Below, piece by piece: positions 1 through 47,474 of a stretch of 47,474 nucleotides of DNA. Below the pieces are notes generated by a model that did no database searches, had not been told where the DNA came from, and saw only the letters and a list, made by a program, of their open reading frames with translations. A program made the position numbers and the translations under genes. Source of the DNA: Thermoplasmatales archaeon E-plasma. GTDB taxonomy: Archaea > Thermoplasmatota > Thermoplasmata > Thermoplasmatales > Thermoplasmataceae. The stretch is taken from the NCBI GenBank assembly GCA_000496135.1, contig KI542675.1, positions 863,942 to 911,415 of the forward strand. Direction: 5' to 3'. Every line of letters begins with the position of its first letter. Position 1 is the first letter of the stretch.

Positions 1-57
1 CTCTCGTGGGAAGTTGTCCCTTCGAAGGAGGATTTAGAAAAGCTACAAGGATTTTAA
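1..57 (+). CDS. C-terminal end of an unknown protein (partial)
   Basis: An open frame enters from the left window edge and stops with TAA at 55-57, giving 18 hydrophilic residues that end in KLQGF. The body of the gene lies outside the window, so no family can be assigned. It converges on the glycosyltransferase gene that ends at 89. It could be a chance open frame. Confidence 0.35.
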   Translation, partial: LSWEVVPSKEDLEKLQGF

Positions 58-88
58 ATATTTATTCAACACAGCACTTCTTCACTTA

Positions 89-1177
89 TTACTGCCTTTC
101 TAAGACACTATCATAAATCTGCACGGTTTTTTTTGCAGTTTCCGCTATTGTTAACTTTCCGTTCTTGATTAACTCGGACCCTTTATGTTGTAATTCTTTA
201 AGCATTTCTCCGTCCAAAATTAAATCCTTTATTTGCGTTGCAGTTTTCTCAGGATCCAATGGATCTACTATTATCCCAGATCCGCTATTTTTAATAATTT
301 CTGAAGACCCGGCATATTTTGATACAATTGGTACTGCACCACAAAAAATTGCCTCGAGAGCTACCCGCCCAAAACCCTCAGAATTGTTAATTGAAGGGAG
401 TATAAGGCACTTCGATCTATTCAACAAATTGATGATTTGTATGTCTGTTACATCCTGTAAAAAATCAATGCTTAGGCCCATTGATTGTGCTTTTGATTTG
501 AAAATTGTGTAATCTGCTCCTCCACCAATAATGCATACTTTGATGTTGGTATCAATCTTTTTACGTAAAATATCGATGATACTGATAAGGTTCCAATATC
601 CTTTATACACATGCTCTCTATCCATCCTCCCAATAAAAATTAAGTCTATATCTCTTGGAACTGTGGGTATACTCACTTTATACCGGCTTTCATCGATGCC
701 ATTGAACGGAAACTTAACAATCTTTCTATCGGGTACCTTTCGAATTAATAATTTCGTGCTGTCAGACTCGGTTTGAATAATTATAACATCTAGAAAAAAT
801 TGAAAAAGACCAATAAATCCATTATATATTCTTCCAATTTTGCTTGGAAAATCGGCGTGATATGTGAGAACCACATGAATATGAAGAAGCTTTAGCAATG
901 GTAAAATAAGATAGTCGATAGGTGTAGGCCCCGAAATATGTACAATGTCAGGTTTGATTGATTTAACGATTGAGAATGTCTTAGCAAGGGTAAATAAAAT
1001 TCGTGGATTGACCCTAATCACTTTAAAATTGTAGCTTTCATTTCTCTGTCCGGGTATATTAGTTATTACATATACCTCTTTTCCAGAGAGGGCAAGATTG
1101 TTTGCTAGGTCATAGTTATAATATTCACCCCCGCCTATATTTGGAAGAAATGCGTTGGCGTATAATACAATCTTCAT
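89..1177 (-). CDS. Glycosyltransferase family 4 (GT-B fold)
   Basis: This is a 362-aa cytoplasmic or membrane-associated glycosyltransferase that would move a sugar from a nucleotide donor onto a lipid- or protein-linked glycan. The N-terminal GT-B half begins with the KIVLYANAFLPNIGGGE glycine-rich segment. The C-terminal half has an IFIGRMD strand near residue 183 and a GFGRVALEAIFCGAVPIV donor-site segment, the E-x7-E type region of GT4. The start at 1177 is preferred over the longer frame to 1216 because homologues begin at the first beta strand. It lies 50 bp downstream of the membrane-protein gene on the same strand, so they are probably co-transcribed. Donor and acceptor cannot be read from sequence. 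Confidence 0.85.
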   Translation of the reverse strand: MKIVLYANAFLPNIGGGEYYNYDLANNLALSGKEVYVITNIPGQRNESYNFKVIRVNPRILFTLAKTFSIVKSIKPDIVHISGPTPIDYLILPLLKLLHIHVVLTYHADFPSKIGRIYNGFIGLFQFFLDVIIIQTESDSTKLLIRKVPDRKIVKFPFNGIDESRYKVSIPTVPRDIDLIFIGRMDREHVYKGYWNLISIIDILRKKIDTNIKVCIIGGGADYTIFKSKAQSMGLSIDFLQDVTDIQIINLLNRSKCLILPSINNSEGFGRVALEAIFCGAVPIVSKYAGSSEIIKNSGSGIIVDPLDPEKTATQIKDLILDGEMLKELQHKGSELIKNGKLTIAETAKKTVQIYDSVLERQ

Positions 1178-1226
1178 GGAACTGCTATCTTCTTGATTCC
1201 TTTTAACCGTGCACATTACTCGTTTC

Positions 1227-3320
1227 TCACCTTATGACCGTTGATGGTTTCACGGCTGCTTTAATAAAAAATATTTCTCTATATATCCCGAGCGACGCAT
1301 TCAATATTTTCGAAAGTTTGGGTGGATCATGTGCGCTTAATCCATAAGGGTTGAATGAATCAATATTCCTTAGTAAAGAATTGGAGTAATTCGAGATGAA
1401 AGGGGGATAAACAGACAATTGAGGAACACTTTTACTTGGGTTGATGTGTACTGCCGGTGCAGTTTGTGTAATTTGTATCGTTAAACTGGAAATGTTGCCT
1501 ACCGCAGTAAAACTGGAACACACATATTGCGGTATTTGTATTGTGTTAATCTTGTTAGTGTTATTAAAAATTGAAATAAGAGTTGAACCAAAATATAGTG
1601 AGACGGAACTGGAACCCGGATAGTTCAAGGATATATCGTATGTTCCAGGAGAAAATAATCCAGATGGCGTTGAAAACCCATTATTATTTATTTTATTAGT
1701 CAAAAGCTCATAGTTCAATGGAACGAAGAAATCGGGCATTCCCTTGTAGCCTAGCTTGAATAATATGGCTCCCATCGACTGTCCGTAGACACCATAAGAA
1801 GAATTCATCAGCATCATATTGGAGAGTTCCATCATATTATAATTGTAATAGGGATTTGTGTCATAAACAGGAGTTGTAAATGCATAGAAGCTTAAGGGAT
1901 CGTTTATAGCATAATCTATTGGATAGGCAGGATTATACTGACCGGGATAAGTGAAGTAATATCTATTGGAAAACTGTGGCATATTAAATTGTGAAAGAAC
2001 AGTTGCATTGGCTGGGACGAACGACTCAAGCTTTAATAAGTTTGTATCATAGTTAGTTACTCCGAAATTCTCATATAAACCATAACCGCCATTCGAAGGG
2101 GGGGCAGCATTTGGATATTCCTTTAGAAATTCGTTAAGAGGACCTATTGGAGAATACAATGAAAAGAGGACTGCATTAATTATTAAGACAGAAGTGAGAA
2201 TCGCAAGGATTACTGAGCGCTTTCTACTCTTTATTTTATTGATTAGAATTGAAGATTTTCCTTTTACTATTTTAGAATCAAAATTTGAATCCTGCAGATG
2301 CTTAATGAATAATACAAAGGAAAGAAAGACTATTGGGGATAGCCAAACTGAATACTGCATAGGATAGAAGAAACGAAGATAACCACCTGAATATCCCACT
2401 AAGTAATAGGCCATAGCTGGGATGGCAGGTATAATAAATCTCCACTCAATTAAAAGTGAGAATGCCAATGGAAAAACCATGAATAAGATGTACAAGAATC
2501 CGTAATATCCTGAAACATTTACGAACTTTGTCCATAAGGCATCTAACAATGGCAAGTTTGCTGAAGATGAAGTTCTGGGAATAACTTGACCGGTGTAAAT
2601 AGAGGTCCCACCCATTAGTAAGTTGAAAACAAGAATGAATATGCTTACCGATAACACAATTGAAGATAAGAGTAATAATGACCGTTTATTAAACCCCTCA
2701 TTGTGTTTTTTCATCTCAAGATTCAACAAATATATTGTTGGAATCGTCAGAATCAGAATAAATGGTGCAAGCAAATTTGTTAGTGCTGAAATTGCAAAAG
2801 ATGCTGAGGCAATTTTAACCTTTTTTAAATAAAGCAATAAAAACCCCAGCAAATAAAACAAGGGAAACAAAGTCTGATAATGAAAAGGATAGTTAATTGC
2901 AGCACTGTTTGGATAATATAACAACCATACTATATCCACTATTAAAGATATTTTTTTACTTTTGGTAAGACGCATAGATAAAAAATATAGAATCACCGCT
3001 GGAACTGCAAATACAATTACCTGAAGAATTAGAAGATTGTAAATGCTTGGGAATAACAACATATATGGAATCAGTAAAAATGATATCATCTTTATTGGTT
3101 CAAAATATGGGAGATAGCCGGCTGATGAAGGGTATGAGGCAACACCGAAGGCTTCTCTCCAAAGCATATTATATGCTACGCCATAATCAAAGATACCAAT
3201 GTTAAACGAGTTCATCTCAACAATCAATACATAACACCAGATTACCGAGAATAATGCGACCGGAAATAAAAAGTAAAGGCTCTTGAATTTTTTCCCAATT
3301 TCATTGAATTTAGACTCCAT
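1227..3320 (-). CDS. DUF2079-like polytopic membrane protein
   Basis: A protein of about 697 aa with roughly ten hydrophobic helices in the first 400 residues and a C-terminal extracellular or pseudoperiplasmic domain of about 280 residues rich in Asn, Tyr and Ser. The FDYGVAYNMLWR segment, the following YFEPIK and the NYPFHYQTLFPLFYLL segment match the layout of DUF2079 proteins, which look like GT-C transferases that use lipid-linked sugars. A Met at 3320 overlaps the stop of the upstream glycosyltransferase by 11 bp, implying translational coupling; a start at 3338 is also open. The context suggests a role in surface glycan transfer. The DUF2079 call rests on motif layout only. Confidence 0.65.
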   Translation of the reverse strand: MESKFNEIGKKFKSLYFLFPVALFSVIWCYVLIVEMNSFNIGIFDYGVAYNMLWREAFGVASYPSSAGYLPYFEPIKMISFLLIPYMLLFPSIYNLLILQVIVFAVPAVILYFLSMRLTKSKKISLIVDIVWLLYYPNSAAINYPFHYQTLFPLFYLLGFLLLYLKKVKIASASFAISALTNLLAPFILILTIPTIYLLNLEMKKHNEGFNKRSLLLLSSIVLSVSIFILVFNLLMGGTSIYTGQVIPRTSSSANLPLLDALWTKFVNVSGYYGFLYILFMVFPLAFSLLIEWRFIIPAIPAMAYYLVGYSGGYLRFFYPMQYSVWLSPIVFLSFVLFIKHLQDSNFDSKIVKGKSSILINKIKSRKRSVILAILTSVLIINAVLFSLYSPIGPLNEFLKEYPNAAPPSNGGYGLYENFGVTNYDTNLLKLESFVPANATVLSQFNMPQFSNRYYFTYPGQYNPAYPIDYAINDPLSFYAFTTPVYDTNPYYNYNMMELSNMMLMNSSYGVYGQSMGAILFKLGYKGMPDFFVPLNYELLTNKINNNGFSTPSGLFSPGTYDISLNYPGSSSVSLYFGSTLISIFNNTNKINTIQIPQYVCSSFTAVGNISSLTIQITQTAPAVHINPSKSVPQLSVYPPFISNYSNSLLRNIDSFNPYGLSAHDPPKLSKILNASLGIYREIFFIKAAVKPSTVIR

Positions 3321-4446
3321 TTTTTTTCTTCCTCTCAAATAGTGCGTTTATCATTTTATATTCTCTCTCTGCTATGTTGGAATAAATGTAATTTCTCGCA
3401 AGATTTAGCGATAATCTCTGAAATTCTTTCAATTTCGCCTCATCACCGAGAAGAGTTTCAATTTCCCTTCTTGTTGAGTTTGAGTCCGCTATATCCACAA
3501 ATATTGCAGAATCTTTGTATATATCTGTAAAAAAGGTATTTCTGGAGAGGATAAGCGCAGTTCCCATTGATGCAGCTTCCAATGCTGCCACCGAAAAATT
3601 CTCGTCTGACGAAAGGCTGATATAAATTTTTGACAGCTTGAGCAATTCGAGTTTTTCCAGTTCACTTGCAGATTGCTTTATGGTTAAATTAATTCTATCA
3701 CCATCACAACACTTAGAAAAAGTTTCTTCAATACTTTTTTTACTTGAATTGGTTATCACTAGTAAATTGATCTTGCGAAAAAAACTTTTTTCCGGTAGGC
3801 TTTTCAAAATCAATGGAATGTTTTTTCTTGGAGCAATTCTACCTAAAATAACAATATCATAAATTCTATCGTTGCCCAAATTTGATTCTTCAATTACTTC
3901 TGACACTCCATTGCTGGATAAAATAGCTTTTTCATGAACATTGGATGTCCTAAAAAAATCCATCGCAAAATTAGATATTGATATTGGTAAATCCACGGAT
4001 TTTAGAAGATATATCTGTAATTTCCCTATCACAGTGAAAACAATGGAGCGAATAATAGATAATTTCTCGCTCATCCTATAAAAGGTATAACCCTCAAGTT
4101 GCATTGGAGTATCATGAGAAACACAAACTACTTTTGCCCCAGTGAAGAATTTTATAACTAATGCTGGGAGCAGATCCCAAGAATAACAAGTGCTACAATA
4201 AATAAATCTAATCGATTTATTTGCATGCCAAAAGTATTTAAAAACGTATAATGGAACTATAAATGCTAATATCAATTTGCTTAATGATTGATGTTTAGAT
4301 AGGAATTCCTCGCCAATCAACATACTTGGTGTTAAAACGAAAGTGGGCTCATTTGATAGATTAATTAATTCAGGGATCATGTATCTTGCCCTGATATCAC
4401 TACCTGCAAATTGCTCATCTGCAGTGAGTTTTGACCAATAATACAT
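3310..4446 (-). CDS. Glycosyltransferase family 4 (GT-B fold)
   Basis: A 378-aa GT4-like enzyme. An N-terminal acceptor-binding half leads into an IVILGRIAPRKNIPLIL strand-loop near residue 200, the usual start of the donor-binding Rossmann half. This is followed by FSVAALEAASMGTALIL, which carries the GT4 donor-phosphate and ribose contacts. It overlaps the next gene by 11 bp and belongs to the same minus-strand run of sugar-transfer genes (5537 down to 89). The substrate is unknown. Low similarity to the other GT4 proteins in the window suggests it is not a recent duplicate. Confidence 0.8.
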   Translation of the reverse strand: MYYWSKLTADEQFAGSDIRARYMIPELINLSNEPTFVLTPSMLIGEEFLSKHQSLSKLILAFIVPLYVFKYFWHANKSIRFIYCSTCYSWDLLPALVIKFFTGAKVVCVSHDTPMQLEGYTFYRMSEKLSIIRSIVFTVIGKLQIYLLKSVDLPISISNFAMDFFRTSNVHEKAILSSNGVSEVIEESNLGNDRIYDIVILGRIAPRKNIPLILKSLPEKSFFRKINLLVITNSSKKSIEETFSKCCDGDRINLTIKQSASELEKLELLKLSKIYISLSSDENFSVAALEAASMGTALILSRNTFFTDIYKDSAIFVDIADSNSTRREIETLLGDEAKLKEFQRLSLNLARNYIYSNIAEREYKMINALFERKKKNGV

Positions 4447-4526
4447 TTCTATTTTTTCTTTATTTCTCGTGCCTAAATAATTGTATCTTTGATTCGTTTT
4501 CGAACATTTAAAGGTAATATAAATTT

Positions 4527-5537
4527 CTATTGTTTTGAAATTCTATCTTTTACGGCTTTGTGCAAAAGATCATTGGAGTTTGAAATCAGATAATTCAATA
4601 ATGCATCACCCGCTATATCCCGCAACTCTTTCGAGAACGTTGCACCTAAAGTTCCATTCTTGTAGTTACCTATATTATAATTAACAAAGCCATAATCGGC
4701 CCGCCCTATCGTTAACTTCAGGGAAAGATCTATGTCCTCAGTGGCATTGATGAATTGTTCATCTAACAAATTACCTCCATCTGCTATGAACACCTTGAGA
4801 AATTCCGCGCTGAATATTCCAAAAGAAGCTATAGAGTAACAATCAACACCCTTTTTATAAAAAATATCCCAAAGAATACCACGTGAAGGCAGAAAAAATT
4901 TTATTTTAAATTTTTTCCATAATGTTAATTTAATCCTGTATTTCCTGCCTCGTATTTTCATAAATGCGTAAAATATTTTTCTTGGTTCAGCAAATTTAAC
5001 AGAGATGGAATGATAACTTGCAGAATTGGTTAAAACCATAGTTAATTTTTTATTATCTAAATTGGACAGAGCGTTTACCAGTGTAGAAATATCATCTATT
5101 TTATTCATATCATCATTGGAAACTACAACCCACTCCGGATTGTATTCCAATGCCTTCCTGATTCCGACATTGCAGTTGTGCGAGTAGTTGAAATAAGGAT
5201 CTGGATTCTCGCCGCTTTCGATAAATATCATGTGGAGACCGTTGAAAATGTTATTCCTGCAATTCCTGGCATATTTCCCTTCATAATCTGCTGTAGGAAT
5301 GACAACAATGATGTCCTTGTTACCCTCCACTTCATGAATGTGAGAAACCCCTTTTGGTCTCTCCTTCATCCATTGAATAAGTTGTTCACGACTCTCAAAA
5401 CTATTATAGAATTCCATGATTTTGTTCGGATTATTGCTGGTGAAGAGGTTGTTGCGGTAATCGACCAGACTGAAGAAGAGCGCGCTATTATTGTGCTCAA
5501 GCGAACATCGTTGCCTCGAATTTCTAATTGGGATCAT
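4527..5537 (-). CDS. Glycosyltransferase family 2-like (GT-A fold)
   Basis: A protein of about 336 aa. The IIVVIPTADYEGKYARN strand near residue 75 and the WVVVSNDDMNKID segment near residue 140 correspond to the nucleotide-binding N-terminal strand and DxD-type metal site of GT-A enzymes. ATEDIDLSLKL further on matches the ED catalytic-base region of GT2. The first 40 residues are atypical, and Met at 5417 (MEFYNSF) may be the true start. It ends with TAG, showing that TAG is a normal terminator here. It sits 80 bp upstream of the GT4 gene on the same strand. Confidence 0.7.
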   Translation of the reverse strand: MIPIRNSRQRCSLEHNNSALFFSLVDYRNNLFTSNNPNKIMEFYNSFESREQLIQWMKERPKGVSHIHEVEGNKDIIVVIPTADYEGKYARNCRNNIFNGLHMIFIESGENPDPYFNYSHNCNVGIRKALEYNPEWVVVSNDDMNKIDDISTLVNALSNLDNKKLTMVLTNSASYHSISVKFAEPRKIFYAFMKIRGRKYRIKLTLWKKFKIKFFLPSRGILWDIFYKKGVDCYSIASFGIFSAEFLKVFIADGGNLLDEQFINATEDIDLSLKLTIGRADYGFVNYNIGNYKNGTLGATFSKELRDIAGDALLNYLISNSNDLLHKAVKDRISKQ

Positions 5538-5941
5538 TATTTACTCAGTTGAAAGTGAAAACATTTACGTTAAACTAGTTTTCCTTCACAATGAGAAGAA
5601 GCATCATGCAGCATCATTCATAACTTTACATCCACAATCTCCTATTCTGGAAACTTTTCTGATACCATAATTAATTGTACCCTCACTTTTTCTTATTCTG
5701 CAAAAGAGTTTGCCTAATCTGGAACTCACTAAATGAAAAACCATAATCCCGGGGAGAGATACTATTACTTTCTGTAAGACTCAGAGGATGATTGCATACT
5801 AAACAAAAATTTGATAATTATTTAGTGCAAGGATACAAAATATCATTGAGAGAAAAAAAATGTACCCTGATACGGTTTGTGTATCGATAGATTGTTTTTT
5901 GATCCAGTAAAGTTTTTTAAACTGACTGATAATCCCAGAGA
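5538..5941. other. Intergenic region between divergent glycosyltransferase genes
   Basis: I see no convincing gene in these 404 bp. A TATA-like stretch at 5913-5922 (TTTTTTAAAC) ends about 20 bp before the GTG at 5942, consistent with a leaderless archaeal transcript for the plus-strand gene. Confidence 0.4.
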
Positions 5942-7072
5942 GTGAAAATTGCATTCGCGATGTGGGGGGCAGGAAGAACTGGTGGAAATATAGTAATATT
6001 TAATGTAGCAGATAGGCTTGCCGGATTCGGCCATGAGGTGGTTATTGTTAGCCTAGGACCAAGAGGGAATGAATGGTTCAAATTTAGAAATAAGGTCAAA
6101 GTTTATTATCCAGAGGAGAAACGCTTTAAATCTATTAGAATTCGAAAGAAACTATTTACCTTTGCTGAAGCTCTAAATATTGCTACCAAAAAGGTAAATC
6201 TGATGATTGATCGCCACAAAACTTTGACAGATGCCTTAAACGTTTATGGTGAAGGTGCAGATATTCTTATTGCTACTTATTTTGAAACAGCATTTTCTGT
6301 TTATAAGGCCCTGCCAGACACCAATGAGAAATTCTATTATATTCAACACTTTGAATCAGTTTTTTTTAACAATTTTTATGACCAGAAAAGAGTTCATGAA
6401 ACATATTTTTTACCTCTCAAGTGGATCGTCAATTCTTCATGGGCACTTTCAAAACTAACTGATCTTACTAAAAAGTCGGGAGCCCTCGTCAATCCGGGTG
6501 TGGACACTAAAGTATTTTATCCGAGAAATGTTAAGAAGGAAGGGAAACAAAAAGTAATAGTTTCCCTGGGCAAGAGAGATAAAGTTAAAGGCATAGTTTT
6601 TCTTTTTGAAGCCCTTGATAGATTGGCAAAAAAGTTCCCAAATATAAAGTTGAAACTTTATGGGTTCGAACCTTCTCTTAAAGAAGAATCACCTGTAGAA
6701 ACAGAATATATATATGGACCTTCAAATGATCAGTTGGCAGAACTGTATTCAATGGCTGATGTGGTTGTTACTCCATCTCTTTATGAGAGTTCCCCTCTTC
6801 CCCCTCTGGAAGCAATGGCATGTGGTGTTCCTGTGATTACAACCCAGTATGGGACTGAGGATTTCTGTGTTAATGATGAAAATTCTCTGGTTGTTCAGCC
6901 TTGCGATCCTGATGCAATATCCAACGCAATGTTCAGAATTTTTACAGAACCGTCTTTAGCTAGAAAATTGTCTGAAAATGGGATTAAAAAAAGCTTGGAA
7001 TTATCATGGGAATTAACAGCATCAAAAGTGGATATGACCCTTAGATCGGTTAATACTGTTAATCAAGATTAA
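5942..7072 (+). CDS. Glycosyltransferase family 4 (GT-B fold)
   Basis: A 376-aa GT4 enzyme starting with GTG (KIAFAMWGAGRTGGN), where the Gly-rich first loop is intact. An IVSLGKRDKVKG segment near residue 205 opens the donor domain. VVVTPSLYESSPLPPLEAMACGVPVITT near residue 275 carries the E-x7-E-like donor-binding motif that defines the family. It stands alone on the plus strand with its own TATA-like promoter. This is the most canonical GT4 in the window; it would act in the cytoplasm on a nucleotide-sugar donor, with an unknown acceptor. Confidence 0.85.
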   Translation: MKIAFAMWGAGRTGGNIVIFNVADRLAGFGHEVVIVSLGPRGNEWFKFRNKVKVYYPEEKRFKSIRIRKKLFTFAEALNIATKKVNLMIDRHKTLTDALNVYGEGADILIATYFETAFSVYKALPDTNEKFYYIQHFESVFFNNFYDQKRVHETYFLPLKWIVNSSWALSKLTDLTKKSGALVNPGVDTKVFYPRNVKKEGKQKVIVSLGKRDKVKGIVFLFEALDRLAKKFPNIKLKLYGFEPSLKEESPVETEYIYGPSNDQLAELYSMADVVVTPSLYESSPLPPLEAMACGVPVITTQYGTEDFCVNDENSLVVQPCDPDAISNAMFRIFTEPSLARKLSENGIKKSLELSWELTASKVDMTLRSVNTVNQD

Positions 7073-7322
7073 ATATGCCCCACTAAGACTATTTCGCACC
7101 TATTAATTTTAGAATCGGTATGTGTCTGCAATATAGAAAAACTCTAATTCTCTGTTATTAACTAACCTAAAGGTCACACGAACTCACTCTATCATCATGA
7201 ATTGGGCGAAGTGTTGTGGTTTCCAAGATTTGATAAGTTAAATTATCTCTCATACACTAAATCGATTAATAGAAATTGGTGTGAACTTTGTCCACTCCAT
7301 TTTGGATAAATACAATTTGCAG

Positions 7323-8642
7323 TCATTGCATATTTACAAGGTTTTCTACAGCTTCATAAACTTTATCCGTATTCCAATAATGCCAAGATCCCCATCTTCC
7401 AACGCTTTTTATTCCCATATTTTTAAGATAAGATAATGCATTATATCGAAAATTCTCATGCCCATTGTTGTAGATCGGGTAGGCTAGTTCATTTACCCAC
7501 TGTTTTGAGAATATAACATCCGATTCACTCTTTATTATCCCCAGTTTTATTAATCCTGATATTGTTTCATTAACTATATTTCTATTGTCTAATGAATCGT
7601 TTTGAGAAACTGTCGTTTCTGCTATTAAATTGGATTGGCCTCGGCTATCAACTGGAATAAGACTGCTCATCCAAGTTAGCCTATGGAAAGGAACATCGCT
7701 TTGAGGAACATACATTATGCTATAGTCTGGGGTTGGAACTTTTAATGCGACCCCAACGACGATATCTTTGTTATAAGTTAGTTTGGAAACAGATGCAGCC
7801 GCTTCGTCAGACAAATCGAACACTCTATTGATGGTTCTGAGAGGAAGAGTGCTAATAACGCTGGAACTTCTGAAATTTCCATTAATTAACCAAGAATTAT
7901 GTTCTTTTTTACAACTCCTTATTTCCGTTCCGAATATTACATCGATATCATTCTTGGTGACTTTTTCAAGTAAGGAATCATAAAGCGCTTGTATTCCTCC
8001 CTTTACTGGATAATAGAAAGTGGCCTGTTCCTTATAGCCAATAGATGGCAATCCCGCTATGGATCTTACAATTTCATCAACTTCTGGAAAAGGAAGTCTC
8101 CCCGGTGAATACACCCAATCTGCATCCATATTTGAAGGTTCTTCTTTCCAAATTTTCCGGTTATATGGCATTAGATAATCTCTCGCTATAGAGCCCCCAA
8201 AATAACCAAATATCCAATCCTCAAAGGTTTTTGGAGTCCACTCAGGATTCCCAGCCGATTTTATCATGGCTTTGATCAAATCGCTTCCTAAAATTACTCT
8301 CTCCTCAGGCTTTAGCGTGTATAATCCGTTTTCAAATGGATAAGGTACATTCTGCCCCTTGTATCGAACTATGGCTTTTCTTTCATGTTGTCTTACATTT
8401 TCGCCAAGTATGGAAACGATTTTTTCCAAAATTATTCGATTTCGGCTGAAAAGTATATGAGGCCCACCAATATCAAAGGTGAAGCCAGATTCAACCTCAG
8501 AACGCAAGAGTCCTCCTCTCTCTTCATAACTGTCTTTTTCAAAAACATTTATAGTAATATCAGGATTTTTATTTCTGCTCAGAAGTGCACATAAAAGCCC
8601 TGCCCACCCACCTCCAAGTATAGTAAGATCTGTTTTCTTCAA
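7323..8642 (-). CDS. UDP-galactopyranose mutase-like flavoprotein (eukaryotic-type)
   Basis: A 439-aa FAD protein. The dinucleotide fold is at the N-terminus (ILGGGWAGL, then GGLLRSE). The rest follows the order I know from eukaryotic-type UDP-galactopyranose mutases: FDIGGPHILFS, the RYKGQNVPYPFENGL segment, TFEDWI, YNRKIWKEEP, a YPVKGGIQALYDSL segment and a C-terminal GRWGSWHYWNTD. Those enzymes convert UDP-galactopyranose to UDP-galactofuranose using reduced FAD. Placement in a glycan locus fits. The catalytic Arg pair was not mapped, so a related amine-oxidase-fold sugar enzyme remains possible. Its start codon is isolated, with decayed DNA upstream. Confidence 0.7.
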   Translation of the reverse strand: MKKTDLTILGGGWAGLLCALLSRNKNPDITINVFEKDSYEERGGLLRSEVESGFTFDIGGPHILFSRNRIILEKIVSILGENVRQHERKAIVRYKGQNVPYPFENGLYTLKPEERVILGSDLIKAMIKSAGNPEWTPKTFEDWIFGYFGGSIARDYLMPYNRKIWKEEPSNMDADWVYSPGRLPFPEVDEIVRSIAGLPSIGYKEQATFYYPVKGGIQALYDSLLEKVTKNDIDVIFGTEIRSCKKEHNSWLINGNFRSSSVISTLPLRTINRVFDLSDEAAASVSKLTYNKDIVVGVALKVPTPDYSIMYVPQSDVPFHRLTWMSSLIPVDSRGQSNLIAETTVSQNDSLDNRNIVNETISGLIKLGIIKSESDVIFSKQWVNELAYPIYNNGHENFRYNALSYLKNMGIKSVGRWGSWHYWNTDKVYEAVENLVNMQ

Positions 8643-8910
8643 TTAAAGCAGATTGAACCTTTATATAAAATAGTTAAGCTTTGATAAATCCCTGAAATAG
8701 AGTAGATCGTTGGCGTTACCCAACAACCCATCGTCAAACGGAACTAGTATTTTTCCCGCATTATGCTGACCGACTGCTTTCATGGCCTAGTATTACGGCG
8801 TTTTCCTAGAAAGATAGATGGTTAGATATCCATGATGGAGAGATTGTGCTTGAAGATATCACCGTTTCTCCCGTGGCGTGGTATATTGTGCTGTCTACAG
8901 TACAAATGCA

Positions 8911-9057
8911 TCAGCCTGTACTGTGCATAGTTCCATATTCTGTGAATGATTTAGATGCCAGACTGTACACGAAATAAGAGACCCTCTCGCTCAGATAACC
9001 AAGAAACTTCCGGTTAACCCTTACGTTATGTAGCCTTTCATCGATAAGATCGTAGTA
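8911..9057 (-). pseudogene. Transposase N-terminal remnant (probable)
   Basis: A 48-residue open stretch without a start codon reads YYDLIDERLHNVRVNRKF followed by LGYLSER. This resembles the N-terminal 'YYxLVExxRxNGKxRxKFxxYLG' strand pair of IS1634-type transposases. It stops at TGA (8911-8913). The surrounding 8643-9216 interval has no other gene that I can support and is probably decayed mobile DNA between the mutase-like gene and gmd. Confidence 0.35.
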
Positions 9058-9216
9058 GATGCTTCGACTTTCTTTTCACGAGTATTATTGTCATTGTATA
9101 CAGTAAGCACTGCATACTATAGAGGTCTTCCAATACCAAGTGTTCTCAATAAGAAATGATACGAATTTCGTTTATCTATTAATCAACATATAATCATTGT
9201 GGTCTCCTAAAGTTTT

Positions 9217-10233
9217 CTAAAGAACCGAATTTTCAACATCGCTTTTGACCATGATTCTAACGAGGTCATGGAACTTTGTAGTCGGTTCCCATTTCAAATC
9301 CCTTTTAGCTTTATTATAATCCGCTAAATAATTATCTGATTCTAATGGCCTAAAGAATTTTTTATTTACTCTAACAAAAATCTTTCCATCATCTGATTTT
9401 CCTATTTCGTTGATATCCCTGCCTTCCCATGTGATATTTATACCTGCAACTTTAAATGCCTCTCCAACAAATTCCCTTACAGTATGAAGTTCCCCTGTTC
9501 CTAATATAAAATCATCAGACCTTGCTTGTTGAAGCATCTGCCACATGCCATAAACATAGTCCTTCGCATACCCCCAATCTTTCCTCGCGTTTAAATTGCC
9601 AAGCTCAAGAGGTTCCTTGGAACCATGGACTATCTTAGCTACATTCAATGATATTTTTCTAGTAACGAATTCTGGTCCTCTTACCTCACTTTCATGGTTA
9701 AATAAAATTCCATTCGAAATGAAAAGATCATAGGCCTCTCTGTATGTCTTTGTGGTCCAGTAGCCAGCTAATTTTGACACTGCATATGGGCTTCTTGGTT
9801 TCAGAGGAGTTTCCTCATTTTGAGGGGTGTTTTCAGGTTGTCCGAACATTTCTGATGTGGCAGCAAAATACATCTTTGTACTGGGTGAATAATCTTTTAC
9901 TGCATTGACGATATTCAATGTTCCAGAAATATTGACATCATATGTGGAAGCTGGATTTTGAAAACTATATCCAACGAAACTCTGCGCTGCAAGGTGGTAT
10001 AGTTCCTCTGGTTTTTCCTGCCCAAGAAGTTTTGCAAAGAACCCTGCATCCGTGAGATCGCCATAATGAATTATGATATTTTTCCTAATTTCTTCTGGAA
10101 GTAAGGCCAGTGTTCCATTGCTCATTGAACTATTCCTTCTTATCACCCCATGTATCTCGTACCCTTTCTTAAACAGCAATCTTGATAAAAAATAACCATC
10201 TTGACCTGAAATCCCAGTTATTAATGCTTTCAT
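9217..10233 (-). CDS. gmd: GDP-mannose 4,6-dehydratase
   Basis: A 338-aa extended short-chain dehydrogenase that converts GDP-mannose to GDP-4-keto-6-deoxymannose, the precursor of fucose, rhamnose or perosamine. The NADP site reads ITGISGQDGYFLSRLL, the family-specific GQDG form. RRNSS, HLAAQSFVGYSF, AATSEMFG, the YAVSKLAGYW catalytic Tyr-x3-Lys and NHESEVRGPEFVTRKI all match Gmd. The start at 10233 places Met directly before KALITG; the frame is open to 10296. It is divergent from rmlA with about 130 bp between. It ends with TAG. Confidence 0.92.
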   Translation of the reverse strand: MKALITGISGQDGYFLSRLLFKKGYEIHGVIRRNSSMSNGTLALLPEEIRKNIIIHYGDLTDAGFFAKLLGQEKPEELYHLAAQSFVGYSFQNPASTYDVNISGTLNIVNAVKDYSPSTKMYFAATSEMFGQPENTPQNEETPLKPRSPYAVSKLAGYWTTKTYREAYDLFISNGILFNHESEVRGPEFVTRKISLNVAKIVHGSKEPLELGNLNARKDWGYAKDYVYGMWQMLQQARSDDFILGTGELHTVREFVGEAFKVAGINITWEGRDINEIGKSDDGKIFVRVNKKFFRPLESDNYLADYNKAKRDLKWEPTTKFHDLVRIMVKSDVENSVL

Positions 10234-10364
10234 ATTATCTATGATGTAATATTTGGGTGAAATAAAATGATTTGTCTTCATAAAGTTGAAATTCAATCTG
10301 TGAAATATTCAATTTATTCCTTGAAATATCAAAATAAATAAATTCTAAAAAGCATATCTCAATT

Positions 10365-11432
10365 ATGAAGGGTATCATACTACATGGTGGCAATGGAACA
10401 AGACTCAGACCACTAACATATACAGATGTCAAGCAACTTTTGCCGATAGCAGGAAAGCCAATAAGTGAGTATGCCCTAGAAAACCTTATAGAAATAGGAA
10501 TAAAAGAAGTAAATATTGTCATCGGTTCAACTGGTGGCGAAGAGGTCAAGAAATACTATGGGAACGGCGAGAAATGGGGAATCAACATAACCTATACATG
10601 CCAGGAGAAGCCTCTAGGTATCGCTCACGCAATAGGTCTCATAAGAAATTTTGCTGGAAATGACAATTTTGTTGTGTTTCTAGGAGATAATTTCGTTCAG
10701 AATGGTATTTCAAATCTCTATAGCAATTTTAAATCGCACAACTATGAGGGTATGATTGCTCTTGTTAAGGTCAAGAATCCTGTTCAATTTGGCATAGCGG
10801 AGGTTGAAGGTGATAGGATAGTAAGGCTTGTCGAAAAGCCAAAGGAACCTAAGTCTAATCTTGCAATTGCAGGCGTTTATTTTCTTACTCCAAAAATTTT
10901 TGAATCAATCGATAAACTTAAACCTTCGGCAAGAGATGAATATGAAATTACAGAGGCTTATCAGGACATGGTCGATAAAGGGCTGAAGGTCGGCTATTCC
11001 ATTATATCCGGGTGGTTCAAGGACACTGGTACTGTTGATGACTTCCTGGACTGCAACCGTCTTGTCCTTGACAGAATTGCTGGAAACATTCATGAAACAG
11101 AAATCAGTGGAAACATTACAGGCAGAGTTTTCATGAGCAAGGATTCATACATTTCCGACGATTCCAAGATACTTGGACCATGCTTTATAGGATCTGGGAC
11201 GACAATAGAGAATTCGTATATTGGGCCATTTACCAGTATAGGACCAAATTGCAAAATAAAGAATGCGGAAATTGAGGATTCGATTATCATGGATGGAACC
11301 GAGATTTCCCTTTCGAGGAATCTTATATTGCGGCAGTCACTGATTGGATCAAATGTGAAAATAAAAACCAGTGAATCAACTTCTAGAGCCATGAAACTTG
11401 TTCTGGGAAGAGATTCTAGGATTGAATTATAG
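10365..11432 (+). CDS. rmlA: Glucose-1-phosphate thymidylyltransferase (long archaeal form)
   Basis: This 355-aa nucleotidyltransferase makes dTDP-glucose from dTTP and glucose-1-phosphate, the first step of the dTDP-sugar pathway. The signature reads HGGNGTRLRPLT, with His where Ala is usual. FLGDNFVQNG gives the metal-binding Asp, and VEKPKEP is the sugar-phosphate motif. From about residue 245 there is a hexapeptide-repeat beta helix (isoleucine and glycine every six residues, such as GPCFIGSGTTIENSYIG), typical of the long RmlA/StrD-type enzymes. Its partners rmlC and rmlD are on the opposite strand. It ends with TAG. Confidence 0.9.
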   Translation: MKGIILHGGNGTRLRPLTYTDVKQLLPIAGKPISEYALENLIEIGIKEVNIVIGSTGGEEVKKYYGNGEKWGINITYTCQEKPLGIAHAIGLIRNFAGNDNFVVFLGDNFVQNGISNLYSNFKSHNYEGMIALVKVKNPVQFGIAEVEGDRIVRLVEKPKEPKSNLAIAGVYFLTPKIFESIDKLKPSARDEYEITEAYQDMVDKGLKVGYSIISGWFKDTGTVDDFLDCNRLVLDRIAGNIHETEISGNITGRVFMSKDSYISDDSKILGPCFIGSGTTIENSYIGPFTSIGPNCKIKNAEIEDSIIMDGTEISLSRNLILRQSLIGSNVKIKTSESTSRAMKLVLGRDSRIEL

Positions 11433-11442
11433 AATGAAATTA

Positions 11443-11460
11443 TGTGGAAAACATTCCACA
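11443..11460. terminator. Hairpin between convergent rmlA and epimerase genes
   Basis: A perfect 7-bp stem (TGTGGAA and TTCCACA around an AACA loop) fills the 34-bp gap between two convergent stop codons. It is well placed to stop transcription from either side. No long T-run follows, so its strength is uncertain. Confidence 0.45.
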
Positions 11461-11466
11461 ATCACT

Positions 11467-12492
11467 TCAAAGTATTCTCTCAAAACCAGGCAATGAATAT
11501 TCCCTAAACTTTGATTCAGCATCGAGAAGCAACTTATAGAATTCCACTGTTTTTGTTTGTGGAGTCTGGATAAGTTTTCCCGAATTTATCATATCGTTAA
11601 TTTCCTTTATTCCATACTCAATATCATATTTGGTTCTAAACTTTATTTCTTCTATTGCCTTCTTGAATGATACCCTGTATGAACGTACATCTGGATCTCC
11701 ATACCATTCCACCTCTGAACCATTATTCACGGTTTTACGTACCATTTCCCCAAGATCTTTTAGAGATACATTTTGTTCATCGGACCCTATATTGAACCGC
11801 TGCCCATTGACCAATCCCTCTTCCGATTCAAATACAGTTTCAATGCTCCTCGAAATATCTTTGACATGGACAAATGGTCTGATCTGGGTGCCCTCTCTCA
11901 TTAGCATAATTTTCTTCTTGGTTGCTGCATTAAAAGTCATGGCGTTTATAGCAATATCCAATCGCATCCTCTTTGAATATCCAAATGCAGTCGCCAGACG
12001 AAGCGCTGTTACCGTAAAATTCTTGTCTCCCAGAATAAGATTATCGGCTTCTATTGCCACATTTGCCTTTGCATATGTCGTGAGTGGGTTTACCGGTGAT
12101 TTTTCATCAACAACTTCATTCTGAAATCCATATACGCTGCATGAGGATGTTACTATGTATTTTTTGACTCCTGCTTTCTTTGCAAGTCTTGCCACGCGGC
12201 ATCTTCCAATATAATTTATATCCCATGTCTTGAAGGAATCAAGATCACCGGCCGGATCATTTGATAGAGCAGCCAGGTCAGCAACAGCATCAACACCTTC
12301 TAAAATGTGTGGATCAAAATATCGTATATCATCCCTAATCAACTTTATTCCAAGGGAGTTGTACTCTTCTTTAACACTTTCATCCGAGAGAAAATTTCTG
12401 TCCAGTGCTATTACATCATAACCCTTTTCCTTAAGATATGGACATAATACTCTTCCTATATAACCGGTACCGCCAGTAACTAGAATCTTCAT
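11467..12492 (-). CDS. NAD-dependent epimerase/dehydratase (extended SDR)
   Basis: A 341-aa nucleotide-sugar SDR. ILVTGGTGYIGRVL is the NAD-binding Gly motif, DLAALSNDP follows, and TSSCSVYG gives the catalytic Ser. The usual Tyr-x3-Lys reads TYAKANVAIE, with Asn in the Lys position, unlike Gmd and RmlD here. The RPFVHVKDISRSI segment and a C-terminal substrate domain are present. It is the last gene of an rmlD-rmlC-epimerase run on the minus strand (gaps of 28 and 39 bp). It could be a 2-, 3- or 4-epimerase or a reductase of a dTDP- or GDP-sugar. It is not an obvious RmlB. Confidence 0.8.
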   Translation of the reverse strand: MKILVTGGTGYIGRVLCPYLKEKGYDVIALDRNFLSDESVKEEYNSLGIKLIRDDIRYFDPHILEGVDAVADLAALSNDPAGDLDSFKTWDINYIGRCRVARLAKKAGVKKYIVTSSCSVYGFQNEVVDEKSPVNPLTTYAKANVAIEADNLILGDKNFTVTALRLATAFGYSKRMRLDIAINAMTFNAATKKKIMLMREGTQIRPFVHVKDISRSIETVFESEEGLVNGQRFNIGSDEQNVSLKDLGEMVRKTVNNGSEVEWYGDPDVRSYRVSFKKAIEEIKFRTKYDIEYGIKEINDMINSGKLIQTPQTKTVEFYKLLLDAESKFREYSLPGFERIL

Positions 12493-12531
12493 CTGAATGG
12501 TTAATGAAGAAACTGATATTAACCTAGCTTT

Positions 12532-13083
12532 TCAGTAATGAAATGGCGACTTTATCTTATCGATAGTTGGCCATTCATTATCTTTTGTGGAGACTACTGG
12601 ATTCTTGTTAGGCAGTCTAATAGAAAGAGTTTTATCGCTCCATAAGAGCCCTCCTTCTGAATTCTTATTATACTCGCCGGTTGCTTTATAGTGAATTACT
12701 GAGTCTTCCAAAGCATAAAACCCATGTGCAAAGCCAGGAGGAACCCAGAGCATCCTTCCATTATCAGATGACAGTTCTTCGGTTACATAATCACCATACG
12801 TTGGCGAACCAATTCTTATATCAACGGCAATATCTAAGATCTTCCCTACTAATGCTCTAACAAGTTTTCCCTGAGTATGTGGTGGACTCTGAAAGTGGAG
12901 TCCTCTAAGAACACCCTTTTTGGAAAACGATTGATTATCCTGATGAAAGTCATAAACTATTCCATGTTTCTGGAAGTCGCTATACTTGTAAGTCTCGGAA
13001 AAATATCCTCGCTCATCTTCCATTCTGGATGGTATTATTAGCAGTACTTCCTTTATTTGTGTTTCCCTGAACTCAAACGGCAT
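12532..13083 (-). CDS. rmlC: dTDP-4-dehydrorhamnose 3,5-epimerase
   Basis: A 183-aa cupin enzyme that epimerises C3 and C5 of dTDP-4-keto-6-deoxyglucose. Seen in order: DERGYFSETYK, DNQSFSKKGVLRGLHFQ with the catalytic His, GKLVRALVGKILDIAVDIR, and WVPPGFAHGFYAL. All are diagnostic of RmlC. The start at 13083 (MPFEF) gives the usual family length; the 13 extra codons upstream are unneeded. It lies 28 bp downstream of rmlD. Confidence 0.93.
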   Translation of the reverse strand: MPFEFRETQIKEVLLIIPSRMEDERGYFSETYKYSDFQKHGIVYDFHQDNQSFSKKGVLRGLHFQSPPHTQGKLVRALVGKILDIAVDIRIGSPTYGDYVTEELSSDNGRMLWVPPGFAHGFYALEDSVIHYKATGEYNKNSEGGLLWSDKTLSIRLPNKNPVVSTKDNEWPTIDKIKSPFHY

Positions 13084-13111
13084 AATTAGTGAGCATATTT
13101 CTAATAATAAA

Positions 13112-13942
13112 TTATTCCTCACCCATCATCTTTATATTGGCATCAATAGACGAATATCCCTTACCTAGAATAGATAAAGATCTATCTATGTTAAGAGATG
13201 AGTCCTTGGGTCTTCTTGCAACCCAGTTCAACGATGATTCTGATGCCTCATTAATTAACTCTTTGTTCAAATCAAAAATGTCACATATTCTATTTGCAAG
13301 CTCTAGACGAGAAACCCTCTCACTAGCTATGTTAAGTATTCCAGTATGCTTCCTTTCCATAACGATTTTCATTTGCCTGGCTAGCATTCTCGCATGTATT
13401 GGAGAGTAGTAGGAATTCACTACATTTATTCCCTTATTGTTTTTCAAGGAATCTAGAACAAACCTTGGAAAATTTCCCTTCAATCCAAAAACCCCTGATG
13501 TTCTGATCACCAGTGAATTATCATATGTACATGCATGAGAATCTCCAAGCAGCTTAGAAAGCCCATAATAATTAATTGGATTTTGAATTGCATCCTCGTC
13601 ATAGTTTCCATCAGCCCCATCAAAGACGTAATCTGTAGATACATGGACTAGGTATGCGCCAAGGTCCTCAGCTGCCATGGTAATTTCTCTCACAGCATGA
13701 GCATTGATTGTGTAAGCACTCTTTTTGTCTTTTTCACATAAATCCACATTTGTGAGTGCGGCAGTGTTGATAATTACTTTTGGCTTTAAACCCACTATGA
13801 GTTTCCTGATTGAACGCGTATCAATTAGATCTAAGATTATTCCACCAGAATTGTTATTTCTGAAGGTTCCTATGCTTTGGGGAATAATCTTCAACAGCTC
13901 TGATCCTAACTGTCCGCTTCCCCCTATAATTAGAGTTTCCAT
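13112..13942 (-). CDS. rmlD: dTDP-4-dehydrorhamnose reductase
   Basis: A 276-aa SDR that reduces the 4-keto group to give dTDP-L-rhamnose or a related 6-deoxysugar. The NADPH motif reads IIGGSGQLGSELL. NTAALTNVDLCE, HVSTDYVFDG and YYGLSKLLGD (catalytic Tyr-x3-Lys) are the RmlD signature. It is the first gene of a three-gene minus-strand run with rmlC and an SDR epimerase. The pathway here has rmlA, rmlC and rmlD but no rmlB in the window. Confidence 0.92.
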   Translation of the reverse strand: METLIIGGSGQLGSELLKIIPQSIGTFRNNNSGGIILDLIDTRSIRKLIVGLKPKVIINTAALTNVDLCEKDKKSAYTINAHAVREITMAAEDLGAYLVHVSTDYVFDGADGNYDEDAIQNPINYYGLSKLLGDSHACTYDNSLVIRTSGVFGLKGNFPRFVLDSLKNNKGINVVNSYYSPIHARMLARQMKIVMERKHTGILNIASERVSRLELANRICDIFDLNKELINEASESSLNWVARRPKDSSLNIDRSLSILGKGYSSIDANIKMMGEE

Positions 13943-14458
13943 AATGCAGTTAATACAATGTGCTTATTCTTTATTTCCAATCTCTTTGCTTGGTTAGAAT
14001 AGAGCTTATACATTTCTTGTCAAAGGATAGCGACATAAGCATTGTCCCATGATTTAGATATTCTCAAACGCTTTTCAACTTCAAACAGATTGAAATGAAC
14101 GTAGCAAAGGAATAGTATGTAGCACTATGGAAAGAAATAATGCATTCGAAGAGCCCTGTGTATGATCGAACCTCAATAAGTGCATGTCAATGCAAACAGG
14201 TTCGGTAAGGAATATCAGAATATCTCACCAAAAGGGACTTGAACAAAAAATTCTGGCTGCACTTTCTATTGCATTGCTAAAAGTGTTTCAAGATAGGGGG
14301 ATAGGAATATCTAAGAGATAGAAAGAGATTGAAACTTTAACAAAAAAACAAAAGGTACACAGCTTCCGTATGGTTTCTTCTCATAATTTTCATGGAATGT
14401 CCGATACAATACCTACTTATGTGTAAAAAAAATTCCTATGGATACGAACCGATGATGT
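13943..14458. other. Intergenic region, possible glycosyltransferase tail remnant
   Basis: No intact gene is visible in these 516 bp. On the minus strand around 13945-14090 a frame reads VEKRLRISKSWDNAYV and continues past one TGA, reminiscent of the Arg-x-SWD tail of GT4 proteins. This is weak and may be chance. Confidence 0.3.
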
Positions 14459-15493
14459 TTATTGTATGTCCGGATAATCCTTAGATTTTACTAGATTACT
14501 ATTCATATAAAGTTCCGTTGCCCGATTTCCATTAATAAAATAATAAATTCCTATAAGTAATATTTGAATTTTATACATCTTCATAGTCACCAAACCAAAC
14601 AATAAAAGAGAAAGAAAATCTGCAAGCGTCAGTTTATCTGAAAAGTCATTATCCAATAAAACTAACTTAAATTTGTCTTCGCATATTTTTGAAAGCAGTA
14701 ATTTATTCACCCTCTCCTCTTGGAATTTTGAAATCAATGTTTGTTCTGTAGAATATTGTGCCTTTATATACTCTATCATAGAACCCTTCGATTTGCCATT
14801 CTCTGGAACTATTGCTATTCCTTTTTTTCTATAATACCTATATAGAGTGAGAGGTTCATTCCCTATGTACATTAACCCATTTTTAGAGTTTAAAGCAGAA
14901 AGAAACATGAATACATCTATTGAATATTCAATCGAGGACAATGCCTCTATCGTCTCGTCAATTATTGATTTTCGAATAGTAATGGAACTCAAGTTAAAAT
15001 CTGGATTATACTTTAAAATTTTAACGATTTTATGATATGTACTCTTTTCAATATTTACAACTATATCTGATTTGGGTACTAATCCTAGACTGAACCCCCT
15101 TTTATTCCCATCATAATCAATGGTTGTATACGCATTATGTATATATGAAACATTTGGATACTTGAGAAATATATTGAAAATGTCATCTATTTTGTTACTT
15201 GTAAACAAATCATCATCTTCAATGAAACTTATAAAGTCGCTTTTACAATACTGTGTGGCTTCTACAATTTTCATAGAAAGGGAATTTTCCTCAGTGAAAA
15301 TGTTTGTGAATCCAAAAGAATCTATCACGCGGTCGATTTTTTCATCCACGAATTTTTTTATAACTATTACTTCAAATTTACTTTTATCTGCGGTCTGATC
15401 TTCTATCGATCTAATCGCCTCCAAAATAAATTCTTTTCTATCGTGAGCAATGATTACCACAGACAAAAGAGTTCCATTCTTCAATAAATTCAC
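14459..15493 (-). CDS. Glycosyltransferase family 2 (GT-A fold)
   Basis: A 344-aa GT2. The N-terminus LLSVVIIAHDRKEFILEAIRS is the family's first strand and helix. FISFIEDDDLFTSNKI near residue 95 is the DxD metal-binding site, with three Asp in a row. A hydrophobic stretch near residues 290-315 (LADFLSLLLFGLVTMK) could anchor the protein at the membrane. Flanking gaps of about 500 and 350 bp make it a single-gene unit. Donor unknown. Confidence 0.85.
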   Translation of the reverse strand: MNLLKNGTLLSVVIIAHDRKEFILEAIRSIEDQTADKSKFEVIVIKKFVDEKIDRVIDSFGFTNIFTEENSLSMKIVEATQYCKSDFISFIEDDDLFTSNKIDDIFNIFLKYPNVSYIHNAYTTIDYDGNKRGFSLGLVPKSDIVVNIEKSTYHKIVKILKYNPDFNLSSITIRKSIIDETIEALSSIEYSIDVFMFLSALNSKNGLMYIGNEPLTLYRYYRKKGIAIVPENGKSKGSMIEYIKAQYSTEQTLISKFQEERVNKLLLSKICEDKFKLVLLDNDFSDKLTLADFLSLLLFGLVTMKMYKIQILLIGIYYFINGNRATELYMNSNLVKSKDYPDIQ

Positions 15494-15839
15494 ATATTCA
15501 TGATCTTAATAACATTTTCCACAGGGTTTATGGCGGCTACATGCCCCAAATCAAGATTCCAGCGCCATAATTAGCTTGCATAGTGGATGAAGCAAATTGC
15601 AAGATGGCTTCTTACATTACTCAATACAAATTCTACATCAAAATGAAATCTAATATAGTGAAGAACCAAAAAAGTTTCTTGCGATAAGGCGCAACTATCT
15701 GATAAGATCTAAAAGCGTCTTGTTTCTGTAAAAGATTTATAGTATTTTAAAATCGAACAGAAAGAAGGAAAAGTTTCCTTTCAAAGATAATTTGGGAAAA
15801 CTTCAGGCAGAATGACTCTTACTCAAAGTTTATAACCAG
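15494..15839. other. Intergenic region between divergent glycosyltransferases
   Basis: No gene visible in 346 bp. It must hold the promoters of both flanking divergent genes. I could not pick a clear TATA box for either. Confidence 0.4.
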
Positions 15840-17111
15840 ATGAATATGAAGGAAAAAGTGAATAAAGTTTTTTCAGACTTTGTAGGAATTTTTAAGAGAA
15901 ATTGTATATATGATTTTACATTTGTATTGCCAGAATTCAATTTTGTCCCGCCTGGAGGATATTTGGTGGTTTTTGAATTGTCTGAATATCTCTCCAAGAA
16001 AGGTTATAAAGTGTCGATAGTTTTTTTAAAAAATATAGAAAGTGGTTTATATAAAATTACAAAAAACATAATTCTTAAAAATCACAAAGTGCCAACAACC
16101 ATAAAATATACAATTTTCAGAAATATTCTAGGTAAATTTCTAATTGCATTAATAATTAATTTGATCAAGAAATATCCGAGTTTCTCAAATTTATTGTTAA
16201 AAATCGGAATAAATTTAAGACAAGAGTTCTTTAAAGAATTTGATTTTGATTGTCTAGATTTCACAATTTCAAAACAGATCCCAAAAGGCTTGAGGACAAA
16301 GAGGCTTATAGCAACGGCTTGGCAAACGACTTATTTTGTGAATCGCTTCGGTGGATGTAATTTAAAATATTATCTGGTTCAGAATAGTGAAGATGATTAC
16401 TCGTTTTCTGGATCATTATCAGAACTTGCAAGAGAATCTTATGACTTTAGTCCAAAAAAAATAGTCATAAATCAACGTATGATGGATCGTTTCAGTAGAG
16501 AAAGCCCAATTAAAATAACAGTTGCTCCGCACATACAAGGAAAAATTAAATGCAAACCTGAAGGCCGTGACAATAACATTATTCTATTTCAGCTAAGAAA
16601 TGGCGTTGATAAGGGGGCAAATGTTGCAATAGAAGCGGCGAGGTTGATCCATTTAGAAAAGCCTAATATCGAGATAATTAGCTATGGTAGCTATAAAGGA
16701 GATTTGCCTTCTTTTATACATCACTACGGGTATGTCTCAGATACACTGTATGTAGAACTCTTTAATATGGCATCAATATTTATTCTTCCCTCTCTTGTTG
16801 AAGGCTTTCCCACTCCTATTTTGGAGGCGATGGCATGTGGATGTGTACCTGTTTCTACAAAAAGTGGTGGAACAGAGGAGATGATTGATCAGATGATAAA
16901 TGGCATTTTGGTCCCCATTGATGACCCACAATCAATTTGTGAAAAAGTTGTCTGGCTCGTTAACAATGTTGAGAAACGGATAGATATGGCATATAAGGCA
17001 ATATCTACCTTAAATAACTACTCCATAGAAAGAATGGGTATCGAATTTGTTGAAGGTATTACAAAATATGAAAATGAGGGAAAGGAAACATTTTCAAAAA
17101 ATATCACGTGA
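15840..17111 (+). CDS. Glycosyltransferase family 4 (GT-B fold)
   Basis: A 423-aa GT4. The N-terminal half starts late (FTFVLPEFNFVPPGGYLVVFEL near residue 27), with the usual Gly-Gly loop. The C-terminal half has a SIFILPSLVEGFPTPILEAMACGCVPVST segment near residue 315, a textbook GT4 donor site with both Glu residues, then GGTEEMID. Base composition is very AT-rich with many Lys and Ile codons, like its neighbour at 17156-17863. It probably belongs to the same glycan locus. Confidence 0.88.
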   Translation: MNMKEKVNKVFSDFVGIFKRNCIYDFTFVLPEFNFVPPGGYLVVFELSEYLSKKGYKVSIVFLKNIESGLYKITKNIILKNHKVPTTIKYTIFRNILGKFLIALIINLIKKYPSFSNLLLKIGINLRQEFFKEFDFDCLDFTISKQIPKGLRTKRLIATAWQTTYFVNRFGGCNLKYYLVQNSEDDYSFSGSLSELARESYDFSPKKIVINQRMMDRFSRESPIKITVAPHIQGKIKCKPEGRDNNIILFQLRNGVDKGANVAIEAARLIHLEKPNIEIISYGSYKGDLPSFIHHYGYVSDTLYVELFNMASIFILPSLVEGFPTPILEAMACGCVPVSTKSGGTEEMIDQMINGILVPIDDPQSICEKVVWLVNNVEKRIDMAYKAISTLNNYSIERMGIEFVEGITKYENEGKETFSKNIT

Positions 17112-17155
17112 TTTTACATCTATCGAGTATAATTCGCTCCTAAAATATATCGTTT

Positions 17156-17863
17156 CTACTTTTTATATGTGATAATCACCGCCAGTTGCTCGCCATTTTG
17201 ATTATAAGAGAGATATTTGAATTTTATTTTTGTTTCATATGTGAATTCTTTAAAAGCCAAAAATTCACCATTTTCCCATCCCGGATAGTTAAAAAATTCA
17301 TCAAAAATAATAACTGTTCCTTCCTGGATATTTTTCTCGGTGTAACGGAAAATTGTTTTAGCTGATGAATACAAATCACTATCGATGTGCATTAATTTGA
17401 TCGGAGAAGAGTGTTCTTTTAAAAAAACTGGTAATGTATTCTCAAAATAGCCCTTAACAGGAACTATGTTCTACCTAAGCTTTATCTTTTTTATATTTTC
17501 AATCTTAAATGATCCTTTTGGAAGACCATTTCTCCAAAATTCCGGCAATCCTTCAAACGAATCAAATCCATAAATCAAATCTTTTGGTAATCTTCGAGCA
17601 ATATAATTAATTGATTCACCTTTGTAAACTCCAAATTCGAGAATTAAGCCTTCATTGCTCTGACAATTTTGTATTGCTATATCCCACAATTTTTCTTTAC
17701 TTGATACTGATTCTATATCTTTAAGGTTTAAACTTACGAATTTTTCCGTTGATATTAGTGCTTCTCTCTGCTGTTCTATAATTATGTTATGAGAAAAATA
17801 GACAGACCAAACATAAAGCATACGCTTGCCAATAAAATTCATTACTATTTGTCTTAAGTTCAT
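17156..17863 (-). pseudogene. TylF-like class I SAM methyltransferase, one in-frame TAG
   Basis: Two adjacent open segments (17863-17471 and 17470-17156) lie in the same frame, separated only by a TAG at 17471-17473. Read through, they make a 235-residue methyltransferase of TylF (macrocin O-methyltransferase) type. GLILEFGVYKGESINYIA is the SAM-binding motif, IYGFDSFEGLPEFW follows, and after the stop come VPVKGYFENTLPVFL, MHIDSDLYSS and IFDEFFNYPGW. Nothing else is damaged. The likely ancestral codon is CAG, AAG or GAG. It would O-methylate a sugar or glycan. A recent pseudogene is the simplest reading; natural read-through or a sequencing error are alternatives. Confidence 0.8.
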
Positions 17864-17930
17864 TCAATATACACCAGTGCCTTACTACAGGTTTCAACGA
17901 TTCTCTTCTTATTAATCTTTGTGGTTCTAA

Positions 17931-18111
17931 CTATGGCGGCAATAGACTGTTAGACCGCATTAAAATACTGCCACTCGTTGACCCCACGAAATACGTAGTT
18001 TCCAACCAGTCGTTTTGTATAACCATTTCTGGTGTACAGAAAATCCTCATGATATTGCGTAGTAGAGCAAGAATTTTGCTGAAGTAACCTATCAACCTTT
18101 TGCCGCCATAG
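17931..18111. repeat. MITE-like element, copy A1, with 8-bp target duplication
   Basis: A 181-bp non-coding element begins CTATGGCGGCAA and ends TTGCCGCCATAG, perfect 12-bp inverted ends. It is flanked by the direct repeat GGTTCTAA (17923-17930 and 18112-18119), an 8-bp target-site duplication. It shares its interior with copies at 30470, 34604 and, more diverged, 37901. No transposase lies inside, so it must have been moved in trans. Confidence 0.8.
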
Positions 18112-18144
18112 GGTTCTAACTATGGCGGTAATCTAACGTCATGA

Positions 18145-19990
18145 CCTGAACAGCGACGGATGTGCCACCTACATTTTCAGGGCTTTGGTCTACCATATAC
18201 AACGGCATTATTCTGACTGGGGTTTCTCTTCGAACAACTTTGAAAAGCCTATCTTCTTCAGTATTTCAGTGGAGGTGGATGTGAGGTTGAGATACCATAT
18301 TCTGCGATCCTTTCCAAGCTGAACCTCTGTCCTCTCTACCCTTGACAGTGAATCGAGGAGTTTCTGTGACGTTTCCCATGGATCTTTATCACCGGATTCC
18401 CTCAGGAAATACACAAGGGATGCAATGAGTCTGTAAGCAGTGACCATGACGAAGACATATGCTCTCACCCTTCTTTCCAGCCTGTGCCTGACTGGAACGA
18501 TCTCTTCCTGTGTCTTCATTGTTCTAAATACCTTCTCAACGAAATCCTTCTCCAGATACATGTTGACGATCTCTTCAGCGGATAGTGATTGATCCGTGGA
18601 GAGGATTGCAGATTTACCATCAAGTTTTTCAGATGCATTTATCGCATGTGAATGATATTTCCACTCTATCCTCTTTCCTCCTTTCCTGTTTATCTTAACC
18701 ATGATATACGGTTTCCATTGTCCGACTATGCGTGATATCTCGCTGTGTATCCTCGGTTCGTCCCATTCCACACATTTGGTGGATAGATCATCCAGTTCCT
18801 TCCCGATCCGGAAAAGTTCCTCGTTCCTCTCATCGCTTTCATTCAGTGCCTTCAGTGGATTAAGGTATACCGCGATATTCCTGGTCTTCCCATAGAGCAT
18901 TCCATGTGTAAGCACAGAATATATGTGTGCAGTTCTGGCCTTCCTTGTAAAATTCTGGGGCCTTGACCTGATCTCCGTTTCCGAGAGGATATTACGGATC
19001 TGCTTCACGCTCTTCGGTATACCGGAGATCAGTTTCCATGAGGTGGATTCCAGGTCATTGACATTCTTCATGGACATGTTTCCCCTGTCCCATATTATCG
19101 TGCCTGTGGATCCATTATCCTGTTTTGGGAGGGCTGCAAGAAGATTTCTTACAGTTGTGACGCCTGATCGTGATCCCTCAAACACCGCATGATATTCGGG
19201 CTGGTAATCCTCTTTCGAAACCATCAGTGCAATATTGATCTGCCTCCTGTTCAGGTGACCGAGATTGTAACCGAATTCTGCCAGTGGGCATGATGTTCCA
19301 AAGAAGAGTACTGTGGTCAGATCATATGCCACGTGATCCTTTTTATTCAGTGGGTGTTTCTTTCTCCATTCACTGAATATTTCCATGTCAATGTTCCTGC
19401 TCAGATCCTTCAGATCCTGAGTGGTGCGATCATCGAAGCAGATTGCGTCAAGGGAATCCAGAAAAAGATCCTTTGACCATTTATCCTCGCCTATCCCGGA
19501 TAATCTCGGAAGATCGGTTGTCCTTATCCATGACTCAAGTTGAGTTGCACTCTCCGGATCAATGACCCTGTTGATTGCCCATGCTGTCAGCACTTTTCCC
19601 GGTGATGTGTTTGATCCTATAGGGGTCATTCTGTCAATTATATCTGGAATATTGAGATCCTGTGCAAGTGCCCAGAGGAGATCAATGTCGCCTGCTCTTG
19701 TGGAACCGCTGGATCTCACCTTGTCAAGTGTTTTCACAGGCGGCTTTACAATGTTTCCATCCCCCTCCACTCCAAGGTACCTGATAAACTTGCTTTTAAC
19801 CTTCCCGTCCACCCTTGTATTCTTGTATTCAGCACGATAGACGCGATTACCCCTTTTATGCCTCTTTATTGCCATTGTAGGTGTAATAACACCTACACAC
19901 ATAAAAACTTATTTGTCATGAAAAGTAGTAAAATGCGATGTCTCAACCCAAATTCAAAATTGTAGGTGGCAGATCATGGCGCTAATCAGG
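18145..19990 (-). mobile_element. IS1634-family insertion sequence, complete
   Basis: This 1846-bp element is bounded by the direct repeat TCATGA (18139-18144 and 19991-19996), a 6-bp target duplication. Its ends are imperfect inverted repeats that share CCTGA, AGCG and the block TGCCACCTACA. Removing the IS and one TCATGA restores the type-B relic seen intact at 37830, which supports the boundaries. One full transposase gene fills the element. Confidence 0.85.
18208..19875 (-). CDS. IS1634-family transposase
   Basis: A 555-aa DDE transposase starting at the Met before AIKRHKRGNRVYR; the longer frame to 19902 is less likely. The N-terminal beta-strands read YRAEYKNTRVDG and KFIRYLG. The catalytic Asp residues sit in VAYDLTTVLFFG and TIIWDRGNMS, and the Glu in YLEKDFVEKVFRTMK. 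FGYNLGHLNRRQINIAL between them is typical of the family. It appears intact and therefore possibly active. Its composition is richer in GC than the neighbouring glycan genes. Confidence 0.92.
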   Translation of the reverse strand: MAIKRHKRGNRVYRAEYKNTRVDGKVKSKFIRYLGVEGDGNIVKPPVKTLDKVRSSGSTRAGDIDLLWALAQDLNIPDIIDRMTPIGSNTSPGKVLTAWAINRVIDPESATQLESWIRTTDLPRLSGIGEDKWSKDLFLDSLDAICFDDRTTQDLKDLSRNIDMEIFSEWRKKHPLNKKDHVAYDLTTVLFFGTSCPLAEFGYNLGHLNRRQINIALMVSKEDYQPEYHAVFEGSRSGVTTVRNLLAALPKQDNGSTGTIIWDRGNMSMKNVNDLESTSWKLISGIPKSVKQIRNILSETEIRSRPQNFTRKARTAHIYSVLTHGMLYGKTRNIAVYLNPLKALNESDERNEELFRIGKELDDLSTKCVEWDEPRIHSEISRIVGQWKPYIMVKINRKGGKRIEWKYHSHAINASEKLDGKSAILSTDQSLSAEEIVNMYLEKDFVEKVFRTMKTQEEIVPVRHRLERRVRAYVFVMVTAYRLIASLVYFLRESGDKDPWETSQKLLDSLSRVERTEVQLGKDRRIWYLNLTSTSTEILKKIGFSKLFEEKPQSE

Positions 19991-20824
19991 TCATGAAATC
20001 TATCAATTGTTGTATCATTTCTTGAGGAAAATACGGTGTATTGAAAGGTTTGTTAGTGTAGTACCCATATGGGTACCACATAGAAGATATTTGCAAAGAA
20101 ATGAGGTAACACTGGGAATGTTCCAGAACATGACCAATCCAAAATATATTGAGGTCGGTGCGCCAAGAAGGAATTGAAATGAACAAACACATCCATTTAA
20201 GCAGAAGGCGACATACTGCGTTCCATAATGGACATGATAGTGAAATTCAATTCCATGCTATATCGAAGATGGGAGTAGGCCTCGCACGCCGAGGAGAATG
20301 TATGACTAACCAATGCAAGTTTGGTATGGGAAATTACCTGTTTATCCCATCAGCAGGGGATACATGCTTCTCAGTGATGAGGGGTATGAAGTTATCTTAT
20401 CTGCAAAATCACAGGCTGCAGCGAGAGCGAACGAAACATAACACCGTTAGCTTTGAACGGGAAGGCCGAATCCGTGTGGTTTGGATGAAGGCTAACACAG
20501 AGGCAATAAACAACGGGCTTGATGCCTCTGCTTCCCCGGTGTCGTGTCGGCAGCATGTGAGGAAAGTCATGTATTGTAAATCGGGAGATCTTGTTGTGTC
20601 CATAAACAAACCACGAAAGGTGGTTGAGTAATGGTAGCGGGATCTATAAGTCCAAAAGGCGAAATGATCCGCAATTCACAACAAGAAGTCGGAGAGGCAC
20701 ATAGTACTGATGACATGAATGACAGCATAACATTCATAGAGGGAAGACGCCTTACTGTATGCAAGCCTGTTCCGAACAGAGGAGGACTCTATTCCTCCAT
20801 TGAAACATATGGAGGTATGAGGAT

Positions 20825-22105
20825 ATGAAAAGACTCGAACTGTTCCGGAACAGGCTTTACCAAAAGGCTAAGGAAAACAAGGAGAGGAAATTCTACACCC
20901 TGCACGACAAGCTGTGCAGGATGGATATATTAGAAGAGGCTTGGAAGAACGTAGCAGCAAACCATGGAACGGCAGGCATAGACAATCAGACCATTGATAA
21001 TATAAAGGCATATGGAATAGACAGATTCCTGAGAGAACTGCAACAGGAACTCACAAACGAAACATACACAGTGAGCGATGTCAAACGGGTGTTTATTCCA
21101 AAACCCGACGGAAAGGAAAGACCCCTAGGAATTCCCACCGTGAAGGATCGCATTGTTCAGCAGGCAGTGAAATCAATCATAGAACCCATATTCGAGACGG
21201 ACTTTCAGGAGTTCAGCTATGCCTACAGACCCAACAGATCGGCGAAACAGGCATCGGAAGAGATCAGGAAATACCTAAACTACGGGTGCACAAACGTCAT
21301 TGACTTAGACATAAGAGGATTCTTCGACAACATAAACCATGAGAAGATGATGTTCTTTGTATCAAAGCGCATTGCAGACCCATACATCCTGAAACTCATC
21401 AGGGAATGGCTAAGAGCTGGCATTGTATACAAGGGTGAAACAACATATCCCACCCTTGGCACACCACAGGGTGGCGTAATATCACCACTTCTTGCAAACA
21501 TATACCTGAACGAGCTTGACACACTGTGGATGAAGAAGAATATGGACAACCGATACGGACAGAATGCGCGCCTGATCAGATTTTCTGATGATGCAGTGAT
21601 CTTAACAGACAGAGACCCAAAATATGCAATGGATGTCCTGAGAAGGATAATTTCCCTTCTCGATCTGGAACTGAACATAGAAAAGACAAGGATAACAACG
21701 GCATACGAAGGCTTCGACTTTCTTGGTTTCCATTTCATGAGAAAATGGAGTGACTACAGGAAGAAAGAGGTTACAAACGTATATCCGAGCGACAAGGCAG
21801 TGAGAAAGTTCAGGGAAAAGATCAAGGACACGATTCCGAAACAATCATCTCATATAAAATCAATGACAGTCGCAATACAACAGGTCAACGCAATCATCAG
21901 GGGTTGGTATAATTATTACAAGCATACCAACGCAGCACACACATTCGATAAATTGCAAAAATTCGTTGAATGGAAGGTTGCAAAATACTACAGCTTCATC
22001 CACAAAATACCAAGAGTCTCATCAAGAGAAGGTATATACGATAAGATACGTGATTACGGTCTCACATCCCTCTCCGGGAAAATAGAATACTTCCGTGCTG
22101 CCTGA
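20825..22105 (+). CDS. ltrA: Group II intron reverse transcriptase/maturase
   Basis: A 426-aa protein that helps its intron fold and splice and copies it into new DNA sites. Reverse-transcriptase blocks appear in order: AWKNVAANHGTAGID, FIPKPDGKERPLGIPTVKDRIVQ (split by normal spacing), FSYAYRPNRSA, VIDLDIRGFFDNI, TPQGGVISPLLANIYL and RFSDDAVIL. The last is the catalytic box, with Phe-Ser-Asp-Asp instead of the common Tyr-Ala-Asp-Asp. The thumb/X maturase domain follows (GWYNYYKHTNAAHTF). No HNH endonuclease domain is attached, so mobility would be endonuclease-independent. It starts with ATG at 20825. Confidence 0.93.
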   Translation: MKRLELFRNRLYQKAKENKERKFYTLHDKLCRMDILEEAWKNVAANHGTAGIDNQTIDNIKAYGIDRFLRELQQELTNETYTVSDVKRVFIPKPDGKERPLGIPTVKDRIVQQAVKSIIEPIFETDFQEFSYAYRPNRSAKQASEEIRKYLNYGCTNVIDLDIRGFFDNINHEKMMFFVSKRIADPYILKLIREWLRAGIVYKGETTYPTLGTPQGGVISPLLANIYLNELDTLWMKKNMDNRYGQNARLIRFSDDAVILTDRDPKYAMDVLRRIISLLDLELNIEKTRITTAYEGFDFLGFHFMRKWSDYRKKEVTNVYPSDKAVRKFREKIKDTIPKQSSHIKSMTVAIQQVNAIIRGWYNYYKHTNAAHTFDKLQKFVEWKVAKYYSFIHKIPRVSSREGIYDKIRDYGLTSLSGKIEYFRAA

Positions 22106-22119
22106 GGTGAAGCATACAG

Positions 22120-22153
22120 GATAGCTGTACTCGGGAAAACCGACTGTCCAGTT
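22120..22153 (+). ncRNA. Group II intron domain V
   Basis: A hairpin beginning with the AGC triad. AGCTGTAC pairs with GTCCAGTT (one mismatch), a 2-nt CU bulge sits on the 3' side, and a UCGG/CCGA upper stem is capped by a GAAA-type loop. This is the conserved catalytic domain V layout. It lies 15 bp after the maturase stop, as expected. Confidence 0.7.
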
Positions 22154-22219
22154 AGATGTGGAAGGGGCTGGAGCAATCCAGTTTCTTACCCTACCGGAAA
22201 AGAGAAAATAACAAACAAA

Positions 22220-23119
22220 TTGATCGGAATAACAGCGGTGTTGATCGTAGTTATGTTTTTGGGAACATCAATACACCTCATTCAACTGCAATCACCGGGT
22301 ATGAGAGAAGCTACCTTAGCGCAACCAGCAGGTGAACGTTCAAAAACTTTCGAAAAGTTCAATGAAAATGGCATAACGTTCATTCACTCAACTGCAAAAT
22401 TATTAAAATCTGGAAACGAAAGAATGCTTCACCTTGAATTGGTATATACTTATTCTTCGGCAATATCAAATTCACAAACCGGGGGAAACAAATCGTTATC
22501 ATACCAAGGAACTGAGATAAGGGTAAATTTCAGACACCATAATATGTATATCACAATAAACGTTTACATTCCAGGTAAGATGCGACAGAAGGAGATGAAT
22601 ACATATGGAAGTCCAAGAAGATTTGGAGTCCGCACAGAAGGGCAACCCGGGACATTTTACGCACATTTATACACAAAATCCCTTTCCGGATATAACGCAG
22701 GATTATTTCTTGAGAGGATTCCTATATACTCACTTACTGTTTATTCAGTAGGAACCGTTGGCCTTATGCTGGGAGCTGCTGTAGGATATGGGGAAGGTAT
22801 TATAATATCCTTTAATCCAGAAGCTGTCGGAGCTGTGGCGTACATAGCAGGGCTGTTAATAGCAGACCTCGGAGCGCTGTATGCATATGCTACACTGAAA
22901 CATGTTGCCACAATTTATTTCGAGGAAGGATTCAGCTATGGAACTCAATGGTATAATTTCTATAATATAGGGGCATATGGAGAGGAAGGTACATATAATG
23001 CTTATTATGAATCAAGCAATGGTATATATACTCCCCTTATAACTTCTTTCGGATTGTATACTACGGCAATGATCCCTCATACTGGAGCATGGAACCCGAA
23101 TGCACAACCTCCATGGTAA
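22220..23119 (+). CDS. Cassette 1: exported protein with Gly/Ala-rich hydrophobic hairpin
   Basis: I do not recognise this 299-aa protein. It starts at TTG with a hydrophobic leader (residues 1-18, IGITAVLIVVMFLG). A polar region of about 140 residues follows, then a Gly/Ala-rich hydrophobic hairpin at about 168-226 (GLMLGAAVGYGEG; YIAGLLIADLGALYAYA), then a Tyr-rich tail ending in PPW. Its leader shares 31 identical bases with cassette 3. Its stop overlaps the start of a small membrane-protein gene. The group II intron ends about 26 bp upstream and may separate it from its promoter. The layout suggests an exported, membrane-active protein with a partner; the function is unknown. Confidence 0.6.
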   Translation: MIGITAVLIVVMFLGTSIHLIQLQSPGMREATLAQPAGERSKTFEKFNENGITFIHSTAKLLKSGNERMLHLELVYTYSSAISNSQTGGNKSLSYQGTEIRVNFRHHNMYITINVYIPGKMRQKEMNTYGSPRRFGVRTEGQPGTFYAHLYTKSLSGYNAGLFLERIPIYSLTVYSVGTVGLMLGAAVGYGEGIIISFNPEAVGAVAYIAGLLIADLGALYAYATLKHVATIYFEEGFSYGTQWYNFYNIGAYGEEGTYNAYYESSNGIYTPLITSFGLYTTAMIPHTGAWNPNAQPPW

Positions 23120-23433
23120 AGCAAATGTTGAACTTTCTTTTTTTATATGAGACTCTGTCTCGACAAATTTTTCTCATATTCTTGACGTCTTGGGTTTTAT
23201 ACATATATGAAGTATTTAGGATTTCTTTGGCACATAAACCATTCAGGATGAAAACGTTACGTATTATATCTGTTTTCGCTGCATTAATGTCTTTCTTAAT
23301 GTTTAGTATAATAGCAACACCATTCGTACTGCTTTTTGTAGTATTTCCTTACTATCAAATAAGCAAAGCGATTAAGAATGCAAAGAAACCTGGTGTAGTA
23401 TACAGTTCCAAAGTTCTTTATAAAACCAAATGA
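23113..23433 (+). CDS. Cassette 1: small membrane protein (possible partner/immunity)
   Basis: A 106-aa protein with two hydrophobic segments (about 18-38, IFLIFLTSWVLYIYEVF; and about 51-80, a longer stretch ending FVLLFVVF) and a basic C-terminus (KAIKNAKK). The ATG at 23113 overlaps the upstream stop codon (ATGGTAA), which implies translational coupling. No family recognised. Small polytopic proteins coupled to an exported hydrophobic protein are often immunity or export helpers; here that is inference only. Confidence 0.6.
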   Translation: MVKQMLNFLFLYETLSRQIFLIFLTSWVLYIYEVFRISLAHKPFRMKTLRIISVFAALMSFLMFSIIATPFVLLFVVFPYYQISKAIKNAKKPGVVYSSKVLYKTK

Positions 23434-23448
23434 ACATACTGTTGAGCA

Positions 23449-24357
23449 ATGAAAGAAGAAGTTGGGGGAACAAATATCTTGACGTATCAACAAGAAAATG
23501 CAAATCCTTACATTGGCGGTCACATATCAAAATTGCACATGCCACAGAAGAACAATATCAAAAAGTTGTTATCAACATTTCTGGAAGAGAATCCTTCCGC
23601 AGTAATACTCCTCAAACAAATAACCAAGATGGAGAAAGAGCGATTTGCAATTCAAAATCATATGGTTTATGAAAGATTTATTGCAGCATTGAAGGATGGG
23701 AAATTGAATAAAACCTCAGAATACACCGTAACTTCTGGGAATTCAGTTTATGCTTTTTCAAGAACGTCAATGTCAGGGCCACCATCAAATGTTCTCAATA
23801 CTGCTGGTGTTTGGGGGTTAGTATCTATAAATTACTTTACCTATACTCTCGGTTGGGGTTGGCTCACAAGCACTGTAACATACGGAGAACAGGACAACTT
23901 TAATACTGTTTATTCAGGATACCCTGCTCAGACTTATTATAACAAAGTAATGCTACAGAATACCGTTGACGGTATTATATTTTCCGAAATAGACTGCACA
24001 GCCATAGGAATGATGGTTGGTGGTCCCTTTGGAGGAATTGTTGGAGCATTGATTGGAACTGTAGTCGCAATTGCATCTGCTTATATGATTTGGCAATTGA
24101 CAAGCGTTTATGAATCTACTTATGCGAACCACAACACTGGGGATAAATATATATGGACGGTAATGCAAAACGATTACTATTATAACTGGTTAGATATTGC
24201 TCAGGATTTTACCTCAAACGTCTGTATTTACGGATATCTCTCTAATGGAAACACGCAAACGTTGCTTCCAACAATACCAACGCTTATCGCCGGATCAGCA
24301 TATTTGTCAAGTCAAGCGCACTCAGCATCTAATAATTGGGTTTATGCGGGGTACTAA
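23449..24357 (+). CDS. Cassette 2: protein with Gly-rich hydrophobic hairpin
   Basis: A 302-aa unrecognised protein, almost the same length as its cassette 1 and 3 counterparts. It has no N-terminal signal: the first 90 residues are hydrophilic with a likely helix (KKLLSTFLEENPSAVILL). Residues 172-215 are strongly hydrophobic and Gly-rich (IGMMVGGPFGGIVGALIGTV). The remainder is Tyr/Asn-rich, ending WVYAGY. ATG start; a TATA-like TTTATAAAAC lies about 25 bp upstream, inside the end of the preceding gene. Its stop lies inside the next gene's start region. Function unknown; it is grouped with its neighbours by architecture, not by visible sequence identity. Confidence 0.6.
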   Translation: MKEEVGGTNILTYQQENANPYIGGHISKLHMPQKNNIKKLLSTFLEENPSAVILLKQITKMEKERFAIQNHMVYERFIAALKDGKLNKTSEYTVTSGNSVYAFSRTSMSGPPSNVLNTAGVWGLVSINYFTYTLGWGWLTSTVTYGEQDNFNTVYSGYPAQTYYNKVMLQNTVDGIIFSEIDCTAIGMMVGGPFGGIVGALIGTVVAIASAYMIWQLTSVYESTYANHNTGDKYIWTVMQNDYYYNWLDIAQDFTSNVCIYGYLSNGNTQTLLPTIPTLIAGSAYLSSQAHSASNNWVYAGY

Positions 24358-24724
24358 AAGGATGTTTGTCGCATATTTTAATATGTTGGGAATTTTCATA
24401 ATATTCCCATTTATTTTTCTAGCATTAATTCCCAAGAAACGATATATGAAGACGCGCCCAGCCTTTGCATTCTTAAAGAAGTTTCTAAAGCTTATGAACA
24501 CAGTTTGTATAATAGTTGGAAGTGTAATATCTTCAATAGCTATTTTTTTTACCTACACTTATTGGAATTTCATCGACACGCCAGGACTTGCCCCATCACC
24601 AAATTTTGATATCTTTTCATACTGGGAAATACAGATAGATATTTTGCTCTTTTTTGGCAATGGCTTATTTTGGATTTTTTTTGCTATTTACGTTAAATTA
24701 ACTGAGCATAAAGATCTTGCCTAA
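24344..24724 (+). CDS. Cassette 2: small membrane protein
   Basis: A 126-aa protein with three hydrophobic segments (about 10-30, 50-72 and 96-117) and basic loops (KKRYMKTRPAF; FLKKFLK). The start at 24344 overlaps the upstream gene's stop by 14 bp; Met at 24362 is an alternative. Longer upstream frames are excluded because they lie wholly inside the preceding gene. Same position and kind as the small membrane proteins of cassettes 1 and 3, with no clear sequence identity. No known family. Confidence 0.6.
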   Translation: MRGTKRMFVAYFNMLGIFIIFPFIFLALIPKKRYMKTRPAFAFLKKFLKLMNTVCIIVGSVISSIAIFFTYTYWNFIDTPGLAPSPNFDIFSYWEIQIDILLFFGNGLFWIFFAIYVKLTEHKDLA

Positions 24725-24738
24725 AACCAGATTTTAGG
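24720..24738 (+). terminator. Hairpin at the end of cassette 2
   Basis: A perfect 7-bp stem (CCTAAAA and TTTTAGG, 5-nt loop) includes the stop codon of the cassette 2 membrane-protein gene. A T-rich stretch follows about 15 bp later. It is a plausible but not strong terminator. Confidence 0.4.
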
Positions 24739-24832
24739 ACTTCAATCATATATTTTTATCATCATCAACGACAATCAACGTAATACGGAAGGAAAATACT
24801 TTCATGAGATATAGACGCTCTTTCTATTACTG

Positions 24833-26080
24833 ACAATACTTTTGCGTTTATCCCGGAAACAACCTCGATTTGTAGTTTCTTTTGAGAATTAGAACCTCCT
24901 TTATGGCTCTTGAACATTCACCTATGGTCTTTGTAATCTTTCCAAACAATTTCATTGATGTTTTATTCATTAAGGAGAGGAGAGTAAAGGCCGCCATGGT
25001 GATCCTCACGTGTATAAGTGACCCTTCACCATTGCGAACCTGATACTCTCCCAGACCCAGATCCTTTGCATCATTATGAAATGTTTCAATTGACCAGCGG
25101 TGTTTCCATGCAACCATAATGTCATCGCCTTCAAGATAGTCTGAAACAAGGAATTTCTTCCTTTTGTTTTCCGGATTGTAGAGAACCACAAGATTGGCTG
25201 GTTTACCATTGGTAAGCCAGACATTGAATGAACGGTATAGTGAAAACTCCTCCAGAATGCCGGTATCGTTATCATACATCAGGAATGCAGTTTGCAGGAT
25301 CTCATCCATTGTGTAGAATATATCCCTGTTCTTTCGTGTCATCTTTCCGAGTTCCTGGAATGATGCCTTCCTGTTTGACTTGAGTTCAGTGGTGAAATGA
25401 TCTCCAAGGAACGAGAAGCTTGAATACCACGAATCGACAACCTTTCCTGTCGTATTGAAATTCATGAATGCAATTGCAAACAGCTCTTCCATGATCTCAA
25501 GCTTTGTCTTGAATCCACTGTTTTCATTGCCATCCTTATTATCCTTCACATATATCCTCGTAAGGAAGGGATAGGATTCACCCGTGTCAAGATCGTGAAG
25601 CATCGTTGTTACCGGCTGGTGTGCAAGTACATTGTTTCCAGATGCGTGATCAAAGAACCACCCCACATTCTCCATGACCTTTGATCCAGGATGTCCAAGT
25701 ATGGTATCATCACCTATGAACTCAACACGGTGGGTACCTATCCTTGATTTCAAATATGAAATATAATTCTGTTCAAGTGCTTCTGAATCAACAGCATGAA
25801 TGGCTCGATTCAATGTGCTCTGATCACAGTTTGATACCAGTGAGGATATATTGGAAATACTCTTCCTTCGTATTTCAGGCGGTATCATTATGCCCAGCAT
25901 ATATTCCCTGAAATGTTTCTTCACCTTTTTCTTCATTCCGGCTGTCATGAGATCAGAAAATTCGCTAATCATTGTAGTTATTGATGCAACAGAACCTTTA
26001 GAAGTCATACAACTGTCCGACAGACATAGGAAAGAGGCTTAAATTCATTGTGTTTTGAGGTCATTTTGCAAAAGTATTGT
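24833..26080 (-). mobile_element. IS701-like insertion sequence, complete
   Basis: This 1248-bp element has perfect 13-bp inverted ends (ACAATACTTTTGC at 24833-24845; complement at 26068-26080). It is flanked by the 4-bp duplication ACTG (24829-24832 and 26081-26084). A 4-bp duplication and a single DDE transposase fit IS701. It separates cassette 2 from cassette 3. Confidence 0.85.
24848..26008 (-). CDS. IS701/IS4-type DDE transposase
   Basis: A 386-aa transposase, apparently complete. Catalytic residues are visible as FIGDDTILGHPG (first Asp), GKVVDSWYSS (second Asp) and KHRWSIETFHNDAKDLGLGEYQVR (Glu, in the Y/W-x-E-x-F-H-x-x-K-x-x-LGL-x-x-YQ-x-R form found in IS701 and related IS4-superfamily members). 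It fills nearly the whole element, leaving short ends. Intact and possibly active. Confidence 0.88.
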   Translation of the reverse strand: MTSKGSVASITTMISEFSDLMTAGMKKKVKKHFREYMLGIMIPPEIRRKSISNISSLVSNCDQSTLNRAIHAVDSEALEQNYISYLKSRIGTHRVEFIGDDTILGHPGSKVMENVGWFFDHASGNNVLAHQPVTTMLHDLDTGESYPFLTRIYVKDNKDGNENSGFKTKLEIMEELFAIAFMNFNTTGKVVDSWYSSFSFLGDHFTTELKSNRKASFQELGKMTRKNRDIFYTMDEILQTAFLMYDNDTGILEEFSLYRSFNVWLTNGKPANLVVLYNPENKRKKFLVSDYLEGDDIMVAWKHRWSIETFHNDAKDLGLGEYQVRNGEGSLIHVRITMAAFTLLSLMNKTSMKLFGKITKTIGECSRAIKEVLILKRNYKSRLFPG

Positions 26081-26369
26081 ACTGAGTATTCGTGATAACG
26101 TTGCGTAATCGATTTAAACCTTAATTCCTCATTTTATGTGTAATCCGTCTTACTTATTTTCGTGCAGATATTCTCGCTGGCTCGGTATAACCGTAATTGC
26201 GCTTGGATGGCAAAAAAATTTGCGAACACCTATACAATATGATTACCATTGGCTGTCCAGCGTATATTCGCGCTTAATGAAGGAAAAAGGGTAGAGTATA
26301 ATCAGCAAGTGAAAAAAGACCACTTTTAACAACATCGATCTATCAACACAAATATGCTATATTTCTACC

Positions 26370-27278
26370 GTGCTAATATGTATCACGCTAAATATATATA
26401 GGGGGAGGGAATCCGGGAAGGTAAAAACAACAAACAAATTGATCGGAATAACAGCGGTGCTGATAGTGATCCTGTTTATGGGAATGGCAGTACAACCTTC
26501 TGCGGTAGAAGGTCAGTATATAAAAGCAATGCCAAATGCCAGTGTAAATGAAAAGATTATCAGGGATGTCAAAGTCCACAGGAATGCTTTCATCACTGAG
26601 AGAGAAATCATAAACAGAAACGGTTTCGTGCAAATAGATAAAATCTATGACAACATCACCGCACACATGAGTATCCATTACACATACTATGCATCTCCTT
26701 TTGGAAACCATGAGGATTTTGCAGTAAAGGGCACCACATACTCTTACGGAATGGTAATTTTATCTACATTCGCTTCAGATGTAAATAATATTGTTACAAT
26801 AGTTTCATTGCAGTCAAACACATTCAAAGGTGTAAACCCATCAAATATGCAAGTCCAACCTGTCCATACGGATAATATCAATCCGGGACAGGTATTATGT
26901 TGGACGGATGAAACAGGTTCAAACGGAGCATGGATTTTATCGTTCAATGAAATGAACACACAACGACTAATTGAATATATCACAATAGGTAGTATGACTT
27001 TTGGAGCTATCGTAAAAGTGGCGGCACCAGCCCTTGCAGTAGCATTAGATGTATCAATTACTTTCCTCACGAAGGTGTTTGCAGTTGTCTTTGCAGCAAT
27101 GGTTGTAACCGCAGGAGCTATAGCCTTAGTGGATGCGTTGGGGGGTTATCAAGGAATCTACTTTGGAATCGGTGAACATCATGTAAACCTTTGGTTCACG
27201 TCATTTAATGTTCCTTACCCGTTGCTTAATTCAAATCCTGCATCTGGTTTTACATCAGTAGGAACTGGATCCATCTGA
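26370..27278 (+). CDS. Cassette 3: exported protein with Ala-rich hydrophobic hairpin
   Basis: A 302-aa unrecognised protein. Its leader (KLIGITAVLIVILFMGMA, about residues 23-40) is nearly the same as cassette 1's, and the DNA is identical over 31 bp (26429-26459). The middle is polar. Residues 205-260 form an Ala/Val-rich hydrophobic hairpin (APALAVALDVSITFL; VFAAMVVTAGAIALVDALG). The tail is 40 residues. The GTG at 26370 is the longest start, but a TATA-like AATATATATA at 26391-26400 argues for a later one, perhaps TTG at 26439, matching cassette 1. Followed after 9 bp by a small membrane protein. Function unknown. Confidence 0.6.
   Translation: MLICITLNIYRGRESGKVKTTNKLIGITAVLIVILFMGMAVQPSAVEGQYIKAMPNASVNEKIIRDVKVHRNAFITEREIINRNGFVQIDKIYDNITAHMSIHYTYYASPFGNHEDFAVKGTTYSYGMVILSTFASDVNNIVTIVSLQSNTFKGVNPSNMQVQPVHTDNINPGQVLCWTDETGSNGAWILSFNEMNTQRLIEYITIGSMTFGAIVKVAAPALAVALDVSITFLTKVFAVVFAAMVVTAGAIALVDALGGYQGIYFGIGEHHVNLWFTSFNVPYPLLNSNPASGFTSVGTGSI
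26391..26400 (+). promoter_or_regulatory. TATA-like box for cassette 3
   Basis: AATATATATA sits 39 bp before the TTG that matches the cassette 1 start. A similar AAAATATATT at 20141-20150 stands just before the group II intron, as if the two cassettes once had matching promoters. Confidence 0.4.
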
Positions 27279-27287
27279 GGGAAACAA

Positions 27288-27545
27288 ATGGGAAAAGTGA
27301 ATAATTTTTTAAATCCTTTCATTATAAAAATACCAATAAAATCTAAAATAATTGAAAGACTTATTTATTTAGGCATGTTTGCTTTTGGCGTATGGATACT
27401 TTACTCTGCCGTTTCAGATACCTTGATGAATAGATATTCCGTTGATCTTTCTCTAATAATTGTTGTTTTGTTTTTTTATATAATTAGTGGAATCGATAAT
27501 TATAAACGAGAAGAAAAAAAGACATCTAAAACTGTTCAAAAATGA
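27288..27545 (+). CDS. Cassette 3: small membrane protein
   Basis: An 85-aa protein with two hydrophobic segments (about 25-45, LIYLGMFAFGVWILY; about 52-70, LSLIIVVLFFYIISG), a Lys-rich N-terminus and a Lys-rich tail (KREEKKTSK). ATG start with a weak GAGG ribosome site 9 bp upstream. It occupies the same place as the small membrane proteins of cassettes 1 and 2. No family recognised; an immunity-like role is conjecture. Confidence 0.6.
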   Translation: MGKVNNFLNPFIIKIPIKSKIIERLIYLGMFAFGVWILYSAVSDTLMNRYSVDLSLIIVVLFFYIISGIDNYKREEKKTSKTVQK

Positions 27546-27985
27546 GAAATAATTATCTGAAGATTATGGAAATCTTCCGGGAAGGTTTTTTATAGAGGAG
27601 AAGTGTCTGAAAGTACTTGGAATACTGGAAAGCGAGATTGAAACGATGGTTTAAGTTTTTGAGTCTTAATGTTATGATTTCCATTAACAATGCTGATATC
27701 TATCTTTGGAAGTTATCATCTTTCTTATGCTCAACTTCATGTCTTTGGTCTTAAAGCTCCCAGCCTATTACCTTTCGGTTCAGAGATTGCGTCTCTCAGT
27801 TCCACGATTACTTTTCGACCGATCCGGAAATAGCATGACCTGTTTTTCCTGTGTTTGACCAGGTCAACCGAGACGGTATCTGGAAAAGGTATTGGTTTGA
27901 TACATACTAATCATAATGCGCGTTATCTCAATATTTTGCTCATTATAATGCGCAAAAATATAATACCTCTATCAAATACCGTATT
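27546..27985. other. Intergenic region before the AAA ATPase gene
   Basis: No complete gene in these 440 bp. A short frame near 27566-27650 (MEIFREGFFIEEK) has no support as a gene. The last 75 bp carry the promoter and repeated operator-like sequence described separately. Confidence 0.4.
27913..27964 (+). promoter_or_regulatory. Promoter with duplicated ATAATGCGC motif
   Basis: ATAATGCGC occurs at 27913-27921 and again at 27945-27953, 32 bp apart (three helical turns). The second copy abuts a TATA-like AAAAATATAATA (27954-27964), about 28 bp before the ATG at 27986, so the transcript is probably leaderless. A protein binding both repeats would cover the promoter; autoregulation is possible. 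Confidence 0.45.
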
Positions 27986-29248
27986 ATGATGCAGAAATCA
28001 CTCTTGAGAACAGTGATACAGGATCAACTGACTGAAATCGAGAGACTGGATCACATTGTCCCAAGAGATGCTTTTAACCTTGGATTATCGTACAGCGGAA
28101 CGTCCGCATTCATCATTAAGGGGATCAGGAGATGCGGCAAGAGCACAATGCTGAAGCAGATCATCAACAGCCGGTACCGGGATTCTTTTTTCTATTTCAA
28201 CTTTGACGATGAACGAATATCAGGGTTTATGGTGGAAGATTTCCAGGTATTGATGGAAACATTCATGGAGTTGTTCGGCGACGTTAGAAATGTGTTCTTT
28301 GATGAGATCCAGAATGTCAGGGGCTGGGAACTGTTCATCAATCGACTTCTTCGGGAGGGATACAGGGTATTTATCACAGGGTCAAATTCAAATCTCTTGA
28401 GCATGGAGCTTGGAACTCACTTGACTGGAAGACATGTAGACATGGAGCTCTATCCTTTTTCATTTCTTGAATTCCTAAGAGCAAGGAACATTGATTTATC
28501 AGCGAACGATTATTCAACTAGGTGGAAAGCAACAGCTACTACAGCGTTCAATGAGTACTTCTCCTCTGGAGGAATGCCTGAATCAGTTGTTTCTGGAAAT
28601 AATTCAGTCCTGACTCAGTTGGTAAGTGACATAATTCAGAAGGATGTGATGAACAGATACAACATAAGGAAGTTCCCAGAGATTAGGGACGTTCTGAGAT
28701 TCCTTATGTCCAACGTATCAAACGAAATGACATATCGTTCTCTCTCCCGAAACTTGGCTTTGAAAAGCGAGAACACCGTAAAAAAGTACATTGGATACCT
28801 GCAGGAAACATATCTCATCTTTGAAGTCAGAAGATTTGATCGCAAGTTGAAAAGGGCTGGAAAAAGTCCAAGGAAAGTGTATTGCATCGATAATGGAATC
28901 ATAATGAGAAACATACCAAATTTCAGCAAGAATAATGGTGCATTACTGGAAAATCTCGTTGCAGTGCAGCTTAAAAGGACTGGCAGGGAATTCTTTTACT
29001 ACCGACATGAGAGCAATGCAGAAGTTGATTTCGTGCTTCCTGTGGATCGCGAACTGATCCAGGTCTGTTACGAACTCAGTGATCAAAACATAGACCGTGA
29101 GATAAGAGGCCTGGAGAAAGCTTCAACGGAAATAGATGCAAAGAAGTTTCTGATACTCACAATGGATCAGGAACAGGAAATATCCAGGAATGGATTGAAA
29201 ATTGAGGTCATGCTGGTATGGAGATGGTTGATGGAGAACAATAATTGA
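27986..29248 (+). CDS. AAA_14/DUF4143-type ATPase
   Basis: A 420-aa (or 419-aa from the second ATG) archaeal ATPase. Walker A is FIIKGIRRCGKSTMLKQI near residue 43, Walker B is VRNVFFDEIQNVRGW near residue 97, and ITGSNSNLL is the sensor-type strand. The C-terminal half has a winged-helix segment (NTVKKYIGYLQETYLIF) and a DUF4143 nuclease-like fold (YYRHESNAEVDFVLP). Such proteins are common, often isolated genes in archaea; their role is unsettled, with links to defence or mobile DNA suspected. It stands between the hydrophobic-protein cassettes and the hydrolase gene, with its own promoter. Confidence 0.85.
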   Translation: MMQKSLLRTVIQDQLTEIERLDHIVPRDAFNLGLSYSGTSAFIIKGIRRCGKSTMLKQIINSRYRDSFFYFNFDDERISGFMVEDFQVLMETFMELFGDVRNVFFDEIQNVRGWELFINRLLREGYRVFITGSNSNLLSMELGTHLTGRHVDMELYPFSFLEFLRARNIDLSANDYSTRWKATATTAFNEYFSSGGMPESVVSGNNSVLTQLVSDIIQKDVMNRYNIRKFPEIRDVLRFLMSNVSNEMTYRSLSRNLALKSENTVKKYIGYLQETYLIFEVRRFDRKLKRAGKSPRKVYCIDNGIIMRNIPNFSKNNGALLENLVAVQLKRTGREFFYYRHESNAEVDFVLPVDRELIQVCYELSDQNIDREIRGLEKASTEIDAKKFLILTMDQEQEISRNGLKIEVMLVWRWLMENNN

Positions 29249-29417
29249 CAAAAAACAGGAGATAACAAGAGCAAAACAAGAGGAAGTCGTGACACAATCA
29301 TTAAGGGAAAGTCGCAAATGCTTTTAATTATTTAATTGTAAATAAACTAATAAAATATATATTATTAATAGTATAATGGGGTAAATATTATATACAGGCA
29401 AGATTATATATTCTTTC

Positions 29418-30332
29418 ATGGAACGTACAAAAATCAGTGCGATTATCCTGATAGTTGTGATGCTGTTCAGTTTTTCCATAATATTGCAGCAACCATCAGG
29501 GAATGTTAGTATAGGCCACAAGGTAATGTCATCCGCCCAAATAAGCACATCAAGAACGGTAGTAATTCTTGTGCACGGATTCAATCCGGGTGATACTTCT
29601 GGAGCTCCATCAACCGGCACATGGCATTCTGGTGTTAACATATACCAGCAGCTCGTAAATGCAGGTTATCTGGTAGGGAGCGTTGAATATTATGGTCAAT
29701 TCAATATCCAATTTAGCAACGGATATACTTTTTCTGACCCTTCGTTTTTTGGCACATCAAATACACCTATAAGCGCAATTGGAAATGAGTTGGGTAACTC
29801 TTTGGAGACAATTTTTGCGAATAGCCAGTTGAATGTCAATATTATTGGATACAGTATGGGCGGTCTCGTGACACTGTATATGCTTGAGCATTATGACATG
29901 ACAAATATCAACCTCAAGAATGTAATATTTATGGCATCACCCTTTGATGGATCACCACTGGCTTCAATTGCGAGCTGCCTTGGATTATCTGGCTATACAG
30001 GCACGCAGGTAAATGAAATGACATCAGGTTCCAACTTCCTGACAAACCTGGGAAATTCAATAGGCAATGCAGTTTCTTATTATTCCTCAACAACATGGAT
30101 AGTCTATGCAGGAACATATGATCCATGGTGGGGATATGCATTATTTAATGGAGCTAACGACGGAGTTGTTTCAGAAAATTCAGCAACATACTTTGGCTAT
30201 AACTACCTGTTCACATTTTCAAGTGATATCCATACTGCATCACTGGACAGTTTCACATGGTCAGGAATCAGCTACTTCCAGGATCAGTCTGTTGCAAACA
30301 CAATAATGAGCAACTTCGCAGGAAGCTATTGA
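29418..30332 (+). CDS. Secreted alpha/beta-hydrolase, lipase/esterase-like
   Basis: A 304-aa protein. The N-terminal hydrophobic leader (residues 6-24, ISAIILIVVMLFSFSIIL) indicates export. VVILVHGFNPG is the oxyanion-side HG motif near residue 53. NIIGYSMGGLV holds the nucleophile Ser146 in a G-x-S-x-G elbow. Asp248 (NGANDGVVS) and His272 (SSDIHTAS) complete a likely triad. It would hydrolyse esters, perhaps lipids, outside the cell. TATA-like ATTATATA lies about 25 bp before the ATG, and a strong terminator follows. It lies between the two groups of hydrophobic-protein genes; whether it acts with them is unknown. Confidence 0.82.
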   Translation: MERTKISAIILIVVMLFSFSIILQQPSGNVSIGHKVMSSAQISTSRTVVILVHGFNPGDTSGAPSTGTWHSGVNIYQQLVNAGYLVGSVEYYGQFNIQFSNGYTFSDPSFFGTSNTPISAIGNELGNSLETIFANSQLNVNIIGYSMGGLVTLYMLEHYDMTNINLKNVIFMASPFDGSPLASIASCLGLSGYTGTQVNEMTSGSNFLTNLGNSIGNAVSYYSSTTWIVYAGTYDPWWGYALFNGANDGVVSENSATYFGYNYLFTFSSDIHTASLDSFTWSGISYFQDQSVANTIMSNFAGSY

Positions 30333-30333
30333 T

Positions 30334-30360
30334 AGATATTTATTTCAAATATCTTTTTTT
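30334..30360 (+). terminator. Terminator after the hydrolase gene
   Basis: An 8-bp perfect stem (AGATATTT and AAATATCT) with a 5-nt loop is followed by a run of seven T, starting two bases after the hydrolase stop codon. Confidence 0.7.
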
Positions 30361-30469
30361 ATTTTTCAAAATCTCCCACATCTCTGAGATCAAGTATTTT
30401 TGAACGGGGAAAAGGTCTTCTTATATTTGGATTAGCATCAATGAGAGTTTGGTGGTTTACTATGGCGGC

Positions 30470-30640
30470 AATAGACTGTTAGACGGCATTAAAATACTAC
30501 CACTCGTTGACTCCGCGAAATACGTAGTTTCCGACCAGTCTTTTTGCATAACCATTTCTGGCGTACAGAAAATCCTTATGATATTGCGCAGCAGAGCAAG
30601 AATTTTGTTGAAGTGACCTATCAACCTTTCGCCGCCATAG
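30470..30640. repeat. MITE-like element, copy A2
   Basis: A 171-bp copy with ends CTATGGCGGCAA and CGCCGCCATAG and an interior close to copy A1. The left flank carries GTGGTTTA, the same 8 bp that duplicate around copy A3, but the right flank does not match. This suggests recombination or decay. It ends 18 bp before the first ATG of the Gly/Ala-rich gene, so that gene's promoter lies at or just beyond its right edge. Confidence 0.75.
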
Positions 30641-30684
30641 CGGTTATCAGAAAATTTATGTATATTGGAAAATTAAGCAATTCC

Positions 30685-31218
30685 ATGAATGTAGAAGTAA
30701 TGACATCGGATTTTCTTCTCTTACGTTCAAATGAGGGTCCCAGACTGGAAAGATCCTCTGGGCGTAAGGGAATAAAAAGGAGTGGGCAAGCCGATGGGAT
30801 TGTAAGCTTACTGACAGTAGTGCTGTTAATGGGTGCATTAGGTGTTCCAATGTATGCTGCGATGGAACTTGGTGCTTATAACGCCATCCCACTTGATTTA
30901 GGAAACCTTAATATTCACGTAGGCAGCGCACAAGCAGCATCTACTGGCGCTATGGGAGACATAGTTGCTTATATGTTATGGCACTGGGGAGCATATCCAA
31001 CATATAGTTTTCTAGTTTCAGCCATAGCGGGGGCGTTTGCTGGAGCAGGAGTTCCAATAGCTGGATCACTAATAAGTGCGGCAACTGATGCTTTTCTAGC
31101 AAGTGGTGCAGTGTCCGTTGGAAGTATTACTGATATTTTGTTGGTCACGGTGGCAGTGGTTGATCCTGTTACTCTTACCATAATCGGAGCTGTTGCTGCT
31201 GTGATTGTCGGGTATTAA
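30685..31218 (+). CDS. Gly/Ala-rich hydrophobic protein, putative bacteriocin-like precursor
   Basis: I know no family for this 177-aa protein. Residues 1-38 form a charged leader (ERSSGRKGIKR); residues 39-57 are signal-like and hydrophobic (GIVSLLTVVLLMGALG), with a Tyr-Ala-Ala exit. From 90 to the end it is Gly/Ala/Val-rich with helical hydrophobic runs (AIAGAFAGAGVPIAGSLI; LTIIGAVAAVIVGY). After residue 32 there is no Lys or Arg at all. The start at 30685 is chosen because AATTTATGT lies about 28 bp upstream; 30658 is also open, and the frame even extends into the MITE. It has its own terminator and is followed by an M48 protease and a SpoIIM-like protein, as in bacteriocin operons. Function inferred. 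Confidence 0.6.
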   Translation: MNVEVMTSDFLLLRSNEGPRLERSSGRKGIKRSGQADGIVSLLTVVLLMGALGVPMYAAMELGAYNAIPLDLGNLNIHVGSAQAASTGAMGDIVAYMLWHWGAYPTYSFLVSAIAGAFAGAGVPIAGSLISAATDAFLASGAVSVGSITDILLVTVAVVDPVTLTIIGAVAAVIVGY

Positions 31219-31236
31219 TCAAATACCCTTTTTTTA
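31210..31236 (+). terminator. Terminator between the putative precursor and protease genes
   Basis: GGGTATT and AATACCC form a 7-bp stem around a 5-nt loop and contain the precursor's stop codon. Eight T follow. It would make the precursor mRNA more abundant than the downstream protease and membrane genes. Confidence 0.7.
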
Positions 31237-31269
31237 TTTCTATTTTCTTAGGGATAGGTGATTTGTAAA

Positions 31270-32103
31270 ATGAATTCGTCCAACTCGCGAATAAAGAAAA
31301 CAGTAATTTTCTACACAGTTTCCTTTCTTGTTTTATCATTAATCTTGATAATATATCCGGTAATCGCAATGAGTTTTGACGCATCTATACTTTCACTGAC
31401 GATTTTCTTCATAGTGACATCTATTGGGAATTTCGTTATACAAAGGCAATCAGGCGGACTAGAGTTACGTAATTCACCGAGGTTCCTTAATAATTATAGC
31501 ATCAAAAATTTGATTATGTTCGAGGACGAATCGTTATCAAGAAAATACTCTGAGAAATTCATGGCTATTTCCAAAGATGGGGTGGCCATCTATTCATTTG
31601 AGAATACGGGAAAGTTTCCCCCTGCATTCATACGTATTTCGCACCACATACCTGATATTTTTGTCGACGAGCGATTTTTTTCTTATCTCGACCAAGCAGA
31701 TTTAGAAACCTTAATTTTACACGAACTTGGGCACTTTACGTACAGAGATAATTACAAAAAGCGTGTACTTGTGAACCTCTTTCTATTGTCCCTTGTTTTT
31801 TCCGTTCTATCAAGCGTCTTAATCTTCATATTGGGTTTCATAAACCAACTGTTTTTTATCCCAGTGATTCTGGTTAGTATATCACTTCTTTCGTTTGTAT
31901 TAGTTCTATATATCGCAATCAACTCGGAATTTGCTGCAGACAGATTTGCGGCAACGCAAAAAGGCAATACAAACGCTATGATTAATCTCCTTACGAAGGT
32001 ACAAGAGTTTGTATCAATTGATAAATACTCAAGAGCTAAAAAATTGAGGGTAAAGAAGCAGATTGATAGAAGGATCAAGAGGCTAAAAGATGAAGCTTCT
32101 TGA
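31270..32103 (+). CDS. M48-family membrane zinc metallopeptidase
   Basis: A 277-aa integral membrane protease. Two N-terminal hydrophobic helices (about 11-34 and 40-57) precede the zinc motif HELGH at 151-155. Two more helices follow (about 167-190 and 194-217), then NSEFAADRFA with the third zinc ligand Glu220 and Asp224. This is the HtpX/Ste24/BlaR1-type M48 arrangement. The ATG at 31270 is preferred, with AGGTG about 10 bp upstream; GTG at 31258 is open. Its stop overlaps the SpoIIM-like gene's start by 14 bp. Its place directly after the putative precursor suggests it cleaves that protein; this is inference. Confidence 0.88.
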   Translation: MNSSNSRIKKTVIFYTVSFLVLSLILIIYPVIAMSFDASILSLTIFFIVTSIGNFVIQRQSGGLELRNSPRFLNNYSIKNLIMFEDESLSRKYSEKFMAISKDGVAIYSFENTGKFPPAFIRISHHIPDIFVDERFFSYLDQADLETLILHELGHFTYRDNYKKRVLVNLFLLSLVFSVLSSVLIFILGFINQLFFIPVILVSISLLSFVLVLYIAINSEFAADRFAATQKGNTNAMINLLTKVQEFVSIDKYSRAKKLRVKKQIDRRIKRLKDEAS

Positions 32104-33106
32104 CTTGGGTGACAGAGTAATAGCATACTTTACAGAACAATCGTTTTTGGTTGCATTGTCTATCATTATTGATTTTGCGTTTATGAAAAAATCGTACATT
32201 TTAGGGTTTTTTGTTTTATACCAAATCGATTTTATTACTGGAATTAGGAACATTTTTACAACACAGTATGGGCTGATTGATCTCGCTATACTAAGTATAG
32301 TCTCATTTATCTATTACACATTTGAATCTCTTACTAATTTTGGTATAGCATCACTCATTTTTCACAAGAGAATAATAACAAAATACTCAATTAGACCGGC
32401 ACTGAAGGTAAGGCTAATTCTGGTGAGAAATGCAATAAAGTCCTTTTTCTTAATAGAGTTTTTCAATTTCCTCTTCGTTTTAATTTACAGAAAATACATG
32501 CAAACTGCCTATGATAGAACAACTAACTTAATCGTTTCTGAAATAAACGAAAACGATCATAAATCCCCCGCGCACCAACTAGTTTATTCTTCAATCATAG
32601 TCTATTATTCCATTTTCGGACTATTATTATTACTGTACTTATATATTTCTCCAATAGCTGCTTTGCCCAGAGGAACTGGGAGCTCCAGTTACCATTTTTA
32701 CACTTTTTTCAAGAGTATTCTTACTAACAATATGGAGTTGGATTTATTTAAGTATGTTTTGAGTGGTTTTACATTATTCATCGGTACGTTCATTAATTTG
32801 TACAGTTCTACAATTCTTGAAACTGTGGTAATGGCTGGTTTAATTAGGGGCTCCACAGCAAACTCTGCTATGAGATATATTCTGCCTCAATTCTTTCCGG
32901 AAACTCTTGGATATATCTTTGGGATTGCGGTTGCAATGGTAATAACTCACTTCATTCTCAGTTTTTTTCAGTCTGCGCTGAGAAGAGAGAGATTTTCCTA
33001 TTTCCTAAGCAAAAGCAATAATTACGGAATAATGGCAATAACATTTCTTGCCATGTCCGTTTCTCTTCTAATAATAGGCGCTCTAATCGAAGCCTCGATA
33101 GGATAA
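32090..33106 (+). CDS. SpoIIM/DUF95-like polytopic membrane protein
   Basis: A 338-aa protein with about seven hydrophobic helices. The C-terminal part (residues 205-338) follows the SpoIIM/DUF95 pattern: a helix ending IGTFINLYSSTILETVVMAG, then YILPQFFPETLGYIFGIAVAM, equivalent to the 'LPHGIFELPAIxxAG' motif, and a final helix closing in LLIIGALIEASIG. DUF95 proteins are a hallmark of circular-bacteriocin gene clusters and also occur elsewhere. Translationally coupled to the M48 gene. The N-terminal 200 residues match nothing I recognise. The SpoIIM call is from pattern, with no alignment run. Confidence 0.65.
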   Translation: MKLLDLGDRVIAYFTEQSFLVALSIIIDFAFMKKSYILGFFVLYQIDFITGIRNIFTTQYGLIDLAILSIVSFIYYTFESLTNFGIASLIFHKRIITKYSIRPALKVRLILVRNAIKSFFLIEFFNFLFVLIYRKYMQTAYDRTTNLIVSEINENDHKSPAHQLVYSSIIVYYSIFGLLLLLYLYISPIAALPRGTGSSSYHFYTFFKSILTNNMELDLFKYVLSGFTLFIGTFINLYSSTILETVVMAGLIRGSTANSAMRYILPQFFPETLGYIFGIAVAMVITHFILSFFQSALRRERFSYFLSKSNNYGIMAITFLAMSVSLLIIGALIEASIG

Positions 33107-33281
33107 CAATGACAATTCTGCAATTTGTTTATCGTTTCCCCGAGAAACCTTAAACAAAGACCATCTCTTTAACAGCTACTTATTAGAGCAGAATTGACTT
33201 TAAGGGGGGTTGTTTAATATCGAATGAATATAATCTATCCCTTGAATTTATTTTTGACTACCCTGTCTTTGGAATAGATGT

Positions 33282-34578
33282 TAAGGGCTTACCGAATATT
33301 AACATAACAAATATTATTAGACTACTTATGCATGTATTACCATGGATAATGATAAACAGTATACATGGTGGATCAAAGCTATTTCTGGGGCTGACGAGGT
33401 TCAGGCAAGGCGGTTCGCAGCCGCAATAGCGCTTGAGATGGGGCGTGGAGGGGTGTCAAGAGTAGTTGAACTGACAGGCATGTCGCACCTGACCATTGAT
33501 AAGGGGATAAAAGAACTTAAGAAAACTGAAAAGCTTGAAATTCCGGGAAGGCTTCGTTCTGCAGGAGGAGGAAGGAAAAGAATTGAGAATAAGGATCCGA
33601 GTGTTATTGCTGATCTGGAAAAAATAATGGATGAGAATACCGCAGGTGACAACATGAGTCTTCTGAGATGGAGCAATAAATCCACCTACAGGATTGCAGA
33701 TGAATTGAAATTGATTGGCCATAAGATCGATCCAGATACTGTGGGAAGGATACTGAAGGAAAACGATTACTCATTGCAGTCGAACATAAAGAACAAAGAA
33801 GGGGGTTCATCAGAGGATAGAGATGCACAGTTCAGGTACATAAACGAAAAAGGGAAGGAATTCATGAATAATGGAAACCCCGTGATATCCGTTGATGCAA
33901 AGAAAAAGGAACTCATTGGAGAATTCAAGAATCCGGGAAGGACATGGAACAAGACAGGAGAAGCAACGGAGGTTAATGTGTATGATTTTCCCAATCTTGG
34001 CGTTGGCAAAGCAGCACCTTATGGAATATACGATACAGGAAGGAATGAAGGCATGGTTAATGTGGGAAAAAGCCATGAAACATCTGAATTCGCCGTTGAA
34101 AGCATCAGGCAATGGTGGTTTCTCATGGGAAAGGAGAGATATCCTGATGCAAAGGGATTGATGATATGTGCAGACGGAGGTGGTTCCAACGGATCACGCA
34201 ACAGAGGATGGAAGATTCACCTGCGGGAACTTGTGAATCAGATCGGCATACCCATAACAGTATGCTATTATCCTCCGGGAACAAGCAAATGGAACAAGAT
34301 AGAACACCGTATGTTTTCATTTATCAGCATGAACTGGAGGGGAAAACCGCTTGTGAATTTTGAGACGGTCATAAAACTTATAGCCACCACAAAAACCAGG
34401 AATGGTATCACGGTAGCTGCAAGAGTGGATGATAAAGAATATGCCACGGGGATCAAGCATTCAGACAAAGAAATGGAAAAGTTGCGCATTGAACCACACC
34501 TGTTGCATCCAAAATGGAATTACACAATCCTACCTCAGAATGACTAATTCTGATAAGTTATTATTCGGTAATCCCTTA
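33282..34578 (+). mobile_element. ISAzo13-type insertion sequence, complete
   Basis: A 1.3-kb element with ends TAAGGGCTTACCGAAT (33282) and the complement of TAAGGGATTACCGAAT (right end 34578), near-perfect inverted repeats. One intact transposase gene lies between. A GAT triplet is found just outside both ends and may be a short target duplication. It closes the three-gene unit on its right side. Confidence 0.75.
33342..34547 (+). CDS. ISAzo13-family transposase
   Basis: A 401-aa DDE transposase with the hallmarks of this family: the DNMSLLRWSNKSTYRIADEL segment, EGGSSEDRDAQFRYINE-type linker, VISVDAKKKELIG with the first Asp, GKAAPYGIYD, CADGGGSNGSRN with the second Asp, and PPGTSKWNKIEHRMFSF with the Glu. 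Length is normal and no stop codons interrupt it, so it may be active. ATG start. Confidence 0.93.
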   Translation: MDNDKQYTWWIKAISGADEVQARRFAAAIALEMGRGGVSRVVELTGMSHLTIDKGIKELKKTEKLEIPGRLRSAGGGRKRIENKDPSVIADLEKIMDENTAGDNMSLLRWSNKSTYRIADELKLIGHKIDPDTVGRILKENDYSLQSNIKNKEGGSSEDRDAQFRYINEKGKEFMNNGNPVISVDAKKKELIGEFKNPGRTWNKTGEATEVNVYDFPNLGVGKAAPYGIYDTGRNEGMVNVGKSHETSEFAVESIRQWWFLMGKERYPDAKGLMICADGGGSNGSRNRGWKIHLRELVNQIGIPITVCYYPPGTSKWNKIEHRMFSFISMNWRGKPLVNFETVIKLIATTKTRNGITVAARVDDKEYATGIKHSDKEMEKLRIEPHLLHPKWNYTILPQND

Positions 34579-34603
34579 GGATCAAAGAGAGTTAGGTGGT
34601 TTA

Positions 34604-34683
34604 CTATGGCGGCAATAGACATGATATTGCGCAGCAGAGCAAGAATTTTGTTGAAGTGACCTAGCAACCTTTTGCCGCTATAG
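34604..34683. repeat. MITE-like element, copy A3, internally deleted
   Basis: An 80-bp derivative with ends CTATGGCGGCAA and TTGCCGCTATAG. It lacks about 100 bp of the A1/A2 interior; the junction is AATAGAC joined to ATGATATTG. Flanked by the 8-bp direct repeat GTGGTTTA (34596-34603 and 34684-34691). Confidence 0.75.
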
Positions 34684-34730
34684 GTGGTTTAGAAAATATC
34701 TTATTTATCCATATACTAACTATTAATAAC

Positions 34731-35141
34731 ATGAGTGAATTTTTAGATAACGACGAATACGAAAGATGGATTTCTAGTTCCAAGAGAACGTTAGAATCTG
34801 CCATCAACGATAGAGATTCCCATTTTCATAACTGGTCTTGTTTCAAGGCTCAGCAATCCGCAGAATATGCCATAAAGGCATACATGAAAGGTATTGGGAG
34901 AGACTCATTTGGGCACTCTGTTTCCGGTTTACTGAAGAAGGCTGATTTTCCAGATGAAGTGATTAACAAATCAAAAACTATCGACAAATTCTATATTCCG
35001 ACCAGATACGCAGATGCTTGGTCTGAAGGGACGCCTGATGAATATTACACCGAAGCGGATTGCAATGTCGCAATTGAGTGCTGCAAGTTCATTATTAATG
35101 AGGTTGAAAAAAAGTGGAAATCGTTGAGCAAAGAAAGTTAG
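34731..35141 (+). CDS. HEPN-domain protein, toxin of a HEPN-MNT pair
   Basis: A 136-aa all-helical HEPN protein. ERWISSSKRTLESA opens the first helix; NWSCFKAQQSAEYAIKAYM is the typical second helix; GRDSFGHSVSGLL contains an R-x4-H motif as in ribonuclease HEPN toxins. In type VII systems the HEPN RNase is silenced by its nucleotidyltransferase partner, which here overlaps by 28 bp. The leaderless ATG at 34731 has a TATA-like TTATTTAT about 28 bp upstream, next to MITE A3. Ends with TAG. Confidence 0.88.
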   Translation: MSEFLDNDEYERWISSSKRTLESAINDRDSHFHNWSCFKAQQSAEYAIKAYMKGIGRDSFGHSVSGLLKKADFPDEVINKSKTIDKFYIPTRYADAWSEGTPDEYYTEADCNVAIECCKFIINEVEKKWKSLSKES

Positions 35142-35452
35142 AAAGGGAAATAAAGATTAGGTCTGCCATTGAATATTCCAAGGCTTTAGATTTCAAATCC
35201 ACCGTGATATTAATAGGTTCCTACGCAAGAGGGGATTTCAATCTTTGGAGTGATGTTGATCTTTTGATAATTGGTGATTTCACAGGGAACCCGGTAAGGA
35301 GATCGGAAAAATTAGATTTTCCAGCGGGATATGAACTGATTTTACTCACACCGGAAGAGATCTCTATTATGAAAGGCAAGAGAAATAAATTTCTGATCGA
35401 TTCTTTTGCGGAAGGAGTGGTTCTAAGGGATGACTTTCAGTATTTTTCATAA
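35114..35452 (+). CDS. MNT-type nucleotidyltransferase, antitoxin of a HEPN-MNT pair
   Basis: A 112-aa minimal nucleotidyltransferase. VILIGSYARGDFNLWSDVDLLII carries the G-S-x-A-R-G-D and D-V-D motifs with both metal-binding Asp. It would modify the HEPN toxin by nucleotide transfer to neutralise it. The GTG start lies within the HEPN gene, so the two are translated together. No frame damage. Confidence 0.88.
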   Translation: MEIVEQRKLEREIKIRSAIEYSKALDFKSTVILIGSYARGDFNLWSDVDLLIIGDFTGNPVRRSEKLDFPAGYELILLTPEEISIMKGKRNKFLIDSFAEGVVLRDDFQYFS

Positions 35453-35664
35453 ATCGATTCTGAATTCATTGTAGAATGTACATTCAGTGTTAACTTCCCT
35501 CAGTAAATCTAAGGTTCTTATTGCTGTCTTTGAGAAGCAACTATTGACTGATCGAAATTGAGGACTAATGAGAATGCATCCGGCTAAAGAATTAGGTGGA
35601 TAAAGGGGTACGACAAAAATTGAGGGTCCACGCAGTAAGACTTTCGCTTACTATTGAGACTCAA

Positions 35665-36090
35665 TTATATTGGAAGTTCCTCCACTTTTCTAACCTCTAT
35701 CCCAATCTTTTTTGCATTATCATACATCTCTCTGTCATCTGTCAATAATGCAAGATTAAGCCTCTTACTGTAGAAAACATAAGATGCATCATAAAATGTC
35801 AATCCAATAGATGCAGAAAGCGTCATTATCTCAGATATATGGACTGGTGAAAGTCTTATCACTTTAATCTTACAGATTACTTTTTCTATTTCCTTCGTCA
35901 ACTCAATTATAACATCATTCTTCAGTCCCTTTATGTGACCATCCTTTCCTTTGGTCAATACGCTTCCTATCTCGTATCCTGTGAGGTCTAATATGTATGA
36001 GTCAGTCATAATGGCTCGAATTGTATCTTCAGATTCGATGAAAAACAGGGTAAATAATGAACTTGAGTCCATAATGTAGCTCGCCGCCAT
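35665..36090 (-). CDS. PIN-domain toxin, VapC-like
   Basis: A 141-aa PIN ribonuclease. The acidic residues appear in order: YIMDSSSLF (first Asp), LTGYEIGSVL (Glu), FYDASYVFYS (Asp) and LLTDDREMY (Asp). The Met at 36090 gives the normal PIN N-terminus one base after the antitoxin stop; Met at 36105 would overlap it. It would cleave RNA when freed from the upstream RHH antitoxin. Intact. Confidence 0.85.
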   Translation of the reverse strand: MAASYIMDSSSLFTLFFIESEDTIRAIMTDSYILDLTGYEIGSVLTKGKDGHIKGLKNDVIIELTKEIEKVICKIKVIRLSPVHISEIMTLSASIGLTFYDASYVFYSKRLNLALLTDDREMYDNAKKIGIEVRKVEELPI

Positions 36091-36091
36091 T

Positions 36092-36319
36092 TTATTGCCT
36101 TTCATCCCTATCCTTCCTTAAATCGTTGAGAAGTTGATTTCGATCCACATTCTCAAGAATGTTATGAATCTTAGATAGGCTTTCCAAGAGTTCCTCTTCA
36201 TTCCTTCTTTCGATCTCATTTTTCAAGGATTTTCTCACGATCTCAGAAATGTTGATTTTCAATTTCTTTGCTTCAGCGAGAGTCTCCTCATCCAAACGAA
36301 TACTTACTAACCTAGTCAT
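36092..36319 (-). CDS. Ribbon-helix-helix antitoxin, VapB-like
   Basis: A 75-aa protein. RLVSIRLDEETLAEAKKL is a CopG/RHH beta strand and first helix, ISEIVRKSLKNEI the second helix, and the charged C-terminal helix (HNILENVDRNQLLNDL) would bind the PIN toxin. It likely represses its own promoter. First gene of the pair, adjacent to the PIN gene. Confidence 0.85.
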   Translation of the reverse strand: MTRLVSIRLDEETLAEAKKLKINISEIVRKSLKNEIERRNEEELLESLSKIHNILENVDRNQLLNDLRKDRDERQ

Positions 36320-36554
36320 ATACAGTTGTAATGCGTTTTATGTATATCTAAAGTGTGTTTGGTGGTTATTGTATTTACAAAAGGAGATCATAAGACTTTC
36401 TCCTTATGCATCGCCTCATAATATTAGGTTCCATAGATAATATTTCTTTAGAGCCAAGTAATTAAGTGGACACCTAAGTTAGAGCACTAACACCCATGAA
36501 AATTCAAGATCTGATATTGAATCTTCCAATTTATTCTGTGGAATTGTAAATCTA

Positions 36555-37262
36555 TCACTTCAACATTTCAGAAATTATGTTTCGAACTTGGTTTTCAAAA
36601 CTAACCAATTTCTCGTAGTTTTGGGCAGTCCTCTTGATCTCTAATCTCGACATGGAATCTTCATAGAGTTTCTTGGAATGTGTTTTTTGCAAAGTTTTTC
36701 TTAATTTTTTAGTTAGCGTGTTTGATTTTATATCGTTAAATAGAGCGATGACCTTTTTTCCATCTATTTTAACGTCGAACATTGAAAATAGATCGATTAT
36801 ATCCTGATCTCGACCAGATTGAAGTTTCAATGCCCAAAGTGCTTCGGGACTAGCAATCGGAATCTTATTTCTCGTTCTACCTGTTAGGGTGATGAGACGA
36901 AGGTTTCTATGTTCTATACTAATCCACGGTTCGGGAATATCTACCTATGCTTCCCTATCTCTCACATAGCCCACAAGCAAATCTAGCGTTAGTTCTTCCG
37001 ATCTATATCTTGACACTTTTCCTTCATAATTCTGCGGATTAGGAACTGAAGATTTCTACAATGCAAGTCCACGGCTCACGATAAAAATCTCAAGTTTCTA
37101 TAGGGCAACGTTTGGGATAACGATATCAACATCGTCAGAGTATCTAGGTTTTCCATATGCAGTTATCGCATATCCACCGATTAAGACACCGCCAAGTTCC
37201 CAAGGCCATGCATCTAAAAGACTGAGAACTTTTCTTTCTCTGTCGGCAGGATCATTATTCAA
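36555..37262 (-). pseudogene. AbiEii-like nucleotidyltransferase toxin with three in-frame TAG codons
   Basis: Reading on from TTG at 37262, one frame runs 235 codons to the stop at 36555 and is broken only by TAG at 37098-37100, 37056-37058 and 36945-36947. No other stop or frameshift occurs. The nucleotidyltransferase core is clear: VLIGGYAITAYGKPRYSDDVDIVI, with both metal Asp. Later segments LDLLVGYVRD, DIPEPWISIEHRNLRLI and IPIASPEALWALKL fit AbiEii-type (type IV) toxins. The surroundings suggest Gln (CAG) at all three positions. It overlaps the antitoxin-like gene by 8 bp. Best read as a young pseudogene. Confidence 0.75.
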
Positions 37263-37815
37263 TCAATTCGCCTGCTTTTGCGTATAACCCCGGGTGATTC
37301 TTTATTATCATGAGAACCTCGTCTTTTGGAATGACCGGTTCACCTGAAACCAAGGTAAAATCAATCTTAGAAGTGGCTTTCATGTCAACGAAGCTACCCA
37401 CCCTCTTTTTTCCTGTGTAAGAGATCCCGGCCCTTCTGAGATACCTTTTCCATTCCTCTATTTCAGATTCATTAACCAGAAGGTGGAATACTCGCAGATA
37501 TGGATTTGGAGAAATCTTGTACCTTCCATTTGTCCAAATTTCTACAGCGGTACTTCCTGTCCATGCCTTATCCCATGGAGCTCTCATGATTATATTTTTG
37601 ACCTTTTCTCATTCAATAATTCTCATGTCTGGCCTCTCAGAAAGTGGTAACACTCTGTACATCCCCCGGTCTATCCTTTCAACAACTCCTCTCATTTTTA
37701 GCTCTGATAGCAATTTTGCTGGTCTAGTATTTCCAGTTACAGTCATAAACTCGGAGGCTGTGAAAGCTTCGTCACCGAATCTTGAAATTAATATATCCAA
37801 ATAGGTTAGCCCCAT
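37255..37815 (-). pseudogene. AbiEi-like winged-helix antitoxin with one in-frame TGA
   Basis: An N-terminal winged helix (TYLDILISRFGDEAFTASEF, KLLSELKMRGVVERI, GMYRVL) and a C-terminal domain (APWDKAWTGSTAVEIW, FHLLVNESEIEEW, SGEPVIPKDEVLMIIK) lie in one frame separated only by TGA at 37609-37611. The codon before the stop is GAA, and TGG (Trp) is the likely ancestor. This is the order of the antitoxin of AbiE-type systems, which represses the operon and blocks the nucleotidyltransferase toxin. Upstream of and overlapping the damaged toxin gene. Confidence 0.7.
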
Positions 37816-37829
37816 ATTCCGTAATAATC

Positions 37830-37900
37830 CTATGGCGGCAATCTAACGTCATGAAAAACATCAATTTTTGTTTCATTTCTTGAGGAAAATATGGCGTAAC
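37830..37900. repeat. Type-B relic, uninterrupted copy
   Basis: About 71 bp from CTATGGCGGCAATCTAACG to ATGGCGTAAC, matching the relic split by the IS at 18145. The minus strand is open and encodes TPYFPQEMKQKLMFFMT. It lacks its own far end and runs straight into copy A4. Confidence 0.55.
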
Positions 37901-38082
37901 CTATGGCGGCAAAAGACTGGTAGCAGTGTGTTAAAAACTATCACTCATTTGTGCAGTAAGATAAGGAATTTGTGAGTCACTGTTTTGTATACGTAATATG
38001 CCTTACACAGAAAATTTTTGGCTGACGCAAAGAATCACAAGGAAATCAGGTAAAGTAATCTAACAACCTTTCGCCGCCATAG
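37901..38082. repeat. MITE-like element, copy A4 (diverged)
   Basis: A 182-bp element with ends CTATGGCGGCAA and TTCGCCGCCATAG and an interior clearly related to but more diverged than A1 and A2. No matching target duplication flanks it, consistent with age or insertion next to the type-B relic. It lies about 45 bp before hicB. Confidence 0.65.
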
Positions 38083-38127
38083 ACCAACAGGAAAAAACCT
38101 TATACATCTGTTCAACATAGTTTCCCA

Positions 38128-38337
38128 ATGAGATACACTGTTATCCTTGAGAAAGGAGAGGATGGATACATTGTTGCTAATGTGCCTGCTCTCCCCGGAT
38201 GCATAACACAGGGGAAAACCAGGGAAGAAGCCCTAAAAAATGCCAAAGAAGCCATAGAACTATACATTGACGTTTTAAGAGAAGACAACGAACCTATTCC
38301 ACAAGATGTTGGCATAGAAGTGGAAATCGATGCCTAA
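38128..38337 (+). CDS. hicB: HicB-family antitoxin
   Basis: A 69-aa protein with the HicB partial RNase-H-like fold: YTVILEKGEDGYIVANVPALPGCITQG and TREEALKNAKEAIELYID. It is the short form, without an added DNA-binding domain. It is the first gene and overlaps hicA by 8 bp; this antitoxin-first order is common in archaea. It neutralises HicA. Confidence 0.92.
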   Translation: MRYTVILEKGEDGYIVANVPALPGCITQGKTREEALKNAKEAIELYIDVLREDNEPIPQDVGIEVEIDA

Positions 38338-38554
38338 CCGCAAGACGCTCCCAGTTATTTCAGGAAAAGATGTTGTTAAGATATTGTGCAAGAATGGTTT
38401 TATAGTGAGAAGACAGACTGGAAGTCATATCATCATTAAACGTGAGAAAAAACAGGTAGTTGTGCCAAATCACGATGAGATTGACAGAGGTACCCTCAGA
38501 TCGATTATAAAACAATCAGGTTTCACAGTGGATGAATTCATGGAACTCCTCTAA
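38330..38554 (+). CDS. hicA: HicA-family mRNA interferase toxin
   Basis: A 74-aa dsRBD-like toxin. PVISGKDVVKILCKNGF, RRQTGSHIIIKR with the catalytic His, VVVPNHDEIDRGTLRSIIKQSG and a final short helix all match HicA. It would cleave mRNA. Start ATG lies in the end of hicB. Intact. Confidence 0.93.
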   Translation: MPNRKTLPVISGKDVVKILCKNGFIVRRQTGSHIIIKREKKQVVVPNHDEIDRGTLRSIIKQSGFTVDEFMELL

Positions 38555-38688
38555 ACTGAACACAAAAATACCATTGAGCATATCCCAATGGAAAGCATTG
38601 GAACCGTAAAAATGGAGGGTAATATATCACTGCAATGCCCTGTACAATTCTCTGGAAATGTATTTTAATCTCCGTTAGATACTGGATC

Positions 38689-38780
38689 AGCTAGGGGAGC
38701 GAAAATTGCTGAGAGGGCAGGAATCACTGCCGACCCTTGAACCTGATCCGGGTAATACTGGCGAAGGAAAGCATCTAGCG
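38689..38780 (+). promoter_or_regulatory. TPP (thi-box) riboswitch
   Basis: Core sequences of the thiamine pyrophosphate aptamer are present in order: CTGAGA, ACCCTTGAACCTGATC, GGGTAATAC, GGCGAAGGAAAG. The P1 stem pairs GCTAG near 38690 with CTAGC at 38775-38779. A TATA-like TATTTTAATC lies about 25 bp upstream of the 5' end. It precedes the thiamine-type transporter genes and should lower their expression when TPP is plentiful, most likely by controlling access to the ribosome site (GGAG) before 38813. Confidence 0.93.
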
Positions 38781-38812
38781 AACATCGCTTTTCTGGCAGG
38801 AGAAAACAAGAA

Positions 38813-39949
38813 ATGGATCCTGCGGACGAAAGAGAAAGAGGAATTAAGGGACTCAAGCCCTTTGAGAAGAAAATTCTGGGAATTGTGGTTGCTGTCATAG
38901 TAATAGTTGCGGGTTTCGCAATCTTTTACAGCATTGAAAACAAGAAGCCTTCCGGAAGAACAATCGTTATATGCACATATGGTAGTTTACTGGCATACGG
39001 AGCAAACAAGAACCAGACATATAGTACAGTATTTGGGACATTCGAGAAAGAATATGGTGTTAATATAAAGATCATCACACCGTCGGTAGGATGTCTTCCT
39101 GCCCTTGAATCGAGGAAGAACAATGAGGTTGCCAATATTGTGATTGGGCTTACGAACCTCAATGGGATCCAGGCTGCCAGGGATGGTCTGCTGGTGAAAT
39201 ATCATGCACCGGAAAATAATATTAATTCAACCCTCATGGCTGAAATGGGGTCAGCTTCTTCATACCTGACTCCATATGAATATTCTTATCTTGGTATCGA
39301 TTACAACAAGACAGGATTCACATCGGGGCAATTCAGCCCCACATTTGCTAATCTTCTGACCAGTCAGAATGCCTCGCATCTCCTGATGGAAAACCCGACA
39401 ACCAGTGATACTGGTGAGGGCTTCCTTCTCTGGCAGATTGCTTATTATGAAAATATTCTCCATCAGAACTGGACCACATTCTGGAGTGCAATAAAGTCAT
39501 ATGATGCAAACCACATTTATAATTCGTGGAGTACTGCTTTCACGGCATTCGAATCAGCATCCCCACAAACCCTGCTTGTCAGTTATCTCACCGATCCTGC
39601 ATACAATGTGTATTTTGGGTATGGAAACGATGTGAATTCAACGGTAACATCCTATGCAGGAAAAGAATATGGATGGAGGACAATATATAATATTGGGATT
39701 GTTAACGGAACCGGAAATCTCACACTGGAAAAAGATTTCGTCAATTATTTCCTGAGCCCTACAGTCCAGAACCAGATTCCAACCAACGAATGGATGTATC
39801 CTGCCAATGAAACTATTGCCATGCCTCCGTCATATTCGGCAACCATGAACCAGAGTGAGATAATTCCTCTGAATAACTATATTTCAGCCGAGGATATATA
39901 TCTGAATTCAGGAAACTGGATACTGCAGTGGCAGGCCTTGATGGAATAG
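38813..39949 (+). CDS. Thiamine ABC transporter, substrate-binding protein (ThiB-like)
   Basis: A 378-aa protein. Residues 21-42 form an N-terminal membrane anchor (ILGIVVAVIVIVAGFAIFY), so the protein is tethered outside the membrane. The mature part opens with TIVICTYGSLLAYGA, matching the 'VxTYxSF' start of ThiB, and is rich in Asn-x-Ser/Thr sites. NPTTSDTGEGFLLW is the ligand-cleft loop of this binding-protein family. Control by the TPP riboswitch supports thiamine or a thiamine precursor as substrate. First gene of a three-gene operon. Confidence 0.88.
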   Translation: MDPADERERGIKGLKPFEKKILGIVVAVIVIVAGFAIFYSIENKKPSGRTIVICTYGSLLAYGANKNQTYSTVFGTFEKEYGVNIKIITPSVGCLPALESRKNNEVANIVIGLTNLNGIQAARDGLLVKYHAPENNINSTLMAEMGSASSYLTPYEYSYLGIDYNKTGFTSGQFSPTFANLLTSQNASHLLMENPTTSDTGEGFLLWQIAYYENILHQNWTTFWSAIKSYDANHIYNSWSTAFTAFESASPQTLLVSYLTDPAYNVYFGYGNDVNSTVTSYAGKEYGWRTIYNIGIVNGTGNLTLEKDFVNYFLSPTVQNQIPTNEWMYPANETIAMPPSYSATMNQSEIIPLNNYISAEDIYLNSGNWILQWQALME

Positions 39950-39951
39950 AC

Positions 39952-41574
39952 ATGAAAACACGGAACTTGAAGTGGTGGGCATTGCTCCTTTCCCCATCGA
40001 TATTCATACTGCTCGTTATCGTGATTCCATTCCTCTATGCTGCTAATTTTTCTGGGATCAGTAATTTCTCCATATTTTTTGGGAATGGGACAGCAGCCGC
40101 ACTTTCGAGGCAGGCTTTCAGGAATTCCATATACCAGGGATTTGCAAGTGCAGCAATGTCACTGGCTATAGGGTTTCCATTGGGTATTTTCATAGGCAGA
40201 TACAGGATAAGGCACCGCAGGGCATTAAAGTCATTCATAATAATTCCATTCTTCATGCCATCTGTCATTATAGTGCTGGCATTTGCCTCTCTTTTCGGAA
40301 AAACTTCACCGCTGGTTGCATTGTTCCCGTTTGTTCAGATATTTTCTTACGGATTTTCAGGCATCATAGCCATAAACACCTTCTTTAACGCTCCACTGGT
40401 TGCCTTCCTTGCCTCAACAGGCATTGAGCGTTCCCATAAGACGCTGGAGGAAGCATCAAGCATCCTCGGATCAGGAAGATTTGGAACATTCATCAATATC
40501 TGGGGACGGGATGGATTGACAGGTGCAATCTCAGGGACTATTCTTGCCTTTCTCTATTCTTTCTCTGGCTTTGCAGCTCCCCTTATAATCGGGGGTCCTT
40601 CCAATTTTACAATTGAAACATGGATCTACTTCCTGGTAAGACAGGAAGGTCTTGTTCAGGTAGGGGTATTGTTTGGGTTATTGCAATCACTGTTTCTTCT
40701 TATTCCGCTGGTTATTTACCTGTTTCTTATGTCAATGCACAGATTTGTTGATGAGCAGGGTTCTGATAGGAATGAAGAGATTCCACCCAAAAGGGAAATA
40801 TGGTTCATTCTGGGGAGCCTATACACATCCATTTTCCTCATATTTGAGGTAATGGTTTTCGCATCAATTGCCATTTCATCGGTGGATATTGGATGGAATT
40901 CCCATTTGACATTGAATGGATATTCTGAACTTTTTGGAAGGGCATCATCATCGCTTGACATTCCATCATATCTTCCATTCCTGAACACTGCGTTTTACGG
41001 GATTGTTACTGCTATTACAGTTTCCCTGATTGGAGTTATGTGGGTGGTTGGAAAGAGAAGGCTCAACATGAGAAATGATTCCACCAGGGATTTTGTGCAA
41101 TATATACCGCTGGTGATACCTGCAATAATGATGGCACTTTCCATATCTGTATTTTATGAAACGATTATTGATCCAGCATATCTATGGCTTCTCATAATTG
41201 CCGTACAATCTGCTGTTGCAATTCCGGTCGTGCTGAGGGTCGTGTCAGGAGGTTTTTCGGAGATACCCAAATCATATACAGACAGCGCAAGGGTAATGGG
41301 GGGAAATGCATTATTTGAGGTTGAATTGCCCCTTGCCGGTTCATCAATTGCGACGGCACTCATGTTCGGTTTTGCAATAAGCATGGGTGAATTCACGGCA
41401 ACGAACTTTCTTTCCACCAACACATTCATGCCTTTGAGCGTTGAGGTTTATTCTCTTGAATCACTGAGGCTTGCATCTGCATCATACGCTGCAGCAGCCA
41501 TACTTCTTGCTCTAAGTTTTATGTTTTTCTTTGCAATTCAAAAGGTGGGTGACAGATTCATTGGCATTCGTTGA
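39952..41574 (+). CDS. Thiamine ABC transporter, permease (ThiP-like)
   Basis: A protein of about 540 aa with some twelve membrane helices. It is two fused permease halves, as in ThiP. Each half carries an EAA-type coupling loop: HKTLEEASSILGSGRFGTFI (first half) and PKSYTDSARVMGGNALFEV (second). The ATG at 39952 lies 2 bp after the binding-protein stop; an earlier start would overlap. Forms the channel for the substrate delivered by the upstream binding protein. Confidence 0.9.
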   Translation: MKTRNLKWWALLLSPSIFILLVIVIPFLYAANFSGISNFSIFFGNGTAAALSRQAFRNSIYQGFASAAMSLAIGFPLGIFIGRYRIRHRRALKSFIIIPFFMPSVIIVLAFASLFGKTSPLVALFPFVQIFSYGFSGIIAINTFFNAPLVAFLASTGIERSHKTLEEASSILGSGRFGTFINIWGRDGLTGAISGTILAFLYSFSGFAAPLIIGGPSNFTIETWIYFLVRQEGLVQVGVLFGLLQSLFLLIPLVIYLFLMSMHRFVDEQGSDRNEEIPPKREIWFILGSLYTSIFLIFEVMVFASIAISSVDIGWNSHLTLNGYSELFGRASSSLDIPSYLPFLNTAFYGIVTAITVSLIGVMWVVGKRRLNMRNDSTRDFVQYIPLVIPAIMMALSISVFYETIIDPAYLWLLIIAVQSAVAIPVVLRVVSGGFSEIPKSYTDSARVMGGNALFEVELPLAGSSIATALMFGFAISMGEFTATNFLSTNTFMPLSVEVYSLESLRLASASYAAAAILLALSFMFFFAIQKVGDRFIGIR

Positions 41575-42529
41575 GGTAAGAAATATTTCAAGGAGATTCA
41601 GTGATTTTGCAATAGATGATGTTTCTTTTGAGATCGAGAAGGGGGATATTCTCACGCTGATGGGAGAGAGTGGCTCAGGAAAAACCTCCATTCTGAGAAT
41701 GGTATCCGGCTTGGATATGCAGGATTCAGGTGAAATAATTATTGCCGGCAGGAACGTTACAGGTATGCAGGCAGGAAAGCGTAATGTGGGATTGATATTC
41801 CAGGATCTTGCGCTCTTTCCACATATGAATGCATACGACAACATTGCGTACGGACTCAGGGCAAAGAGGTACAGGGAAAGTGTAATAGAGGATAAGGTTG
41901 AGGAAATTTCAAAAACCCTGAGAATTTCCGGTCTCTTGAAAAAATATCCCGGAACAATATCAGGTGGAGAAAAGCAGCGGGTTGCAATGGCACGGTCGCT
42001 GGTTATGTCACCGGACATCCTGTTGATGGATGAACCCATGAGTTCGCTTGATCCGGGCTTGAGAAACGATATTATGGTGGAAATAAAATCCATATCAAGA
42101 AAACTTGGGCAAACAATAATTTACGTCACCCATGACGTTAATGAGGGTTTATTTTTGGGGGATTCTGTGGTTTTTATAGCTAACGGAAGGGTTGTCAGGA
42201 AAGGGAAACCGGAAGAGATCTGGGAGAACCCTGAAAGTGAAGGCCTGGCAAGATTCCTCGGTTACAACGTACTGACCATTAATGAGGAAAAAATTGCAGT
42301 CAGGTCGGAGGATATTGAGATTTCCGAAAATGGCAATATATCCGGAACCCTGCTTGGGTATGGTTACGAGGGCAAAGGATATCGAATCAAGGTTGACATG
42401 GAAAATGGTGAAAAAATTGAGATACGCTCAAGAGAATTACATCCAGACGTTATCAAAGGGATTGGGACGCAAATAAAATTCAGATTGAATGTTTCGGGTG
42501 AGAAATTCAATGGCAGAAAAATAACATAA
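41561..42529 (+). CDS. Thiamine ABC transporter, ATPase (ThiQ-like)
   Basis: A 322-aa ABC ATPase. Walker A GESGSGKTS, Q-loop LIFQDLALFPH, signature SGGEKQRVAMARSL, Walker B ILLMDEPMSSLD and H-loop YVTHDVNEG are all intact. A C-terminal TOBE-like domain follows from about residue 245 (IAVRSEDIEI). The start is probably TTG at 41561 (AFVEVRNISRRF), overlapping the permease stop by 14 bp; GTG at 41549 is an alternative. It powers the transporter from the cytoplasm. Confidence 0.9.
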   Translation: MAFVEVRNISRRFSDFAIDDVSFEIEKGDILTLMGESGSGKTSILRMVSGLDMQDSGEIIIAGRNVTGMQAGKRNVGLIFQDLALFPHMNAYDNIAYGLRAKRYRESVIEDKVEEISKTLRISGLLKKYPGTISGGEKQRVAMARSLVMSPDILLMDEPMSSLDPGLRNDIMVEIKSISRKLGQTIIYVTHDVNEGLFLGDSVVFIANGRVVRKGKPEEIWENPESEGLARFLGYNVLTINEEKIAVRSEDIEISENGNISGTLLGYGYEGKGYRIKVDMENGEKIEIRSRELHPDVIKGIGTQIKFRLNVSGEKFNGRKIT

Positions 42530-42799
42530 TAAACCGATTGTGGGTATATACTAGACGAACTTGAATGTTCTTTGAATTGGAATCTTTCTGGTTAATCCAT
42601 GGCATTGACCGCAGTCATTCTCTCGCTTGACGTTCTTCAGGAACATGAGTGCGTCAAGTTTATCACTCTAATAGAATCACTATGAGGGTGACTTCATATA
42701 ACAGAATCTGAAAACTATGCTTCATACACAATTTTAACAGTTCTTAAGAAAGTTGATAAAAATTATGCCGAATTTATTTTCAGGAGGTCCTCAGAATTG

Positions 42800-44815
42800 A
42801 TGCATCCGAAAACTCATGTATCCTCTTACCCGAAGGATCCGGATTATATCCGAAAAACCCTCGCCGATCAAGTTAACTTGCAAAATCGTTTAAATTCGAT
42901 CAGCAAGGAGGCGCAGGAACATTATGCTTCAATTTATGCACGGAGGAGGTCTTTCAAAACGGACAGAGAGATGTTAAAAAGGAAGATTAAGGTTTTAAAA
43001 CCGGAGATTCTGGAATGTATGGATAAACTGCTTATTTTTGGAATTCCAAACTTAGAAGAACCTGAAATTCTGATTATACCTGTTGATTATGCCATGGCAG
43101 GGACCACAATACAGGAAAGCGCCTATGACGTAACAATGGTGAAGCCACTGAAAAAATACCCGACAGCCATCATGGAAAAGATAGCTAAAAATTATAAAGT
43201 CGATACTACAATGCCAAAGCCATTGGTATCCGCAGAAACATACAGCAGGATCCTGGTGAATCTCCCGGAAACAATCGCAAATCTCAACAGCGGTGAAAAA
43301 AAGATCATGGATTACCTGATGGCCAATGATGGCATCTCTAATTTTGATGATTTATTGAATGAATTTCATTTGAAAAAATCTTACTCCTATTACTATTCTA
43401 TTCCCCTTAATGAGGTATTTTCCCCAAAATTCTATGCCAACGGAGAATCACTTATATCACTAATGTCCAAGGGATTGGTTTATTACACCACGCAGAATAA
43501 CTATTATGGCACAGAATTAGCATACATCCCCGACGAAATTGCAAAGATTCTATGGTGGGAACGCAACCAGAAAAAGAAGCCGGTAAAACTCAACAAGAGG
43601 AAGGGAACTAGTGATTTACGGCCTGTCTTGAAAAACTATGGGTTTGACTATGCTGCACATTTCAAGAAATTTTTCACTGTCTTATACTATCTTGAAAGCA
43701 GGTCAAAACGTCGTCCCTTAGAAACAATACAGAAGTTTCTTGGAATGCCAGTCAAGGATCTGGATTTAATCATGGAATTTGCCAGGCACGAAAACTGGAT
43801 AAAGGGAGGGGCTACTAACATAACAATAACGAAGGAAGCCCTGGTTTTTTTGGAAGACAAGAATTTCCCCACAAAACTGGAACGGCATGTATTTGAAAGG
43901 CACATATTCTCAGCGTGGGAGGAGATTGAAACATCTTTCTATCTTGACAATTTAAGAATATTAATCCTTCAGTCTCTTTACGACATGGAAGAACCGGCAA
44001 AAATTTCTGATATCATAGAGGAAGTAAAATCCAGTGAAAAATATTTCATTTTTATAAGAGAAATATCTGTATGGCTGACCTACGTAGATTCAAGCAGTCA
44101 TTATTCGAATTCATTGAGTTATACTAAGGAAAACATGGAAAGTGGGATATCAGAATGGTTTCTTGATCTGTATGAGTTTCTTAGAATTTATGGCTTGATA
44201 AAACTGTCAACACCGGATCTGGCCTTAGAAACATACATTTTTCCGGAGCCTGAATTCAAGACTATTTATGAAAAGTCGGGGAAGTTTGATTCCCGGGTAG
44301 CGGTGAAGGACAATCCAAAGCCACTGAAGGTATTGCCAAACAATGAGGTGCTCATTGGCATAGATGCAGATTTCAACGATTTAAAAATGCTTGCCGATTT
44401 TTCGGAACTGGTCAGTGCCGATCTAATATGCACGTTCACCATCACAAAATCTTCCCTTTCATCCTATATGAATAGATCGGGAGAACTCAGCAATGTATTG
44501 TCTTTCCTTGAAAAGAAGAGTTCGGTTCCGATTCCAAGCACCCTGGAACGCCTGATAAAGGACATGGCGGAGAAAGGAAAAGATATCACCATGACAAAAT
44601 GCCAGGCAATCCTGCAGGTAAGAGACAAAACGATCATTGATAACATTATGGCGATAAAATCAATATCTGAAATGATCGAGAAGCGCATTTCACCTGAAAT
44701 ACTGGTGGTAAAGACTGGAGTTAGCCTTTACGCATTTGTTTCTGAGTTAAGAAAAAAAGGGTTTATAATTCCTATCGTGGTTGAAAAAGAGAAAAAGGTA
44801 GGGCGTTCATACTGA
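42800..44815 (+). CDS. Large protein with XPB/Ssl2-like helicase-associated domain
   Basis: A 671-aa protein starting at ATG after a clear GGAGGT ribosome site (42783-42788). The N-terminal 90 residues are charged and probably coiled (NLQNRLNSISKEAQEHY; TDREMLKRKIKVL). Several winged-helix-like stretches follow (LNSGEKKIMDYLMANDG). The last 170 residues (LKVLPNNEVLIGIDADFNDL, LADFSELVSADLICTFTITK, LSFLEKKSSVPIPSTLERLI) resemble the PF13625 domain found next to XPB helicases. No Walker motifs are present, so it is not itself a helicase. A role with XPB in DNA or transcription is inferred. Confidence 0.6.
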   Translation: MHPKTHVSSYPKDPDYIRKTLADQVNLQNRLNSISKEAQEHYASIYARRRSFKTDREMLKRKIKVLKPEILECMDKLLIFGIPNLEEPEILIIPVDYAMAGTTIQESAYDVTMVKPLKKYPTAIMEKIAKNYKVDTTMPKPLVSAETYSRILVNLPETIANLNSGEKKIMDYLMANDGISNFDDLLNEFHLKKSYSYYYSIPLNEVFSPKFYANGESLISLMSKGLVYYTTQNNYYGTELAYIPDEIAKILWWERNQKKKPVKLNKRKGTSDLRPVLKNYGFDYAAHFKKFFTVLYYLESRSKRRPLETIQKFLGMPVKDLDLIMEFARHENWIKGGATNITITKEALVFLEDKNFPTKLERHVFERHIFSAWEEIETSFYLDNLRILILQSLYDMEEPAKISDIIEEVKSSEKYFIFIREISVWLTYVDSSSHYSNSLSYTKENMESGISEWFLDLYEFLRIYGLIKLSTPDLALETYIFPEPEFKTIYEKSGKFDSRVAVKDNPKPLKVLPNNEVLIGIDADFNDLKMLADFSELVSADLICTFTITKSSLSSYMNRSGELSNVLSFLEKKSSVPIPSTLERLIKDMAEKGKDITMTKCQAILQVRDKTIIDNIMAIKSISEMIEKRISPEILVVKTGVSLYAFVSELRKKGFIIPIVVEKEKKVGRSY

Positions 44816-44879
44816 TTATGAGTGGATTTAGCAAAACTAATCTTACTTTCCGCATGAAGTTAGAGCATTATCCTCGAAT

Positions 44880-46486
44880 TTATTGTCCATCCGGAATGGC
44901 ATTCCATTCCCTCTTGTATAATTCTGCTGGAACGTTTGCCAGTCTCAGTAACTCTTCTTGGCGGGGAGTAAGTTTCGGCAGGAATTTCTTTAATGGCTTA
45001 TTGTCTGCCTCTATCCAGTTCATCTGAATCATGGAAAGATTATCTAGAATTCGGTCTGTTGTGGGTGATTCACATGATCTTAATTCTGGATATATCTGTA
45101 TAGAACTCCTCCCTTCCTTCTTCATGCTGTTCCTGATCTCACGCTCTATGAGGCTTTCTATGAGAAGAGCAACAAAATATACGAACAGTAAACCCTCTAT
45201 TCTATCCACATTCTTGATCATTACAGGTGAAACGCCATAAACAGATTTGATCTGCTCATGTCTCTTCTCAACACGTGGTTGGTACTTGTAATTGGAAAGA
45301 ACCTCTTTCAGCTGAAGTTCTCGATCATTGGTGATCATGGGGAATATGCCGTCACATGCTTTGTCAAAATCTATGTTCTCTTCGAGCGGTTTCCACCGAA
45401 CGTGAAAACGTTTCCTCGTGATGGTTCTGTATTCTGTAAATTCAGACGGCCTTCCCCTTGAGAGTTGTTTCCTGATCCCGGTACTCTCTTCCGTTATGCT
45501 AAAACCAACCCATCTTGCACCTTTTCCTGTGGAATCCATAGCAGCCTTTTCCACGTCTTCCAATGTGTGGAGCCTGCAGCTGTTCGATCTCAACTTTGTT
45601 TCCAGTTTTTCAAGGTTCATGATCGAGGTGCGCATTATGCCGTTTCTAATCTCTTTGTCATGCTTCGCTTTTTGTGAACTCCATACCCAGATGATGCGGA
45701 AATTATCCGAAGCTGGCACCGGAGATTCCATGAGTTTCCATTGCTGCCCCCTTTCATTATCCTTTCCATGAACGGTTTCGATCCATGGATCAGGGTGGTG
45801 TTGAAGCCATTCCCTGAACATACCATGTTCCTTGCGGGTTGCAGGAAGGACAGTTATGAACCTTCCAAGGTTTTCGTGGATATAGTTCATGTTTTCATGT
45901 GTGCAGAGCTTTGAATCGGCAACATAGAGAAAATCAGGTCTACCGGTAAGCTTTCGTATGGAATCCATACAAGCTGCTTCAGATCCTTCCTGTGATCTTT
46001 GCTGTGGCCAAAAGTCAGGTTGATGGTCTTCTTCATCCTCATGTCTTTTCCCGTAGCCATCCGGTATAATCCACTCAACGCAACAGACGTTGAATCATTG
46101 TGGAACCTGTTCATAGAGATATTAAATTCCCGGACTGCACTGACAACTATCTCGGTTAACATGGAAGAACGATCCGCATCGAAAAGCTTTTCAAGGGACC
46201 TGCCAATGCGATCATCGTTGATGTGCCTTGTTTCTTCATCCAACATGCCAAGCAATTCACAGGGGAATCCTTCAACCCATTCTCCCAAGCCATACAGGGG
46301 GGTTCTTGACACAAGAATATTTCTCACAAGCAAACCTATGCACCCTGCAGATGAGAGCCCACGGCTGGATTTCTCCGGGATCCTTCTCATCATTATCTCA
46401 TGGAGATGCAACCTGTCCATGAAATGATTGATTACCGGCATCGGCCCTATTCCTCTTGTGTGAAGTTTGAGGTCGTCCAGATCCAT
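44880..46486 (-). pseudogene. Broken IS1634-like transposase
   Basis: The N-terminal part (46486-45887) has RFHNDSTSVALSG with the first Asp and FGHSKDHRKDLKQLVW. The C-terminal part (from 45968) begins in another frame at LTGRPDFLYVADSKLCT, the second Asp, and includes FVYFVALLIESLIERE with the Glu. About 30-35 residues normally between LKQLV and the GRPDFLYVADSKL strand are missing, and the frame shifts there (near 45955-45975). This indicates a deletion of about 90-100 bp. No terminal repeats could be paired, so the element limits are not given. Confidence 0.85.
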
Positions 46487-46539
46487 TGCAATGAGTGAAA
46501 TACCAAATAGGTTATTAATGTATGGGCACTACTGCCCAT

Positions 46540-46842
46540 ATGGAAGTATGCATCCTCGTATTCCATCTGCCAAAAAAGATGAACAATACCGATCTGGGAA
46601 AGTTCATGAAGAAATTCTATGGGCAGGATACAAGCACACGCAATGGGAAATACCGGTATAGAAGGAAAGGGTTGCTTGATGCCATCCCCCACCGTAAACT
46701 GTTGCGTGGTGTGATAATAATCAGGAAGAGTGATGTTGAAGATGTCATGAAATTATTGAATCAGTGGAATGCCGTGGTAGATCAAAGAATAATAGAGCCA
46801 ACAGAGGAGGATCTAAAAGTGCTTCTGGAAGAGGCAAAATAG
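46540..46842 (+). CDS. Conserved archaeal hypothetical protein, about 100 aa
   Basis: A 100-aa basic-acidic protein: CILVFHLPKKMNNTDLGKFM, FYGQDTSTRNGKYRYRRKG, LLDAIPHRKLLRGVIII and a C-terminal helix EEDLKVLLEEAK. I recall similar small proteins in other archaea, but no function. An ATG at 46522 would add six residues and overlap a 7-bp palindrome (ATGGGCA and TGCCCAT). It is divergent from the broken transposase. No frame damage. Confidence 0.6.
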   Translation: MEVCILVFHLPKKMNNTDLGKFMKKFYGQDTSTRNGKYRYRRKGLLDAIPHRKLLRGVIIIRKSDVEDVMKLLNQWNAVVDQRIIEPTEEDLKVLLEEAK

Positions 46843-46993
46843 GGCTTCAAGGAACTGATAAATAATTCGAAGATAAGCAGATCAAATCATGCGGAAAGTA
46901 AGATTTATACAAGTGAACACAACATTTAGTTCTTCATTCAAGAAGCACTAAACAATGCATCGGAAGTTCCAGAGCACTTTTCTGATCTTGGTC

Positions 46994-47200
46994 TGCCCCC
47001 CTAAATAGTGAGACAAAGTTGTCCTATAAGGATAGATATATATTAATTGAAGAATTGAAAGGGGGTCTGGGGGGAAAATGACCGAACGTAGAAAATGGAA
47101 AAGCGAAGAAAAGCTTGCAATCATAAAAGAAGTCAGGGAGAAGGGTACTGTGGTCGAAACGTGCAGGAGATATTCCATAGATCCAAGCATGTATCCTTAA
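46994..47200 (+). mobile_element. 5' stub of an IS3-like element
   Basis: The left end looks like an IS terminus (TGCCCCCC at 46994-47001). The first gene starts at ATG 47078 and encodes 40 residues: TERRKWKSEEKLAIIKEVR and a helix-turn-helix VVETCRRYSIDPSMY, as in IS3-type OrfA. It then breaks off into unrelated repeated DNA at about 47195, giving a stop at 47198-47200. The rest of the element is missing. Confidence 0.65.
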
Positions 47201-47474
47201 CTCGGAACCTTTTTAGGGAACAGTTCAGGTTTCATTCCAAGAGTTTCTGCGAGTTCCCTGACTTTCTTTGGTATTTCTGCTATTATTGTTCGCTCACCAA
47301 TATCGGTAAGATATATCTTTGACAACTGTAACAGTGCATCTTTAACACCCTTAACTCGGAACCTTTTTAGGGAACAGTTCAGGTTTCAGTCCAAGGGTTT
47401 CTGTGAGTTCCCTGACTTTCTTTGGTATTTCTGCTATTATTGTTCGCTCACCAATATCGGTAAGATATATCTTT
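47195..47474 (-). repeat. 154-bp direct duplication of a gene tail, running off the window
   Basis: The sequence from 47195 repeats from 47349 with a few substitutions and continues to the window end. On the minus strand each copy encodes the same ending, KIYLTDIGERTIIAEIPKKV then RELxETLGxKPELFPKKVPS and TAA. Because 154 is not a multiple of 3, only the outer copy can be joined to a gene body beyond the window. The inner copy is an orphan tail. Family not recognised. Confidence 0.7.

Follow-up and report, generated by a model that had tools for sequence, protein, structure and literature searches.

The three genes at 30685-33106 on the forward strand of the window (the whole stretch of 47,474 nucleotides analysed here, from Thermoplasmatales archaeon E-plasma) belong to a unit, newly found here to be modular, in which a fixed part with a putative role in export is combined with changing peptides and with a protease that travels with them. 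The genes encode, in this order, a precursor (PRE), an M48 membrane metalloprotease (M48) and a SpoIIM-like membrane protein (SPO). We consider it probable that the unit serves acidophilic Thermoplasmatales as an antagonistic-peptide (archaeocin) system of polymorphic-toxin design, with swappable cassettes of peptide core plus M48.

The coordinates of all three open reading frames were confirmed. A previous description of this DNA (the sequence-only reading) had proposed a 177-aa precursor with a charged leader and a hydrophobic region ending in Tyr, and this was borne out for PRE at 30685-31218 (+). A TATA-like box, TTTATGTATA, was read from the sequence at 30655-30664 (+), 21-30 nt 5' of the PRE ATG; this spacing fits a leaderless archaeal mRNA that would start at the ATG, and an AT-rich box is present at a comparable distance 5' of PRE in most homologous loci. 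Alignment of the homologues divides PRE into a constant leader region (residues 1-90, 30685-30954, +) and a variable core (residues 91-177, GDIVAYMLWHWG...VIVGY, 30955-31215, +), the start of the core being placed by a conserved motif. A terminator-like hairpin at 31210-31235 (+), GGGTATT-5 nt-AATACCC followed by T7, overlaps the PRE stop codon and may raise the abundance of PRE over that of M48 and SPO. The nearest relative, L033, has a hairpin of other sequence with a T-run at the same place; a general terminator 3' of the precursor was rejected, the feature being seen only in these two loci. The M48 gene lies at 31270-32103 (+; 277 aa from the ATG, with an alternative GTG at 31258), and a 22-member alignment places the zinc-binding HELGH at residues 151-155 (31720-31734, +) and the Asp224 of SEFAAD at 31939-31941 (+). 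The SPO gene (32090-33106, +) overlaps M48 by 14 nt in the window and encodes 338 aa with approximately six predicted TM helices; its SpoIIM domain occupies residues 199-336 (32684-33097, +) and its N-terminal half is RDD-like. The genome from which the window comes carries a second complete copy of the unit at locus L041 (G000:C3:653474-656345).

Relatives of SPO were found in 20 of the 77 genomes of the family, and precursors likewise in 20 of the 77. When 400 genomes of the class were searched with a profile, SPO proved to be confined to the order (22 genomes). Beyond the class, coverage was provided by a pattern scan of an 84,980-species collection with the SPO alignment as query, which returned 16 loci, all from Thermoplasmata and including Ferroplasma acidarmanus Fer1; a scan of genome contigs with a single SPO protein as query gave no match. 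SPO was not found in viral contigs or plasmids and a virus or plasmid origin is therefore not supported. All three genes are complete in 16 loci from 13 genomes of the family (the window, L033, L034, L035, L036, L037, L038, L040, L041, L049, L053, L054, L055, L056, L057 and L059). The three-gene order, which the sequence-only reading had suggested looking for in other Thermoplasmata, recurs there: 14 of these 16 loci have PRE-M48-SPO on one strand, while in the other two (L057 and L059) PRE is divergent yet adjacent, so that gene linkage survives rearrangement. Homologues lacking the M48 and SpoIIM-like neighbours would, by the sequence-only reading, have told against the operon; a complete precursor nearly always has an M48 gene beside it or, where the locus is divergent, a different small gene occupying that slot. 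The dN/dS of the PRE core between the window and its nearest relative is 0.04, indicating purifying selection, and this value together with recurrence in many genomes places the three-gene set far beyond chance.

Homologous precursors are 154-182 aa long. In their alignment the first 66-93 residues form a conserved leader with a charged N-terminus, one hydrophobic helix and an invariant Pro; in the window the helix covers approximately residues 33-56, the invariant residue is Pro69, and there is a Ser/Thr/Ala-rich linker. After this linker a GD[IL][IV]xYE...H..G-type motif opens the core, and with its start predicted from this motif the core measures 71-95 residues across the precursors. The window core contains no Lys, Arg or Cys and four Asp (pI 4.1, GRAVY 1.38). 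Cores in general lack Cys, have a pI of 4.1-5.4 and a GRAVY of 0.7-1.4, and contain 0.8% Lys plus Arg compared with 10.9% in M48 and 7.8% in SPO. They are hydrophobic up to the extreme C-terminus, where the last residue is mostly Tyr, Phe, Trp or Ala. Helices are predicted in the window core at residues 93-99, 107-120, 127-140, 145-155 and 164-176, and AlphaFold models this core with five helices (pLDDT 70-82 over most of the core), as it does a Ferroplasma core of 74 aa (mean pLDDT 81.5, pTM 0.68). A Foldseek comparison of the full precursor model and the 74-aa core model with the PDB, a search that is weak on 74-aa helical models, returned nothing below E=3 and no fold is therefore claimed for the precursor. 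No match was found for the precursor in Pfam, NCBIfam, PHROGs, PADLOC or PDB sequences; a PDB sequence match to enolase (E=0.7) was set aside as noise.

The second gene had been described as a membrane M48 protease with HELGH and SEFAAD motifs, and its match to PF01435 (E=6e-8) confirms this. A Pfam M48 match was obtained for all 22 members, among which HExxH and Asp224 are invariant. The profile of the M48 family matches Ste24p (6e-13) and HtpX (1e-5), and the operon proteins score far below the HtpX equivalog cut-offs; judged by these matches the operon M48 is of a Ste24/HtpX-like kind. It shares with HtpX and Ste24 proteases the HExxH and distal Asp motif and the membrane helices around the catalytic domain, but it is extremely divergent (mean identity among type-1 loci 24%) and is tied to the precursor cassette. 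The window M48 has four predicted TM helices and, because an even number of predicted TM helices precedes HExxH in most members, the active site is predicted to be cytoplasmic. A PADLOC match of M48 to ‘2TM effector’ (4e-5, TM region alone) was dismissed as a hydrophobic match, and other weak membrane-protein matches were dismissed as due to hydrophobicity only. The coupled polytopic protein was rightly called SpoIIM-like: SPO matches PF01944 SpoIIM with E=3.6e-5, its 24.2 bits lying just under the Pfam cut-off of 26.9, and SpoIIM is matched in 11 of 17 SPO relatives (best 2.9e-9) and an N-terminal RDD domain in 6 of the 17 (best 3e-12). On these domain matches the polytopic SPO is an RDD-SpoIIM fusion.

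Evidence for modular exchange came from a comparison of the similarity matrices of leader, core, M48 and SPO in 15 type-1 loci. M48 follows core (r=0.67, p=1e-4; r=0.94 in eight loci with SPO held constant) and SPO follows leader (r=0.94, p=0.0009), with no such relation between SPO and core (r=-0.16, p=0.73) or between M48 and SPO (r=-0.12, p=0.66). The borders of exchange can be seen in the DNA. Between L036 and L034a, which are from different Ferroplasma-group genomes, the leader is 88% identical to approximately 20 nt into the core, DNA similarity is undetectable in the remainder of the core and throughout M48, and 85% identity sets in at the very first nucleotide of SPO. In L036/L042 and L034a/L042 the right-hand border likewise falls exactly at the SPO start, and in L037a/L041 it lies within one base of that point. 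L037a and L037b, side by side in one genome, have leaders that are 97% identical, cores that are 31% identical and M48s that are 24% identical, and L034b and L042, from two genomes, share a cassette with 96% identity along 1.67 kb. The unit of exchange is the cassette of core plus M48, and the constant part is the leader plus SPO. Tandem cassettes carrying short N-terminal SPO remnants are found, for example in L037, L034 and L048, and remnants of approximately 46-78 codons end many tandem or decayed cassettes, as would be expected if recombination within the conserved leader and the 5' portion of SPO were what swaps or duplicates cassettes.

This arrangement recalls polymorphic toxin systems, which likewise have a constant N-terminal trafficking part, a recombined variable C-terminus, a downstream partner gene, orphan partners and tandem cassettes (PMC3482391). 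Unlike them, the archaeal unit varies in a small hydrophobic peptide instead of an enzymatic toxin domain, has as its partner a protease with a conserved active site, and carries a constant exporter, as SPO would be, 3' of the cassette. Sequence comparison shows an exchangeable C-terminus, a co-exchanged partner and an orphan partner, all of them polymorphic-toxin features. Antigenic variation would also account for a constant anchor bearing a hypervariable exposed segment that is exchanged in a gene conversion-like manner, in which case the precursor might be a variable surface or membrane protein diversified against viruses, with M48 acting in quality control and SPO as an assembly factor. 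This is distinctly unlikely in our judgement, as it leaves unexplained the dedicated protease for each variant, the persistence of M48 alone and the presence of the unit in only about one quarter of genomes (20/77).

In the archaeocin system that we favour, the precursor would be inserted in the membrane via its leader helix and the core released by a protease: an S24/S26-like peptidase in a few divergent loci, M48 elsewhere. SPO, the RDD-SpoIIM protein, would export the core or help to export it. In the low-pH habitat outside the cell, protonation of Asp and Glu would leave the Lys/Arg-free core neutral, as a helical bundle that inserts into membranes and damages relatives. M48 may protect the producer by cleaving the core that this cell makes, may serve as a core-specific maturase, or both, and the constant leader and RDD-SpoIIM would form a delivery part flanking the exchangeable cassette. 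Within this scheme the linkage of the genes, the module borders, the co-variation of core with M48 and of leader with SPO, the conserved catalytic residues and the persistence of intact M48 beside broken or lost precursors are observed, and we infer secretion, toxicity, activation at low pH and every enzyme-substrate relation. The sequence-only reading had seen in the operon a processing, export and self-protection unit for a membrane-active peptide, with which the conserved unit, the charged leader and the hydrophobic helical core agree. It left open which gene protects. The evidence ties the core to M48 rather than to SPO, which makes M48 the stronger candidate for immunity or processing specific to the core, and SPO the stronger one for export linked to the leader.

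What the co-variation defines is the exchange unit; it is not in itself proof of an action of M48 on the core, because core and M48 adjoin and the correlation could come from joint transfer alone. M48 is the fastest-evolving part: the window and L033 are 80% identical in the core and 43% in M48, and the corresponding values for L036/L065 are 75% and 32%. Similar cores with such dissimilar M48s are unexpected for a tightly matched immunity protein. It is conceivable, if somewhat unlikely, that M48 is a leader-cleaving maturase only, that SPO or the unprocessed precursor confers immunity, and that core-M48 co-variation is a by-product, for which physical linkage would suffice. The relatives of M48 include Ste24, a peptide-precursor protease, and in the divergent loci L058 and L061 M48 is absent and an S24/S26-like signal peptidase, near SPO, replaces it. 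Such a restricted role is harder to reconcile with M48 tracking the core and not the leader, and with the contents of loci that lack M48. In three divergent loci (L060, L061 and L097) the M48 slot is filled by a small 2-TM protein with a pI of 9.5-10 that adjoins a precursor-like ORF, and these small proteins resemble the cationic immunity proteins of circular bacteriocins. Processing and protection would be separate jobs, either or both of which M48 may cover wholly or partly.

Also at odds with a maturase-only role is the persistence of intact M48 genes with no functional precursor nearby. M48 with an intact HExxH accompanies a damaged precursor in L064, L160, L168 and L170, stands with neither precursor nor SPO nearby in L161, L164 and L171, and in L163 has only a 46-aa SPO remnant near it; L162, which is cut by a contig end, and L172, which has no HExxH, were left out of this count. 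In a tree whose deep branches are uncertain, the orphan M48s nest among the operon M48s, apart from single-copy housekeeping M48s. Their dN/dS in comparable pairs is 0.19-0.51, a sign of constraint that may include divergence predating loss of the precursor. The converse situation, an intact precursor with frameshifted M48 and SPO, was seen once only (L042), and this asymmetry looks like that of orphan immunity genes. As it is M48, not the precursor, that occurs alone, a reading in terms of peptide conflict is strengthened rather than refuted; hypervariable cores, tandem cassettes and orphan proteases fit it. The sequence-only reading is thereby partly supported, the unsupported part being, as worded, the assignment to the circular bacteriocins. 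An intracellular toxin-antitoxin or membrane stress module, in which the core would harm its own cell unless degraded by M48, could account for a hydrophobic helical product, a protease as remover of a labile partner and small mobile cassettes. We regard this as very improbable, as the conserved membrane helix of the leader, the dedicated polytopic partner and the tight co-variation of leader and SPO point to export.

Among known cluster types the circular bacteriocin comes nearest, and SpoIIM has been called class-defining for circular bacteriocins (PMC13289728). The enterocin AS-48 and gassericin A clusters have in common with the archaeal unit a SpoIIM/DUF95 protein, a leader and a hydrophobic multi-helix core; the archaeal SpoIIM differs in being fused to RDD, the host is an archaeon, the core is slightly larger, and only in the archaeal unit does M48 belong to an exchanged cassette. 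A true circular bacteriocin would require that M48 cut the leader and, with SPO, join the core ends head to tail, and that SPO export the product and protect the cell. This reading, which we hold to be unlikely, can draw on the SpoIIM domain, on a leader that spans the membrane and has a conserved Pro motif ahead of the core, and on a 71-95-aa core with five predicted helices, the last of them hydrophobic and running right to the C-terminal aromatic residue or Ala. The low pI and high hydrophobicity are as in group ii circular bacteriocins, which are acidic and very hydrophobic (PMC6131525). Furthermore, an M48 gene lies near two bacterial circular-bacteriocin clusters (PMC8659200). Described clusters, however, were required to contain precursor, DUF95 and ATP-binding genes (PMC8534725), and a scan for Walker A and ABC signature motifs found no ABC ATPase beside any PRE-M48-SPO locus examined. 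The same scan gave two unrelated matches, at least several kb from the loci. When the circular-bacteriocin profiles of Pfam and NCBIfam were compared with 22 precursors no such family was matched up to E=10, and the Foldseek matches of precursor and core models, all at E>=3, included no circular bacteriocin. As regards a saposin-like or related compact helical core, the models give five helices. Small cationic immunity proteins accompany the bacterial peptides (PMC6131525); a small cationic hydrophobic immunity protein is absent from the window operon and from type 1 and type 2 loci. SpoIIM alone is not enough to sustain the membership that was first proposed: the unit may work like a SpoIIM-dependent bacteriocin, yet it should not be classed as a circular bacteriocin. 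The boldest version, in which M48 is a dedicated leader peptidase, possibly a cyclase, as well as the immunity factor, and the core is circular, acid-triggered and Lys/Arg-free, would be the first circular bacteriocin-like system in Archaea and a cassette-diversified one; we think it quite improbable.

To our knowledge, few antagonistic peptides are known from acidophilic archaea. The precursor of halocin C8 is cleaved into toxin and immunity parts. The sulfolobicins are described as two proteins with signal peptides (PMC8628083). Compared by description only, these archaeocins and the SSV9 B310-type toxins share with the unit an archaeal small-gene locus and a precursor bearing a signal or leader, but in those descriptions they have neither M48 nor RDD-SpoIIM partners and no cassette exchange. 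When the genome of one uncultured member was studied in detail, neither antiSMASH nor BACTIBASE revealed a bacteriocin locus (PMC10354927). No description of the PRE-M48-SPO unit was found in the literature searched, and it may have been flagged earlier in the review by Makarova et al. 2019 (mBio 10:e00715-19, cited in PMC8628083), the likeliest place for it. The archaeal unit is useful because the leader peptidase and cyclase of bacterial circular bacteriocins are unidentified and M48 genes are mentioned in two bacterial clusters (PMC8659200). Here the protease lies inside the exchanged unit beside the peptide, and hosts that can be cultured include Ferroplasma acidarmanus Fer1, in which PRE-M48-SPO occupies approximately 989095-991576 of NC_021592.1 and the core runs from near GNFLYYYFTHG to ...AIAAY; an active-site mutant can therefore show directly whether M48 matures the peptide, protects against it, or both. 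Modular exchange also supplies a ready panel of natural chimaeras, and the unit gives access to the making of such peptides and to the survival of their producers.

Loci of a divergent type, L060 (3801-6444) and L093 (644-4039), encode a precursor-like protein and an RDD-SpoIIM protein together with a two-transmembrane protein of approximately 130 aa, and M48 is absent from both. The precursor-like protein is larger here (235 aa, truncated in L093), and the RDD-SpoIIM protein of 475-480 aa lies opposite to it. At two further loci without M48, an S24/S26-like membrane peptidase (L061:168-1145 and L058:2976-3959; E 0.0004-0.02) is found close to the SpoIIM-type protein.

Just upstream of the E-plasma operon is a lipase/esterase-like alpha/beta-hydrolase (window 29418-30332) with a hydrophobic segment at its N-terminus. 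Further upstream, a 302-aa secreted or membrane-anchored protein without a Pfam match (window 26370-27278) is followed by the gene for a small cationic 85-aa protein with two transmembrane segments (window 27288-27545). The two are also neighbours in genomes G009 (86% and 87%, respectively) and G008 (45% and 34%). Proteins encoded elsewhere (G030, G009), which differ in length, carry the N-terminal ~31 residues of the 302-aa protein with 72-81% identity, and this shared N-terminus suggests that it belongs to a second polymorphic secreted family, with the 85-aa protein as a candidate immunity partner.

An ISAZ013-type transposase (window 33342-34547; PF07592, 3e-143) lies immediately downstream of the operon. 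HEPN (34731-35141; PF05168, 8e-24) and nucleotidyltransferase (35114-35452; PF01909, 4e-9) genes form a typical HEPN-MNT toxin-antitoxin module; on the minus strand, a CcdA-like antitoxin (36092-36319; 1.5e-7) followed by a PIN-domain protein (35665-36105; 1e-4) makes up a VapBC-type pair.

Decayed cassettes in which precursor, M48 and RDD-SpoIIM genes are all broken were found at L169:4658-5505 and L043/L082 (Ferroplasma acidarmanus Fer1). The genome that holds them also has an intact type-2 operon at another site, and this combination shows turnover of the three-gene system.
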